Shown in pieces: positions 1 to 44,780 of a stretch of DNA of 44,780 nt. Below the pieces are notes generated by a model, which was not told the DNA's origin, ran no database searches, and was given only the letters and a program-made list of their open reading frames with translations. Numbering within the stretch: the stretch's first letter is position 1; each line of letters opens with the position of its first letter. Both the position numbers and the translations under genes were made by a program. Origin of the DNA: Deltaproteobacteria bacterium (GTDB lineage Bacteria > Desulfobacterota > Syntrophia > Syntrophales > UBA2210); NCBI GenBank assembly GCA_019313385.1, contig JAFDBG010000004.1:1-44780 (forward strand), in the 5' to 3' direction.

Positions 1-181
1 GCAGGCGGTACATGCCGGGATGGTCCGGGTCGGGCTCCACTTCCATGGGGTCAAATTTGAAGCCGTCTCGGAGGTTTTCGGCGAAGGTGGCTATGCGCTT
101 CGGATCGATTGACTCCCTCGGATAGATGTCTTCATCAAGGATGATTGAGGAGATGGGGATTGTGGTTGTTTGTTGAGTCAT
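1..181 (-). CDS. ParB N-domain-like protein, 5' part only
   Basis: Reading leftward from an ATG at 181, about 60 codons stay open to the window edge, so only the N-terminus is present. The peptide begins MTQQTTTIPISSIILDEDIY, followed by PRESID, KRIATFAENLRDG and a segment ending near MYRL. This resembles the start of a ParB/sulfiredoxin-type nuclease domain, in which a short beta strand with an 'I.ldediyPRe' pattern is followed by a helix and a strand that describe which parameters to keep. Such domains occur in plasmid partition proteins, in ParB-like NTPases and in mobile-element proteins, and the fragment cannot tell these apart. It is separated by about 180 bp from the polysaccharide genes and need not belong to them. 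Confidence 0.55.
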   Translation of the reverse strand, partial: MTQQTTTIPISSIILDEDIYPRESIDPKRIATFAENLRDGFKFDPMEVEPDPDHPGMYRL

Positions 182-360
182 TTATTCCTTTAGACGCGAT
201 TAACTGAACAAGTGATAGTGATTTTGACAAACCCAAGGCCACGATTGATAATCCTCAGCCCAAAGACCCACATTCCACCGCGGACTACCTTTTTTGAAAG
301 GGATTCTGGCTCATGGCTATTATTCATGTTGGTCATTTCATTGTTGTCTGGTTTCTATAG

Positions 361-1767
361 TTATGCCTTGGCATTGAGATCTGCCCTTGCCTCCACTTCA
401 CTCACTTCTATCGTGGGGATCATAATGATTATTGCGGTCAAAAACCAGAAAGGCTCCATGATACGTACGATAACAAAGGTGTTCGTCCCGATGGCGTGGA
501 CCAGCATAGCCACAAACCCCGCCATATATCCAAGAGAAATACCACTGAGAAAGGGATCAGAGGTATTCCGATATGTACTCAATGCGTGTCTGTATATGGA
601 AAAAATCAGCGCCAGAAACGCGATAAGTCCTAAAATTCCAGTTTCAACCAAAACCCTCGGATACTGTGCGTCCACAAAACCATAGCCGGTGACCCCATAA
701 CCGAAAATCGGATGTTTGATAAAATCCTTTGTCAGAACCTTTTTCCACGAGTTTAATCTGGCGGAAGTGGATGTATCGATCCTGACACCCCCCACCTCTA
801 TCTGTCCCATCTCTCTTCGCTGGGTAACTGTAAACATTGCTCTTTCTTGTACCGCCTTCGGCATAAGAAATGGAGAAATTAGCGCAATAATAATCAGCGG
901 AACAATGATCACCAGTTTCTTTTTGCTGAAATAGATCAGGGTAAGCAGCATAGGCACCACAGTCAGCCAGGAGCTCCTGGAAAGGGTTGCCAGAAGCGAA
1001 ATAGCAATCAAGACCACCAGGACACCTATGAGTGCTTTTAGCTTCATTGAATCTGATGTTACAAGAAGGCCAAGTGTAATCGAAAGCATTAAAACAAGAT
1101 ATCCACCAAGCGTATTCGGCTCACCCATTTCACCTTCAAACGGAGCCGTCACCCTGCCACCCGCGGGTATCTGCAGTATCGCGATAACGCAAATAACAAG
1201 ACAAATTACCAGCATGGCCATAATAAAGTGCCTGATCTGCTCCTTGTCTCTCAGGTAATTAGCCACCATAAAATATATGATGAAATATTCAAAGTACTTT
1301 AAGACATAGAATAGCCCCGTCATCAAATTGAGTCTGCCCATTGCAAACCCGATCAGGGTTGATACAAGACAGACGACAATATAGTACGCGATTGGCCCGT
1401 TTAACGGGGTTTTCAGGAAAAGACCCAATTCCTTTTTTACCGCAGTTCTTGCAAACCAGCCAAGGCCTATAACTATCAGCAGAAAGTCATCAAGGCGAAA
1501 GGTTACACCACGTCCACCTGTTCCTTTACCCATCAAATCCCCGACTATAAACTCCGGGCTGAGGAGCATGGACGCGATAAGAAGATACAGCGCTACTTGT
1601 GCACTCAGGAAACTGGTAATAACAAGTACAAAAATTACTATCACGAGCAGGGATGTATATATGGATACTTCGGTAACGAGAAAAGCGCCAAGGCCTGTCA
1701 AGATGGCGATGGCAAGAAACAGAAATACTGATTCTGCTTTGATCTGTCCGTTTTCTGCTCTTATCAT
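361..1767 (-). CDS. O-antigen ligase/polymerase-like membrane protein
   Basis: This 468-residue protein is almost entirely hydrophobic, with about ten to twelve predicted membrane segments. A large polar loop lies at roughly residues 310-365, between late membrane segments, and contains charged residues and a short SARLNSWKK stretch. That architecture, including the GYGVTGYG motif after the loop, is typical of the Wzy/WaaL O-antigen ligase superfamily, which polymerises or transfers lipid-linked glycans on the periplasmic face of the inner membrane. It lies 31 bp downstream of a small membrane protein gene and in the same direction as the Wzc and Wza homologues, so it is probably the polymerase of this exopolysaccharide locus. 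Family membership is well supported by topology; the exact substrate is unknown. Confidence 0.8.
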   Translation of the reverse strand: MIRAENGQIKAESVFLFLAIAILTGLGAFLVTEVSIYTSLLVIVIFVLVITSFLSAQVALYLLIASMLLSPEFIVGDLMGKGTGGRGVTFRLDDFLLIVIGLGWFARTAVKKELGLFLKTPLNGPIAYYIVVCLVSTLIGFAMGRLNLMTGLFYVLKYFEYFIIYFMVANYLRDKEQIRHFIMAMLVICLVICVIAILQIPAGGRVTAPFEGEMGEPNTLGGYLVLMLSITLGLLVTSDSMKLKALIGVLVVLIAISLLATLSRSSWLTVVPMLLTLIYFSKKKLVIIVPLIIIALISPFLMPKAVQERAMFTVTQRREMGQIEVGGVRIDTSTSARLNSWKKVLTKDFIKHPIFGYGVTGYGFVDAQYPRVLVETGILGLIAFLALIFSIYRHALSTYRNTSDPFLSGISLGYMAGFVAMLVHAIGTNTFVIVRIMEPFWFLTAIIIMIPTIEVSEVEARADLNAKA

Positions 1768-1798
1768 TTCACCGAAAGTTTATAAACCGCTTGCCATG

Positions 1799-2092
1799 TT
1801 AATATAAGCCTTTTGCTTTTGCCTTATCCTTATACTTTTTGATAAGATTATCAATATTCTCTTTCCCGGCCTTTTCAATCATGCCCTTTTCAATATCTTC
1901 CATCTTTTCACCAGCGATTCTGTCCTCCTGTTTTTGAATCGTTCTATCCAGAAAAGACGGAACCCTGTCGGTGACAAAAACCAGTACAAAGGCCAGTACC
2001 AGACAAATAACGGTGATTAGAAGCAGATATCGTAATTCATTTCTGAGGGTAGATTTTCTTTTTACCCTTATTTTCTTACGTTTTACCTTCAT
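1799..2092 (-). CDS. Small single-pass membrane protein, unknown function
   Basis: The 97-residue product begins with a very basic stretch (MKVKRKKIRVKRKSTLR), followed by one hydrophobic segment at about residues 22-42 and a charged, helical C-terminal half rich in Lys, Glu and Asp. By the positive-inside rule the short N-terminus would be cytoplasmic and the C-terminal helix periplasmic. I recognise no family. The gene lies 6 bp after the Wzc-like kinase and before the polymerase, so it is very probably cotranscribed with the exopolysaccharide genes and may be an accessory assembly factor. That role is inferred from position only. Confidence 0.6.
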   Translation of the reverse strand: MKVKRKKIRVKRKSTLRNELRYLLLITVICLVLAFVLVFVTDRVPSFLDRTIQKQEDRIAGEKMEDIEKGMIEKAGKENIDNLIKKYKDKAKAKGLY

Positions 2093-2098
2093 GCATAT

Positions 2099-5000
2099 CT
2101 ACTCAGTAAAATGAGAAGAAGAAACTTCGAAAATCTGACTGCCGGGATATTTCCTTGCCAACTTTTTTTCCCTCATAAATTTGACAGATTCATATCTCTT
2201 GTCAAATTGACCTATCAGGACGACATACCACTTCTCACCCTTTGTGCTGTTAAACTCAATCCAGTATGCTTCCATCCCATCTGATCTTAACTTTGATACA
2301 AGTCTCTCCGCCCTTTCCGTGTTGCGAAGCGAACCGACCTGTACAGCGTACCGCGAGGCACTTGCCGTCTTTTCTGTCTTGCCTGAAACATCAATTTCTG
2401 TCTGTTGCTTCAACGTCCCAATCTCGTCAACCGCGCTGCCGCCCTCCTCAGGGGCGGCACTCTTCTCCTCCACAACAGTACTTTCAACAGGACTTGAGGC
2501 GGGATGACTGGCAGGTTCTTCAACCACTGGCTCAGATTCCTCCGCAGAGGGGACAGGGAGGACTATCTCATTTTTACCTGGCACGACAATGTCAGCCTGC
2601 TGTTTTGATGATTCACTTCCGACGCTGCCGCCCCCTTCAGGAGCGGCACTCTTCTCCTCCACAACAGTACTTTCAACGGGATGACTAGCAGGCTCAACTA
2701 CTGGTTCAGGTTCCTCCACAGGGGGGACAGGGAGGACTATCTCATTTTTACCTGGCACGACAATGTCAGCCTGCTGTTTTGATGATTCACTTCTGATGCT
2801 GACAACCTTTTTCTTGATGACAGGTTTCACGATAATGGCTTTGGTAAAAGAATCGCTGCCATGATTTGCGGGCAGAATAGTGGCAGGATAGGGCAATTTC
2901 AGGTAACCCATCTGATATGAAACAGCAATGCTTAAGAGCATTAAGGTAATTAGAAGAATGACTGATTTTACCGGTAAGGACTTTCCTTCCTTCTTTTTCC
3001 CTGAATCCTTCATGACAGGCGCGGATTTGTCTATCTTCTTTTTTTCGGGACTTTTCCTGAAAATGGCCGTCACGAACGTTGGAATCGATAACAATTTACT
3101 CAAGAATGACCCTGCCAGCTTTTCCCTGTCTTCTGCAGTGTAATAGTAATTATACTTGTAATAATCCTGACGGGTAAAATCAGGGCTTATGTCTGCCTTA
3201 ATACCGTTAAGAACAATACCTATAACTTTTGCCTTGACATTATCGAGCTGAGATTTCGCCCTTTTCAGAACAGCCCGGGCAATCTTCCCTACGCGATACA
3301 CCAGAATCACACTATCCACAACGGAAGCATAGATCGCTGCATCAGTCGCGGAAAGAAGTGGGGGAGCATCTAATAAAACCATGTCATACTCGAATCTTGC
3401 CTCTTTAATCAATTCCGCGAACCTGTGTGAACCGGCCAGTTCAGAGGGGTTAGGCGGGATTGTTCCACTTGTCAGGATATAAAGATTATCCATTCCGGGA
3501 GTCTTCATAATATCATCCATGCTCATTTTACCTGTCATGATATCAGTGACACTCCTTACCGCATCGTCCAGTGAATAATTCCCTAATATCGCATCCGACA
3601 GACCGGGCACCAGATCAATGCCAAACACGCTGGCAACCACAGGCTTTCTCATGTCTCCATCAATAAGAAGGACTTTTTTGCCGGCCTGGGCCAAGGTAAC
3701 AGCGAGATTGATTACTGTTGTAGTTTTACCTTCCCTGGGAGAAGAACTGGTAAAGGCAATGGTCTTTATATTATCTTCCAGGCCTGCAAAGCTCAAATTG
3801 GTTCTGAGCGACCTGTAACTCTCTGCCAGCGTAGATTTGGGTGCAAAATGCGATACAATTCGCGTATACCTCTCCGCAGTTTTGTCGTCTATATCAATAG
3901 AACTTTCATTAAGAATTGTTGCCTTGATATCATGAAGACTGACATGGGGAATAATCCCAAGGACATTAACACCTGTAATTTCTTCAACATCTTCTATGGC
4001 GCCTATCGAGGTATCAAAAGTCTCCACCACAAACGCAAACATAAGACCCAGAATTAATCCGATAAGGGTCCCGACAGCGCCGGTTGCAGCTGTTTTTGGC
4101 GGATTTATGGGTGCAGTCGGTTCCAGTGCAGGCTTTACTATTTGAACCTCTTCAACTTTTTCGGCCTCCTGTATAAGCGATTCCTGATACTTCTTTTCTA
4201 ACAGCATATAAATCTGCCTGTTGACCGAAACCACTTGCTCAAGTCTCGCCAACTCCAACCCTTTTTCCGGCAACGCCATAATTTGACCATCTAGCTCATC
4301 AGTCCTCCCCTTCATATCCTTTATACTGTCAGCAAGAGTCTTTTCCTGGGAAGAAAGCTGGGCAGACATATTCTTTACTATTTCGAGGACCTGCTTATTT
4401 ATTTCTACAATCTGAGGATAATCCTCCGTATAAACAAGAAGCAGGGAATCTCTCTTTAACATGAGCTGAACAAGCCTGTCATTGAGGTTTTTATAGAGGC
4501 TTGAAGCCTCATTGATATAGAAACTGGTTTCTGAAGTCAGGGGCTTATTTTTAGCTCTTTCAAGAAATCCCTGTACTTTTTTTATCTTTTGATAATCTCC
4601 CTTCGCTTTCTCACTGGCAACCTTTAAGGCTGCCATCTGATTTAACATTGTGGAAGTCTGGGCACTCAGCGAAATCAGATTATTCTCTTCCCTGAATTTT
4701 CTGACCGCATCCTCGGCATCTCTCAATTTCTTTTTGATAACTGTCAACTGGTTCTCAATAAATTTTTTTGCCTCGAAGGCCCTCTTGTTAAGGTCCCGGA
4801 CATGCCGCTCTTTGTAAACCCGGGCTATGGTATTGGCTAGCCGCTGGGCAAACACGGGATCTTCCGTGGTTACCATTATATTAATAATGTTGCTGTAGCC
4901 TTCCTGCTCTGTTTCTACGCTTTTTCTAAGATTCATCAGGATGCCCTGATATTTCTTGCTGGCACGCACTTCTTCAGATGGAAGACCGGAAGGTATAAGA

Positions 5001-5293
5001 TTGAGACTCTTTGCGGCCGCCTCCACAATATAATAACTTTTTATTATGGCGGCCTGTGTCTGCATATAATCTGTTTGAGACCAGGAAACAGTTTGAACAT
5101 AAAGACCTGTTACAGAGCCGCTTTGCTCAACCTTTACACTGGCTGCTGCCTGATACAAAGGAGCGGGCTGCGATATAATCGAAAACAAAAAGCTGAAGGC
5201 CCCCAGAGCAACAGTGGTGAAAACGATAATAAACTTTCTCCTTCTGATAACACGCCAGTAGTCCCTGAGGTTCAGATCATATTTTGTTGCCAT
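2099..5293 (-). CDS. Wzc-type polysaccharide co-polymerase tyrosine kinase with C-terminal SPOR domain
   Basis: This 1064-residue protein combines a Wzz/GumC chain-length domain with a bacterial tyrosine kinase. A first membrane segment lies at about residues 20-42, followed by a long periplasmic coiled-coil region and a second membrane segment at about 402-422. A cytoplasmic kinase then carries Walker A (SSPREGKTTT, about 513-523), Walker A' (VLLIDGDMR) and Walker B (YDMVLLDAPP). A tyrosine-rich cluster (DYYKYNYYY) at about 708-718 is the expected autophosphorylation site. Unusually, the chain continues through a basic linker and a third hydrophobic segment (about 774-796). After that come a Pro/Glu/Ser-rich repeat linker and a SPOR-like domain at about 981-1056 (YAVQVGSLRNTERAERL onward). 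Ordinary Wzc proteins end after the tyrosine cluster at about 720 residues. It should control polymer length and export together with the Wza homologue just upstream. Confidence 0.9.
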   Translation of the reverse strand: MATKYDLNLRDYWRVIRRRKFIIVFTTVALGAFSFLFSIISQPAPLYQAAASVKVEQSGSVTGLYVQTVSWSQTDYMQTQAAIIKSYYIVEAAAKSLNLIPSGLPSEEVRASKKYQGILMNLRKSVETEQEGYSNIINIMVTTEDPVFAQRLANTIARVYKERHVRDLNKRAFEAKKFIENQLTVIKKKLRDAEDAVRKFREENNLISLSAQTSTMLNQMAALKVASEKAKGDYQKIKKVQGFLERAKNKPLTSETSFYINEASSLYKNLNDRLVQLMLKRDSLLLVYTEDYPQIVEINKQVLEIVKNMSAQLSSQEKTLADSIKDMKGRTDELDGQIMALPEKGLELARLEQVVSVNRQIYMLLEKKYQESLIQEAEKVEEVQIVKPALEPTAPINPPKTAATGAVGTLIGLILGLMFAFVVETFDTSIGAIEDVEEITGVNVLGIIPHVSLHDIKATILNESSIDIDDKTAERYTRIVSHFAPKSTLAESYRSLRTNLSFAGLEDNIKTIAFTSSSPREGKTTTVINLAVTLAQAGKKVLLIDGDMRKPVVASVFGIDLVPGLSDAILGNYSLDDAVRSVTDIMTGKMSMDDIMKTPGMDNLYILTSGTIPPNPSELAGSHRFAELIKEARFEYDMVLLDAPPLLSATDAAIYASVVDSVILVYRVGKIARAVLKRAKSQLDNVKAKVIGIVLNGIKADISPDFTRQDYYKYNYYYTAEDREKLAGSFLSKLLSIPTFVTAIFRKSPEKKKIDKSAPVMKDSGKKKEGKSLPVKSVILLITLMLLSIAVSYQMGYLKLPYPATILPANHGSDSFTKAIIVKPVIKKKVVSIRSESSKQQADIVVPGKNEIVLPVPPVEEPEPVVEPASHPVESTVVEEKSAAPEGGGSVGSESSKQQADIVVPGKNEIVLPVPSAEESEPVVEEPASHPASSPVESTVVEEKSAAPEEGGSAVDEIGTLKQQTEIDVSGKTEKTASASRYAVQVGSLRNTERAERLVSKLRSDGMEAYWIEFNSTKGEKWYVVLIGQFDKRYESVKFMREKKLARKYPGSQIFEVSSSHFTE
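2435..2797 (-). repeat. Imperfect tandem duplication in the kinase linker
   Basis: Two copies of a segment of about 175-190 bp lie head to tail inside the 3' part of the Wzc-like gene. Matching landmarks are a GCGGCACTCTTCTCC motif at 2454 and 2643, and a GGACAGGGAGGACTATC motif at 2551 and 2725. The first copy carries about 15 extra bases. The duplication remains in frame and doubles a linker that reads SSKQQADIVVPGKNEIVLPV, followed by an acidic Pro/Glu stretch. The high identity implies a recent duplication in a region whose length is tolerated, as expected for a flexible periplasmic tether. Confidence 0.9.
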
Positions 5294-5364
5294 ATTGATA
5301 AAATTCCTTTGGCTGAGTAGTCAAATGGTCGACTATTTTTCTACCAGGTTGCTCAACTATTTAT

Positions 5365-6507
5365 CTAATTAAGCTTGTTAAAACGAAGATGGGAAGCCTC
5401 GTTAAAATACGAGTCTCTGTACTTGCCGGGATACAGCATATAATCCAGAAGCGGTACTGTATTTGCTATAAATTCATTAAGATCGCCTATCGCTGTTCTT
5501 GGGACATAAACCACATCTCCATCCTTCAGCGGAATATTCTGAGCCATATCCCCTTTCTTTAATATTTCATTAAGATTTGCGGCAAGTATAATCGGCTTCT
5601 CCCGATTGTTCTCATAGCCCCTGATAATTTTTATATCCGAGTCCACGGCCAGCCTCGTTGTGCTGCCGGCAATGGAAATCGCCGACATAAGATCACTGGC
5701 ATCCTTAAGCCTGTATATGCCCTGGGAAGCAACCTCTCCAAGGACATAAACCCTTTCTCCGTAAGTAGGCAGTTCCGGAACTGTTATGATATCGCCATTA
5801 TCTACGATAACATTCTGACTGCTGTCCCCTTTGAACATGACATCATAAACATTGACGGTGTAACTTCTTCCCTTTCTTGCCACTTCCACCCGTCTGAGAT
5901 CCGCGTTGGCATACTCCTGACCTGAAATCGCCCCGCCCGCAGTAACAATCAAATCAAGAACCGTCATTTTCCCCTCAAGGTTATAGCTGCCCGGCCCCGA
6001 AACTCGCCAGTCATATCTGTTGAGCTGCCCCATAAGCAGGGCGCTTTTGCTCTTGTATTCTTTTACAATAATCTCTATTCTCGGGCGTTTAATGTATTTT
6101 TTTAATGCATTCGTCAGCATTTCATCCACTTCATGGGCTGTATATCCGTCCACCATCAAATCATCAACAAAAGAAAATGAGATCCTTCCGTCAGGACGCA
6201 CTATAGTATCATCTTCTTTAGAAACTTGACCCTCCGTGAATTTAATGGTCAGCTTATCACCAGAACCTATCTTGTACTCGGAAACACCTCGTCTCTCTGT
6301 AAACACACTGTTTTCTGTAACCTGGCTCATCCGGGCAACTTCTTTTTCCATCTCTTTTTCCCGCTGCACATCTACTTCTTCAGCTGCCTTTGTAGGCCTG
6401 AATTCCTTCACGGGTATCCCCCTTGCCTCGAAGGTACACGATGAAATAAGCATAATAGAGAAACCTGCGAAAAGCGCCAGAATTATATTTACTGTCCTGC
6501 AAACCAT
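5365..6507 (-). CDS. Wza-type polysaccharide export lipoprotein (Poly_export/SLBB)
   Basis: The 380-residue product starts with a lipoprotein signal peptide ending in a LISSC lipobox (Cys24), so it should be lipidated and anchored in the outer membrane. A polysaccharide-export domain begins near residue 77 (EYKIGSGDKLTIKF, then VRPDGRISF). It is followed by two soluble ligand-binding beta-grasp (SLBB) repeats, the second starting at about VYVLGEVASQGIYRL. The Wza/GumB/OtnA family forms the outer-membrane channel through which capsular or exopolysaccharide leaves the cell. AAGGAG lies 8 nt before the ATG. The gene precedes the Wzc-like kinase by 71 bp and probably begins the polysaccharide operon. 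The length is normal for the family. Confidence 0.9.
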   Translation of the reverse strand: MVCRTVNIILALFAGFSIMLISSCTFEARGIPVKEFRPTKAAEEVDVQREKEMEKEVARMSQVTENSVFTERRGVSEYKIGSGDKLTIKFTEGQVSKEDDTIVRPDGRISFSFVDDLMVDGYTAHEVDEMLTNALKKYIKRPRIEIIVKEYKSKSALLMGQLNRYDWRVSGPGSYNLEGKMTVLDLIVTAGGAISGQEYANADLRRVEVARKGRSYTVNVYDVMFKGDSSQNVIVDNGDIITVPELPTYGERVYVLGEVASQGIYRLKDASDLMSAISIAGSTTRLAVDSDIKIIRGYENNREKPIILAANLNEILKKGDMAQNIPLKDGDVVYVPRTAIGDLNEFIANTVPLLDYMLYPGKYRDSYFNEASHLRFNKLN

Positions 6508-6558
6508 CGCCTTTTCTCCTTAAAATTGTCCTCCAATAAGGACATCTTCAAATAATTA

Positions 6559-6595
6559 TTTTGAGACGTTTGTAAAACTTGCAAACGTCTCAAAA
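6559..6595. promoter_or_regulatory. Perfect 14-bp inverted repeat upstream of the wza-like gene
   Basis: TTTTGAGACGTTTG at 6559-6572 is the exact reverse complement of CAAACGTCTCAAAA at 6582-6595, with a 9-nt loop. The hairpin ends in T and A runs on the two strands, so it looks like a bidirectional terminator. It sits about 52 bp before the wza start codon, between divergent genes, where a plain terminator is not needed. It could be a 5'-UTR element, an operator, or part of a repeat. Confidence 0.6.
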
Positions 6596-6773
6596 CCCAT
6601 CGCAGATGGATTTAACAACATGTTAATTTCAAAATAAAATTTAAGGGATGCCAGATAACACCACAGCAAAACAAAGTACACACCTCCCGTCACTAAACCA
6701 AAAAATCGAAGGAAAAGCAATATTTATCTTAAATTTTATCTTGAATTCGGAAAGGTTATCAGGTATGTCCACA

Positions 6774-6790
6774 ATGCAATGCGATTGCAT
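6774..6790. promoter_or_regulatory. Short palindrome, possible operator
   Basis: ATGCAAT and ATTGCAT form perfect 7-bp arms around GCG. A dyad of this size midway between divergent genes is compatible with a dimeric repressor or activator site. There is no second copy in the region and no known regulator match, so this is a weak call. Confidence 0.3.
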
Positions 6791-7004
6791 GGATATTATC
6801 TGACTTGGGGAAGGACCTTAAAATAGATCTACCACGTGCAAAATTTAAAATCTTATTATCTTATTGCAGATGGATTTTATAACATGCTAGTTTTAAAATA
6901 AAATTCGTAAAAAGTTTAAGGGAGTCTCCCCTCAAAGCGAAATATTTTGCAAAGGTCTCAATGGGGAATCTCTACCAAATGGGTTATTAAGATAGATAAA
7001 AGCT

Positions 7005-8078
7005 ATGGTAAGATATTCCGATGTTATAAAAAAAGGCAACACAAGAAGGGGATCCGGCGAAAAAGGCCTGATGGATCACGAAAAGACTAACTATTCTAAA
7101 CGTTTCAGCACCTTAAAAGAATCCGGCATACCTTCTGATTTAAACCCCATGCCCGCGCAAAAAGACACTGAAGACGTAAAAAAACTTCACTCAGCCATCG
7201 TGGATTATCTTGTAGAAGTTCAGGGTCGTGTAAAAAATGATGATCAGTTTGACATCATTCAGGCAATTGATATCATAAACCACATCATAAACACGCCCGG
7301 CTTGATCGAAAGATTCTATCAGTCAACAGCCCTATCTGACGATAGCGGCAACAAAGAAAACTACCTGATTCTGCATCTGATCAACGCCCTGATTTATGCC
7401 ATCAAGCTTGGAGCAGGTCTGAATTATTCCAGGGATGAACTTCTCGAGCTTGGTCTGGCCGCAATCTTCTATGACATAGGATTCTTCAAGATGCCGGAAA
7501 GCGTAATAGAAAAAAAAGGGAAGCTTACAACGGCTGAGATAAACACTATAAGAAGCCATACTGAAATCGGGAGAAACATCCTGTCTCAGTTTCAGACCGA
7601 ACATCCAATGCTGGCTCGTGTCGCCCTTGAACATCACGAAAGAGAGAACGGCAGTGGTTATCCCAAAGGGTTAAAAAAGGACGAAATATGCGAATATGCA
7701 AAAATAACAGGCCTGGCTGATACCTTTGATGCCATGATTCGCAACCGCCCCTACAGAAAAGCCCTCGCTCAGCATTTTTCAGTTAAAGAACTTGTTACAT
7801 CAAAGAATTCCATGTTTTCTTCAAGGGTTATCAAGGTTTTTCTCGAGGAAATAGGTATTTTCCCTGTCGGAAGCTATGTCCGGCTCAATAATATGGAAAT
7901 AGCCAGAGTAGTTGGAAACAGTAAGATCCACCCGCTGAAACCAACCGTTAAACTAGTCATTAACGGCAAGGGGGAAGATGTGCGCGGAGAAACCATAATC
8001 ACCCTTGAAAAACATCCTCTTTTATATGTCACGGCGGCCGTTGACAGGGAAGACCTTCCTTCGGAACAGGTTGTTTAG
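7005..8078 (+). CDS. HD-GYP domain protein with degenerate HD motif
   Basis: This 357-residue cytoplasmic protein carries an HD-GYP domain at about residues 125-290. The family normally hydrolyses cyclic di-GMP using a binuclear metal centre. Here the first signature reads AAIFYDIGFFKMP instead of the usual HDIGK form, so Tyr156 replaces the first metal-ligand His and Phe160 replaces the Lys. The later signatures survive: RSHTEIG, HHERENGSGYP and ADTFDAMIRNRPYRKA. The protein may therefore be an inactive c-di-GMP-binding effector or a weakened enzyme. The C-terminal 90 residues look like the beta-rich tail found in related HD-GYP proteins. It is divergent from the exopolysaccharide operon, consistent with c-di-GMP control of polymer production. 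The start codon is uncertain because no good ribosome-binding site precedes 7005; an ATG at about 7071 is an alternative. Confidence 0.82.
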   Translation: MVRYSDVIKKGNTRRGSGEKGLMDHEKTNYSKRFSTLKESGIPSDLNPMPAQKDTEDVKKLHSAIVDYLVEVQGRVKNDDQFDIIQAIDIINHIINTPGLIERFYQSTALSDDSGNKENYLILHLINALIYAIKLGAGLNYSRDELLELGLAAIFYDIGFFKMPESVIEKKGKLTTAEINTIRSHTEIGRNILSQFQTEHPMLARVALEHHERENGSGYPKGLKKDEICEYAKITGLADTFDAMIRNRPYRKALAQHFSVKELVTSKNSMFSSRVIKVFLEEIGIFPVGSYVRLNNMEIARVVGNSKIHPLKPTVKLVINGKGEDVRGETIITLEKHPLLYVTAAVDREDLPSEQVV

Positions 8079-8079
8079 G

Positions 8080-8096
8080 CTGCAGGTACCCTGCAG
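8080..8096 (+). terminator. Small hairpin after the HD-GYP gene
   Basis: CTGCAGG and CCTGCAG pair perfectly around TAC directly after the stop codon. No T-tract follows, so this is at best a weak terminator. It lies between convergent genes. Confidence 0.25.
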
Positions 8097-8225
8097 GGAA
8101 TGCCCTTGGGATACTAAAGGCTATCAATAAAGGAGATTTTCACATAACCCTCATTTTTTGCTCAATTCTGGTCATTGCGAGAACCGGGTAAACCTTTACT
8201 TGTATAGCGGATTGAAGTGTTCCGG

Positions 8226-9344
8226 TTAGGGGTTTTTTGCCATGTTAATGAGTTGACAAACTCTCTTCAGATAAAGCTCCCAGACTTTGAGGTCCCGAGA
8301 AGACACAAAATTCTGTTTCAATATTTCCGGCCTTGGAAATAATGTTTCAAAGATGGAGTAAATCCGCACCCATAATCCCCTGTCGGGGGAAAAGAGAAAA
8401 AGGGCGGCCCATATGGGCAGGGATCCCTTTTTTAGTCTTTCTTTCAGCAGTCTCCTTTCCATAAAGTTGAGTCTTTCCAACTTCAATGCCCGGCTGACTT
8501 CCGGTGGGAAGAAAAAATCAAACAGATGGCGGATCAGGAAAAAGATATATGAAACAGATTTTTCCTGGCCCATATATCGGACTCGATTAATGAGCGCTTC
8601 CCAGTCAGACTTCTTCCAGTCGGCGAGCAGGCCTTTGATATCCACCAGCCAGATCATTCTTTCCGCATTGTGTTTTAGTGCATGAAGGCTCAAGATTATA
8701 ACCTGATCATATTTGTTTAAAGACAGGACGTCCTCGCCCTCAAAGTCCATACTCCGGGCATTCGTATAGAAATGACTCTGTCCCCGGGCAAGAATAAACT
8801 TTCGCGCCCCAATGCGTTCAGCCCCTAAAATGTGGGAGTGAAGATCGATGGTGGTGCGCCTCCTTCGGAAAGTACCCGGATAAGCAGGATCGCTCTGGTA
8901 GCCCAAGGCAGTCAGTGTCTGGATAATTTCCCTGTGATCCCTGCCGGGTATCCAGAGATCGATGTCGGTCAATTGCCTCAAACCGATATCGTGATAGACC
9001 TGTTTCAAAAGAATTATCCCCTTCAGCGGGATAACCTTTATCTTTTTTTGATTGAGCTGATGGAGAATTTCTTTGAAATCATGGAGCAGCTTGAGGTTAA
9101 AAACAACATTTCCGTGGTAGAGATTTCGAAGCGTTTCTACCTGCCGCTTATCGAGGATATCCAGCAGATTTGATTTAGTGAGACTTTTATAGAGAAAGCC
9201 GGCCAGTCCTCCGTCAAAGGCCGTACCGATCAAATGGTCCACATCCATGCACCGGAGCATAAGACGCTGCAATTTTTGCTGTTGATACGAGTCAGGATAT
9301 AACTCGGCTGAGCAGGCCAGTATTTTTTGTTCAAGAGAAGTCAT
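8226..9344 (-). CDS. Nucleotidyltransferase family protein (NTP_transf_5-like)
   Basis: The 372-residue product matches the uncharacterised nucleotidyltransferase family often found beside PqqD-like and HPr-kinase-like proteins. A helical N-terminal half leads to KVIPLKGIILLKQVYHDIGL and then RQLTDIDLWIPG, whose DxD pair is the expected metal-binding site of the polymerase-beta fold. A downstream DLHSHI motif fits the third acidic strand. The gene is the last of the minus-strand operon, separated from the peptidase gene by a 207-bp gap that holds an interspersed repeat. In lasso peptide clusters a kinase and a nucleotidyltransferase can act one after the other on the peptide. A similar role here with ScmC is a hypothesis. 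Family assignment is good; the substrate is unknown. Confidence 0.75.
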   Translation of the reverse strand: MTSLEQKILACSAELYPDSYQQQKLQRLMLRCMDVDHLIGTAFDGGLAGFLYKSLTKSNLLDILDKRQVETLRNLYHGNVVFNLKLLHDFKEILHQLNQKKIKVIPLKGIILLKQVYHDIGLRQLTDIDLWIPGRDHREIIQTLTALGYQSDPAYPGTFRRRRTTIDLHSHILGAERIGARKFILARGQSHFYTNARSMDFEGEDVLSLNKYDQVIILSLHALKHNAERMIWLVDIKGLLADWKKSDWEALINRVRYMGQEKSVSYIFFLIRHLFDFFFPPEVSRALKLERLNFMERRLLKERLKKGSLPIWAALFLFSPDRGLWVRIYSIFETLFPRPEILKQNFVSSRDLKVWELYLKRVCQLINMAKNP

Positions 9345-9393
9345 TTTTATCTATTCACCGCATAAACGCGGGACTCGCAGATGATATTTTTAT

Positions 9394-9586
9394 GTAACTA
9401 CTCAGGTAGATAGGCTGTAGGCTGAAGGCTGTTAGGCTGTTAGGGAGATTCGAGAATACCGCAAATTTTGAAGCCACGTTTGGCACAAGAATCTACTGTT
9501 TCTCTGCCAAAGCGCCGCAATTGCGCTCTTCCGGCCACTTCAGCCTTCAGACTAAACAGCTTCAGCCTGACTACGTGAGTAGTCAC
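9394..9586. repeat. Interspersed inverted-repeat element, copy 1
   Basis: The left end (GTAACTACTCAGGTAG, then TAGGCTGTAGGCTGAAGGC) is an imperfect inverted repeat of the right end (TTCAGCCTGACTACGTGAG, then TAGTCAC). A related element lies at 17143-17293 with the same right-end core GACTACGTGAGTAGT. No coding capacity is seen. The structure is MITE- or REP-like. Its right end overlaps the last dozen codons and stop of the upstream peptidase gene. Confidence 0.7.
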
Positions 9587-10205
9587 CACTGATACATGCA
9601 TCTGGTTGAGGGAGAGATCCCTCATCCACAAAGAGGCGGAAAGGCCGCCGGATAAACCACTCGTTTTTGCCCGGCAGGAGGCGCCCGATCACATGTCCTG
9701 CCATGAGAAGCTGAAACTCCACTCCGTCGGAACGGCTGAAAGAAAGAACCCGCATACGCATTCCATCCGGCAACCATCGCCTGAACAGTCCGGTTTCAGC
9801 CAAACGATGATAGACAGGATTCAGAAAGGAAGATATCACCGAATCGATGTTGCAGAAAAATCTGACTGCGGACGCATATAACAGGCCCCTTGTTCCACCA
9901 TATATTGCCAGAAGCCGATTTCCCCTTCGCGCTCGGGCTACACGCCCGACAATACGATCAGGGCTTAGTGACCAGGGATCGGCATCGTTATTGTTGTCGC
10001 CGCGTGTCATTACCCCATGGTCGGAGGTGGAAACAACCCTGTGAACAACCATGTCGTTGCTGCCCGGTGGAAAAAATACGATGACATCTCCACGTCGAAT
10101 CTGATCACCTTCGCCCGGCGATACATGCATTATGTCAGACGCCTTTAAAACAGGGTGCATGCTTGAACCGGTGTAAACCATTTTTTGGGGGGCATATCCG
10201 CTCAT
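9552..10205 (-). CDS. S24/S26-type (signal peptidase I-like) peptidase
   Basis: The 217-residue protein contains the catalytic-serine box GSSMHP (Ser15), followed by RRGDVIVFFPPG, VVHRVVS and TRGDNNNDADP. These are the conserved boxes of the SipW/archaeal-type signal peptidases, where His replaces the catalytic Lys. Unlike usual signal peptidases there is no clear N-terminal membrane anchor, since the Ser box starts at residue 13. It may be soluble or attached through another segment. The gene begins one base before the end of scmC in the radical-SAM operon, so it is a plausible leader peptidase for the cassette's peptide. Its last twelve or so codons and stop lie inside an interspersed repeat, so the natural C-terminus may have been replaced. 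Confidence 0.75.
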   Translation of the reverse strand: MSGYAPQKMVYTGSSMHPVLKASDIMHVSPGEGDQIRRGDVIVFFPPGSNDMVVHRVVSTSDHGVMTRGDNNNDADPWSLSPDRIVGRVARARRGNRLLAIYGGTRGLLYASAVRFFCNIDSVISSFLNPVYHRLAETGLFRRWLPDGMRMRVLSFSRSDGVEFQLLMAGHVIGRLLPGKNEWFIRRPFRLFVDEGSLPQPDACISGDYSRSQAEAV

Positions 10206-10206
10206 G

Positions 10207-11133
10207 TCAGAGAACCTTTTCTATCTCGTCCCAGAAATAACCGTTAAGGCTGTTTCGGAGAATATGAGCAGGAACAGTCCTGGCCATATCACTCGCGTTA
10301 TCAAAAATTTTCTTCTTTATATCTGTCTTTTCTTTCATATCCATGTGCCACCAGACTGGATTAATCGCCTCCGCGCATGAATCATTAATACGCACAGCCG
10401 CCTGTCCCTGGCCTATGGGAACAACTCTATCGGAAGTGGCCTGTTCTATAAAAAAAATCGCGGCAAGGGGAACATAATGTTGGATATTCCAGTTCTGTTC
10501 CGATCCATGCCAGAGGTGATCGCTCCAAGTGGGGACAGGGTGAGCCAGGTATCTGTTTTGATCATCCGGCACGACAAGGGACTGATCATCACTCAAGACA
10601 TGCCAGGCAGGAGGAAGACGGCGAGACAGGGTGGATTTCCCCGCGCCTCCCGGACCGGCAAGCAACACTCCGCTCCCGTTTCGCTCTATGAGAGCCCCAT
10701 GCAGAATAAGCCCCCCGGAATCGAACGATCTTAAGTATATGCCGTAAAGGGCAGTCCACATTTTTACAATGTCAACCCTGTGACTGCGGGCAGGCTCTAT
10801 TTCACAGACAATATCCGGTGTCCCCTTATGCGTCCAGAGCCTGAGCGCCCCGAAATCCACGCCATTCCATCCGTCAGTTGGAAGATCCGTCTTTATCTTC
10901 GAGAATATGAGGGGATTTGGCTCATTACATTCGTCTTTCTTCCAACGCCCCGGGACAAAGAACATCCTGGTACTGCTGCGGCTCATATCCCGATCGTCAG
11001 GATTCAGTCCGATAATCGTGGCGAATTTTTGTACCCATGACCTTGTCTTCGGCGTGGCCATAAAGGACCAGCAGATGCCATTGCCCAGTTTCAGAAGGAA
11101 TTGTGTGTCGGATGTTTCATCTTTCAAACTCAA
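10207..11133 (-). CDS. scmC: HPr-kinase-like protein of the SynChlorMet cassette (ScmC)
   Basis: The protein has a P-loop (LLAGPGGAGKSTLSRRL) followed by an SDDQSLVV segment, as in the C-terminal domain of HPr kinase/phosphorylase. Such HprK relatives are common beside PqqD-like proteins, and some phosphorylate lasso peptides. Position between a radical SAM pair and an S26 peptidase fits the SynChlorMet family ScmC, a name assigned from memory of the family. The start is uncertain. An ATG at 11226 would make 339 residues, but its first 26 codons overlap the precursor peptide gene in another frame and read as low-complexity Gly/Pro/Gln sequence. TTG codons at 11133 or 11127, just after an AAGG, are preferred here. 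Confidence 0.7.
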   Translation of the reverse strand: MSLKDETSDTQFLLKLGNGICWSFMATPKTRSWVQKFATIIGLNPDDRDMSRSSTRMFFVPGRWKKDECNEPNPLIFSKIKTDLPTDGWNGVDFGALRLWTHKGTPDIVCEIEPARSHRVDIVKMWTALYGIYLRSFDSGGLILHGALIERNGSGVLLAGPGGAGKSTLSRRLPPAWHVLSDDQSLVVPDDQNRYLAHPVPTWSDHLWHGSEQNWNIQHYVPLAAIFFIEQATSDRVVPIGQGQAAVRINDSCAEAINPVWWHMDMKEKTDIKKKIFDNASDMARTVPAHILRNSLNGYFWDEIEKVL

Positions 11134-11146
11134 ATTGACCTTGTTT

Positions 11147-11377
11147 TTATTTTGCCAGACTTCCAAGGCTGCAACCCCTTGAGGCAGATGCCCCTGCCCG
11201 GCATTTCCCTGCGGCGGATGACCCATTCTTGCAATTTCCTGGAACAGGTCCTCCTCCTCCTACACCCGATCCGAGGCTGCATTTCTTAGCGGCGGAAGCT
11301 CCCGATTTACAGTTTGTAGCCCCCTCGGCCCTGTCTCCCAAGGCGAAATCTATCAGGACAGGTTTCTCATAATTCAT
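11147..11377 (-). CDS. Candidate Cys-repeat RiPP precursor peptide
   Basis: A 76-residue peptide starts at an ATG preceded by AAAGGAGGAAATGTC, an excellent ribosome-binding site, and overlaps the scmF stop codon (ATGA), which implies translational coupling. The first 20 or so residues (MNYEKPVLIDFALGD onward) are Cys-free and look like a leader. The remainder has five Cys at positions 23, 33, 49, 59 and 69, spaced 10, 16, 10 and 10. Each starts a CxxG motif (CKSG, CSLG, CKNG, CRAG, CSLG), and the intervening residues follow an A/S-S-A-A/S pattern. The two modules are joined by a VGGGGPVPG linker and both end in CSLGS. The repeats differ at many synonymous sites, so the peptide pattern appears selected. 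It sits between the radical SAM genes and scmC, where a substrate is expected. No homologue is known to me. Confidence 0.85.
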   Translation of the reverse strand: MNYEKPVLIDFALGDRAEGATNCKSGASAAKKCSLGSGVGGGGPVPGNCKNGSSAAGKCRAGASASRGCSLGSLAK

Positions 11378-12480
11378 GACATTTCCTCCTTTTTTAAACG
11401 TGTCTCCGAAAAAAGCCCCTTGCTGTTTGCCTCGTGGCAGTACCAGAAGGGCGCCCAGAGGTTTTTGTTCAGATAGTAATTCTGGGCAATACAGTTTCCC
11501 CGACAGATGCTCTTTAAAAGACATTTTCCGCAGATGCCCTCGAGACGATCGGGGAGACCCTCGCGAAGCTCCCGGAGTACGGGGGAATTGTTCCAGACAT
11601 CGTCGAGGCGATCAATATCCGCATGCCCGAAGACAAGCTCGGGCACCGTCTTACCGATACCACACAGAGAATATGAACCATCGGCAAGGACACCAAGAAT
11701 GCCGAGAATGCCGCATGTATCGCATCCTGTGCCGCTGTTTCCAAACATCTTACTCAGGGGACGGAAGGCAGGCGGATGATCAAAGATGAGCGGCAGGTTT
11801 GTGGAAGCGGAGAGGGTATTTTCAACCCACCGCCCGAGCTCTATAAGCTCCTCTATTTCCAGAGTTTCCCCTGCCTCGTGCATCTGTTCTCCTCTTGCCA
11901 CGGGTTGCAAGACATTAAATTTGACTGAGCCTGCCCCCATTGATTCCGCCAGGCGCACAACCGCCTCGATCTCGTCTCTGTTGCAACGCGCCACCGTCAT
12001 GATGAGCTGCGGTTCAATGCCGGCATTTACGAGATTACTGATTCCATCGACAGTTTTTTCGAAACATCCGGAAACGCCTCGCACCCACTCGTGAATTTTC
12101 GCATCCGCGGCATCGAGGCTCACCGCCACAAAAGGGTCCTCACACGACGCCATTATTCGAGCAAGTTCACCTGTGCACAAAAGACCGTTGGTCTCTACAA
12201 CCAGTCTGAGGCCGCCGGTACGAATCTCCTCCAGGATTTCACGAATTTGCGGATGGAGCAAAGGCTCGCCGCCGGTCAGTTTGACTGCTGACAACCCCAG
12301 TGGTCTGGCCTGCTCTACTATGGATTTGAAAAGGTTCAGAGAAAGGCTGGGATAAGTATGAGTGTCGTCCTCGTATTTCGGGGCAAGCCAGCAATGACGG
12401 CAGCGAAGATTGCACCCCTCCGTCAGGTAAAAGTAGATCTGATTCAGGGAAAATTTTCGTTCTTCTTTTATGGCTGTCAT
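11374..12480 (-). CDS. scmF: Radical SAM/SPASM peptide maturase (ScmF)
   Basis: From an ATG at 12480, which follows the scmE stop by one base, the protein is 368 residues long. It has the radical SAM cluster motif GCNLRCRHCW (Cys 23, 27 and 30), the GGEPLLHP motif and a typical TIM-barrel core. A C-terminal SPASM region has CDTCG, SLCGIG and a CGKCLLKSICRGNC cluster, ending with WYCHE, which would hold auxiliary iron-sulfur clusters. PqqE-like enzymes of this class install carbon-carbon or thioether links in ribosomal peptides. A longer start at 12552 would add only a translated heptamer repeat and is not preferred. The stop codon overlaps the start of the Cys-repeat peptide. The name follows the SynChlorMet cassette, from memory. 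Confidence 0.85.
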   Translation of the reverse strand: MTAIKEERKFSLNQIYFYLTEGCNLRCRHCWLAPKYEDDTHTYPSLSLNLFKSIVEQARPLGLSAVKLTGGEPLLHPQIREILEEIRTGGLRLVVETNGLLCTGELARIMASCEDPFVAVSLDAADAKIHEWVRGVSGCFEKTVDGISNLVNAGIEPQLIMTVARCNRDEIEAVVRLAESMGAGSVKFNVLQPVARGEQMHEAGETLEIEELIELGRWVENTLSASTNLPLIFDHPPAFRPLSKMFGNSGTGCDTCGILGILGVLADGSYSLCGIGKTVPELVFGHADIDRLDDVWNNSPVLRELREGLPDRLEGICGKCLLKSICRGNCIAQNYYLNKNLWAPFWYCHEANSKGLFSETRLKKEEMS

Positions 12481-12481
12481 T

Positions 12482-13651
12482 TTATTCACTGTCCACTGTC
12501 CACTGTCCACTGTCCACTGTCCACTGTCCACTGTCCACTGTCCACTGTTCACTACTGTTACAGGGAAGTTTTCCGCCCTCTTTTAAAAAATCCCTCAGGC
12601 ACGCGTCAGGACTTGGGTGATTTACCTGACCTGTAATCGTATAGGCCAGCGCGGGACAATTACCGGTGCAATAAGGGATATAATCGCAACCCCTGCAGAA
12701 GTCGAAATCACTGAGGGGAATAGTATATCGATTCCTCAGCCGTTTCAGTTCAGGATGGTGTTGCCATATCTCTTTGAGATCACTTTTGCCCACGCGCCCC
12801 AACTCTATATGGCTTAACTGGGCGCACGGAACTATTGCGCCGTCTGCGCGGACCGCAAGACTGCTCGTATGGCAGCCGCATCCGGTAAGATATCCTCCCC
12901 CGGGAAGGTTCTCTTTACCTTCACAACGGGCCTGTTCCATCATCATCCAGTTTATCGCTTCAGCCAGAGGACCTGCCGTAGCGCCAATTCGCCCATTGTA
13001 CTCCCTGTTCAGAGCCAAGAGACTTTCCATGGCAAGGGTTCGTTCGGGAACGCTAAGTTGAACCTCTTCGGCATTTTCCCGGCAGAGTCCCATAAAAGAA
13101 ACCGCGTTGGTTGTGAATTCAGTAAAATCGAAGTCTTCCAGTAAAAACCGGGTTATTTCCTCAAGCTTATGTACGTTCTCTTTATGAATGGTAACTCTTA
13201 CAGACACCGGAACACTGTGTTTCCTTAAAATTTCAATTCCCTTCACAGCCCTGGAGAAACTGCCCTTGCCCCTGAAAACATCGTGTGTCGGGGCATCAGA
13301 ACCATCAATAGAGACCTGAACACCATCACAGCGGCGAGTTGAAGCTAAGAAAATAGCCATCTCGTCTGTAATCAGTGTTCCGTTGCTCAATATATTGAAG
13401 CGCATCCGGTTTTCGACGATTCCTTCAATGAGTTCAGGCAAGTCCCTGCGGTAAAAAGGCTCCCCACCCTGAAGGCAGACCGTCATAATCCCGCAGCGAT
13501 TCAGCTCCTGAAAGAAATCCAGCCATTCTTCTGTGGGCAGGTCCCGGCTGACATCCCCCTCGCTGCTGAAATGAGAGCAGTATTTGCACCGCAGATTGCA
13601 ACCATTTGTAATATCTAAATCCAAAGACCTCGGAGTGCTCATTATCCTCAT
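12482..13651 (-). CDS. scmE: Radical SAM/SPASM peptide maturase (ScmE)
   Basis: The 389-residue protein has the motif GCNLRCKYCS (Cys 18, 22 and 25), LQGGEPFYRRDL and a VSIDGSDA segment typical of radical SAM barrels. The C-terminal SPASM part carries TGCGCHTSSLAVRADG, PCAQLSH, and FCRGCDYIPYCTGNCPALA for auxiliary clusters, then a late Cys in PDACLRDFLKEGG. It belongs to the PqqE-like peptide-modifying enzymes and pairs with the PqqD-like protein encoded 6 bp upstream. After CNSS the last residues (EQWTVDSGQW and so on) are encoded by the heptamer array and look like an acquired tail. Stop TAA lies one base before the scmF ATG, so the two enzymes are made in a coupled way. Confidence 0.85.
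   Translation of the reverse strand: MRIMSTPRSLDLDITNGCNLRCKYCSHFSSEGDVSRDLPTEEWLDFFQELNRCGIMTVCLQGGEPFYRRDLPELIEGIVENRMRFNILSNGTLITDEMAIFLASTRRCDGVQVSIDGSDAPTHDVFRGKGSFSRAVKGIEILRKHSVPVSVRVTIHKENVHKLEEITRFLLEDFDFTEFTTNAVSFMGLCRENAEEVQLSVPERTLAMESLLALNREYNGRIGATAGPLAEAINWMMMEQARCEGKENLPGGGYLTGCGCHTSSLAVRADGAIVPCAQLSHIELGRVGKSDLKEIWQHHPELKRLRNRYTIPLSDFDFCRGCDYIPYCTGNCPALAYTITGQVNHPSPDACLRDFLKEGGKLPCNSSEQWTVDSGQWTVDSGQWTVDSE
12487..12549. repeat. Heptanucleotide tandem array at the scmE/scmF junction
   Basis: Eight perfect copies of CACTGTC and a ninth ending in T (CACTGTT) lie head to tail. Because 7 is not a multiple of 3, the array encodes the same cyclic heptapeptide (WTVDSGQ) in all three minus-strand frames and contains no stop. 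It forms the last 20 or so codons of scmE. The flank (ACTGTTCACTACTGTTACAG) resembles the end of the interspersed repeat at 41401, so the array may have grown from such an element. Arrays of this kind change length by slippage. Confidence 0.95.
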
Positions 13652-13657
13652 AAGATA

Positions 13658-13975
13658 TTATCCCCCGGCAACTTCGAAACCGGCCAGGCCCCGTTCTGTC
13701 AGCTCCTGAATTAATTCCTTGAGATCATTTCCCGCTTCTTCGGGCACATTCTCACACTCTCCATGCAGCTTTTTCAGTATGTCATTCAATGTGTGAGAGC
13801 CGTCAAGAAGTTTCCATATAAAAACACCCGTTGGATTAAGACCCATACCTTTGCCGGTGTCAGGGTCAAAGAGTATTGCCCAGTCATCGAACTCCTCGCG
13901 AAGCACGATTAAGGGATTGGCCACCGGCCTGGTTTTCTCTGTTATTATCATATGTTTCCCCGTTGCCTCCTTCAT
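13658..13975 (-). CDS. scmD: PqqD-like RiPP recognition element (ScmD)
   Basis: The 105-residue protein matches the PqqD fold. A strand region VLREEFDDWAILFDPDTGKG leads to the family signature LNPTGVFIWKLLDGSHTLND, followed by helices with ELIQELTERGL. PqqD-type proteins bind the leader of a precursor peptide and present it to the radical SAM partner. The gene stands immediately before scmE with a 6-bp gap and 5 bp after the ATPase gene. The length and motif order are normal for a stand-alone recognition element. Its presence argues strongly for a ribosomal peptide substrate in this operon. Confidence 0.85.
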   Translation of the reverse strand: MKEATGKHMIITEKTRPVANPLIVLREEFDDWAILFDPDTGKGMGLNPTGVFIWKLLDGSHTLNDILKKLHGECENVPEEAGNDLKELIQELTERGLAGFEVAGG

Positions 13976-13980
13976 ACAAT

Positions 13981-14778
13981 CTAATCAACATCCAGTACAG
14001 CCTGTTTGACAACCTCAGGATCAACAACCTTTGCCTTTAAAGCAAATCCTGTCATAAGGCTCGTGTCGCAAACGTTATTTATCACCCTGGGTATTCCACC
14101 CGTGTAAGAGTATATCTCATTCATAGCCTGCGGGTTAATTATACTGCCATCTGAACCGGCCTTTTTGAGGCGGGCATCTACATATTTTATTGTTTCATCA
14201 AGACTCAAAGAATTCAAATGATATTTTACGGCAATCCTCTGATTCAGTTGTTTAATATTCTTAACGATATCCCTCAGCTCCGGCTGACCAAGCAGGATAA
14301 TGGTCAGCATGAACATGTCATTCAGCTGGAAATTCAGCAACAACCGTATTTCTTCAAAGGTTGCAGTGGAAATCAGATGTGCTTCGTCAAATATCAGCAG
14401 TGTCATCTTGTCATTTCGGAGGTTCTCCAGTACTCTTTCATTCAATAATTTCAAGAGGGAAGACTTTGGCAAATCCATATCCGGATCCAAACCAAGACTG
14501 TGGAGAATTTCTCTTAAGAAATCTACAGGCTCAAGAGTCGGATTGGTCATTAATCCTATATCAAACTTTTCATCAGGAAGCTGCTGTATCAGCACCCTGG
14601 TCAGCATCGTTTTCCCACTGCCAATCTCCCCGGTAATCAAGACTATACCCTTGTTCCGTTCTATCGCGTACAGGAGCCGGGACAGCGCCTCTTCGTGCTC
14701 GGGAGAATAATACATAAAGGCCGGATCTGGAACATTTTCAAAAGGGAATTTCTTAAGACCCCAGTATTCTAAATACAT
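13981..14778 (-). CDS. ExeA-like AAA ATPase (PEP-CTERM-associated type)
   Basis: This 265-residue protein starts MYLEYWGLKKFPFENVPDPA, the classic start of ExeA/GspA-type ATPases. Walker A is GEIGSGKTML (about residues 50-59), Walker B is LLIFDEAHL, and a sensor region follows with LGQPELR and NQRIAVKYHL. Very similar stand-alone ATPases accompany exosortase/exopolysaccharide loci. Unlike ExeA itself it lacks the long C-terminal peptidoglycan-binding part, so it should be cytoplasmic. It overlaps the phosphatase gene by 10 bp and lies 5 bp before scmD. Its role is unknown; association with polysaccharide secretion is inferred from related loci. Confidence 0.8.
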   Translation of the reverse strand: MYLEYWGLKKFPFENVPDPAFMYYSPEHEEALSRLLYAIERNKGIVLITGEIGSGKTMLTRVLIQQLPDEKFDIGLMTNPTLEPVDFLREILHSLGLDPDMDLPKSSLLKLLNERVLENLRNDKMTLLIFDEAHLISTATFEEIRLLLNFQLNDMFMLTIILLGQPELRDIVKNIKQLNQRIAVKYHLNSLSLDETIKYVDARLKKAGSDGSIINPQAMNEIYSYTGGIPRVINNVCDTSLMTGFALKAKVVDPEVVKQAVLDVD

Positions 14779-15233
14779 CTCAGCACTCCTTCAATAGCCA
14801 GGTATATTTCCGCAAAACAAAGCCTGTAGTGATAGCTTGAAAGCTTGTAAGGGTCCCTGATATCATCCACATCACCGCTGTTCAACTGGGTGCAGCCACT
14901 GGAAAATGGTTTTAAGAGAAAGGTCTTCTCTTTTGCTTCGGGATAGTTTTCAATGATCGTCTTCTGGTGCTGTTGCTCCATCACAAGTATCATGTCGGTT
15001 TCAGCGATCATATCCTCTGTCAATATCCTCGATTTATGGCCGTAGCCATTAAACCCCTTTTCTTCCAGAATATCAACAGTCCCTGGATCGCCCGGGGCAC
15101 CTTCCATATCAAAAAGGGAAGCCGATGACACCTCAATGTCGCCGCGGCCATTCTCCTTTGCCCTTTTCCTGAATATGCGCTCCGCCATAAAGCTCCGGCA
15201 GATATTGGCGGTGCAGACAAACAGAATTTTCAT
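14769..15233 (-). CDS. Low-molecular-weight protein tyrosine phosphatase (Wzb-like)
   Basis: The 154-residue product has the LMW-PTP P-loop at its very start, CTANICRS (Cys7, Arg13, Ser14), and the general-acid motif DPY near residue 127. Family length is normal. Such phosphatases dephosphorylate Wzc-type tyrosine kinases and thereby allow cycles of capsule polymerisation. No kinase is encoded in this operon, but the Wzc-like kinase lies about 10 kb away on the same strand and is the obvious partner. The gene overlaps the ATPase gene by 10 bp and follows a small membrane protein gene by 4 bp. Confidence 0.88.
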   Translation of the reverse strand: MKILFVCTANICRSFMAERIFRKRAKENGRGDIEVSSASLFDMEGAPGDPGTVDILEEKGFNGYGHKSRILTEDMIAETDMILVMEQQHQKTIIENYPEAKEKTFLLKPFSSGCTQLNSGDVDDIRDPYKLSSYHYRLCFAEIYLAIEGVLRCI

Positions 15234-15237
15234 AAAC

Positions 15238-15579
15238 TTATTTCCTGTTTCCTGTGTATTCCAGGGCCTCTTTTACATCCTGTTTTAATTCAGTATCCAT
15301 CAGGACATTCCTTATCTCGGTTTTTGTTCTGGTAAGAGTGTACTCTACCCCCTCCTTGATATTTCTTTTAATCCCCTCGACAAGGACCGGGTCTGTAACT
15401 ATCTGGCGTATTGTATTCGCGGCATTTCCCTGGGCATAATCTATCATTTTTTTACCACCATAGCTGATAAAACTGAAACAGATAAGAACCGTTATGATGA
15501 CTACAATTCCCCAGGGAACAGCCCTTGCAAATTCCCTTACAAAAACACCCTTTGTCCCATTGTCTCTGTTCTCTCCCAT
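15238..15579 (-). CDS. Small single-pass membrane protein, unknown function
   Basis: This 113-residue protein has a short charged N-terminus, one hydrophobic segment at about residues 19-42 (VPWGIVVIITVLICFSFISYG) and a helical, charged tail of about 70 residues rich in Lys, Glu and Thr. The overall plan (basic or polar N-end, one membrane span, charged helix) resembles the small protein between the kinase and the polymerase at 1799-2092, though I see no convincing sequence identity. GGAGGA precedes the ATG. It appears to be the first gene of the ten-gene operon. No family is recognised. Confidence 0.6.
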   Translation of the reverse strand: MGENRDNGTKGVFVREFARAVPWGIVVIITVLICFSFISYGGKKMIDYAQGNAANTIRQIVTDPVLVEGIKRNIKEGVEYTLTRTKTEIRNVLMDTELKQDVKEALEYTGNRK

Positions 15580-15613
15580 TTCCCAATCCTCCTCTCATAA
15601 TATATTTTCTGGC

Positions 15614-15641
15614 AGTTTAGCAAATCCGTGAAAATAATCAA
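15614..15641 (-). promoter_or_regulatory. Possible sigma-70 promoter of the radical-SAM operon
   Basis: On the minus strand TTGATT (15641-15636) and TAAACT (15619-15614) are separated by 16 bp, about 35 bp before the start codon at 15579. The match is moderate and the region is AT-rich, so chance is possible. Confidence 0.35.
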
Positions 15642-15787
15642 GAATAATAATAAAATGCGAATTGACCCCGGGAAAACCCGAATTAAGGGTTTTTGGGATA
15701 TTCCTTCTTGAAGACCAAAGGAATGCTGTGATAAGAGGGCATCCGTATCGAAATGAGATTTTCAGATCAAGGAGGTTATGCCCCGGG

Positions 15788-17113
15788 ATGCAGGAAGTTG
15801 ATATCATCATATCAGGAGGAAGAATCCTCACGTCGGACGAAAAAGATTCTATTATTCACAGCGGCTCTATCGCCATAGATGGAGATACGATTGCTGGTAT
15901 CGGCCGGTCAGAAGATATGGAAACGCGCTTTTCAGGCCGCAGGACCATAGATGCCCGCGATTGTTTGGTCATGCCCGGCCTCATAAACAGCCACACCCAT
16001 GCGGCCATGACATGCTTCAGGGGCATAGCGGACGACATGGAGCTGATGGACTGGCTGAACAATTACATATTCCCCGCTGAGGCCAGAAATGTTGATCCGG
16101 AACTGGTCTGCTGGGGCAGTATGCTCGCGTGCGCTGAAATGATAAAATCGGGTACAACAACCTTCTGTGACATGTACCTGTTCGAAGATGAAACCGCCAT
16201 AGTCGCCAGGCAGGCCGGAATGAGATGTCTCCTTGGAGAAGCACTCTTTGATTTCCCCTCGCCAAACGCAAAAAACCCTGAGGATGGATTCGCGTACACT
16301 CGCATGCTTATCGAGAAGTGGGCCGACGACCCCCTTGTCAATATTATGGTTGAACCGCACTCACTGTACACATGTTCCCCCCAACTTATTAAAGACGCCA
16401 AGGCGCTGGCTGATCAATACAACGTCCCCTTCGCAACCCATTTTCTTGAAAACAGGGGGGAAGCAAAGCAGTTAAAGGAAAAGCTCGGCAAAAGGGCAAC
16501 TGCATTTTTAAGGGATATCGGCTGTCTTGATGAACATTTTTTCGCCTTCCACTGTGTTTGCATGGATGAGGAAGACATAAAGATCTTAGCCGATCACGGC
16601 TGCAAGGTAGTTCATAATCCCGAAAGCAATATGAAACTGGCTTCCGGGGCAGCACCCATATCAAGCATGCTGAAGCATGGTATCACTGTCGGTATGGGAA
16701 CCGACGGCTGTGCCAGCAACAATAATCTCGACATGTTCGGTGAGATGAGCACGGCCGCAAAGCTTGAAAAAGCCGAAAGTCTCGACCCAACGGTAATGTC
16801 AGCGAAAACAGTAACACGGATGGCAACTCGAAACGGCGCCCGGGTGCTGGGAATGGGAGATATCACAGGATCATTGGAGACAGGCATGAAGGCGGATATT
16901 ATAATTATCGACCTGAACAAACCCCACCTTACTCCGATGTATGATGAATATTCCCACATCGTCTATGCTGCGGGAGGATCAGACGTGGAGACTGTGATTA
17001 TAAACGGCAGGATAGTGATGGAAAACCGCAGGCTTCTTACAATCAACGAGGATGAAACCATGCAGAGGGTAAGAAAGATAGCGGAGAGAGTTAAGAAAAG
17101 TCTGGAAACATAG
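15788..17113 (+). CDS. 5-methylthioadenosine/S-adenosylhomocysteine deaminase-type amidohydrolase
   Basis: From the ATG at 15788, 12 nt after GGAGG, the protein has 441 residues, normal for the family. An upstream in-frame ATG at 15662 would add 42 unrelated residues. It shows the composite amidohydrolase pattern: an N-terminal beta-sandwich strand (VDIIISGGRILTSD), the metal motif NSHTHAAM, EPHSLYTCSP, ATHFLENRGE, FHCVCMDEED, HNPESNMKLASG and the metal Asp in GTDGCASNNNLDMFGEM. This set is typical of the MtaD/SAH deaminases, which convert S-adenosylhomocysteine or methylthioadenosine to the inosyl products and so remove inhibitors of methyltransferases. The substrate is not proved by sequence. 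It is divergent from the radical-SAM operon, which would produce 5'-deoxyadenosine, another possible substrate of this enzyme class. Confidence 0.85.
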   Translation: MQEVDIIISGGRILTSDEKDSIIHSGSIAIDGDTIAGIGRSEDMETRFSGRRTIDARDCLVMPGLINSHTHAAMTCFRGIADDMELMDWLNNYIFPAEARNVDPELVCWGSMLACAEMIKSGTTTFCDMYLFEDETAIVARQAGMRCLLGEALFDFPSPNAKNPEDGFAYTRMLIEKWADDPLVNIMVEPHSLYTCSPQLIKDAKALADQYNVPFATHFLENRGEAKQLKEKLGKRATAFLRDIGCLDEHFFAFHCVCMDEEDIKILADHGCKVVHNPESNMKLASGAAPISSMLKHGITVGMGTDGCASNNNLDMFGEMSTAAKLEKAESLDPTVMSAKTVTRMATRNGARVLGMGDITGSLETGMKADIIIIDLNKPHLTPMYDEYSHIVYAAGGSDVETVIINGRIVMENRRLLTINEDETMQRVRKIAERVKKSLET

Positions 17114-17463
17114 GGATCAGGCGCTAAGCTGTATAAAAAATGTGTCTCAGGTGGGTAGGCTGTAGACTATCTACTCGGGTTATTTAGACTGTAGGCTGAA
17201 GGCCTTTAGATTACAAAAAACAATAGCCTTTAGCCTATCTATCTTCAGTCTAATCCCGATTCGTCGGGACAGACTGACTACGTGAGTAGTTACAAAAATT
17301 GTTATAAATTATTGACATAACAGCTGCTCTTATAATAGGAAAGGCTTTGCCGGGCAAAAATAGTGAACAGGGACGACTTCAGTCCCTGCCCGTACAATAA
17401 AAAGCACTGGGTGGTTTTTGATACCTGATCAGTTGCCGGGAATAAATCGTACAAGAGATAAGC
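17114..17463. other. Intergenic region with interspersed repeat
   Basis: About 350 bp without a gene. The left half is an interspersed inverted-repeat element (17143-17293). The right half is AT-rich and leads into the decayed dehydrogenase gene; a TTGACA and TATAAT pair within it is only 13 bp apart and is not a credible promoter. Confidence 0.6.
17143..17293. repeat. Interspersed inverted-repeat element, copy 2
   Basis: The element includes GTAGGCTGAAGGCC on the left and GACTGACTACGTGAGTAGTT on the right, matching the ends of the copy at 9394-9586. Internal inverted segments TAGGCTGTAGAC and AGCCTATCTATCTTCAGTCT make much of it able to fold. There is no coding capacity. Confidence 0.7.
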
Positions 17464-18310
17464 GTGGAAATAAGGAAGGTATGCGTTTTGGGTGCAGGTC
17501 TGATGGGCAGCGGCATAGCCCAGGTTTGCGCGCAGGCTGGTTATGATGTCTCCATGAGGGAGATAGAACAGCCTTTTATTGACGGCGGGATGAACACGAT
17601 AAAGAAAAACCTCAGCCGCGACGTGTCAAAGGAGAAAAAGACACAGGAAGAGGCAGACGCCATCATCGGAAGGCTTAAGCCCACTCTGGATTTGAAAGAA
17701 GCTGCCTGTGACGCCGATATAGTGGTCGAGGTGATTATAGAGGTAATGAATGTAAAGAAGAAGGTGTACGCCGAGCTGGAAGAGATAGTGCCGAACCGGT
17801 GCCTCTTTTTCACCAATACACCCGGTCTCAGCATCACGGAGATGGCATCCATTACAAAAAGACCCGACAAATTAATAGGCACCCATTTCTTCAATCCCGT
17901 GCCAGTTATGCGTCTTCTGGAAATCATAAACGGTTATGAGACCTCCGAAGAAACACTGAAGGTCGCGAAAGGATAGGGGGGGAAGATCGGCAAGGAGGTC
18001 ATTATCGTAAAGGAAGCGCCCGCCTTTGCCGTTAACAGAGTCCTGTGCACCATGCTGAATGAGGCGTTCTACGCCCTGGGCAAAGGAATCGCAAGCGCGG
18101 AAGACATAGACAAGGGAATGATATCGGGATGCAACCACCCGATCGGACCCCTGGCGCTCTCCGATCTTGTTGGCCTGGACACACTTCTACGTGTAATAGA
18201 AGGGCTCCACGAAGAGCTGGGTGACAAATACAGACCCGCGCCCATATTAAGGCAACTGGTAAGGGCAAAACTATACGGCAGGAAAAGGCGTGTACGACTA
18301 CAGCGAATAA
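17464..18310 (+). pseudogene. Decayed 3-hydroxyacyl-CoA dehydrogenase
   Basis: The sequence encodes an almost complete Hbd/PaaH-type dehydrogenase, starting at GTG with the NAD-binding GAGLMGSGIAQV and including GTHFFNPVPVMRLLEII and HPIGPLALSDLVGLD. It is interrupted by an in-frame TAG at 17974-17976, after which the same frame continues (KIGKEVIIVKEAPAFAVNR). Near 18280 a small deletion shifts the frame, and the expected ending GKGVYDYSE followed by TAA (18308-18310) is found in another frame. In addition, the usual NTSSLS motif with the catalytic serine reads NTPGLS. Three independent lesions indicate loss of function rather than a sequencing slip. The gene normally reduces or oxidises 3-hydroxyacyl-CoA in butyrate or fatty-acid metabolism, and it stands 36 bp before an intact acyl-CoA dehydrogenase. 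Confidence 0.85.
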
Positions 18311-18346
18311 CAGGGGTAATTTGTTAGCAAACAGCAGGAGAAAAGA

Positions 18347-19489
18347 ATGGACTTTGAACTGCCCGAAGAAATGAGGATGCTACAGGATATGGCGCACAAG
18401 TTTGCCCAGGCAGAAATAGCGCCTATCGCGGAGGAATGTGACAAGGAAGAAAGATATACCCCAGAGATTCGGAAGAAAGGCGCGGAAAACGGCCTTGTCT
18501 GCGCGTGGGTACCGGAAGAATACGGGGGATCAGGCGTTGGAATACTGGGAAACGCCCTGGTAACGGAACAGGTCTCCAGAGTTGACATGGGCGTCGGCCT
18601 CAATGTAGTGGCGGCCGGATTTGGATGTGAAGCGATTTATTACTTCGGGACGGAAGAACAGAAGAAAAAATATTTGCCTCCTGTGTGCAGGGGCGATCAG
18701 GTGAGCGCGGGCGCATATACGGAACCGAACGCCGGAACAGACGTGGCAGGATATGGAACAAGGGCTGTAAAAGACGGTAGTGACTATATAATCAACGGGA
18801 GCAAGATGTTCATTACAAATGGAACCGTCTGCGACTGGATGGTATGCCAGTGCATCACAAACCCTGACGCCAAGACACATCACAAATTCAGCCAGACAAT
18901 AGTGCCTTCCGACACCCCCGGCATCACGCGAACCAAGATTCACGGCAAGATGGGAATCAGAGCCAGCGATACCGCTGAGATCTTCCTCGAAGATGTCCGG
19001 GTGCCCCAGGAAAATCTGATCGGTGAAGAGGGAAAAGGGTTTCACCAGTTAATGCATTTCTTTGATATAACGAGGATCATGGTAGCCGCGCAGGCTCTCG
19101 GAATTTCTCAAGGCTGCCTCGATGAAGCCGTAAAGTATTCCAAGGAAAGAACCGCTTTCGGTAAACCGCTCGGCGCCTTTCAGATTACAATGCAGAAGCT
19201 GACAGAGATGGCGATCAGGGTAGAAGCTTTGAGGAACCTCGTTTACAAAGCCGCGTGGTCAGTGGACTCTGGTCACCCTGATTTTCACCTCGGAGCAATG
19301 GCCAAATATTACGGTGGTCAAACCGCAGTATTCTGTGCTAATGCCGCCGTTGAAATCCATGGAGGATATGGCTACATAGAAGAATACAAAGTACAGAAGT
19401 GGTACAGAGACGCCAAGATACTTGAGCTGTACGAAGGCACGAAGGAAGCTGAAATCATGACAATCGGCAAGGTTTTGCAATCCAGGTAA
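18347..19489 (+). CDS. Acyl-CoA dehydrogenase (short/medium-chain type)
   Basis: The 380-residue flavoprotein has the complete family pattern: an N-terminal helical domain, YTEPNAGTDVAG in the beta domain, MGIRASDTAEIFLEDVRVP, a C-terminal helical domain with KERTAFGKPLGAFQ, and the EIHGGYGYIEEY and YEGTKEAEIM motifs. It oxidises acyl-CoA to the 2-enoyl-CoA and passes electrons to an electron-transfer flavoprotein, which is not encoded nearby. GGAG precedes the ATG. Its neighbour upstream is the decayed 3-hydroxyacyl-CoA dehydrogenase, so the pair probably once formed part of a beta-oxidation or butyrate-type operon. The chain-length preference cannot be read from sequence. Confidence 0.92.
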   Translation: MDFELPEEMRMLQDMAHKFAQAEIAPIAEECDKEERYTPEIRKKGAENGLVCAWVPEEYGGSGVGILGNALVTEQVSRVDMGVGLNVVAAGFGCEAIYYFGTEEQKKKYLPPVCRGDQVSAGAYTEPNAGTDVAGYGTRAVKDGSDYIINGSKMFITNGTVCDWMVCQCITNPDAKTHHKFSQTIVPSDTPGITRTKIHGKMGIRASDTAEIFLEDVRVPQENLIGEEGKGFHQLMHFFDITRIMVAAQALGISQGCLDEAVKYSKERTAFGKPLGAFQITMQKLTEMAIRVEALRNLVYKAAWSVDSGHPDFHLGAMAKYYGGQTAVFCANAAVEIHGGYGYIEEYKVQKWYRDAKILELYEGTKEAEIMTIGKVLQSR

Positions 19490-19499
19490 TGCGAAGTTA

Positions 19500-19532
19500 G
19501 TGGTTTCTTCCCGGCATCAGGGAAGGAGCCAC
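19500..19532 (+). terminator. Hairpin between acyl-CoA dehydrogenase and HU-like gene
   Basis: GTGG, CTTCCC and their complements GGGAAG, CCAC form a two-part stem with a symmetrical 3-nt internal loop and a 7-nt terminal loop. It lies 10 bp after the stop codon. No U-tract follows, so it is a possible attenuator or an mRNA-end stabiliser. Confidence 0.45.
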
Positions 19533-19582
19533 TTCCCCAATATACGGAAAATCAATATAAGAACTATAGAGAGGTAAAAGAC

Positions 19583-19864
19583 ATGGCCCTTACAAAAGCG
19601 GAACTCGCCAGGAATCTGCATGCCTGCACGGGATTCTCAAAAGAAAAGAGTGTAAAAATAGTGGAAAGCACACTCGAACTTATGAAGAAGGAACTGGAAG
19701 AGGGAAGAGACATCCTTATATCCGGATTCGGCAAGTGGTCGGTCAAGGCGAAAAATCCTCGCAGAGGCCGAAATCCCCAGACAGGAAAAGAGCTGACACT
19801 GGACGCGCGCCGGGTGGTCACCTTCAGGTGCTCCAGAAAATTGAAAGACAGCGTGGATTCCTGA
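19583..19864 (+). CDS. HU/IHF-family DNA-bending protein
   Basis: The 93-residue protein is a complete member of the bacterial histone-like family. It starts with MALTKAELARNLHACTGFSK, has the helical dimer part (VESTLELMKKELEEG), then the strand ISGFGKWSVKAKNPRRGRNPQTG containing the DNA-intercalating RNPQTG loop, and the final VVTFRCSRKLKDSV. The RRGRNPQTGKEL arm and the extended ends are closest to IHF-alpha. A ribosome-binding site (GAGAGG) lies 8 nt upstream. It would bend DNA in transcription, recombination or replication; alone it could act as a homodimer. Confidence 0.92.
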   Translation: MALTKAELARNLHACTGFSKEKSVKIVESTLELMKKELEEGRDILISGFGKWSVKAKNPRRGRNPQTGKELTLDARRVVTFRCSRKLKDSVDS

Positions 19865-20008
19865 GGCTCAAGCTTATCCCCATACACATAAAACATCACA
19901 ACAGATATGTTTGGGCATACGCTTGTCAGGCAGATACACCACAAACATCCAACTTGCCGGCCGGTATGTCACCTGTAGCACAATGAATGGCAAAACGGAG
20001 GGTGACAA

Positions 20009-22213
20009 ATGGGTCATTCCGATAAAAAAGACACTAGTTTCAATAGCTTCCTTGACGCTGAGATCGTAAAGAAAGACAATGCGGAGGAGACCATGGAAAG
20101 CAGTGTCACCCCCCCTGTCGAACCATCCAGGGGGGAGCTGGAAAGGAAGTCCCTGCTGTTGCCTCGGCTGTTCAAACATCAGGATCTTACAAAGCCTCCT
20201 AAATCTTCTTCCAGGATAAACAAGGAAAAACTTACCAACACTATAAATCACATTAACTTCATCAACGGATACCTGTGGACCCACCTGAAAGATCCACGGT
20301 ATGAAGAAGATATCTTCGTCCGGGCCTGTCCACAGCCATGCATGGGAGAAAGCATAACCTGTCAATGGTCAAAAGAAAACACAACAGGTTTTGAGAACTA
20401 TCATTTTCTGAATCTGCTGATTGACAACGGCATATCGGCAATAGTAGTGCCGGCAAAGTTGTTGAATGTCAGCAGGAACTGTTTTACAATTCACATGCCT
20501 GAGACAGGCTATGTTCTTGGAAAACGACAGGTCAAGCGATACACATGTCACGAGGTTACCTCCGAGCTCAGTCAAAGCGGGTTTCTGGCCAGAGGCGATC
20601 TGCTGGATTTCAGTCCCCTTTCTTTCCGTGTCAAAGTTACGCCTGACTTCGGCGGGTCTTTTCACTGGTTGAATCAGGATGAACCGCTTACCCTTAATCT
20701 ATACCGGGGTCAAAGGATCATCTTCTCCGGCTCTTGCCGGTTCATTCATCAGACGGGCAACATGTCTGTGAAAGAAATCGTGGTCGCCCCTCTGGTGGGA
20801 CAATTCAACCGTTTTAAGGGCAGAAAGATACGCAGCCCCAGGATGCGACTGGCACCGTCGTCCAGCATAAGCTTTGAACATCCCCTTTCCGGGAAGGGGG
20901 TGCAGCGTGACATATATGATTTCTCCGTTACCGGGTTCTCGGTACACGAAAGAGACGATGAGGCTGTTCTGATCCCTGGCATGATCATCTCTAAACTCAA
21001 TATAAACTACTCAGGCGCAATGACCATGCCGTGTACCGCGCAGGTCCTGTACCGTCGAAAAGAAAAAAAAGGTCTGTTCCGCTGCGGCCTGGTAATCCTG
21101 GACATGGATGTTACCAATTACGGAAGGCTGAGTAATATACTTGGTAACATGACAGACGCGAACGTTCATGTCTGTGACGAAATAGACATGGATGCCCTGT
21201 GGAAATTCTTTTTCGAAACCGGCTTCATTTATCCCGGAAAGTACAATCTTATCGAGCGCCACAGGAATGATTTCAAGGAAACTTATCGCAAGATCTATCA
21301 GGACAAACCGGAGATTGCCTCTCACATGACCTATCAGGAAAACGGTCAGATATACGGTCATGTTTCCATGGTAAAGGCGTACGAACGCTCTTGGATGGTT
21401 CATCATCTTGCCGCAAGACCGGTGCCGGGAACCAGAAAACATACAGGGGTCCCATTGTTAAAGCAGATAATACACTACTTTGAGGGATTCTACCGGCTGC
21501 CGGCCTTTAAGATGGACTACTGGATTTGTTATTACCGCCCCCAGACCAAATTCATGGATATGTTCTTTGGAGATTTTGCAAGACATTTCAGGAACCCAAG
21601 GGGCTGTTCACTGGATCTCTTCGCTTACAAGAATCATCCGACAGCGTCTCCGCAGGGACAACTCCCCGGCGGGTGGCTGTTAAGGGAAGTTGAAACCTCC
21701 GATCTGTTCGAACTCGAACGCTTCTACAGGAACAGTTCCAACGGACTGCTTCTCGATATACTTCGTCTCGGACACGAGGCCTCCGGTGATGAATCACTGG
21801 AAGAACTGTACAAACGTTACGGATTAACAAGAAAATGCAAGGCATATTCCCTCACCTATATGCACGAATTGAAGGCTGTTTTCATCGTCAACCAGTCAGA
21901 CTTGGGGCTGAATCTGTCCGAGCTCCTGAACGGCATCAAGATCATAATAACCGATTCAGCATTTTTGCCCTGGGACGTTTTGTCCAGCGCGGTCGCCCGT
22001 CTGACGGAGGTATATGAGGTTGAAAAAGTTCCCCTTCTTATATATCCTCACACATATCTGGAAGACAGGGACATATCCTGCGAGAAACAGTATATAATGT
22101 TTATCATGGATATGCAGTATGGAAAAGATTTCCTGGACTACATGAAGGGAAAACTGAAGGCAAAAATCAGATTCCTCATCAGATTCCTTATCAGGAGATA
22201 CCTGACAAAATGA
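20009..22213 (+). CDS. PilZ-domain protein with GNAT-like C-terminal half
   Basis: This 734-residue protein has no signal peptide. Around residue 172 an RQVKRY motif and later a DFSPLSF segment resemble a degenerate PilZ domain. A second, better one has RSPRMRL (about 274) and DFSVTGFSV (about 303), the R-xxx-R and DxSxxG pattern that binds cyclic di-GMP. From about residue 391 the sequence changes to a region resembling an N-acyltransferase (YQENGQIYGHVSMVKAYER, HHLAARP). A final 200 residues have no family I recognise. A c-di-GMP-responsive acyltransferase is the simplest reading, but the acyltransferase assignment is weak. It is translationally coupled (ATGA) to the GAF-PAS-HD-GYP gene that follows, linking it to c-di-GMP turnover. 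Confidence 0.6.
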   Translation: MGHSDKKDTSFNSFLDAEIVKKDNAEETMESSVTPPVEPSRGELERKSLLLPRLFKHQDLTKPPKSSSRINKEKLTNTINHINFINGYLWTHLKDPRYEEDIFVRACPQPCMGESITCQWSKENTTGFENYHFLNLLIDNGISAIVVPAKLLNVSRNCFTIHMPETGYVLGKRQVKRYTCHEVTSELSQSGFLARGDLLDFSPLSFRVKVTPDFGGSFHWLNQDEPLTLNLYRGQRIIFSGSCRFIHQTGNMSVKEIVVAPLVGQFNRFKGRKIRSPRMRLAPSSSISFEHPLSGKGVQRDIYDFSVTGFSVHERDDEAVLIPGMIISKLNINYSGAMTMPCTAQVLYRRKEKKGLFRCGLVILDMDVTNYGRLSNILGNMTDANVHVCDEIDMDALWKFFFETGFIYPGKYNLIERHRNDFKETYRKIYQDKPEIASHMTYQENGQIYGHVSMVKAYERSWMVHHLAARPVPGTRKHTGVPLLKQIIHYFEGFYRLPAFKMDYWICYYRPQTKFMDMFFGDFARHFRNPRGCSLDLFAYKNHPTASPQGQLPGGWLLREVETSDLFELERFYRNSSNGLLLDILRLGHEASGDESLEELYKRYGLTRKCKAYSLTYMHELKAVFIVNQSDLGLNLSELLNGIKIIITDSAFLPWDVLSSAVARLTEVYEVEKVPLLIYPHTYLEDRDISCEKQYIMFIMDMQYGKDFLDYMKGKLKAKIRFLIRFLIRRYLTK

Positions 22214-24498
22214 ACGATACTCCGCTTTACAATATAAAAATCGTGAAGATATACATAGAGTACATAAACAAACACTATCCAAAGATAGACCTTCCCCCTC
22301 TTCTGAAATATGCGGGGATTACCACATATCAACTGGAGGATGCCGGACACTGGCTTACGCAGGACCAGGTTGATCGCTTCAATAAAATTATCGTCCAGAA
22401 AACGGGTAATCCCCACATCGCTCGAGAAACAGGGCGTTATTCCGGTCTTTCCAAGGCAGGTCTGCCCATGCAGCAATACGCCCTCGGGTTTATTACCCCC
22501 GCAACCGCATACGCGGTGCTGGAGAAATTATACAACCAGGTAAGTCGTGCATGTACACTCACCACAAAACGACTTGACAATAATAGCATCGAAATAACTG
22601 TAACCCCGAAAGAGGGCGTTGTCGAAAAACCCTTCCAGTGCGAAAACAGGATGGGAACATTTGAGGCAGTCGCAAGGATGTTCACAAACCGGTTTGCCAG
22701 GATTGACCACCCAACATGCATGCACAAGGGGGGGGATATCTGTTCATACATTATCACCTGGAAAAAAACTCCTTCGTTGATATGGAAGCTCATACGCAAT
22801 TATACGAGCATTCTCAGCGTCATATCGTGCCTCGGCCTCTTTTTCATACTGCCGGTCGTGTACTGGATAAGCCTGACGCTTTCATGCTCCCTGTTTATAA
22901 CAGGCATCTCCGCTTACTCGGAACACCTGGAAAAGGAAGAGTTTCGCTCAACGCTCAAAAGCGACAGCGAAATAGCCGGCGACCTTATGGAACAGACCAA
23001 TGTCCGATATAATAACGCCCTGCTTATACAGGAGATAGGCCAGGGCACATCCAGCATACTGAATCCCGATCAACTCCTCTCCTGCACTATGGATGTCCTC
23101 CGAAAGCGCCTCGGTTTCGACCGCGGAACGATCATGCTCGCCGACGAAGAGCGGCTTCATCTCACATACGCCTCGGGATACGGATACAGCTCCGACCGGG
23201 AGAACTTGGTGCGACATACAGTTTTCCATTTGGACAAACCCGATTCGCTCGGACCGTTTGTGATGGCCTTTAAGGAACAGAGGCCTTTTCTGATAGACAA
23301 TATCAATAACATCAAGGGGTACGTTACGCCGAAAACACTCGAATTTATGAAAATGCTGGGAGTAAAATCGTTTGCCTGCGTGCCCATAGTATATGAAGGA
23401 AGGTCAGAGGGAGTACTGGCCGTGGAAAACCTGCAAGCAGAAAAACCCTTCAGCCAGAGCGATATAAACCTCCTTATGGGCATAGCGCCCCAGATCGGTA
23501 TCAGCATGAACAACGCCAAAGCATACCAGAAAATCAGACAGAGCGAGGAACAGTTCAGGTCCCTGGGAGAAAACGCCCCGGACATCATCTATACGTTGGA
23601 TGCGGATGGGGCCTTTAGCTACATCAATCCCGCGTGGGAGAACATACTGGGGTACGAAAAAGAAGAAACTATAGGGAAATATTTTATAGACTTCGTCGAA
23701 AAAAAAGATGTCAGGCGTTTTGCAAGGCATTTTGAACAGGTAAGGAGCGACAAGGAAACCATCAAGAGCTTTACGGGCGTGCTTCTCACCAGGGATGGAG
23801 GAAAGCGCATCTTCAATATAAGCTGTTCTCCAAACCTTGATCCAGAAGGTGAAGTGTCCGGGGCGATAGGAACCATAAAGGATATTACCGATCTTGAAAA
23901 GAGCGTGGAGGTGCTCAAGACAGCCCTGCAGAGCACCATCGACGCTATGGCGGTTATTGTGGAATCGAAAGATCCTTACACGTCCGGCCACCAGAAAAGG
24001 GTGATGGGTATCGCCGTTGCCATTGCCGAAGAAATGAATCTCGAGGAAGATAAAATCAGCGGTATTCGAATGGCCGCCATAATCCATGATATCGGAAAAA
24101 TAAATATTCCGGCGGAAATCCTAAGCAAGCCCGGGAAACTGACCAATATCGAATTCAGCATGATAAAAACCCATCCTGAAGCAGGCTACAATATCCTAAA
24201 GAATATCGAATTCACGTACCCGGTCGCCCAGATCGTGCGCCAGCATCATGAAAAGATGGATGGTTCGGGTTACCCAGGCGGACTTTCCGGCAATGACATC
24301 CTGATCGAAGCAAGGGTTATAGCAGTCGCGGATGTAGTGGAAGCCATGGCAACTAACAGACCCTACCGGCCATCCCTCGGTATAGCCGAGGCATTAAGGG
24401 AGATAAGGCAGGGCAGAGACACCCTCTATGATCCGAAAGTTGTGGACTCCTGTCTGAAACTCTTCGAAGAAAAGGGATTTTATCTCGAACAGGTGTGA
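22210..24498 (+). CDS. Membrane sensor with GAF, PAS and HD-GYP domains
   Basis: The 762-residue protein starts with a cytoplasmic domain of about 185 residues resembling those that precede AraC-type or heme-NO-type sensors (SGLSKAGLPMQQYALGFI; HPTCMHKGGDICSYIITW). Two adjacent membrane segments follow at about 195-240. Then come a GAF domain (about 265-435), a PAS domain (about 440-565; APDIIYTLDADGAFSYINPA) and a complete HD-GYP domain. The latter has MAAIIHDIGKINIP, IKTHPEAGYNIL, QHHEKMDGSGYPGG and NRPYRPSLG, all the metal and substrate motifs, so it should hydrolyse cyclic di-GMP. It overlaps the PilZ protein gene by 4 bp. The input signal is unknown. Confidence 0.85.
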   Translation: MNDTPLYNIKIVKIYIEYINKHYPKIDLPPLLKYAGITTYQLEDAGHWLTQDQVDRFNKIIVQKTGNPHIARETGRYSGLSKAGLPMQQYALGFITPATAYAVLEKLYNQVSRACTLTTKRLDNNSIEITVTPKEGVVEKPFQCENRMGTFEAVARMFTNRFARIDHPTCMHKGGDICSYIITWKKTPSLIWKLIRNYTSILSVISCLGLFFILPVVYWISLTLSCSLFITGISAYSEHLEKEEFRSTLKSDSEIAGDLMEQTNVRYNNALLIQEIGQGTSSILNPDQLLSCTMDVLRKRLGFDRGTIMLADEERLHLTYASGYGYSSDRENLVRHTVFHLDKPDSLGPFVMAFKEQRPFLIDNINNIKGYVTPKTLEFMKMLGVKSFACVPIVYEGRSEGVLAVENLQAEKPFSQSDINLLMGIAPQIGISMNNAKAYQKIRQSEEQFRSLGENAPDIIYTLDADGAFSYINPAWENILGYEKEETIGKYFIDFVEKKDVRRFARHFEQVRSDKETIKSFTGVLLTRDGGKRIFNISCSPNLDPEGEVSGAIGTIKDITDLEKSVEVLKTALQSTIDAMAVIVESKDPYTSGHQKRVMGIAVAIAEEMNLEEDKISGIRMAAIIHDIGKINIPAEILSKPGKLTNIEFSMIKTHPEAGYNILKNIEFTYPVAQIVRQHHEKMDGSGYPGGLSGNDILIEARVIAVADVVEAMATNRPYRPSLGIAEALREIRQGRDTLYDPKVVDSCLKLFEEKGFYLEQV

Positions 24499-24505
24499 TC
24501 CAGGT

Positions 24506-25393
24506 TTAACACCTCACAGGTTTCTTCCCCTTGCAAAGTATCATGGGGGTATAGGTAAAGCTCCTTGGATCATGGAGAAACTGCTCAAATTCTTCAGAGA
24601 AGGCCCTGCTGCCGCCGGGATAATCGTCAAAGAGATCACCGAACCTTGCGGCTGCCATTTCCATCTTTTTGGTCCAATTAAAAACATCCTTGTCGTCGAT
24701 TTTTCCGTAGAAGATATGATGGGGGACAAGATCCATCTGGATATCTTTCAATCCAAGATCATAGAGGTATGAGTACAACTTCCGACCCGCGTAGGCGTCA
24801 AAGTTATATTCGTCATCCAGCTTCTCCATAAGCCTGTGCAATAATTTCATCATCTGCGGAGACAGCTCATAGTGGTTGAGGCAGTTGTGGTCAAGGTCCA
24901 GGAGGCAGAGATATCCGCCGGGATTGAGGAGCCCTGCAAGATTTTTTATAATATTAAAACTCTCAACGCGATTGTACTCTAACACAAAACGCACCCATAT
25001 GAGATCAAAATTACCAAGATCATTAAGATTATTTCTCAAATCCCGGGTATTAAAAGTGACCTTCAAATCCCTTCCATACTTGTCTCTCGCATATCTTATC
25101 CGGTCTTCCGAATAGTCCACGCCAACCACCGTTCCACTCGGCTGGACCATATCATACAGGATGGATGTCGTTATCCCCGACCCGCACCCTGCGTCAAGCA
25201 CGCGCATCCCCGGCCTGAGGCCGCACCAGCCGGCCTGTTTCCTGACAGCCTCAGGGTCTGTCTTAATATCCAGTCGGACATTTTCCTCCTCACTATCCAT
25301 CAGGTATCCGATTTTATCTTCCAATAATTCATCCTTTTGCACTCTGTTTCTGAAAAAACCTGCCGCCCCCAAATACACAAACAGTGAAGGCAT
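24506..25393 (-). CDS. Class I SAM-dependent methyltransferase
   Basis: The 295-residue protein has motif I of Rossmann methyltransferases (RVLDAGCGSGITTSIL, about residues 69-84), an acidic residue ending strand 2 (VVGVDYSEDRI), and post-motifs DLIWVRFVLEY and LLNPGGYLCLLDLDHN. The N-terminal 50 residues, before the catalytic domain, are polar and may be shorter in reality. The C-terminal region YAGRKLYSYLYDLGLKDIQMDL fits the family of small-molecule methyltransferases like those of ubiquinone/menaquinone biosynthesis, but the substrate is unknown. It is convergent with the HD-GYP gene, with only 7 bp between stops. Confidence 0.8.
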   Translation of the reverse strand: MPSLFVYLGAAGFFRNRVQKDELLEDKIGYLMDSEEENVRLDIKTDPEAVRKQAGWCGLRPGMRVLDAGCGSGITTSILYDMVQPSGTVVGVDYSEDRIRYARDKYGRDLKVTFNTRDLRNNLNDLGNFDLIWVRFVLEYNRVESFNIIKNLAGLLNPGGYLCLLDLDHNCLNHYELSPQMMKLLHRLMEKLDDEYNFDAYAGRKLYSYLYDLGLKDIQMDLVPHHIFYGKIDDKDVFNWTKKMEMAAARFGDLFDDYPGGSRAFSEEFEQFLHDPRSFTYTPMILCKGKKPVRC

Positions 25394-25498
25394 CTCTTCA
25401 GTCTGGGGGAGTATAGGTATAACTCAATTTGTATGTCAAGCAGAAAGCACCACAAGATGTTGTGGTCACAAAACATCGGCCATGGATCGAAACGGCGT

Positions 25499-26128
25499 TT
25501 ATTTGTTTTTACCTGCGCTCCATTCCAATTCTATCTTTCCAAGCACACCTGTGAAAACAAGCTCCGGCCCGTCTTCCGCCACCGTATCGTTCTTATCTGA
25601 AAACGGGGATCTGGAGAATTTCACGCTGTAGAATTTTCCATAGGGCTTCACATAGGGAAAGAACTTTGTAACAAGTGGAGTGCTGTCGATCTCTCTTATA
25701 TCCAGAGGTTCCAACCTCTCTCCCCCTTCGCCGGAAGAAAACACCCTCCATATGGAATCAGGCTTCGAGAAATCGTTGGATTCTCTGTCAGGGATATACG
25801 CGTAAAACAGGAATTCCCTGAGATCGGAAGACGTATCAGACAGTATGTCTTTCCTTTGCTTTTTATCCTCGGCAGTCAAGAGATAGAGTCTGGAGTATTC
25901 CGAGAGGTACGCATCCATGAATTCTCTGTTCTTCCACGTAGCGACAACGCTGATACTTGTCTCGAATTCGGAATATAGCGTCTTTTCCCTCGTGTACCTG
26001 TTCAGTGTATCGAAATATTCCCCTGAAATGGTACCGTTCTCCGCAATTTCAATATACTCCTTCACGTAGCTGCATCCAAAAATCCCCACCAGGAAAAACA
26101 TTATCAAGACGGTCCTAAGCGTTTTCAT
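25499..26128 (-). CDS. Putative lipoprotein, unknown function
   Basis: With the ATG at 26128 (preceded by GGAGGAGAAG) the protein is 209 residues. It begins with a hydrophobic stretch and Cys19 (MFFLVGIFGCSY), a lipoprotein signal with an imperfect lipobox. The mature part is mixed in charge and has no family I recognise. An earlier in-frame ATG at 26152 would add eight residues lying before the signal and is disfavoured. The start codon is inside the end of purB, overlapping by 14 bp, so the two are cotranscribed. A similar lipoprotein-like gene following purB is not known to me. Confidence 0.7.
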   Translation of the reverse strand: MKTLRTVLIMFFLVGIFGCSYVKEYIEIAENGTISGEYFDTLNRYTREKTLYSEFETSISVVATWKNREFMDAYLSEYSRLYLLTAEDKKQRKDILSDTSSDLREFLFYAYIPDRESNDFSKPDSIWRVFSSGEGGERLEPLDIREIDSTPLVTKFFPYVKPYGKFYSVKFSRSPFSDKNDTVAEDGPELVFTGVLGKIELEWSAGKNK

Positions 26129-27425
26129 CTTCTCCTCCAAACACCCTGTCAAATATAAAGTCTATATGGCCAAGAAAATTTTCCAGTCTGAACACGTTCT
26201 CGATATCTTCCCCGCTCAGGTACGACATAACCTGTTCATCTTCGAGGAGTAACTGTTTGAAGTCCAGGTCTTCGCTCCAGGATTTCATGGCGCTTCTCTG
26301 TACAATAGCATAGGAATCTTCCCTCGACATTCCTTTTTCAATAAATTTCAGCAACACCATCTGCGAAAACACTAACCCTCTGGTCATATTCAGGTTAGCT
26401 ATCATCCTCTCGGGATACACAAGAAGGTTTTTCATGACACCGGTGAACCTGCTCAGCATGAAATCAAGGAGTATCGTAGCGTCAGGGGCAATAACCCGTT
26501 CGACTGAAGAATGACTGATATCCCGTTCATGCCAGAGGGCCACATCTTCCATGGACGCAAGCGCGTATGATCTCATAAGCCTCGCGAGACCGGAGAGGTT
26601 CTCTGAAAGCACAGGGTTTCTCTTGTGGGGCATCGCCGAAGACCCCTTCTGTCCGGGAGAGAAAAACTCCTCTGCCTCCCTGACTTCCGTTCTCTGAAGA
26701 TGTCTTATCTCCGTGGAAAATTTTTCAATGGAAGAGGCTGTTATGGCAAGGGTTGAAAAATATTCGGCGTGTCTGTCCCGCTGGACAATCTGCGTGGATA
26801 TGGGTGCGGGCTTCAACCCCAGTTTTGCGCACACGTATTCCTCAACACCTGGGTCAATAAAAGAGAATGTGCCGACGGCTCCCGCTATCTTCCCGCAGCT
26901 GGTCGTTCTCTTAGCGCTGATCAAGCGTGTTCTGTTCCGTCTCATCTCCTGATACCACAGGGCCATCTTGAGACCGAATGTGATCGGCTCCGCGTGAATC
27001 CCGTGCGATCTCCCGATCATAATGGAGTCTTTATATTCAAACGCCCTGTCTTTTAAGACAACCAGCAGCTCGTCCAGATCCGCGATGAGCAGTTCCGAGG
27101 CCTCCTTCAGGAGAACGGCAAGGGAGGTGTCCAGGATATCGGAGGAGGTGAGCCCCATGTGAATGTATCTCGCATCCGCTCCAACCTTTTCCGAAACAGA
27201 GGTAAGGAAGGCTATGACGTCATGCTTGACCGTCTTTTCAATCTCATCAATCCTCTGCACATCAAATCCGGCCCTTTTCCTGATAGTATTGAGTGATTCG
27301 GCCGGTATCTTCCCCTGAGCGGCAAGGGCCTCACACGCAAGAATCTCTATCTCCAGCCACTTTTTAAATCGGTTTTCAGGGCTCCAGATATAAGTCATTT
27401 CGTCTCTTGAATATCTTGGAATCAA
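26115..27425 (-). CDS. purB: Adenylosuccinate lyase
   Basis: The 436-residue protein is a full-length member of the fumarase/aspartase superfamily. It has TVKHDVIAFLTSVSEKVG, the HMGLTSSDILDT motif, GRSHGIHAEPITFG, and the signature GSSAMPHKRNPVLSENL. It catalyses two steps of purine biosynthesis, cleavage of SAICAR and of adenylosuccinate, with release of fumarate. Sequence features such as YSRDEMTYIWSPENRFKKWL at the start are typical of the long bacterial type. A lipoprotein gene overlaps its 3' end. No other purine gene is nearby. Confidence 0.95.
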   Translation of the reverse strand: MIPRYSRDEMTYIWSPENRFKKWLEIEILACEALAAQGKIPAESLNTIRKRAGFDVQRIDEIEKTVKHDVIAFLTSVSEKVGADARYIHMGLTSSDILDTSLAVLLKEASELLIADLDELLVVLKDRAFEYKDSIMIGRSHGIHAEPITFGLKMALWYQEMRRNRTRLISAKRTTSCGKIAGAVGTFSFIDPGVEEYVCAKLGLKPAPISTQIVQRDRHAEYFSTLAITASSIEKFSTEIRHLQRTEVREAEEFFSPGQKGSSAMPHKRNPVLSENLSGLARLMRSYALASMEDVALWHERDISHSSVERVIAPDATILLDFMLSRFTGVMKNLLVYPERMIANLNMTRGLVFSQMVLLKFIEKGMSREDSYAIVQRSAMKSWSEDLDFKQLLLEDEQVMSYLSGEDIENVFRLENFLGHIDFIFDRVFGGEDENA

Positions 27426-27565
27426 TTTTATCCTCCTTGATTGATTATGATAATAAACCTCTTATTACGAGATATGGGAACTAGTCAAGTTTTTCAGGAA
27501 TGATAGGCTCGTGAAGAGCAGCATTCCGCATCGGAACACTATGGGCATTCAAAGACACGAAAACT

Positions 27566-28939
27566 CTATGGAATGAACCTGCTTTCCAGTCCTGGGCGGT
27601 TATATTTCTTGTAGTGATCTGAGCTTAAAAAACCCCTTCGGTATGAAGCGTTGAATTTATAGGAAATCAACGTTGCAACCAGGCTTTTGGTGGTCAGCAA
27701 GGTGTTGACAGTCCTTTTTAAGGTTTCTGTACGACTGTAAAATATTTTTCTAAGATAGGTAAATCCCTCATATACTTCTTCAATCGACATTTGTTTTGGT
27801 TTGAACACTAACTTCGTCAGGCGATACTCATCCCAGGCCTCAGGGAACTTCTGGTCTAAAATTCTTCCCTCTCTTTGCAAGGTTTCCCAGAGCTGCGTAC
27901 CCGGCAGGGGAGTCGGCTTGCTGATTTGTAAAACATCTATTCCCGAAGATTTGATAAACTCCAACGTGGGGTGAAAGACGGTTCTGTCGTCTTCATCGCC
28001 GCCCAACACGAATGCACCAAGAAATGCGATACCTTCCTTTCTGATATTGTGAATCAAATCCGGATAACAATCATGACTAAGTTCCCTGAGATTTTGTTCT
28101 TTGTTGTAGGATTTAAGTGTCTTTGGATTTATGGACTCCAATCCGATGAAAACAATCTTCACTCCCGCCTTGGCGGCCATACGGATCAGATCTTTATCTT
28201 CTCCAAAAAGAATAGAAACCTGGGTAAAAAAGTATTTTTTAATCCCTTCCTCCACAATTCTGGAAAAAAAGGCATACGCCCAGTCTCGATCCCGCTGACC
28301 ATACCCGATGATGTTATCATCGGTAAGGACGACCATTTTCTGGGGTATTTTCTTAAGCTCTTTAATAACCGAATCCAAAGGCCGCCTGCGAAATCGACGA
28401 CCGTTGAAAGCAGTGACAGAACAAAAACTGCAATTCATCGGGCAACCGCGGGAAGTCAGGAGGCTTCCCCAACGGTAGTGGTGCTTGTGGAGAAGATCTC
28501 TTCTGGGTTCAGGCAGGTCTTTAAGATCCGCCCATGAGCCGTGATATTGCCTTTGCAGATGACCGGCCTCAAAATCTTTTAGAAGCTGAGGCCATACACC
28601 CTCAGCTTCTCCCACAACCACCGCATCACAAAACAACAGAGCCTCTTCCGGCATCATAGATACGTGAATCCCTCCCATTACGGTGGGTATTCCTTTTTTT
28701 TTGTAAATTTGAGCAATTTGGTAGGCCCTGTTCACTGAAGACGTAAAAGCTGTGATGCCAACGATATCGGCTTCGCGGAACAGGAAGGGCTCAACACCTT
28801 CATCAATGATCTCTATTTGATAATGCTCCGGGGTAACTGCGGCCAGATAGGGAAGATTCAAGGGCGGCCAAGCCGTTGCCTTAATATTACCAAGGCCTTT
28901 ATGTTCATTGGACGGATTGATCAGAAGTAAACGGAGCAT
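27566..28939 (-). CDS. B12-binding-type radical SAM protein
   Basis: The 457-residue protein begins with a B12-binding-type Rossmann domain (LLLINPSNEHKG; VGITAFTSSVNRAYQIAQIYKKKG; VMGGIHVSMMPEEALL; VVGEAEGVWPQL). It lacks the DxHxxG sequence that contacts cobalamin from below, as in many members of this group. A radical SAM domain follows with SRGCPMNCSFCSV (residues about 164-176), then DDNIIG and GLESINPKTLKSYNK. The C-terminal 120 residues include LGGDEDDRTVFHPTLEF and KPTPLPGTQLW, seen in hopanoid- and lipid-modifying relatives. The substrate is unknown. A good ribosome-binding site (AGGGGG) stands before the ATG. It is divergent from the osmoprotectant transporter genes. Confidence 0.82.
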   Translation of the reverse strand: MLRLLLINPSNEHKGLGNIKATAWPPLNLPYLAAVTPEHYQIEIIDEGVEPFLFREADIVGITAFTSSVNRAYQIAQIYKKKGIPTVMGGIHVSMMPEEALLFCDAVVVGEAEGVWPQLLKDFEAGHLQRQYHGSWADLKDLPEPRRDLLHKHHYRWGSLLTSRGCPMNCSFCSVTAFNGRRFRRRPLDSVIKELKKIPQKMVVLTDDNIIGYGQRDRDWAYAFFSRIVEEGIKKYFFTQVSILFGEDKDLIRMAAKAGVKIVFIGLESINPKTLKSYNKEQNLRELSHDCYPDLIHNIRKEGIAFLGAFVLGGDEDDRTVFHPTLEFIKSSGIDVLQISKPTPLPGTQLWETLQREGRILDQKFPEAWDEYRLTKLVFKPKQMSIEEVYEGFTYLRKIFYSRTETLKRTVNTLLTTKSLVATLISYKFNASYRRGFLSSDHYKKYNRPGLESRFIP

Positions 28940-29291
28940 ATCGTATTTCCCCCTTTTTTTTTTAATGTGAGAGGAAGCAGAACAACCAAAACCGAGAAGC
29001 TTGTAGCATCATTTTTATTCCGCTATCAAGATAAAAATGAGGGGGCAATCCAACCGGATTTGACATTGCGTGTAGCGCATGATAGCTTGCCAAAACATAT
29101 GCATGAAAAATTCCCGACATCAAAAGACTGCAAACATAACAAATCAGCCTACGCTACCTGACCGTTCTACCTGAAAATACCGGGGAAAAACATCTTCTCT
29201 AATTAGTGGTGTGAAACAACCGGATCTCGATAAGAGTTCCAGTAATACCCTGAAACAGAGATTAACTGTTCAGAGAACAAAGAGGTCTTCA
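28940..29291. other. Divergent intergenic region, radical SAM gene to opu-like operon
   Basis: About 350 bp without a supported gene. A 64-codon open frame at 28967-29161 has no ribosome-binding site or recognisable composition. On the plus strand TTGACA (29060-29065) is followed at 17 bp by TAGCTT (29083-29088), a weak candidate promoter for the transporter operon. No strong hairpin was seen. Confidence 0.4.
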
Positions 29292-30440
29292 ATGATAACG
29301 TATGACTCTGTGACAAAGATATTCGGTACAGGAAATGATACCGTTACCGCCCTTGATAACGTAAGCTTCACCATGCCGAAGGGCGAAGTAGTGGTATTTC
29401 TCGGCCCCTCGGGTTGCGGCAAGACAACTACTCTGCGTCTTACCAACAGACTGGAAAAACTTACACGAGGGACCATAACCATAGAAGATCAGAATATCAT
29501 GGACATCGATATCGTCCAGCTCAGACAGCGCCTGGGATATGTGATTCAGGCCATCGGGCTCTTCCCGAACAAAACCATAGCCGAAAATATCGCCGTTGTC
29601 CCCAAACTTATGAAGTGGGACAAAGAACGTATCAGTAAACGCGTTGACACCCTGCTTGAGATGACTAACCTGGAACCTGAGCTGTACAGGGACCGTTACC
29701 CCGCCGAGCTCTCAGGTGGCCAGCAACAGCGAGTGGGGGTTGCTCGGGGACTTGCCGCAGACCCCGATATCCTTCTCATGGATGAGCCTTTTGGTGCTAT
29801 AGACCCCATAAACAGGGAAGAGATTCAAAACGAGTTTCTCAAGCTTCAGGGAAAACTGAAGAAGACCGTGGCCTTTGTCTCTCATGATATTCACGAAGCG
29901 ATCAAGATGGGTGATCACATCGCCATCTTCGACAAGGGACGTCTGGTACAGTACGATACACCCGAAGTCATTCTGACACAGCCTAAAAACAAATTTGTCG
30001 CCGACTTCGTGGGTGCCGACAGGGCACTGAAAGTCCTCGGACTCATGCGGGTCAGTGACGTTGTCAACCGGAAGCCGAAAAACATCATTCAGGGAGCCGA
30101 CAGGTCACCTGAAGCATTAAAATTTCTCGAGGCAAAGGGATTTCGCTACGGCATAGTGATCGAACAAAACAGACCGATAGGCTTCGTTACGCAGAAATCT
30201 CTCAAGTATGAAGAAGGGCCGGTACGGGACGTGGTGGAACGATATCCCCTGTTCCTGAGGGGAAAAACCTCGCTCCGGGACGTCCTCTCCTTTATGCTCA
30301 TGCATGATGCCGGAACCTTCTGTGTGGTGGACGAAGATAAAAACTTTGCCGGTACGGTAACCTACAACGATATACAGAAAGCGGTAAAAGAAAGTTACGC
30401 CGACGAGGCGGAATCTGGTGAAAATGGGGTACCGGCATGA
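29292..30440 (+). CDS. Osmoprotectant ABC transporter ATP-binding protein (OpuCA/ProV type)
   Basis: Starting from the ATG at 29292, with AGAGG 6 nt upstream, the protein is 382 residues; a GTG at 29211 would add 27 residues of no family likeness. It has the ABC motifs Walker A (LGPSGCGKTTTL), signature (ELSGGQQQRVGVARGLA), Walker B (DILLMDEPFGAIDP) and the switch His (FVSHDIHEAIKMGD). Two CBS domains follow at the C-terminus (about residues 255-370, SDVVNRKPKNI to GTVTYNDIQKAV), which sense ionic strength in related OpuA/OpuC systems. It overlaps the first permease by 4 bp. The operon imports glycine betaine, choline or similar solutes. Confidence 0.9.
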   Translation: MITYDSVTKIFGTGNDTVTALDNVSFTMPKGEVVVFLGPSGCGKTTTLRLTNRLEKLTRGTITIEDQNIMDIDIVQLRQRLGYVIQAIGLFPNKTIAENIAVVPKLMKWDKERISKRVDTLLEMTNLEPELYRDRYPAELSGGQQQRVGVARGLAADPDILLMDEPFGAIDPINREEIQNEFLKLQGKLKKTVAFVSHDIHEAIKMGDHIAIFDKGRLVQYDTPEVILTQPKNKFVADFVGADRALKVLGLMRVSDVVNRKPKNIIQGADRSPEALKFLEAKGFRYGIVIEQNRPIGFVTQKSLKYEEGPVRDVVERYPLFLRGKTSLRDVLSFMLMHDAGTFCVVDEDKNFAGTVTYNDIQKAVKESYADEAESGENGVPA

Positions 30441-31105
30441 GTACGCTCCGATTCATAGTGGATAACTTTAACGAGGTTCTGTATCTGTCCTGGGAGCATG
30501 TATGGATTGTGGGTGTTGCACTCCTTATTGCCACACCCATCGGCGTGGTTCTGGGTATCGTCATTACGAAACACGAGCAGTTCGCTTCCAGGGTCTTGAA
30601 CGGCGCCAACATACTTATGACCATACCCTCCATTGCCCTCTTTGGACTAATGCTCCCCGTCCTTGCTATCGTCAATATGGGCCTGGGAAAAGTCCCTGCC
30701 GTTATAGCCCTGGTCCTTTACAGTCAGCTCCCTATAATCAGGAATACCTATACGGCCATAAAGAATGTTCCTCCTTCCCTGGTGGACGCGGGCAGAGGTA
30801 TGGGAATGGACAAGTGGAAGCTCCTGCGAGAGTTGGAAATCCCGCTGGCTACCCCCGTAATCATTGCCGGGCTAAGGACAGCTGCCGTCATGAATATTGG
30901 AATTGCCGCTATCGCCACCTATATCGGAGCAGGGGGGCTGGGGGTGTACATCCAGCAGGGTATCGCCCGTGTATATCCGGAGATGATACTCAGCGGCGCC
31001 ATACTTGTTTCCCTCCTTGCCATAGTCGTAGACGGTGGGATGGCCCTGCTGGAACGGATCGCGACGCCCGAAGGCATCAGGGTACAAAGGAAGCTTTCGC
31101 GATGA
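30437..31105 (+). CDS. Osmoprotectant ABC transporter permease (OpuCB type)
   Basis: The 222-residue membrane protein has about five or six spans, with the binding-protein-dependent transport motif between the fourth and fifth (SLVDAGRGMGMDKWKLLRELEIPLA), equivalent to the EAA loop that contacts the ATPase. IGVVLGIVIT and IAALIA-like stretches fit the OpuCB/OpuCD family. It overlaps the ATPase gene and the second permease by 4 bp each (ATGA), so the three are translated together. It forms part of the membrane channel with its partner. Confidence 0.9.
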   Translation: MSTLRFIVDNFNEVLYLSWEHVWIVGVALLIATPIGVVLGIVITKHEQFASRVLNGANILMTIPSIALFGLMLPVLAIVNMGLGKVPAVIALVLYSQLPIIRNTYTAIKNVPPSLVDAGRGMGMDKWKLLRELEIPLATPVIIAGLRTAAVMNIGIAAIATYIGAGGLGVYIQQGIARVYPEMILSGAILVSLLAIVVDGGMALLERIATPEGIRVQRKLSR

Positions 31106-31833
31106 AAAGACTATTAGCAAAATTATACCGGATTATCATTGCGGTTATCATACTGATTGCGGGCGTGACGTTTGAACGAACGGGTCTTATAGAATTACTC
31201 TCTGATCCATACGAATATCCCGTTATCATGGAATTGTTCATCCAGCATCTGTACATGGTGACGGTAAGTATGATATTTGCCACGATTATAGGAGTAACAG
31301 CGGGCATTGTGCTTACCAGGCAGCGTTTTCACCGGTACGCCGGGATCTGCATGTATATTATCGGGCTGGGGCAGACCATCCCCTCTCTTGCCGTTCTCGC
31401 TCTGGCCATGAGCTTCCTGGGTATCGGCACGAAGCCGGCGATATTCGCGCTTACCATCTATTCCATACTCCCCATCGCGAGAAATACCCTTGCCGGGATT
31501 ACCGCGGTACCCCCGGAACTGATAGACGCCGGGAAAGGCATGGGAATGCCCCCTATCAGGATTCTCGTGGAGGTGGAGATACCAAATGCCATGAAGGTGA
31601 TTCTGACGGGATTCAGGGTAGCCCTGATAATCAATATCGGCACAGCCGCGCTCGCCTACGTCATCGGGGCCGGAGGCCTGGGAGACCTGATATTCACCGG
31701 AATCAACCTTATGCAGACGGACAAACTGCTGGCCGGCGCTATTCCGGTAACGCTGCTGGCTCTTTTTGCGGATTTTCTGTCTGAACTGTTAGGGATATCA
31801 CTGATCTCAAGGGGACTGCGTCTTTCTGATTAA
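31102..31833 (+). CDS. Osmoprotectant ABC transporter permease (OpuCD type)
   Basis: This 243-residue second permease starts at the ATG overlapping the previous stop (ATGA at 31102). It has an N-terminal membrane anchor not present in its partner, then the same core with the EAA-type loop PPELIDAGKGMGMPPIRILV and a final IGAGGLGDLIFTGINL. The two permeases resemble each other, including the GAGGLG segment, as usual for a heterodimeric channel. An open frame running upstream to 30502 in this reading frame is a shadow of the first permease. Confidence 0.9.
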   Translation: MKRLLAKLYRIIIAVIILIAGVTFERTGLIELLSDPYEYPVIMELFIQHLYMVTVSMIFATIIGVTAGIVLTRQRFHRYAGICMYIIGLGQTIPSLAVLALAMSFLGIGTKPAIFALTIYSILPIARNTLAGITAVPPELIDAGKGMGMPPIRILVEVEIPNAMKVILTGFRVALIINIGTAALAYVIGAGGLGDLIFTGINLMQTDKLLAGAIPVTLLALFADFLSELLGISLISRGLRLSD

Positions 31834-31978
31834 GAAAAGTATGGGACTTGGGCTTTCTGTACAACAATGAGCACTTAACCTGGGATTTGAGCAAAAACAG
31901 TTCAACATAATTTTTGCTCTCATCCTCAAACATTAAAACTCTCTGGCATGCAGTCAGGAGACACAAAGGAGGTATGAC

Positions 31979-32890
31979 ATGAAAAAGATATTTAAACTTG
32001 TTCTTCCGGCAATACTTATTTCGGCGCTGATTTTACCAGGCAGCGTCATTGCCAAAGACAAAAGCCTGGCAGTGGGTGGCAAAGACTATACTGAGCAACT
32101 CCTGCTTCCGGAACTGGCAGGCATCCTTCTCGAACAGGCGGGATTTGATGTCACACTGAAAACCGGTGTAGGCACAGTAATAGCCAGGAAATCTCTGGAA
32201 AATGCCCAGACCGATCTCTATTTTGAGTATACGGGAACGGCATACACCTTGTTTTACAAGCAGAAGGATAACGCGATCATGACCGATCCCGTCAAGATCT
32301 ACAACTGGATGAAGGGTGCTGATGCCAAGAAGGGTCTTGTCTGGCTCGATCCTGTCAAGTTCAACAATACCTATACCCTGATGATGAGTAAGGCGGAAGC
32401 GGAGAAACTCGGGATTAAGACCATCTCCGATCTGGGGGTCTACGTCACTAAAAATCCGGATAAACTCATATTCGCCCTGGATTCGGAATTCTGGGAACGT
32501 CCTGACGGATTCAAAGACGTCATGAAAACGTATAATTTTAAACTGCCTGTCAAACAGGTCAAAAAAATGACTGTGGGCCTTACCTACCAGGCATTGAAAA
32601 AAGGTCTGGTCAATTCCGCAATGGGTTTTGCCACCGACGGCAGAATAGCGGCCTTTGGCTTTGTTAATCTTGTAGACGACAAGTCTTTCTTCCCCGTGTA
32701 CAATCCCGTACCGGTCGTTCGCAAGGAAATTCTTGATAAATACCCCGAGATCAAAGCCATATTAAAACCGATCGCGGACAACCTGACGACGGAAGAGATG
32801 CAGAGGTTAAACAAGGCCGTGGACGTAGACCACAAGAAGGTTCATGATGTGGCCATGGATTGGCTCAAGACCAAAAATCTGATCAAATAG
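31979..32890 (+). CDS. Osmoprotectant-binding periplasmic protein (OpuCC/OsmF type)
   Basis: The 303-residue protein has an N-terminal signal peptide (MKKIFKLVLPAILISALILP, cleavage probably after VIA near residue 25). The mature part starts KDKSLAVGGKDYTEQLLLPE, the typical start of the QAT/glycine-betaine-binding OpuAC family, and includes the helix YFEYTGTAYTLFY that forms part of the ligand-binding cleft. It delivers the solute to the two permeases encoded upstream. No lipobox is present, so it should be free in the periplasm. GGAGG precedes the ATG. A strong terminator follows 20 bp after the stop. Confidence 0.92.
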   Translation: MKKIFKLVLPAILISALILPGSVIAKDKSLAVGGKDYTEQLLLPELAGILLEQAGFDVTLKTGVGTVIARKSLENAQTDLYFEYTGTAYTLFYKQKDNAIMTDPVKIYNWMKGADAKKGLVWLDPVKFNNTYTLMMSKAEAEKLGIKTISDLGVYVTKNPDKLIFALDSEFWERPDGFKDVMKTYNFKLPVKQVKKMTVGLTYQALKKGLVNSAMGFATDGRIAAFGFVNLVDDKSFFPVYNPVPVVRKEILDKYPEIKAILKPIADNLTTEEMQRLNKAVDVDHKKVHDVAMDWLKTKNLIK

Positions 32891-32910
32891 GATTAACCCG
32901 CAGACCTTTG

Positions 32911-32940
32911 AAAGGGGAAAGGAAAATCCTTTCCCCTTTT
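32911..32940 (+). terminator. Rho-independent terminator of the transporter operon
   Basis: AAAGGGGAAAGG pairs perfectly with CCTTTCCCCTTT around a 5-nt loop, with the T run at the end of the stem. It lies 20 bp after the binding-protein gene. Confidence 0.85.
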
Positions 32941-33044
32941 CCACAACCCGCAGAATCACCAAACGCTCTCCTGTTTTTTATCGAAGAAAATGGCCTGTTT
33001 TCAACACTTTTTTCCATAATGCCAAATCATTTAGAAAATTCCCC

Positions 33045-33093
33045 TTGACAACATATAGTATTAACCCTATCATACGACCACAATATATTGTGT
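33045..33093 (+). promoter_or_regulatory. nrdD promoter with two NrdR-like boxes
   Basis: TTGACA (33045-33050) and TATCAT (33068-33073) are spaced 17 bp, a good sigma-70 pair. ACAACATATAGTATTA (33048-33063) overlaps the spacer, and CCACAATATATTGTGT (33078-33093), with a perfect CACAATATATTGTG palindrome, lies just downstream. Both resemble the NrdR box, and their centres are 30 bp apart, close to three helical turns, as known for NrdR regulation of ribonucleotide reductase genes. Confidence 0.75.
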
Positions 33094-33122
33094 TCATATA
33101 ATAAAAGGCGGGGGAATGGTTC

Positions 33123-35210
33123 ATGCGCAGCAAGATAAGAAAAAGAGACGGACGTCTGACCAAATTTGACGCGGTAAAGATCACTAGCGCTATCGCAAAG
33201 GCGGGAATGGCAACCGATGAATTCGGCGAAAGAGAAGCGAAAAAGCTTACAATAAAGACTCTGAACCTGGCTGAGAAGCTCTTCGACAACGATATCATGA
33301 CTGTTGAAGAGGTACAGGATATCGTTGAAGAGGTACTGCTTGGCTCTTCATATCGCAAGACGGCCAAGGCATATATCATCTACAGGGATCAACACGCGAG
33401 ACTGAGAGAAATTACCAACAAAATGGAGGTCGACCTTGTAGACCAGTACTTGGGAAAACTTGACTGGAAGATAAATGAAAACAGTAATATGGATTATTCC
33501 CTCCAGGGGTTAAACAACTATCTCTCTTCCGAACTAAGTAAGGTGTACTGGTTAAACAAGATATATCCCGATGAAATTAAAAACGCCCAGATGAATGGGG
33601 ATTTTCATATTCATGACCTCAGCATTCTCTCTGTTTACTGCGTCGGATGGGACCTGCATGATCTCCTGATAGAAGGCTTCCAGGGAGCTTCCGGAAAAGT
33701 GGAGAGCAAGCCCGCGAACCACCTCCGCAGCGCCCTTGGACAGGTAGTCAATTTTTTCTATACTCTACAGGGAGAAGCGGCAGGTGCGCAGGCATTCTCA
33801 AATTTTGATACGCTCCTTGCCCCCTTTATAAGATACGACAACCTCGGGTTTAGGGAAGTAAAACAGGCTCTTCAGGAGTTTATCTTCAATATAAATGTCC
33901 CGACACGCGTGGGGTTCCAGACACCATTTACCAATGTTACGCTGGATGTAAAGGTCCCGAAGTACTATGCCGACCAGGGCGTTATCATCGGGGGAAAACC
34001 TCAGAATGAAACATACAAAGAATTCCAGAAAGAGATGGCCATGTTCAACAAGGCATTCCTTCAGGTAATGGCCGAAGGAGATGCAAAAGGACGCGTCTTT
34101 ACCTTCCCGATTCCCACATATAATATCACTAAGGACTTTGACTGGGACAATCCCGATCTCGAGTACCTGTGGGAAATGACGGCAAAATACGGAGTGCCCT
34201 ACTTCTCAAATTTCGTCAATTCCGACATGAATCCGGAAGACGCAAGGAGCATGTGCTGCCGGTTGAGGATAGACAACCGAGAGCTTGAAAAGAGAGGAGG
34301 AGGCCTCTTTGGGTCCAATCCCCTGACCGGTTCCATCGGCGTAATAACAATTAACATGCCAAGAATCGGGTATCTTTCAAAAACGGAAGATGAATTTGTC
34401 AAACAGGTGGACCATCTTATGGTTCTGGCAAAGGAAAGCCTGGAGATAAAGAGGAAGGTGCTCGAAAAATTCACCGACAGAGATCTGTATCCCTACACAA
34501 AATACTATCTCAGAGACGTGAGAAACCGTTTCGGTGAATACTGGAAAAACCACTTCTCCACGATAGGTCTCGTGGGAATGAACGAGGCGTGTCTTAATCT
34601 TATGGGAAAGAATATCGCAGATCCCGAAGGACAGAAATTCACAAAAAGAATACTCGATTTCATGAGGGACAGGCTGCTTGAATTCCAGGAGGAAACCGGG
34701 AATAATTACAACCTTGAAGCAACTCCGGCAGAGGGTACATCTTACAGCCTCGCCAGGAAAGACAGGGAGAAATACCCCGATATTATTTGCGCCACCGGGA
34801 ACGGAGACAGTTCCGACATGTCGGAATTCTATACCAACTCCACCCAGCTTCCAGTAAACTTCACCGATGACATTTTCGAAGCGCTAGACCTCCAGGATGA
34901 GATTCAGACCAGATATACAGGGGGAACGGTTTTCCATATCTACGCGGGTGAGCGTATTGAGGATCCGTCCGCGGTAAAGATGCTGGTACGCAGGGTATGC
35001 GACAAATACCACCTTCCCTACTTCACCTTTTCCCCCACCTTCAGCGTGTGTCCGAATCACGGCTATCTCAATGGCGAACAATATGCATGCCCGACATGTG
35101 AGGCACCCTGCGAAGTCTTTTCCCGCGTGGTTGGTTATCTGCGTCCGGTAAAACAGTGGAACAAGGGAAAGCAGGAAGAGTTCAAGGCTAGAAAGGTATT
35201 CCGGGTATAA
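33123..35210 (+). CDS. nrdD: Anaerobic ribonucleoside-triphosphate reductase
   Basis: This 695-residue class III reductase begins with an ATP-cone (KIRKRDGRLTKFDAVKITSA, about residues 3-95) that controls activity by ATP or dATP. The catalytic barrel includes MCCRLRIDN with the active-site cysteines, NVPTRVGFQTPFTN and STQLPVNF. The C-terminus has zinc-site residues CPNHGYLNG and CPTCEAPCE, then the glycyl-radical motif RVVGYLRP. The CPNH form in place of CxxC also occurs in other class III enzymes. It makes deoxyribonucleotides without oxygen, using a glycyl radical created by NrdG, which is encoded 4 bp downstream. The promoter carries NrdR-like boxes. Length is normal. Confidence 0.95.
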   Translation: MRSKIRKRDGRLTKFDAVKITSAIAKAGMATDEFGEREAKKLTIKTLNLAEKLFDNDIMTVEEVQDIVEEVLLGSSYRKTAKAYIIYRDQHARLREITNKMEVDLVDQYLGKLDWKINENSNMDYSLQGLNNYLSSELSKVYWLNKIYPDEIKNAQMNGDFHIHDLSILSVYCVGWDLHDLLIEGFQGASGKVESKPANHLRSALGQVVNFFYTLQGEAAGAQAFSNFDTLLAPFIRYDNLGFREVKQALQEFIFNINVPTRVGFQTPFTNVTLDVKVPKYYADQGVIIGGKPQNETYKEFQKEMAMFNKAFLQVMAEGDAKGRVFTFPIPTYNITKDFDWDNPDLEYLWEMTAKYGVPYFSNFVNSDMNPEDARSMCCRLRIDNRELEKRGGGLFGSNPLTGSIGVITINMPRIGYLSKTEDEFVKQVDHLMVLAKESLEIKRKVLEKFTDRDLYPYTKYYLRDVRNRFGEYWKNHFSTIGLVGMNEACLNLMGKNIADPEGQKFTKRILDFMRDRLLEFQEETGNNYNLEATPAEGTSYSLARKDREKYPDIICATGNGDSSDMSEFYTNSTQLPVNFTDDIFEALDLQDEIQTRYTGGTVFHIYAGERIEDPSAVKMLVRRVCDKYHLPYFTFSPTFSVCPNHGYLNGEQYACPTCEAPCEVFSRVVGYLRPVKQWNKGKQEEFKARKVFRV

Positions 35211-35214
35211 TCTG

Positions 35215-35904
35215 GTGAAGATCGGAGATATTCAAAGGTTCTCTCTCATTGATTATCCAAGCAGGATATGTGCCACTGTATTCACTCAGGGGTGTAATTT
35301 CAGATGCCCGTACTGTCATAATCCGGAGCTTGTAGAGCCCTCCCTGTTTAGAAGAACCACGGCAGATGACGATGTCTTTGCCTTTCTCAAAAAGCGGAGG
35401 GGCAAGCTTGACGCCGTAAACATCACCGGAGGTGAACCCACATTGCAACCCGATCTTATTGAATTTATAAAACAGATAAGATCGCTGGACTATATGGTCA
35501 AGATTGATACAAATGGGTCGTTTCCAGAGGTCCTGAGGAAACTGATCGATGGTAAGCTTTTGGATTATATAGCCATGGACGTCAAGGCACCCCTTGAAAA
35601 GTATGAAGAAATTACCAAATCCTCCATAGCCCCTGAAAATATCGTGGAGAGTATAAAACTGATAATGGACTCCGGCATCGATTATGAATTCAGGACTACC
35701 ATCACAGCATCCCTCCTGACAGAAAGAGATATAGAAAAGATAGGAATTCTTACAGATGGGGCCAGGTGCCATGTGCTGCAAAAATTTGTGCCCTCAAAAA
35801 CCCTGGACCCCCGGTTTATGAACGAAGCCGCCCACACCGATGAGGAAATCTGCAATATAAGGGAAAAACTGGAAAGACTGGTGCAATCCGTCATAATTCG
35901 ATAG
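35215..35904 (+). CDS. nrdG: Anaerobic ribonucleotide reductase-activating protein
   Basis: The 229-residue radical SAM protein starts at GTG and has the glycyl-radical-activase motif TQGCNFRCPYCHNPELV, with a three-Cys cluster at about residues 27-34, and the SAM-binding NITGGEPTLQ. It should abstract hydrogen from the NrdD glycine to form the radical. It is directly downstream of nrdD, consistent with that role. The C-terminal part with YEFRTTITASLLTERDIEKIG and FVPSKTLDP is longer than in E. coli NrdG and matches the type found in anaerobes that pair with the long NrdD. Confidence 0.9.
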   Translation: MKIGDIQRFSLIDYPSRICATVFTQGCNFRCPYCHNPELVEPSLFRRTTADDDVFAFLKKRRGKLDAVNITGGEPTLQPDLIEFIKQIRSLDYMVKIDTNGSFPEVLRKLIDGKLLDYIAMDVKAPLEKYEEITKSSIAPENIVESIKLIMDSGIDYEFRTTITASLLTERDIEKIGILTDGARCHVLQKFVPSKTLDPRFMNEAAHTDEEICNIREKLERLVQSVIIR

Positions 35905-35977
35905 GCCTGCAAAAGACTTCTACGTCTTGTGATTGTTTGCTTGTTGATATATAGTGGGAGAGTGGAGAGCGAAGAGT

Positions 35978-36961
35978 ATGGCTGATTCAATAAAACAGGC
36001 GAAAGAAGTCCTCAAAATAGAGGCAGAAAGCATCCTGAATCTCATAGACAAAGTCGACGTCGGTTTTTCCAGGGCCGTCGAAATCATATGTGAGGCTAAA
36101 GGCCGTGTAATCGTGACGGGAATCGGAAAATCGGGTCTCGTGGGAAAGAAGATAGTTGCAACCCTGACAAGTACTGGAACACCCGCCATCTTCCTCCATC
36201 CGGTGGAGGGATTGCATGGAGACCTCGGCATCGTGACCAGGGATGATGTGATGCTTGCCATATCCAACAGCGGCGAAACAAGTGAGTTGAACACACTCAT
36301 CCTGAGTGTGAGGGACCTCGGGTTGTCCATTATCGCCTTTACCGGGAATATGGACTCAACCCTTGCCAAAAGCAGCGACGTGGTTATAGATGTAAGCGTG
36401 GACAGGGAGGCTTGCCCTTTCGGTCTTGCACCCACATCAAGTACCACCGCTACATTGGCCATGGGGGATGCCCTGGCTGTTGCCCTTGTCGAAAAGATGG
36501 GATTTACCGAAAAGGATTTCTATAAATTTCATCCCGGAGGTCACCTCGGACAAAGACTGATGGCAAGGGTAAAGGACGTCATGATCGGCGGCGATGGCAT
36601 ACCGGTTGTGTTTTCAGGGACATCCGTGCTTGAAGCCATTGAAGCGATGGACCAGAAGAACCTTGGTTTCATATTTATAACGGACAGAGAAACCCGCCTC
36701 CTGGGCATCCTGACCGACGGGGATCTGAGGCGGAACATCAGAAAAAAAACAGAGTTCGAGGGGAAACTTGTAGACGACCTGATGACAATAAACCCCAAAA
36801 CAGTTGATCCCGGCGCATCCCTGGCGCAAACCATAGAGATCATGCAAAGGGATGAGATTACCACATTGGCCACAATAAACAGGAACGGATACCTTGAAGG
36901 ATATATCCACCTTCATGATATATTGGGAAGAGGCGGCACCATAAAGATTTCCATACCTTGA
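35978..36961 (+). CDS. kdsD: D-arabinose-5-phosphate isomerase
   Basis: Starting at the ATG at 35978, the 327-residue protein has an SIS domain with VTGIGKSGLVGKKIVATLTS, FLHPVEGLHGDLGI and LAISNSGETSELNTL, then two CBS domains near the C-terminus (VKDVMIGGDGIPVV and LMTINPKTVDPG). This is the KdsD/KpsF/GutQ architecture. The enzyme converts ribulose 5-phosphate to arabinose 5-phosphate, the first step toward KDO of lipopolysaccharide, so the cell should have an outer membrane with KDO. A GTG at 35954 could add eight residues. It is monocistronic or weakly linked to its neighbours. Confidence 0.92.
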   Translation: MADSIKQAKEVLKIEAESILNLIDKVDVGFSRAVEIICEAKGRVIVTGIGKSGLVGKKIVATLTSTGTPAIFLHPVEGLHGDLGIVTRDDVMLAISNSGETSELNTLILSVRDLGLSIIAFTGNMDSTLAKSSDVVIDVSVDREACPFGLAPTSSTTATLAMGDALAVALVEKMGFTEKDFYKFHPGGHLGQRLMARVKDVMIGGDGIPVVFSGTSVLEAIEAMDQKNLGFIFITDRETRLLGILTDGDLRRNIRKKTEFEGKLVDDLMTINPKTVDPGASLAQTIEIMQRDEITTLATINRNGYLEGYIHLHDILGRGGTIKISIP

Positions 36962-37028
36962 CAGAAAAGATATGGAAGCGATGTGTGGCATAAAATCTGT
37001 CCACCAACAGACACGACCCTGAATCCGA

Positions 37029-37271
37029 ATGTTCCAAAATTACTTTATTGTCCGTTGTCTCAGATGCGGGCAAAAAAACCGCATATTCCGGCATCGACTG
37101 AAAGACCGGCCTGTCTGTGGCAGGTGCGGGTTTCTGCTGAACGAACTTATATTGCAGTGCCTCCACTGCGGAGCCAAAAATCGTGTACCGGAGGACAGAC
37201 TTCAGGAGCTTCCTCTCTGCGCCAAGTGCAAAATGCCCCTCTACTATGAAGACATGGAAGAAAATCCTTAA
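37029..37271 (+). CDS. Small tandem zinc-ribbon protein
   Basis: This 80-residue protein consists almost entirely of two copies of a zinc ribbon. The first reads CLRCGQKNRIFRHRLKDRPV followed by CGRC; the second reads CLHCGAKNRVPEDRLQELPL followed by CAKC. Each has two CxxC pairs about 20 residues apart. The sequence CxxCGxxNRvpxxRLxxxPxC is that of the N-terminal zinc finger of thioredoxin 2 (TrxC), here without any thioredoxin domain and duplicated. Function is unknown; redox-sensitive zinc binding or a protein-protein contact is possible. No good ribosome-binding site precedes the ATG. The surrounding genes give no hint. Confidence 0.75.
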   Translation: MFQNYFIVRCLRCGQKNRIFRHRLKDRPVCGRCGFLLNELILQCLHCGAKNRVPEDRLQELPLCAKCKMPLYYEDMEENP

Positions 37272-37371
37272 TGATATAATTTGCAGGTATCTTTTCGGGG
37301 CAAACCCGGATATTTTGAGCGAAAGAAATCAACTTCCACAAAACCAGTAATTCTGTGAGTACCGTTGCACC

Positions 37372-38229
37372 ATGAACCGAGATATCATCATAAGGCATAT
37401 CGTAGAACGACTGGGAACTGCCGAAATCAGCTACCATGAAAGGACCGGCGGGCAGGATGGAAGACATGGAGAATGGTTTGAAGCCGGAGTATTAATCCCT
37501 CTTTTTTTTAAAACGGGTCAATCGACGGACAATGGTGAATTTGTATTCCTGTTGAGTAAGAGATCGGCCAATATTTCGCAGTCCGGGGATCTCAGCGGAC
37601 CGGGAGGAAAACTGGAGCCATTTATAGATCGCTTCCTGAGGTTTTTCATTGTCCGCCTGTGCTCCTCCCTTCTGAACGGAGACGCCCTGATGTACGCCAG
37701 GAAAAGAGGAAACGCGGCGTTCGACAACATAACTCTCTCCCTTGCCAATGCTGTGAGAGAATCATGGGAGGAGATAAGGCTCAGTCCTTTCAATGTCCGG
37801 TTTCTCGGTCCCCTCCCCTCCTACAGTCTTCGCCTGTTTACAAGGACAATCTTCCCCGTAGTGGGACTCGTTGGAAAAGAATGGCACTTTACCCCCAACC
37901 GGGAGGTGGAGAAGATGGTGGAAATACCACTGGGAGCGTTTTACAATGAAGACAATTATGGATTCCTTTCCATCCAGTCTCCCTCGGACGAAACGAAAGA
38001 CGAGTGGAAATTCCCCTGTCTGATACATGAAGACAATGATGGAAAAGAAGAGATCCTGTGGGGGGCCACATTTAACATCATCATGTCGTTCCTCGGAATA
38101 GTCTTTGACTTTAAACCTCCGGGAATACAACCACAAAGAATCATCACCAGAGTAATACACCCCAATTATCTTACAGGAAGCAACAAAAAGCACTCCAAAC
38201 TCCTTGACAAGGTTCTACAGGACAGGTAA
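37372..38229 (+). CDS. Nudix-like hydrolase with an insertion in the Nudix box
   Basis: The 285-residue protein begins like a CoA-pyrophosphatase-type Nudix protein, with AGVLIPLFF, FVFLLSKRSANISQSGDLSG and PGGKLEP, where the Nudix box normally starts. The second half of the box, NAVRESWEEIRL, appears about 46 residues later, after a hydrophobic insert (FLRFFIVRLCSSLLNGD). The final Gly of the box is replaced by Arg. The REXXEE acidic residues that bind metal are kept, so catalysis is possible. A later region, VVGLVGKEWHFTPNREVEKM, fits a CoA-type Nudix fold. The substrate is unknown. It could be a membrane-associated or regulatory variant. Confidence 0.6.
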   Translation: MNRDIIIRHIVERLGTAEISYHERTGGQDGRHGEWFEAGVLIPLFFKTGQSTDNGEFVFLLSKRSANISQSGDLSGPGGKLEPFIDRFLRFFIVRLCSSLLNGDALMYARKRGNAAFDNITLSLANAVRESWEEIRLSPFNVRFLGPLPSYSLRLFTRTIFPVVGLVGKEWHFTPNREVEKMVEIPLGAFYNEDNYGFLSIQSPSDETKDEWKFPCLIHEDNDGKEEILWGATFNIIMSFLGIVFDFKPPGIQPQRIITRVIHPNYLTGSNKKHSKLLDKVLQDR

Positions 38230-38264
38230 CTTCCCCATCCTAAAAAGAAAGATCGGAGAGAACC

Positions 38265-39410
38265 ATGGTTACAAAGAGAGCCTCAGGAATCCCCCCTTTT
38301 ATTGTTATGGATATCCTTGAAAAGGCGCAGGAGATGCAACGGAAAGGAAAGGATATCATTCACATGGAGGTCGGCGAACCGGACTTTGATACTCCCGACT
38401 GCATAAACGAGGCCTGTTGCAAGGCCATCAGGGACGGGAAGACACACTATACGCACAGCCTCGGCCTGATAGAACTCCGAGAGGCGATCTGCGAGCACTA
38501 TTTCACGAAATACGGCGTGGATATCTCGCCGGACCGGATCATCGTCACCTCCGGAACCTCCCCCGCCATGTTTCTGCTCTTCTCCGCACTGATCGAACGG
38601 GGGGAAGAGGTTATTATATCGGACCCCCACTACGCGTGCTATCCGAATTTCATCAGCTTTCTCGAAGGGGTTCCCGCCCGTGTCAACGTCTTTGAAGAGG
38701 ATGGCTTCCAATACACACCCGAAGGGATCAGGGAGAAGATAACCCCCAGGACAAAGGGGATCATGATCAATTCCCCCTCCAACCCAACCGGCAATCTCCT
38801 CAGCACCGAACGGATGGAACAGATTGCGTCATACGGCATCCCCATCATCGCGGATGAGATATACCACGGCCTTGTCTATGAAGAAGAGCAGGAACACACC
38901 ATCCTTGAATTCACGGATAACGCCTTCGTACTGAACGGATTCTCCAAGGCCTACGCCATGACCGGATGGAGGCTGGGATACCTCATAGCGCCGAAGGAGT
39001 ACATACGCCCAATGCAGAAAATTCAGCAGAACTTCTTCATTTCTGCGAACTCCTTTGCACAGTGGGGAGGGATAGCGGCACTCCGGGAGGCGGGAGATGA
39101 CGTGATCCGCATGAGAGACATCTTCAACGAACGGAGAAAATTCATCATACGGCGCCTCCGCGAGATCGGACTCGGCATCACGGTAGAACCAACAGGGGCG
39201 TTTTACATACTCGGAAACATCAAGGCCTTTTCCAAGAATTCGTACGAGATAGCCTTCGACATCCTTGAAAAGGCCCATGTCGGCGTCACGCCGGGGATCG
39301 ACTTCGGGAAAAACTGTGAAGGGTATCTCAGGTTTTCGTATGCGACCTCCATGGAGAACATAGACGAAGGGATCAACAGGATAGAACGATATCTTAAGGA
39401 TCTTGCATAA
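38265..39410 (+). CDS. Class I/II pyridoxal-phosphate aminotransferase
   Basis: The 381-residue protein has the aspartate-aminotransferase fold: HMEVGEPDFDTPD, VTSGTSPAMFLLFSAL, INSPSNPTGNLLS, IADEIYHGLVYE and the PLP-binding Lys in NGFSKAYAMTGWRLGYL, then the Arg-containing LRFSYATSMENIDEGI near the end. These identify it as an aminotransferase of the family that includes aspartate, alanine and LL-diaminopimelate-related enzymes. The exact amino donor is uncertain. Its stop codon overlaps the start of the HAD gene by one base, so the two are cotranscribed. Confidence 0.9.
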   Translation: MVTKRASGIPPFIVMDILEKAQEMQRKGKDIIHMEVGEPDFDTPDCINEACCKAIRDGKTHYTHSLGLIELREAICEHYFTKYGVDISPDRIIVTSGTSPAMFLLFSALIERGEEVIISDPHYACYPNFISFLEGVPARVNVFEEDGFQYTPEGIREKITPRTKGIMINSPSNPTGNLLSTERMEQIASYGIPIIADEIYHGLVYEEEQEHTILEFTDNAFVLNGFSKAYAMTGWRLGYLIAPKEYIRPMQKIQQNFFISANSFAQWGGIAALREAGDDVIRMRDIFNERRKFIIRRLREIGLGITVEPTGAFYILGNIKAFSKNSYEIAFDILEKAHVGVTPGIDFGKNCEGYLRFSYATSMENIDEGINRIERYLKDLA

Positions 39411-40138
39411 TGAGGCCTCTGACCCCGATAAACGGGACAAGTGCGTTAACAAAATTATTTTCTGCCAGAAAAACGCAAAAAATAATTCCTGACTTACTAA
39501 AGGCCGTCCTGTTTGATTTTGACGGCACTCTGGTCAAACTGAACATAGACTTTATCCAGATGCGCGGGGCCGTCCTGGGTCTCATGGGTGATTACTGCAC
39601 CCCGCCGGACGAGATGGGAGATCTGTACGTACTGGAAATGATCGAAGCAGGCAAAAATTTCATCTCCAGGAACAATCCCGGCAGGGAAAACGAATTTTTC
39701 AGCAGGGCACATAAACTTATAAGTAATATGGAAACCGAGGGATCAACAGAGGGTGAACTGTTCGCAGGCACGAAAGATATGCTGTATGAACTGAGAAGCC
39801 AACAGATAAAAACCGGTATTGTGACCAGAAACTGTATGGCCGCGGTAAAGCAGATGTTTCCCGATATAGATTCCTGTTGTGACGTCGTGATCACCAGGGA
39901 ATTTACCACAAGGGTAAAACCGCATCCGGATCACCTTTTGACGGCGCTTGTAGCACTGGACACAGACGCAGGATTTGCGGCAATGGTGGGGGATCATCCT
40001 TTGGACATTGCGGCAGGGAAGGCTGTGGGGGCTTATACTATAGGCGTATTGACAGGACACTCGGAAGCCTCCGCTCTTCGCGATGCGGGCGCGGACCTGA
40101 TTATTGAAAAGGCCGCGGACATAATCCGGTTTCTATAA
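39410..40138 (+). CDS. HAD-superfamily hydrolase (phosphoglycolate phosphatase-like)
   Basis: The 242-residue product has HAD motif I VLFDFDGTLVK near residue 36, motif II-type GIVTRNC, the Lys of motif III within VKPHPDHLL, and motif IV GDHPLDIAAGKAVGAYTIGV. A helical cap is predicted between motifs I and II. This matches phosphoglycolate phosphatase and its relatives, whose substrates are small phosphate esters. The first 30 residues precede the domain and may be excess; a later start is possible. It overlaps the aminotransferase stop by one base and precedes the pterin genes by about 90 bp. A role as a phosphatase in folate synthesis is possible but not shown. Confidence 0.8.
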   Translation: MRPLTPINGTSALTKLFSARKTQKIIPDLLKAVLFDFDGTLVKLNIDFIQMRGAVLGLMGDYCTPPDEMGDLYVLEMIEAGKNFISRNNPGRENEFFSRAHKLISNMETEGSTEGELFAGTKDMLYELRSQQIKTGIVTRNCMAAVKQMFPDIDSCCDVVITREFTTRVKPHPDHLLTALVALDTDAGFAAMVGDHPLDIAAGKAVGAYTIGVLTGHSEASALRDAGADLIIEKAADIIRFL

Positions 40139-40231
40139 CAAATGTTGACAGGATAAATTCGGATGATTACAATCCCGAAGGTCCTGCTGGTGGGTCTAAT
40201 TTCTTCAAAGAATTTGTCAGGATATAAGAAT

Positions 40232-40612
40232 ATGTACGAAATTACAGTAAGAAAAACATTTTCCGCCGCGCATACTTTGGATATAGGCGGCAAACGCGAA
40301 GACCTCCACGGGCACAATTTCGGAGTTGAGGCTACCGTCGCATCCGAAGAATTGGATGCAGATGGTCTTGTCCTGGATTTCAGGGTGTTAAAAAAATGGG
40401 TGAATGAAATCCTTGACGATCTGGATCATACGTTCCTCAACAATCTTCCTGCTTTCAGAAACACAGTGCCTACATCGGAAAACATTGCCAGATTTATATA
40501 TGACAGGCTGGAAGAGAATACATCTATAATGGGGTTGAAGATATCCCGTATCGCGGTATGGGAATCTGAGAATTCGAAGGCAGTATATACAAAGAACCAC
40601 TCAGGCTCATAA
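40232..40612 (+). CDS. 6-pyruvoyl-tetrahydropterin synthase homologue, PTPS-III-type
   Basis: Starting at the ATG at 40232, the 126-residue protein is a typical small T-fold enzyme, with FSAAHTLD, DLHGHNFGVEATV, DADGLVLDFRVLKKWV, DHTFLN and PTSENIA. In QueD the catalytic Cys lies in CxxxHGH, but here the equivalent position is Glu, giving EDLHGH, the ExxHGH form described for PTPS-III enzymes. PTPS-III replaces dihydroneopterin aldolase in folate synthesis, converting dihydroneopterin triphosphate to the 6-hydroxymethyl pterin. FolE2 follows by 20 bp, supporting a folate role rather than queuosine. A longer in-frame start at 40163 adds 23 residues of no conservation. Confidence 0.85.
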   Translation: MYEITVRKTFSAAHTLDIGGKREDLHGHNFGVEATVASEELDADGLVLDFRVLKKWVNEILDDLDHTFLNNLPAFRNTVPTSENIARFIYDRLEENTSIMGLKISRIAVWESENSKAVYTKNHSGS

Positions 40613-40632
40613 AGATAAAGGCATATATAAAA

Positions 40633-41400
40633 ATGGTAGATGTACAGAATCTCAAGGATCACAGGAATATAGATATACAAAAAGTAGGCGTGAAGGGGAT
40701 AAAATACCCAATCATAGTCCTCGACAAGGCAAACGGGACACAGCACGTCAATGCCACTATAAATATGTACGTCAATCTTCCGCACCGTTTCAAGGGGACG
40801 CACATGAGCCGTTTCGTAGAGATCCTGAATGAGTATCGGGGTCAGATCAACATAAAGACCTTTCAGAAAATCCTGTGCAAGATGAAGGAAAAACTCAACG
40901 CCGAATCCGCCCACATAGAGATAAGATTTCCATACTTCGTGGAAAAAACCGCGCCTGTCTCGAACGCTAAAAGCCTTATGGAATACCAGTGCTCTCTATG
41001 CGGTGAAAATAACAGTGAAAAGAATGATTTTCTCGTCGGCATCACCGTCCCGGTCACAACGGTGTGTCCCTGTTCAAAGGAGATAAGCGACATGGGCGCG
41101 CACAACCAGAGGAGTGTGGTACGGGTCCATCTGAGATTTAAGAAGTTCTTCTGGATAGAGGATGTCATCCGGCTGGTGGAGGGATCGGCAAGCAGCGAGA
41201 TTTTTTCACTCCTCAAAAGAGCAGATGAAAAACACGTCACGGAGATGGCATATCAGAATCCGATGTTCGTCGAGGATGTTGTGAGGACCGTCGCGGAAAA
41301 GATCAACAAGAATCACAACTTCACATGGTACAGTGTAGAAGCGGAAAATATGGAAAGCATACACAATCACAACGCCTATGCCTATGTAGAAAAGATGTAA
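40633..41400 (+). CDS. folE2: GTP cyclohydrolase IB
   Basis: The 255-residue protein belongs to the FolE2/MptA family, distinct from the usual FolE. It has GIKYPIIVLDKANGTQHVNA, RFKGTHMSRFVEILNEY, VTTVCPCSKEISDMGAHNQRS with the metal-binding Cys, and ENMESIHNHNAYAYVEK at the end. It converts GTP to dihydroneopterin triphosphate, the first step of folate and other pterin pathways. The adjacent PTPS-III-type gene would use this product. The stop codon is directly followed by an interspersed repeat. Confidence 0.93.
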   Translation: MVDVQNLKDHRNIDIQKVGVKGIKYPIIVLDKANGTQHVNATINMYVNLPHRFKGTHMSRFVEILNEYRGQINIKTFQKILCKMKEKLNAESAHIEIRFPYFVEKTAPVSNAKSLMEYQCSLCGENNSEKNDFLVGITVPVTTVCPCSKEISDMGAHNQRSVVRVHLRFKKFFWIEDVIRLVEGSASSEIFSLLKRADEKHVTEMAYQNPMFVEDVVRTVAEKINKNHNFTWYSVEAENMESIHNHNAYAYVEKM

Positions 41401-41533
41401 CTGTTCACTGTTTACAGTTATCGGTTCACGGTTGAAAAAACAGAGAGTTAAAATCAACCTCTAAAATGCTTCAGTCGTTGCATAGTTCTTTGAGAGACTG
41501 TGAACTGTAAACCGATAACAGTAAACGGTTACG
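41401..41533. repeat. Short interspersed inverted-repeat element, copy A
   Basis: The element begins right after the folE2 stop. Its left end (CTGTTCACTGTTTACAGTTA) is an imperfect inverted repeat of its right end, TGAACTGTAAACCGATAACA then GTAAACGG. A copy in reverse orientation lies at 44190-44330, with shared internal sequence such as AAAATGCTTCA and CGGTTCACGGTTGAA. Together they flank the cyclase gene. Confidence 0.85.
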
Positions 41534-41577
41534 GAAAGACTGAAGACTGTCAGCCCTTCAATCTTTGTCCTATCAGT

Positions 41578-44154
41578 CTACAGGCTATCCCCTGCATTCA
41601 TACCTGCCAGTTCATAAACCTTCAGGGTTCCAATTGCGGTGTCATTTACATCTATTTCCCGTACATCCAGATGGGCCCCGACCGCGTGCAGGGTTCTGTC
41701 ACTGATCAGAATGCTGTTGGGATAAGATTTTGTGAGTTCCTGCAGTTTGAATACGGCATTGACCGAATCACCGATAACGGTATAGTCCATCTTTTTGTCA
41801 AAACCTATATTTCCCACAACAACTTCTCCTGTATGAACACTGATACCGACGGCCACCGGATCACCTGTCTCTTTCAGGCAGTAGTCGTCGACTTCAGCAA
41901 TGGACTCTTTCATCTCGATCGCCGCCGCAACGGCATTATCGGCATCCTGTGTGCTTGAAACCGGGGCGCCAAAAATCGCCAGAAAACCGTCACCGAGATA
42001 TTTATCAACGATACCGTGGTGTTTGAACACTATTCCTCCCATAATGAAAAAAAACTGGTTGAGCATAAGCACTGTCTTTTGCGGTCCTATCTTCCGGGCA
42101 AGAAGTGAAAATCCCCTGATATCGATATTGATAAGCGTGAGCATCCTGAATTCTCCAACCTCAAGTTGCTCCGTCTCGGTGCCATGAATAATCTTGTCCA
42201 CCACCTCTTTGGGAACAAACTTCTGGAAGATATTGCGTATCTCCCGCTCATTCTCTGCCATAGACAGGGTTTCATTGTAAAGATTGGCATTCTCTATGGC
42301 TACGCTGACCGAAGACGCAATAGATTGCAGCAATTGTTTGTCGCTGGAGTCAAAGTCGCCGTCAATCTTATTGAGCACCTCGATAACCCCTACAACCTTG
42401 CCCTGCGATACCATGGGCACACACAGGACAGCCTTCGTATTAAAATTGGTAATCTTATCCATCTCGGGATAAAAGAAGGCAGATTTATAGACATCATTCA
42501 CGATTACCGCATCACCCCGGGCGGCGACGTAACCGGCAACTCCCTGGCCCATCTTTATCCTGAAATCCTTCAGGGCCTTTATATCAATATTCAGAGCGAC
42601 AGTGAACTCAAGCCCATCCTCACGCATGAGAAGCAGAGAACCGGCCTCCACATTCATAACCGCACTGATCATGTCCATGGTGTATCCGAGAACCTTGTCT
42701 ATATCAAAAGTGGAAGATGCAAGGGCGCCTCCGATCTGCTTCAACGTGTCCAGTTCCCGATCCCGTTTGACGACATAATCGTCAAGCCTGTTCCTCTCTA
42801 TCGCAAGAGAAAGGGCATCCGCCATCCTCTCTATAAGCTCCTGTTGTTCATAAAAGAGATCAGGGCCATCTCCTGAGCACAAGGCCAGGATTCCCGTAAC
42901 ACCTCCACCCATCTTCAAAGGAAGGAGTGCGCCGGTGTTGCTCCCGGCAAAAATTTCCTTCTCGCTCGCATGATCAAGCGAGGAGACATCCCCCACAATT
43001 AGCGTAACTCCCTGCCTCAAAACCTTGTCAAAAGTTGACCCCTTAGAGGAATAATAGACACCCTTTGACAGGTGAACAGGACTGGTGGACATAAAATCAA
43101 GGATCCTTATATTATCCGGCCTGGTGTCATCCTTCACCAGAATAATCGCGAGGTCAAACGAAGACACCAATTGTATCTCACCCAGTATAACGCGCAAAAG
43201 CTCTTCATCCTTAAGACCGGAATTGACAACCTGAACAACCTTCTGCATGGATCTAAAATGAGATACGCTTTCCTTTTTCTCCTTCAGGAGACGCAGATTC
43301 TCATAGGTGAATGACGCGTTACCCAGAAGGGGCCCCAGTATCTCCACGTCTTCGCTGGTAAAAGGAGCTGCATCGTTTTTCCTGGAAATTGTAAGCACTC
43401 CAACGACATCCCTGATAGTCTTAAATGGCATGCATACAAAAGACTTTGTCCCGTAGTGCCGGCGGTTTTCCCTGCCAAAACGGCTGTCCTTCTCAATATT
43501 CTCAACGATAAGGGGCGATTTATTGATAACCGCATACTTGGCAATACTGTCAGCAAAAGCTATCCTGTCACCCAGTTTGATCTGTTCTCCAAGACCGATG
43601 GCAGCCTTCACAACAAACATCTTTCGGTGCGGACGTTCCAAGATCAATACGGAACCAATATCCGCATTTGCCAGTTTCAGGGCTCGCTCCAAGGTAATAT
43701 ACAGGATCTCCTCGGGATCAAAGGTCGCATAACAGAGATCCGAAAGCTCTTTAATCACTGCTATCTCCGAGACCCTTCGCTGTAGCTGTCCGAATGTCGC
43801 TCCAAACTGATTCTCCAGGGCGCTGAAAGTCTGGACAATATTGTTAATTTCGTCCTGACCCTTCAGCGGTTGATCGACAAAGAACTCCGACTCAAGCTTG
43901 TCCGAAATCTCTTTGGATATCATTGTTATCCTGTCAAATATCCTGCGGAGCATGGTGAAACCTAACAACGAGAAAATCAGGAAGAAGGCAAAAAAGAGAG
44001 GAACATACTTGTCCGTCAAAATATCATATTTGACGCCGAAGAAGATAAATCCACCTACAGGAAACAGAAAAAAGAGGGCAAAAATAATGTTCATCCAGTG
44101 ATATAGCCTTCTGTCCCCTGAAAACAACTTATGCATATATTCCGCTAATTTCAT
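41578..44154 (-). CDS. Membrane-bound class III adenylate/guanylate cyclase with GAF domains
   Basis: The 858-residue protein starts with two membrane segments (about residues 18-65) and a HAMP-like linker, then three GAF-type domains at about 140-290, 300-440 and 465-630. The C-terminal class III catalytic domain (about 665-850) contains LINIDIRGFSLLARK and KYLGDGFLAIFGAP, the two Asp residues that bind metal, and VGISVHTGEVVVGNIG. At the transition-state position, where NxxxR is usual, the sequence reads VNAVFK, so Lys replaces the Arg. It may make cAMP or cGMP with low activity; sequence cannot decide between them. The gene is flanked by two inverted copies of a repeat and is probably transcribed alone. 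Confidence 0.88.
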   Translation of the reverse strand: MKLAEYMHKLFSGDRRLYHWMNIIFALFFLFPVGGFIFFGVKYDILTDKYVPLFFAFFLIFSLLGFTMLRRIFDRITMISKEISDKLESEFFVDQPLKGQDEINNIVQTFSALENQFGATFGQLQRRVSEIAVIKELSDLCYATFDPEEILYITLERALKLANADIGSVLILERPHRKMFVVKAAIGLGEQIKLGDRIAFADSIAKYAVINKSPLIVENIEKDSRFGRENRRHYGTKSFVCMPFKTIRDVVGVLTISRKNDAAPFTSEDVEILGPLLGNASFTYENLRLLKEKKESVSHFRSMQKVVQVVNSGLKDEELLRVILGEIQLVSSFDLAIILVKDDTRPDNIRILDFMSTSPVHLSKGVYYSSKGSTFDKVLRQGVTLIVGDVSSLDHASEKEIFAGSNTGALLPLKMGGGVTGILALCSGDGPDLFYEQQELIERMADALSLAIERNRLDDYVVKRDRELDTLKQIGGALASSTFDIDKVLGYTMDMISAVMNVEAGSLLLMREDGLEFTVALNIDIKALKDFRIKMGQGVAGYVAARGDAVIVNDVYKSAFFYPEMDKITNFNTKAVLCVPMVSQGKVVGVIEVLNKIDGDFDSSDKQLLQSIASSVSVAIENANLYNETLSMAENEREIRNIFQKFVPKEVVDKIIHGTETEQLEVGEFRMLTLINIDIRGFSLLARKIGPQKTVLMLNQFFFIMGGIVFKHHGIVDKYLGDGFLAIFGAPVSSTQDADNAVAAAIEMKESIAEVDDYCLKETGDPVAVGISVHTGEVVVGNIGFDKKMDYTVIGDSVNAVFKLQELTKSYPNSILISDRTLHAVGAHLDVREIDVNDTAIGTLKVYELAGMNAGDSL

Positions 44155-44189
44155 CCTTTTATCCTATCAAGACAAAAATGTTTAACAAA

Positions 44190-44330
44190 TAGTGGCCGTT
44201 TACGGTTGTCGGTTTACAGTTCACAGGTTTTTCCAATAAATTTATGCAACATGAGCAAGGCCCAACGATTGAAGCATTTTGGATGTTGATTTCAATTCTC
44301 TGCTTCTTCAACCGTGAACCGTTATCATAA
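44190..44330. repeat. Short interspersed inverted-repeat element, copy B
   Basis: This is an inverted copy of the element at 41401-41533. Its reverse complement shows ACGGTTCACGGTTGAAGAAG, AATTGAAATCAACATCC, AAAATGCTTCAATCGTTG and TGTGAACTGTAAACCGACAA, matching copy A with an extra segment of about 20 bp before the second end. It has no coding capacity. Confidence 0.85.
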
Positions 44331-44392
44331 ATATAACAAGCCCTTGTCGAGTAAGATACATTAAAACCCCTATCAATGCAACTATCAATACA

Positions 44393-44683
44393 TCACAGAA
44401 ACAGTTCCATGACCGCCTTCGCCATAAACCTGTATCCCTGAGAAACCGGATGCACCCGATCAGCCTGAACCAGATCATCAAACCGGATCCCATCTGATAT
44501 TCTATCCTCCCAGTACACGTGCACCCGTGCCAGAGGCAATCTATGGAGATCGGCCAGTTTTTGAAGTTGGTAATAATACCTTCCCACGCGTGCATTATCC
44601 CTCCAGTTCCCAAGACATACTGATGTCACGAGGACAATTTCAGAGGCTGTATTCTCCATTATTTCCTTGTAACTATTCAGCAT
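44393..44683 (-). CDS. SGNH/GDSL-hydrolase C-terminal fragment
   Basis: A 96-residue product begins MLNSYKEIMENTASEIVLVT and ends with YWEDRISDGIRFDDLVQADR then VHPVSQGYRFMAKAVMEL. The DxxHP...GY.xMA pattern near the end, with Asp and His of the catalytic triad, is that of the SGNH-hydrolase C-terminus. The N-terminal GDSL block with the catalytic Ser is absent, and an in-frame TAA lies just upstream of the ATG. It is therefore probably a truncated remnant, possibly left after rearrangement at the repeat next to it. It may not be translated. Confidence 0.5.
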   Translation of the reverse strand: MLNSYKEIMENTASEIVLVTSVCLGNWRDNARVGRYYYQLQKLADLHRLPLARVHVYWEDRISDGIRFDDLVQADRVHPVSQGYRFMAKAVMELFL

Positions 44684-44780
44684 AATTTATTTTCAGTTCT
44701 TTGAAAAAAGTTCTTGACACGGTTTTTGAGCGAATTTTCAAAAAACCGGTGTAATCTAAGAACATGACCGTAATGGTGTT
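44684..44780. other. Right-edge noncoding region
   Basis: A 97-bp AT-rich end with no complete gene. An ATG at 44764 begins five codons before the window ends, without a ribosome-binding site, so a further gene cannot be judged. TTGACA occurs at 44714, but no properly spaced -10 sequence follows. Confidence 0.4.

Follow-up and report, generated by a model that had tools for sequence, protein, structure and literature searches.

Which peptide the SynChlorMet (scm) cassette acts on is the question raised by this locus, where a short open reading frame lies between scmF and scmC. In the window, by which we mean the whole stretch of 44,780 nucleotides analysed, the initial annotation had read this frame as a likely unrecognised precursor of the cassette. 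Its minus-strand translation is MNYEKPVLIDFALGDRAEGATNCKSGASAAKKCSLGSGVGGGGPVPGNCKNGSSAAGKCRAGASASRGCSLGSLAK (76 residues, followed by a stop), and the plus-strand reading of the same interval was rejected because it contains stops and yields no sensible protein. As annotated, the gene has a good ribosome-binding site, and its start overlaps the scmF stop in ATGA (Table 1). All five Cys residues (23, 33, 49, 59 and 69) stand in CxxG; the 10-residue period first described for them holds inside the modules but not over the linker, where the spacing is 16 (33 to 49). Both modules end in CSLGS around VGGGGPVPG, and the synonymous differences noted between them were confirmed, with CTC/CTT and TCG/AGT codons in the two CSLGS copies and a pS of 0.79 against a pN of 0.23 between C23-S34 of module 1 and C49-R60 of module 2. 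The closest relative of the gene lies in locus L039, whose ScmE is 80% identical to that of the window; the two precursor genes differ with dN 0.27 and dS 0.63 (ratio 0.43), all five CxxG are kept, and on this comparison the gene is under purifying selection. Promoter and terminator scans gave matches at shuffle level, and a profile search of the same genome for more ScmA copies returned none beyond the window copy.

Table 1. Positions of the scm genes and of the parts of the ScmA-like precursor in the window
Feature	Position	Strand	Basis
NTP_transf_5 nucleotidyltransferase, predicted tailoring enzyme	8226..9344	minus	PF14907, E 2e-43
TM-less S26 signal-peptidase-like protein (Ser15/His55), a predicted leader peptidase	9552..10205	minus	TIGR02228, 58.3 bits (cut-off 51.85)
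scmC, HprK/PEPCK-fold kinase-like	10207..11133	minus	TIGR04249, 280.6 bits; presumed TTG start at 11133, ORF open to 11226
scmA-like precursor gene	11147..11377	minus	76 aa + stop; translation, TIGR04252 match, homologues beside scm genes
Core module 2, residues 49-73, CKNG...CRAG...CSLGS	11159..11233	minus	Translation
Linker GVGGGGPVPGN, residues 38-48	11234..11266	minus	Translation
Core module 1, residues 23-37, CKSG...CSLGS	11267..11311	minus	Translation, CxxG statistics
AEG, residues 17-19, predicted leader-core junction	11321..11329	minus	xG-type junctions accompany S26 peptidase across loci
YEKPVL (YxxPxL leader motif), residues 3-8	11354..11371	minus	Kept in homologues; same motif as lasso-peptide leaders
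scmF, radical SAM/SPASM	11374..12480	minus	TIGR04251, 601 bits; presumed ATG start at 12480, longest ORF from 12552
Shine-Dalgarno AGGAGG of scmA	11385..11390	minus	Sequence; 7 nt before ATG
scmE, radical SAM/SPASM	12482..13651	minus	TIGR04250, 622 bits; best PDB match SkfB
scmD, PqqD-type peptide-recognition protein	13658..13975	minus	TIGR04248, 125 bits; PF05402, E 4e-17
XrtA/PEP-CTERM-associated ATPase, flanking EPS locus	13981..14778	minus	TIGR03015, 235 bits, below cut-off

We compared the peptide with NCBIfam by hmmscan and obtained a single match, TIGR04252 (SCM_precur_ScmA; E 5.1e-5, 23.4 bits, residues 3-55), which lies below the 35-bit cut-off of that model; no Pfam family matched the peptide. 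The homologue of NaphS2 (L036), with a WEKP leader and a CxxG core, scored 69 bits, which ties the precursor set to the TIGR04252 model, and the window peptide shares leader and CxxG core with this over-cut-off member. ScmC, ScmD, ScmE and ScmF are adjacent to the scmA-like gene, and all four score over their NCBIfam cut-offs. The window copy has the cassette place and CxxG core of the TIGR04252 ScmA but a two-module build with the VGGGGPVPG linker, and it is ScmA-like by homology and position, outside formal TIGR04252 membership. The description of the precursor as unrecognised therefore stands in part: the family is named in NCBIfam, yet the window copy is below cut-off and three quarters of the relatives have no match at E ≤ 1e-3 (13 of 52 match). 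The accompanying statement that the precursor of the ScmC/D/E/F cassette had not been identified is outdated, given the existence of TIGR04252. At E ≤ 1, TIGR04252 alone matched in 7 of 14 unrelated control genomes, which makes it unusable as a genome scanner at such thresholds. Our literature search found no paper on the SynChlorMet cassette, its product or a substrate test, and nothing relevant on ScmE, on TIGR04250 to TIGR04252, on CxxG with PqqD, or on HPr kinase with radical SAM and PqqD. New in this work are how broad the set of precursors is, the presence of lasso-type tailoring proteins, the link to an S26 leader peptidase and the pairing of kinase and precursor.

Loci containing scmE were collected from named genomes and from two overlapping sets, 149 relatives and 395 genomes of the phylum; all ORFs were read in a stretch of up to about 20 kb around each scmE. 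The results revealed 62 precursor candidates in 48 of 58 scm loci (numbered with the prefix L), the window included, and the hosts of the homologous peptides include named Desulfobacterales, NaphS2, BMS3Abin06 and a methanogen. A leader-plus-core pattern run on 7,396 ORFs gave 56 matches, all within 2.5 kb of scm genes, to which six further precursors were added by eye. A non-circular selection by CxxG content alone, over 877 kb of scm loci, retrieved 49 ORFs; 45 of them lie no more than 2.4 kb from scmE/scmF, and four lie farther away, at up to 7.6 kb. [YW]xxP stood upstream of the core in 48 of these 49 compared with 12% of background ORFs, and YExP in 38 of 49 compared with 2%. Precursor-less loci numbered 10 of 58, seven of these on short or cut contigs; no precursor was seen in L065, L068 and L097 (about 19-20 kb each), the last of which is also without ScmF. 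The initial annotation had made its reading depend on homologous short Cys-rich ORFs near other scmE/scmF pairs, and such ORFs, sharing a Y-x-x-P-x-L leader and CxxG cores, were found. Together with the cut-off scores of the cassette proteins, they indicate that the frame is almost certainly the ScmA-type precursor of the SynChlorMet cassette.

Across the 62 peptides the number of Cys residues ranges from 2 to 17, from forms with two CxxG units (L094, L096) to forms with 12 (L054, L059), and Cys-Cys spacing peaks at 10-11 residues. Gly occupies position +3 of 401 of 503 core Cys (about 81%), compared with a mean of 90 and a maximum of 118 in 1,000 shuffles. Ala stands at +6 of 45% of Cys (3.6-fold), and Ser/Thr are enriched at +2, +4 and +5. 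Many of the Cys without Gly at +3 (19%) belong to an f5-family clade with extra Cys (L045-L050), within which L045 and L047-L050 have 14-17 Cys per precursor, many outside CxxG. Between scmE and scmF, L048 and L050 encode a 580-aa probable membrane protein with a weak GT87 match in L048; this gap gene had been considered as a third radical SAM enzyme of the extra-Cys clade and was rejected, its matches being weak and below cut-off. Separately, a short ORF close by in an acidobacterial scm locus (L037, 2712-2942) encodes two CADGNGN/CVDGNGN units and a leader of another kind (MTNLEEIKKEELSEIKAG...).

The leader motif and several cassette proteins have counterparts in lasso-peptide systems. YxxPxL has been reported for lasso-peptide leaders (PMC10368454), and lasso kinases, which are HPr-kinase homologues, phosphorylate a precursor Ser with a PqqD-type B1 partner and a YxxPxL leader (PMC10368454, PMC8498205). 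In related lasso clusters the phosphate receives a hexose from a nucleotidyltransferase, which in some cases forms one protein with the leader peptidase (PMC8498205); an S26-NTP_transf_5 fusion occurs in scm locus L093. Set beside the phosphorylated or phosphoglycosylated lasso peptides paeninodin, BsfA and pseudomycoidin, with their YxxPxL leader, PqqD-type B1, HPr-kinase homologue and nucleotidyltransferase, the window offers comparable parts in YEKPVL, ScmD, ScmC and the NTP_transf_5 protein, and by analogy the tailoring set of scm resembles the phosphorylated lasso set. In contrast, a scan of the cassette genes and near neighbours detected neither an asparagine-synthetase-like cyclase (C) nor a transglutaminase-like B2 protease domain; two radical SAM/SPASM enzymes and an S26 peptidase take the place of cyclase and B2, and the core is a CxxG repeat. 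The NTP_transf_5 proteins of L052 (3399-5369) and L053 (14300-16270) are extended at the N terminus by about 290 residues, for which Pfam gives no match.

ScmC matched HprK in the PDB (E 4e-4), and its AF2 model (pLDDT 79) matched the PEPCK fold (E 1e-7). An alignment of 26 ScmC sequences showed H140 ahead of the P-loop, Walker A GK(S/T)T and D177 to be invariant and D178 nearly so, in agreement with the His, GxxGxGK(S/T) and DD motifs of HprK/PEPCK kinases. The order in L050 is ScmA-ScmC-ScmA-ScmC-ScmA-ScmC and then S26, with one ScmD/E/F set; L049 has two ScmA and two ScmC, and in L041 (1-12273) a single ScmD/E/F set is accompanied by 3-4 ScmC hits and six or more distinct CxxG precursors. 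This co-duplication around one radical SAM pair shows ScmC to track the precursor and not the radical SAM pair, and 24 of 59 precursors in ScmC-containing loci lie directly upstream of ScmC. Because of this pairing, the HprK/PEPCK likeness and the lasso precedent, we lean towards ScmC phosphorylating ScmA. Two loci of the AxAQ junction type described below, L053 (11430-12350) and L074 (10869-11768), encode a ScmC-like protein that is divergent and matches PEPCK_ATP weakly; loci of this type often contain two to three PqqD-like proteins.

The S26-like protein of the window has a maximum 19-residue hydropathy of 1.11 and thus departs from the membrane-anchored build of its family; from the absent TM helix it is read as a probable soluble protease. 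The GxSMxP and HR motifs that carry its catalytic pair (S15, H55) are kept in 17 sequences. Fusion proteins link S26 to either end of ScmC (L063, L064, L104; L070, L101-L103) and, in L062, to ScmF. Before the first Cys, the precursors show two main junction types, AxG/xG-like and A(H/Y/F)A(Q/A/D), and a few (that of L036, for example) belong to neither. Every one of the 27 non-AxAQ loci with enough context has S26, a count that leaves aside four non-AxAQ loci without S26 on contigs of 3.3-5.6 kb, whereas S26 is missing from 16 of 17 AxAQ loci; one L093 precursor labelled xG by the script reads AYAQ and was counted as AxAQ. A single cleavage site common to all precursors was rejected, since AxAQ-type loci have no S26 gene. 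The correlation between S26 and junction is partly phylogenetic: on the ScmE tree there are four changes of junction label, so that the most economical reading is of types that do not form one clade, although they are clustered and one origin is compatible with the well-supported branches. Given the association of S26 with xG junctions across loci, the S26-like protein is quite probably the leader protease of ScmA, with predicted cleavage after Gly19.

The scm operon of the window lies inside an exopolysaccharide locus, with a Wzb-like phosphatase and an XrtA-type ATPase on one side and Wza/SLBB, Wzz-Wzc and Wzy_C on the other; across the set, an XrtA ATPase or LMWPc lies near scm in 17 loci each. 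A search for scmE in six genomes of the same genus gave no match, so the cassette is patchy in distribution and may be horizontally acquired. A protein with an HD-GYP-type domain, a possible c-di-GMP phosphodiesterase, is encoded beside scm in the window (7005-8078), in L053 (12347-13588) and in L074 (11769-12803). A 7-bp tandem repeat, CAGTGGA (9.6 copies, 12487-12553, unique in the genome), covers the final part of scmE and continues into the upstream part of scmF; slippage in it would shift the frame of the ScmE tail and the coupling to scmF, making it a possible phase-variation site.

For the chemistry of the core, we considered ScmE, which matches Pfam Radical_SAM and SPASM and has the sactisynthase SkfB (6efn, E 3e-20) as its best PDB match, as expected of a sactisynthase-related SPASM maturase. 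The StsB sactimaturase was among the best non-self models matched, and the PapB ranthipeptide maturase and WgkB models were matched as well; the AF2 model of ScmE is poor (pLDDT 59), and the comparison was thus made by sequence and not by fold. In streptosactin (GggA/GggB; StsB-type maturase), a SPASM radical SAM enzyme closes small unnested thioether rings of four residues each through the bonds Cys31-Gly34, which spans Cys-x-x-Gly, and Cys25-Ser28 (PMC8172795). That system is streptococcal and has one enzyme and two rings, whereas scm has two enzymes, 2-17 Cys and PqqD-type, kinase-like and S26 proteins. In thuricin CD, two radical SAM sactisynthases (TrnC/TrnD) act in one complex, as proposed here for ScmE and ScmF; unlike scm, it has two precursors, and no kinase or PqqD-type gene is described in the available part of that report (PMC12093266). 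As Gly has no side chain, a thioether to Gly at +3 is possible only at the alpha-carbon. Because of streptosactin Cys31-Gly34, the SkfB likeness of ScmE and the thuricin CD enzyme pair, Cys-Gly(+3) thioether rings are our best guess for the bond, and we regard this guess as evenly balanced between right and wrong.

Alternatively, ScmA may be the precursor but carry another modification. This could be a ranthipeptide-like side-chain thioether, for instance to Ala at +6 or to Ser/Thr at +4/+5, or one of the two enzymes could alter the peptide without crosslinking it, for example by epimerisation. The enriched Ala and Ser/Thr positions (+2 included) and the PapB and WgkB matches of ScmE would suit this, but no residue is nearly as constant as the side-chain-less Gly at +3, and among solved structures ScmE is closest to a sactisynthase, so that we see a different bond as a substantial minority possibility. 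A more distant alternative makes the peptide a metal-binding or disulfide-rich structural or regulatory component of the exopolysaccharide locus, with the radical SAM enzymes acting elsewhere. The place of the cassette between Wzb-like/XrtA ATPase and Wza/Wzc/Wzy genes, its XrtA or LMWPc neighbours elsewhere and the variable Cys number fit such a role; the YxxPxL leader, the PqqD-type protein, the fusions and the exclusive scmE/scmF linkage are precursor-like, no other conserved candidate substrate was seen, and this explanation appears improbable. As for the frame being a chance opening in the scmF-scmC spacer, its shortness and sub-cut-off TIGR04252 score are what could be expected, but the ribosome-binding site, the ATGA coupling, the dN/dS against L039 with every CxxG kept and the homologues in 48 loci already contradict it, and it can practically be dismissed.

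Returning to ScmA as a precursor with Cys-Gly rings, we infer every chemical step of the following scheme. ScmD would hold the YxxPxL leader of ScmA, and ScmE and ScmF, probably paired, would oxidise each C-x-x-G unit, most likely by bonding the sulfur of Cys to the Gly(+3) alpha-carbon. The product of this step would contain up to five small unnested 4-residue thioether rings, each lowering the mass by 2 Da (up to -10 Da in all). ScmC, paired with its own precursor, would then phosphorylate core Ser/Thr; the NTP_transf_5 protein may decorate the phosphate, and by the lasso analogy transfer of a sugar by it is conceivable though doubtful. Finally, the TM-less Ser/His S26 peptidase would cut after the AxG junction. 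Leader binding by ScmD, an unspecified Cys-centred crosslink by ScmE/ScmF and S26 cleavage are, taken jointly, probable. More tentative is the wider proposal that scm represents a RiPP class uniting a lasso tailoring set, a pair of radical SAM enzymes and a soluble leader protease of the signal-peptidase type, its product being a string of Cys-Gly rings with phosphate or phospho-sugar that is possibly polymer-linked.

With 62 precursors of defined leader, junction and repeating core, the SynChlorMet cassette becomes directly testable, and the two-CxxG and 12-unit forms are ready comparison substrates. The questions that can be put to it are what kind of bond the pair of radical SAM enzymes forms on C-x-x-G, whether a radical-SAM peptide undergoes HprK-type phosphorylation, and whether a TM-less relative of signal peptidases serves as a RiPP leader protease. 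If the wider proposal is true, the product would string together as many as roughly a dozen small Cys-Gly thioether rings with phosphate or phospho-sugar attached; its genes would often lie in an XrtA-type exopolysaccharide locus, and the peptide might act on that polymer or be joined to it.
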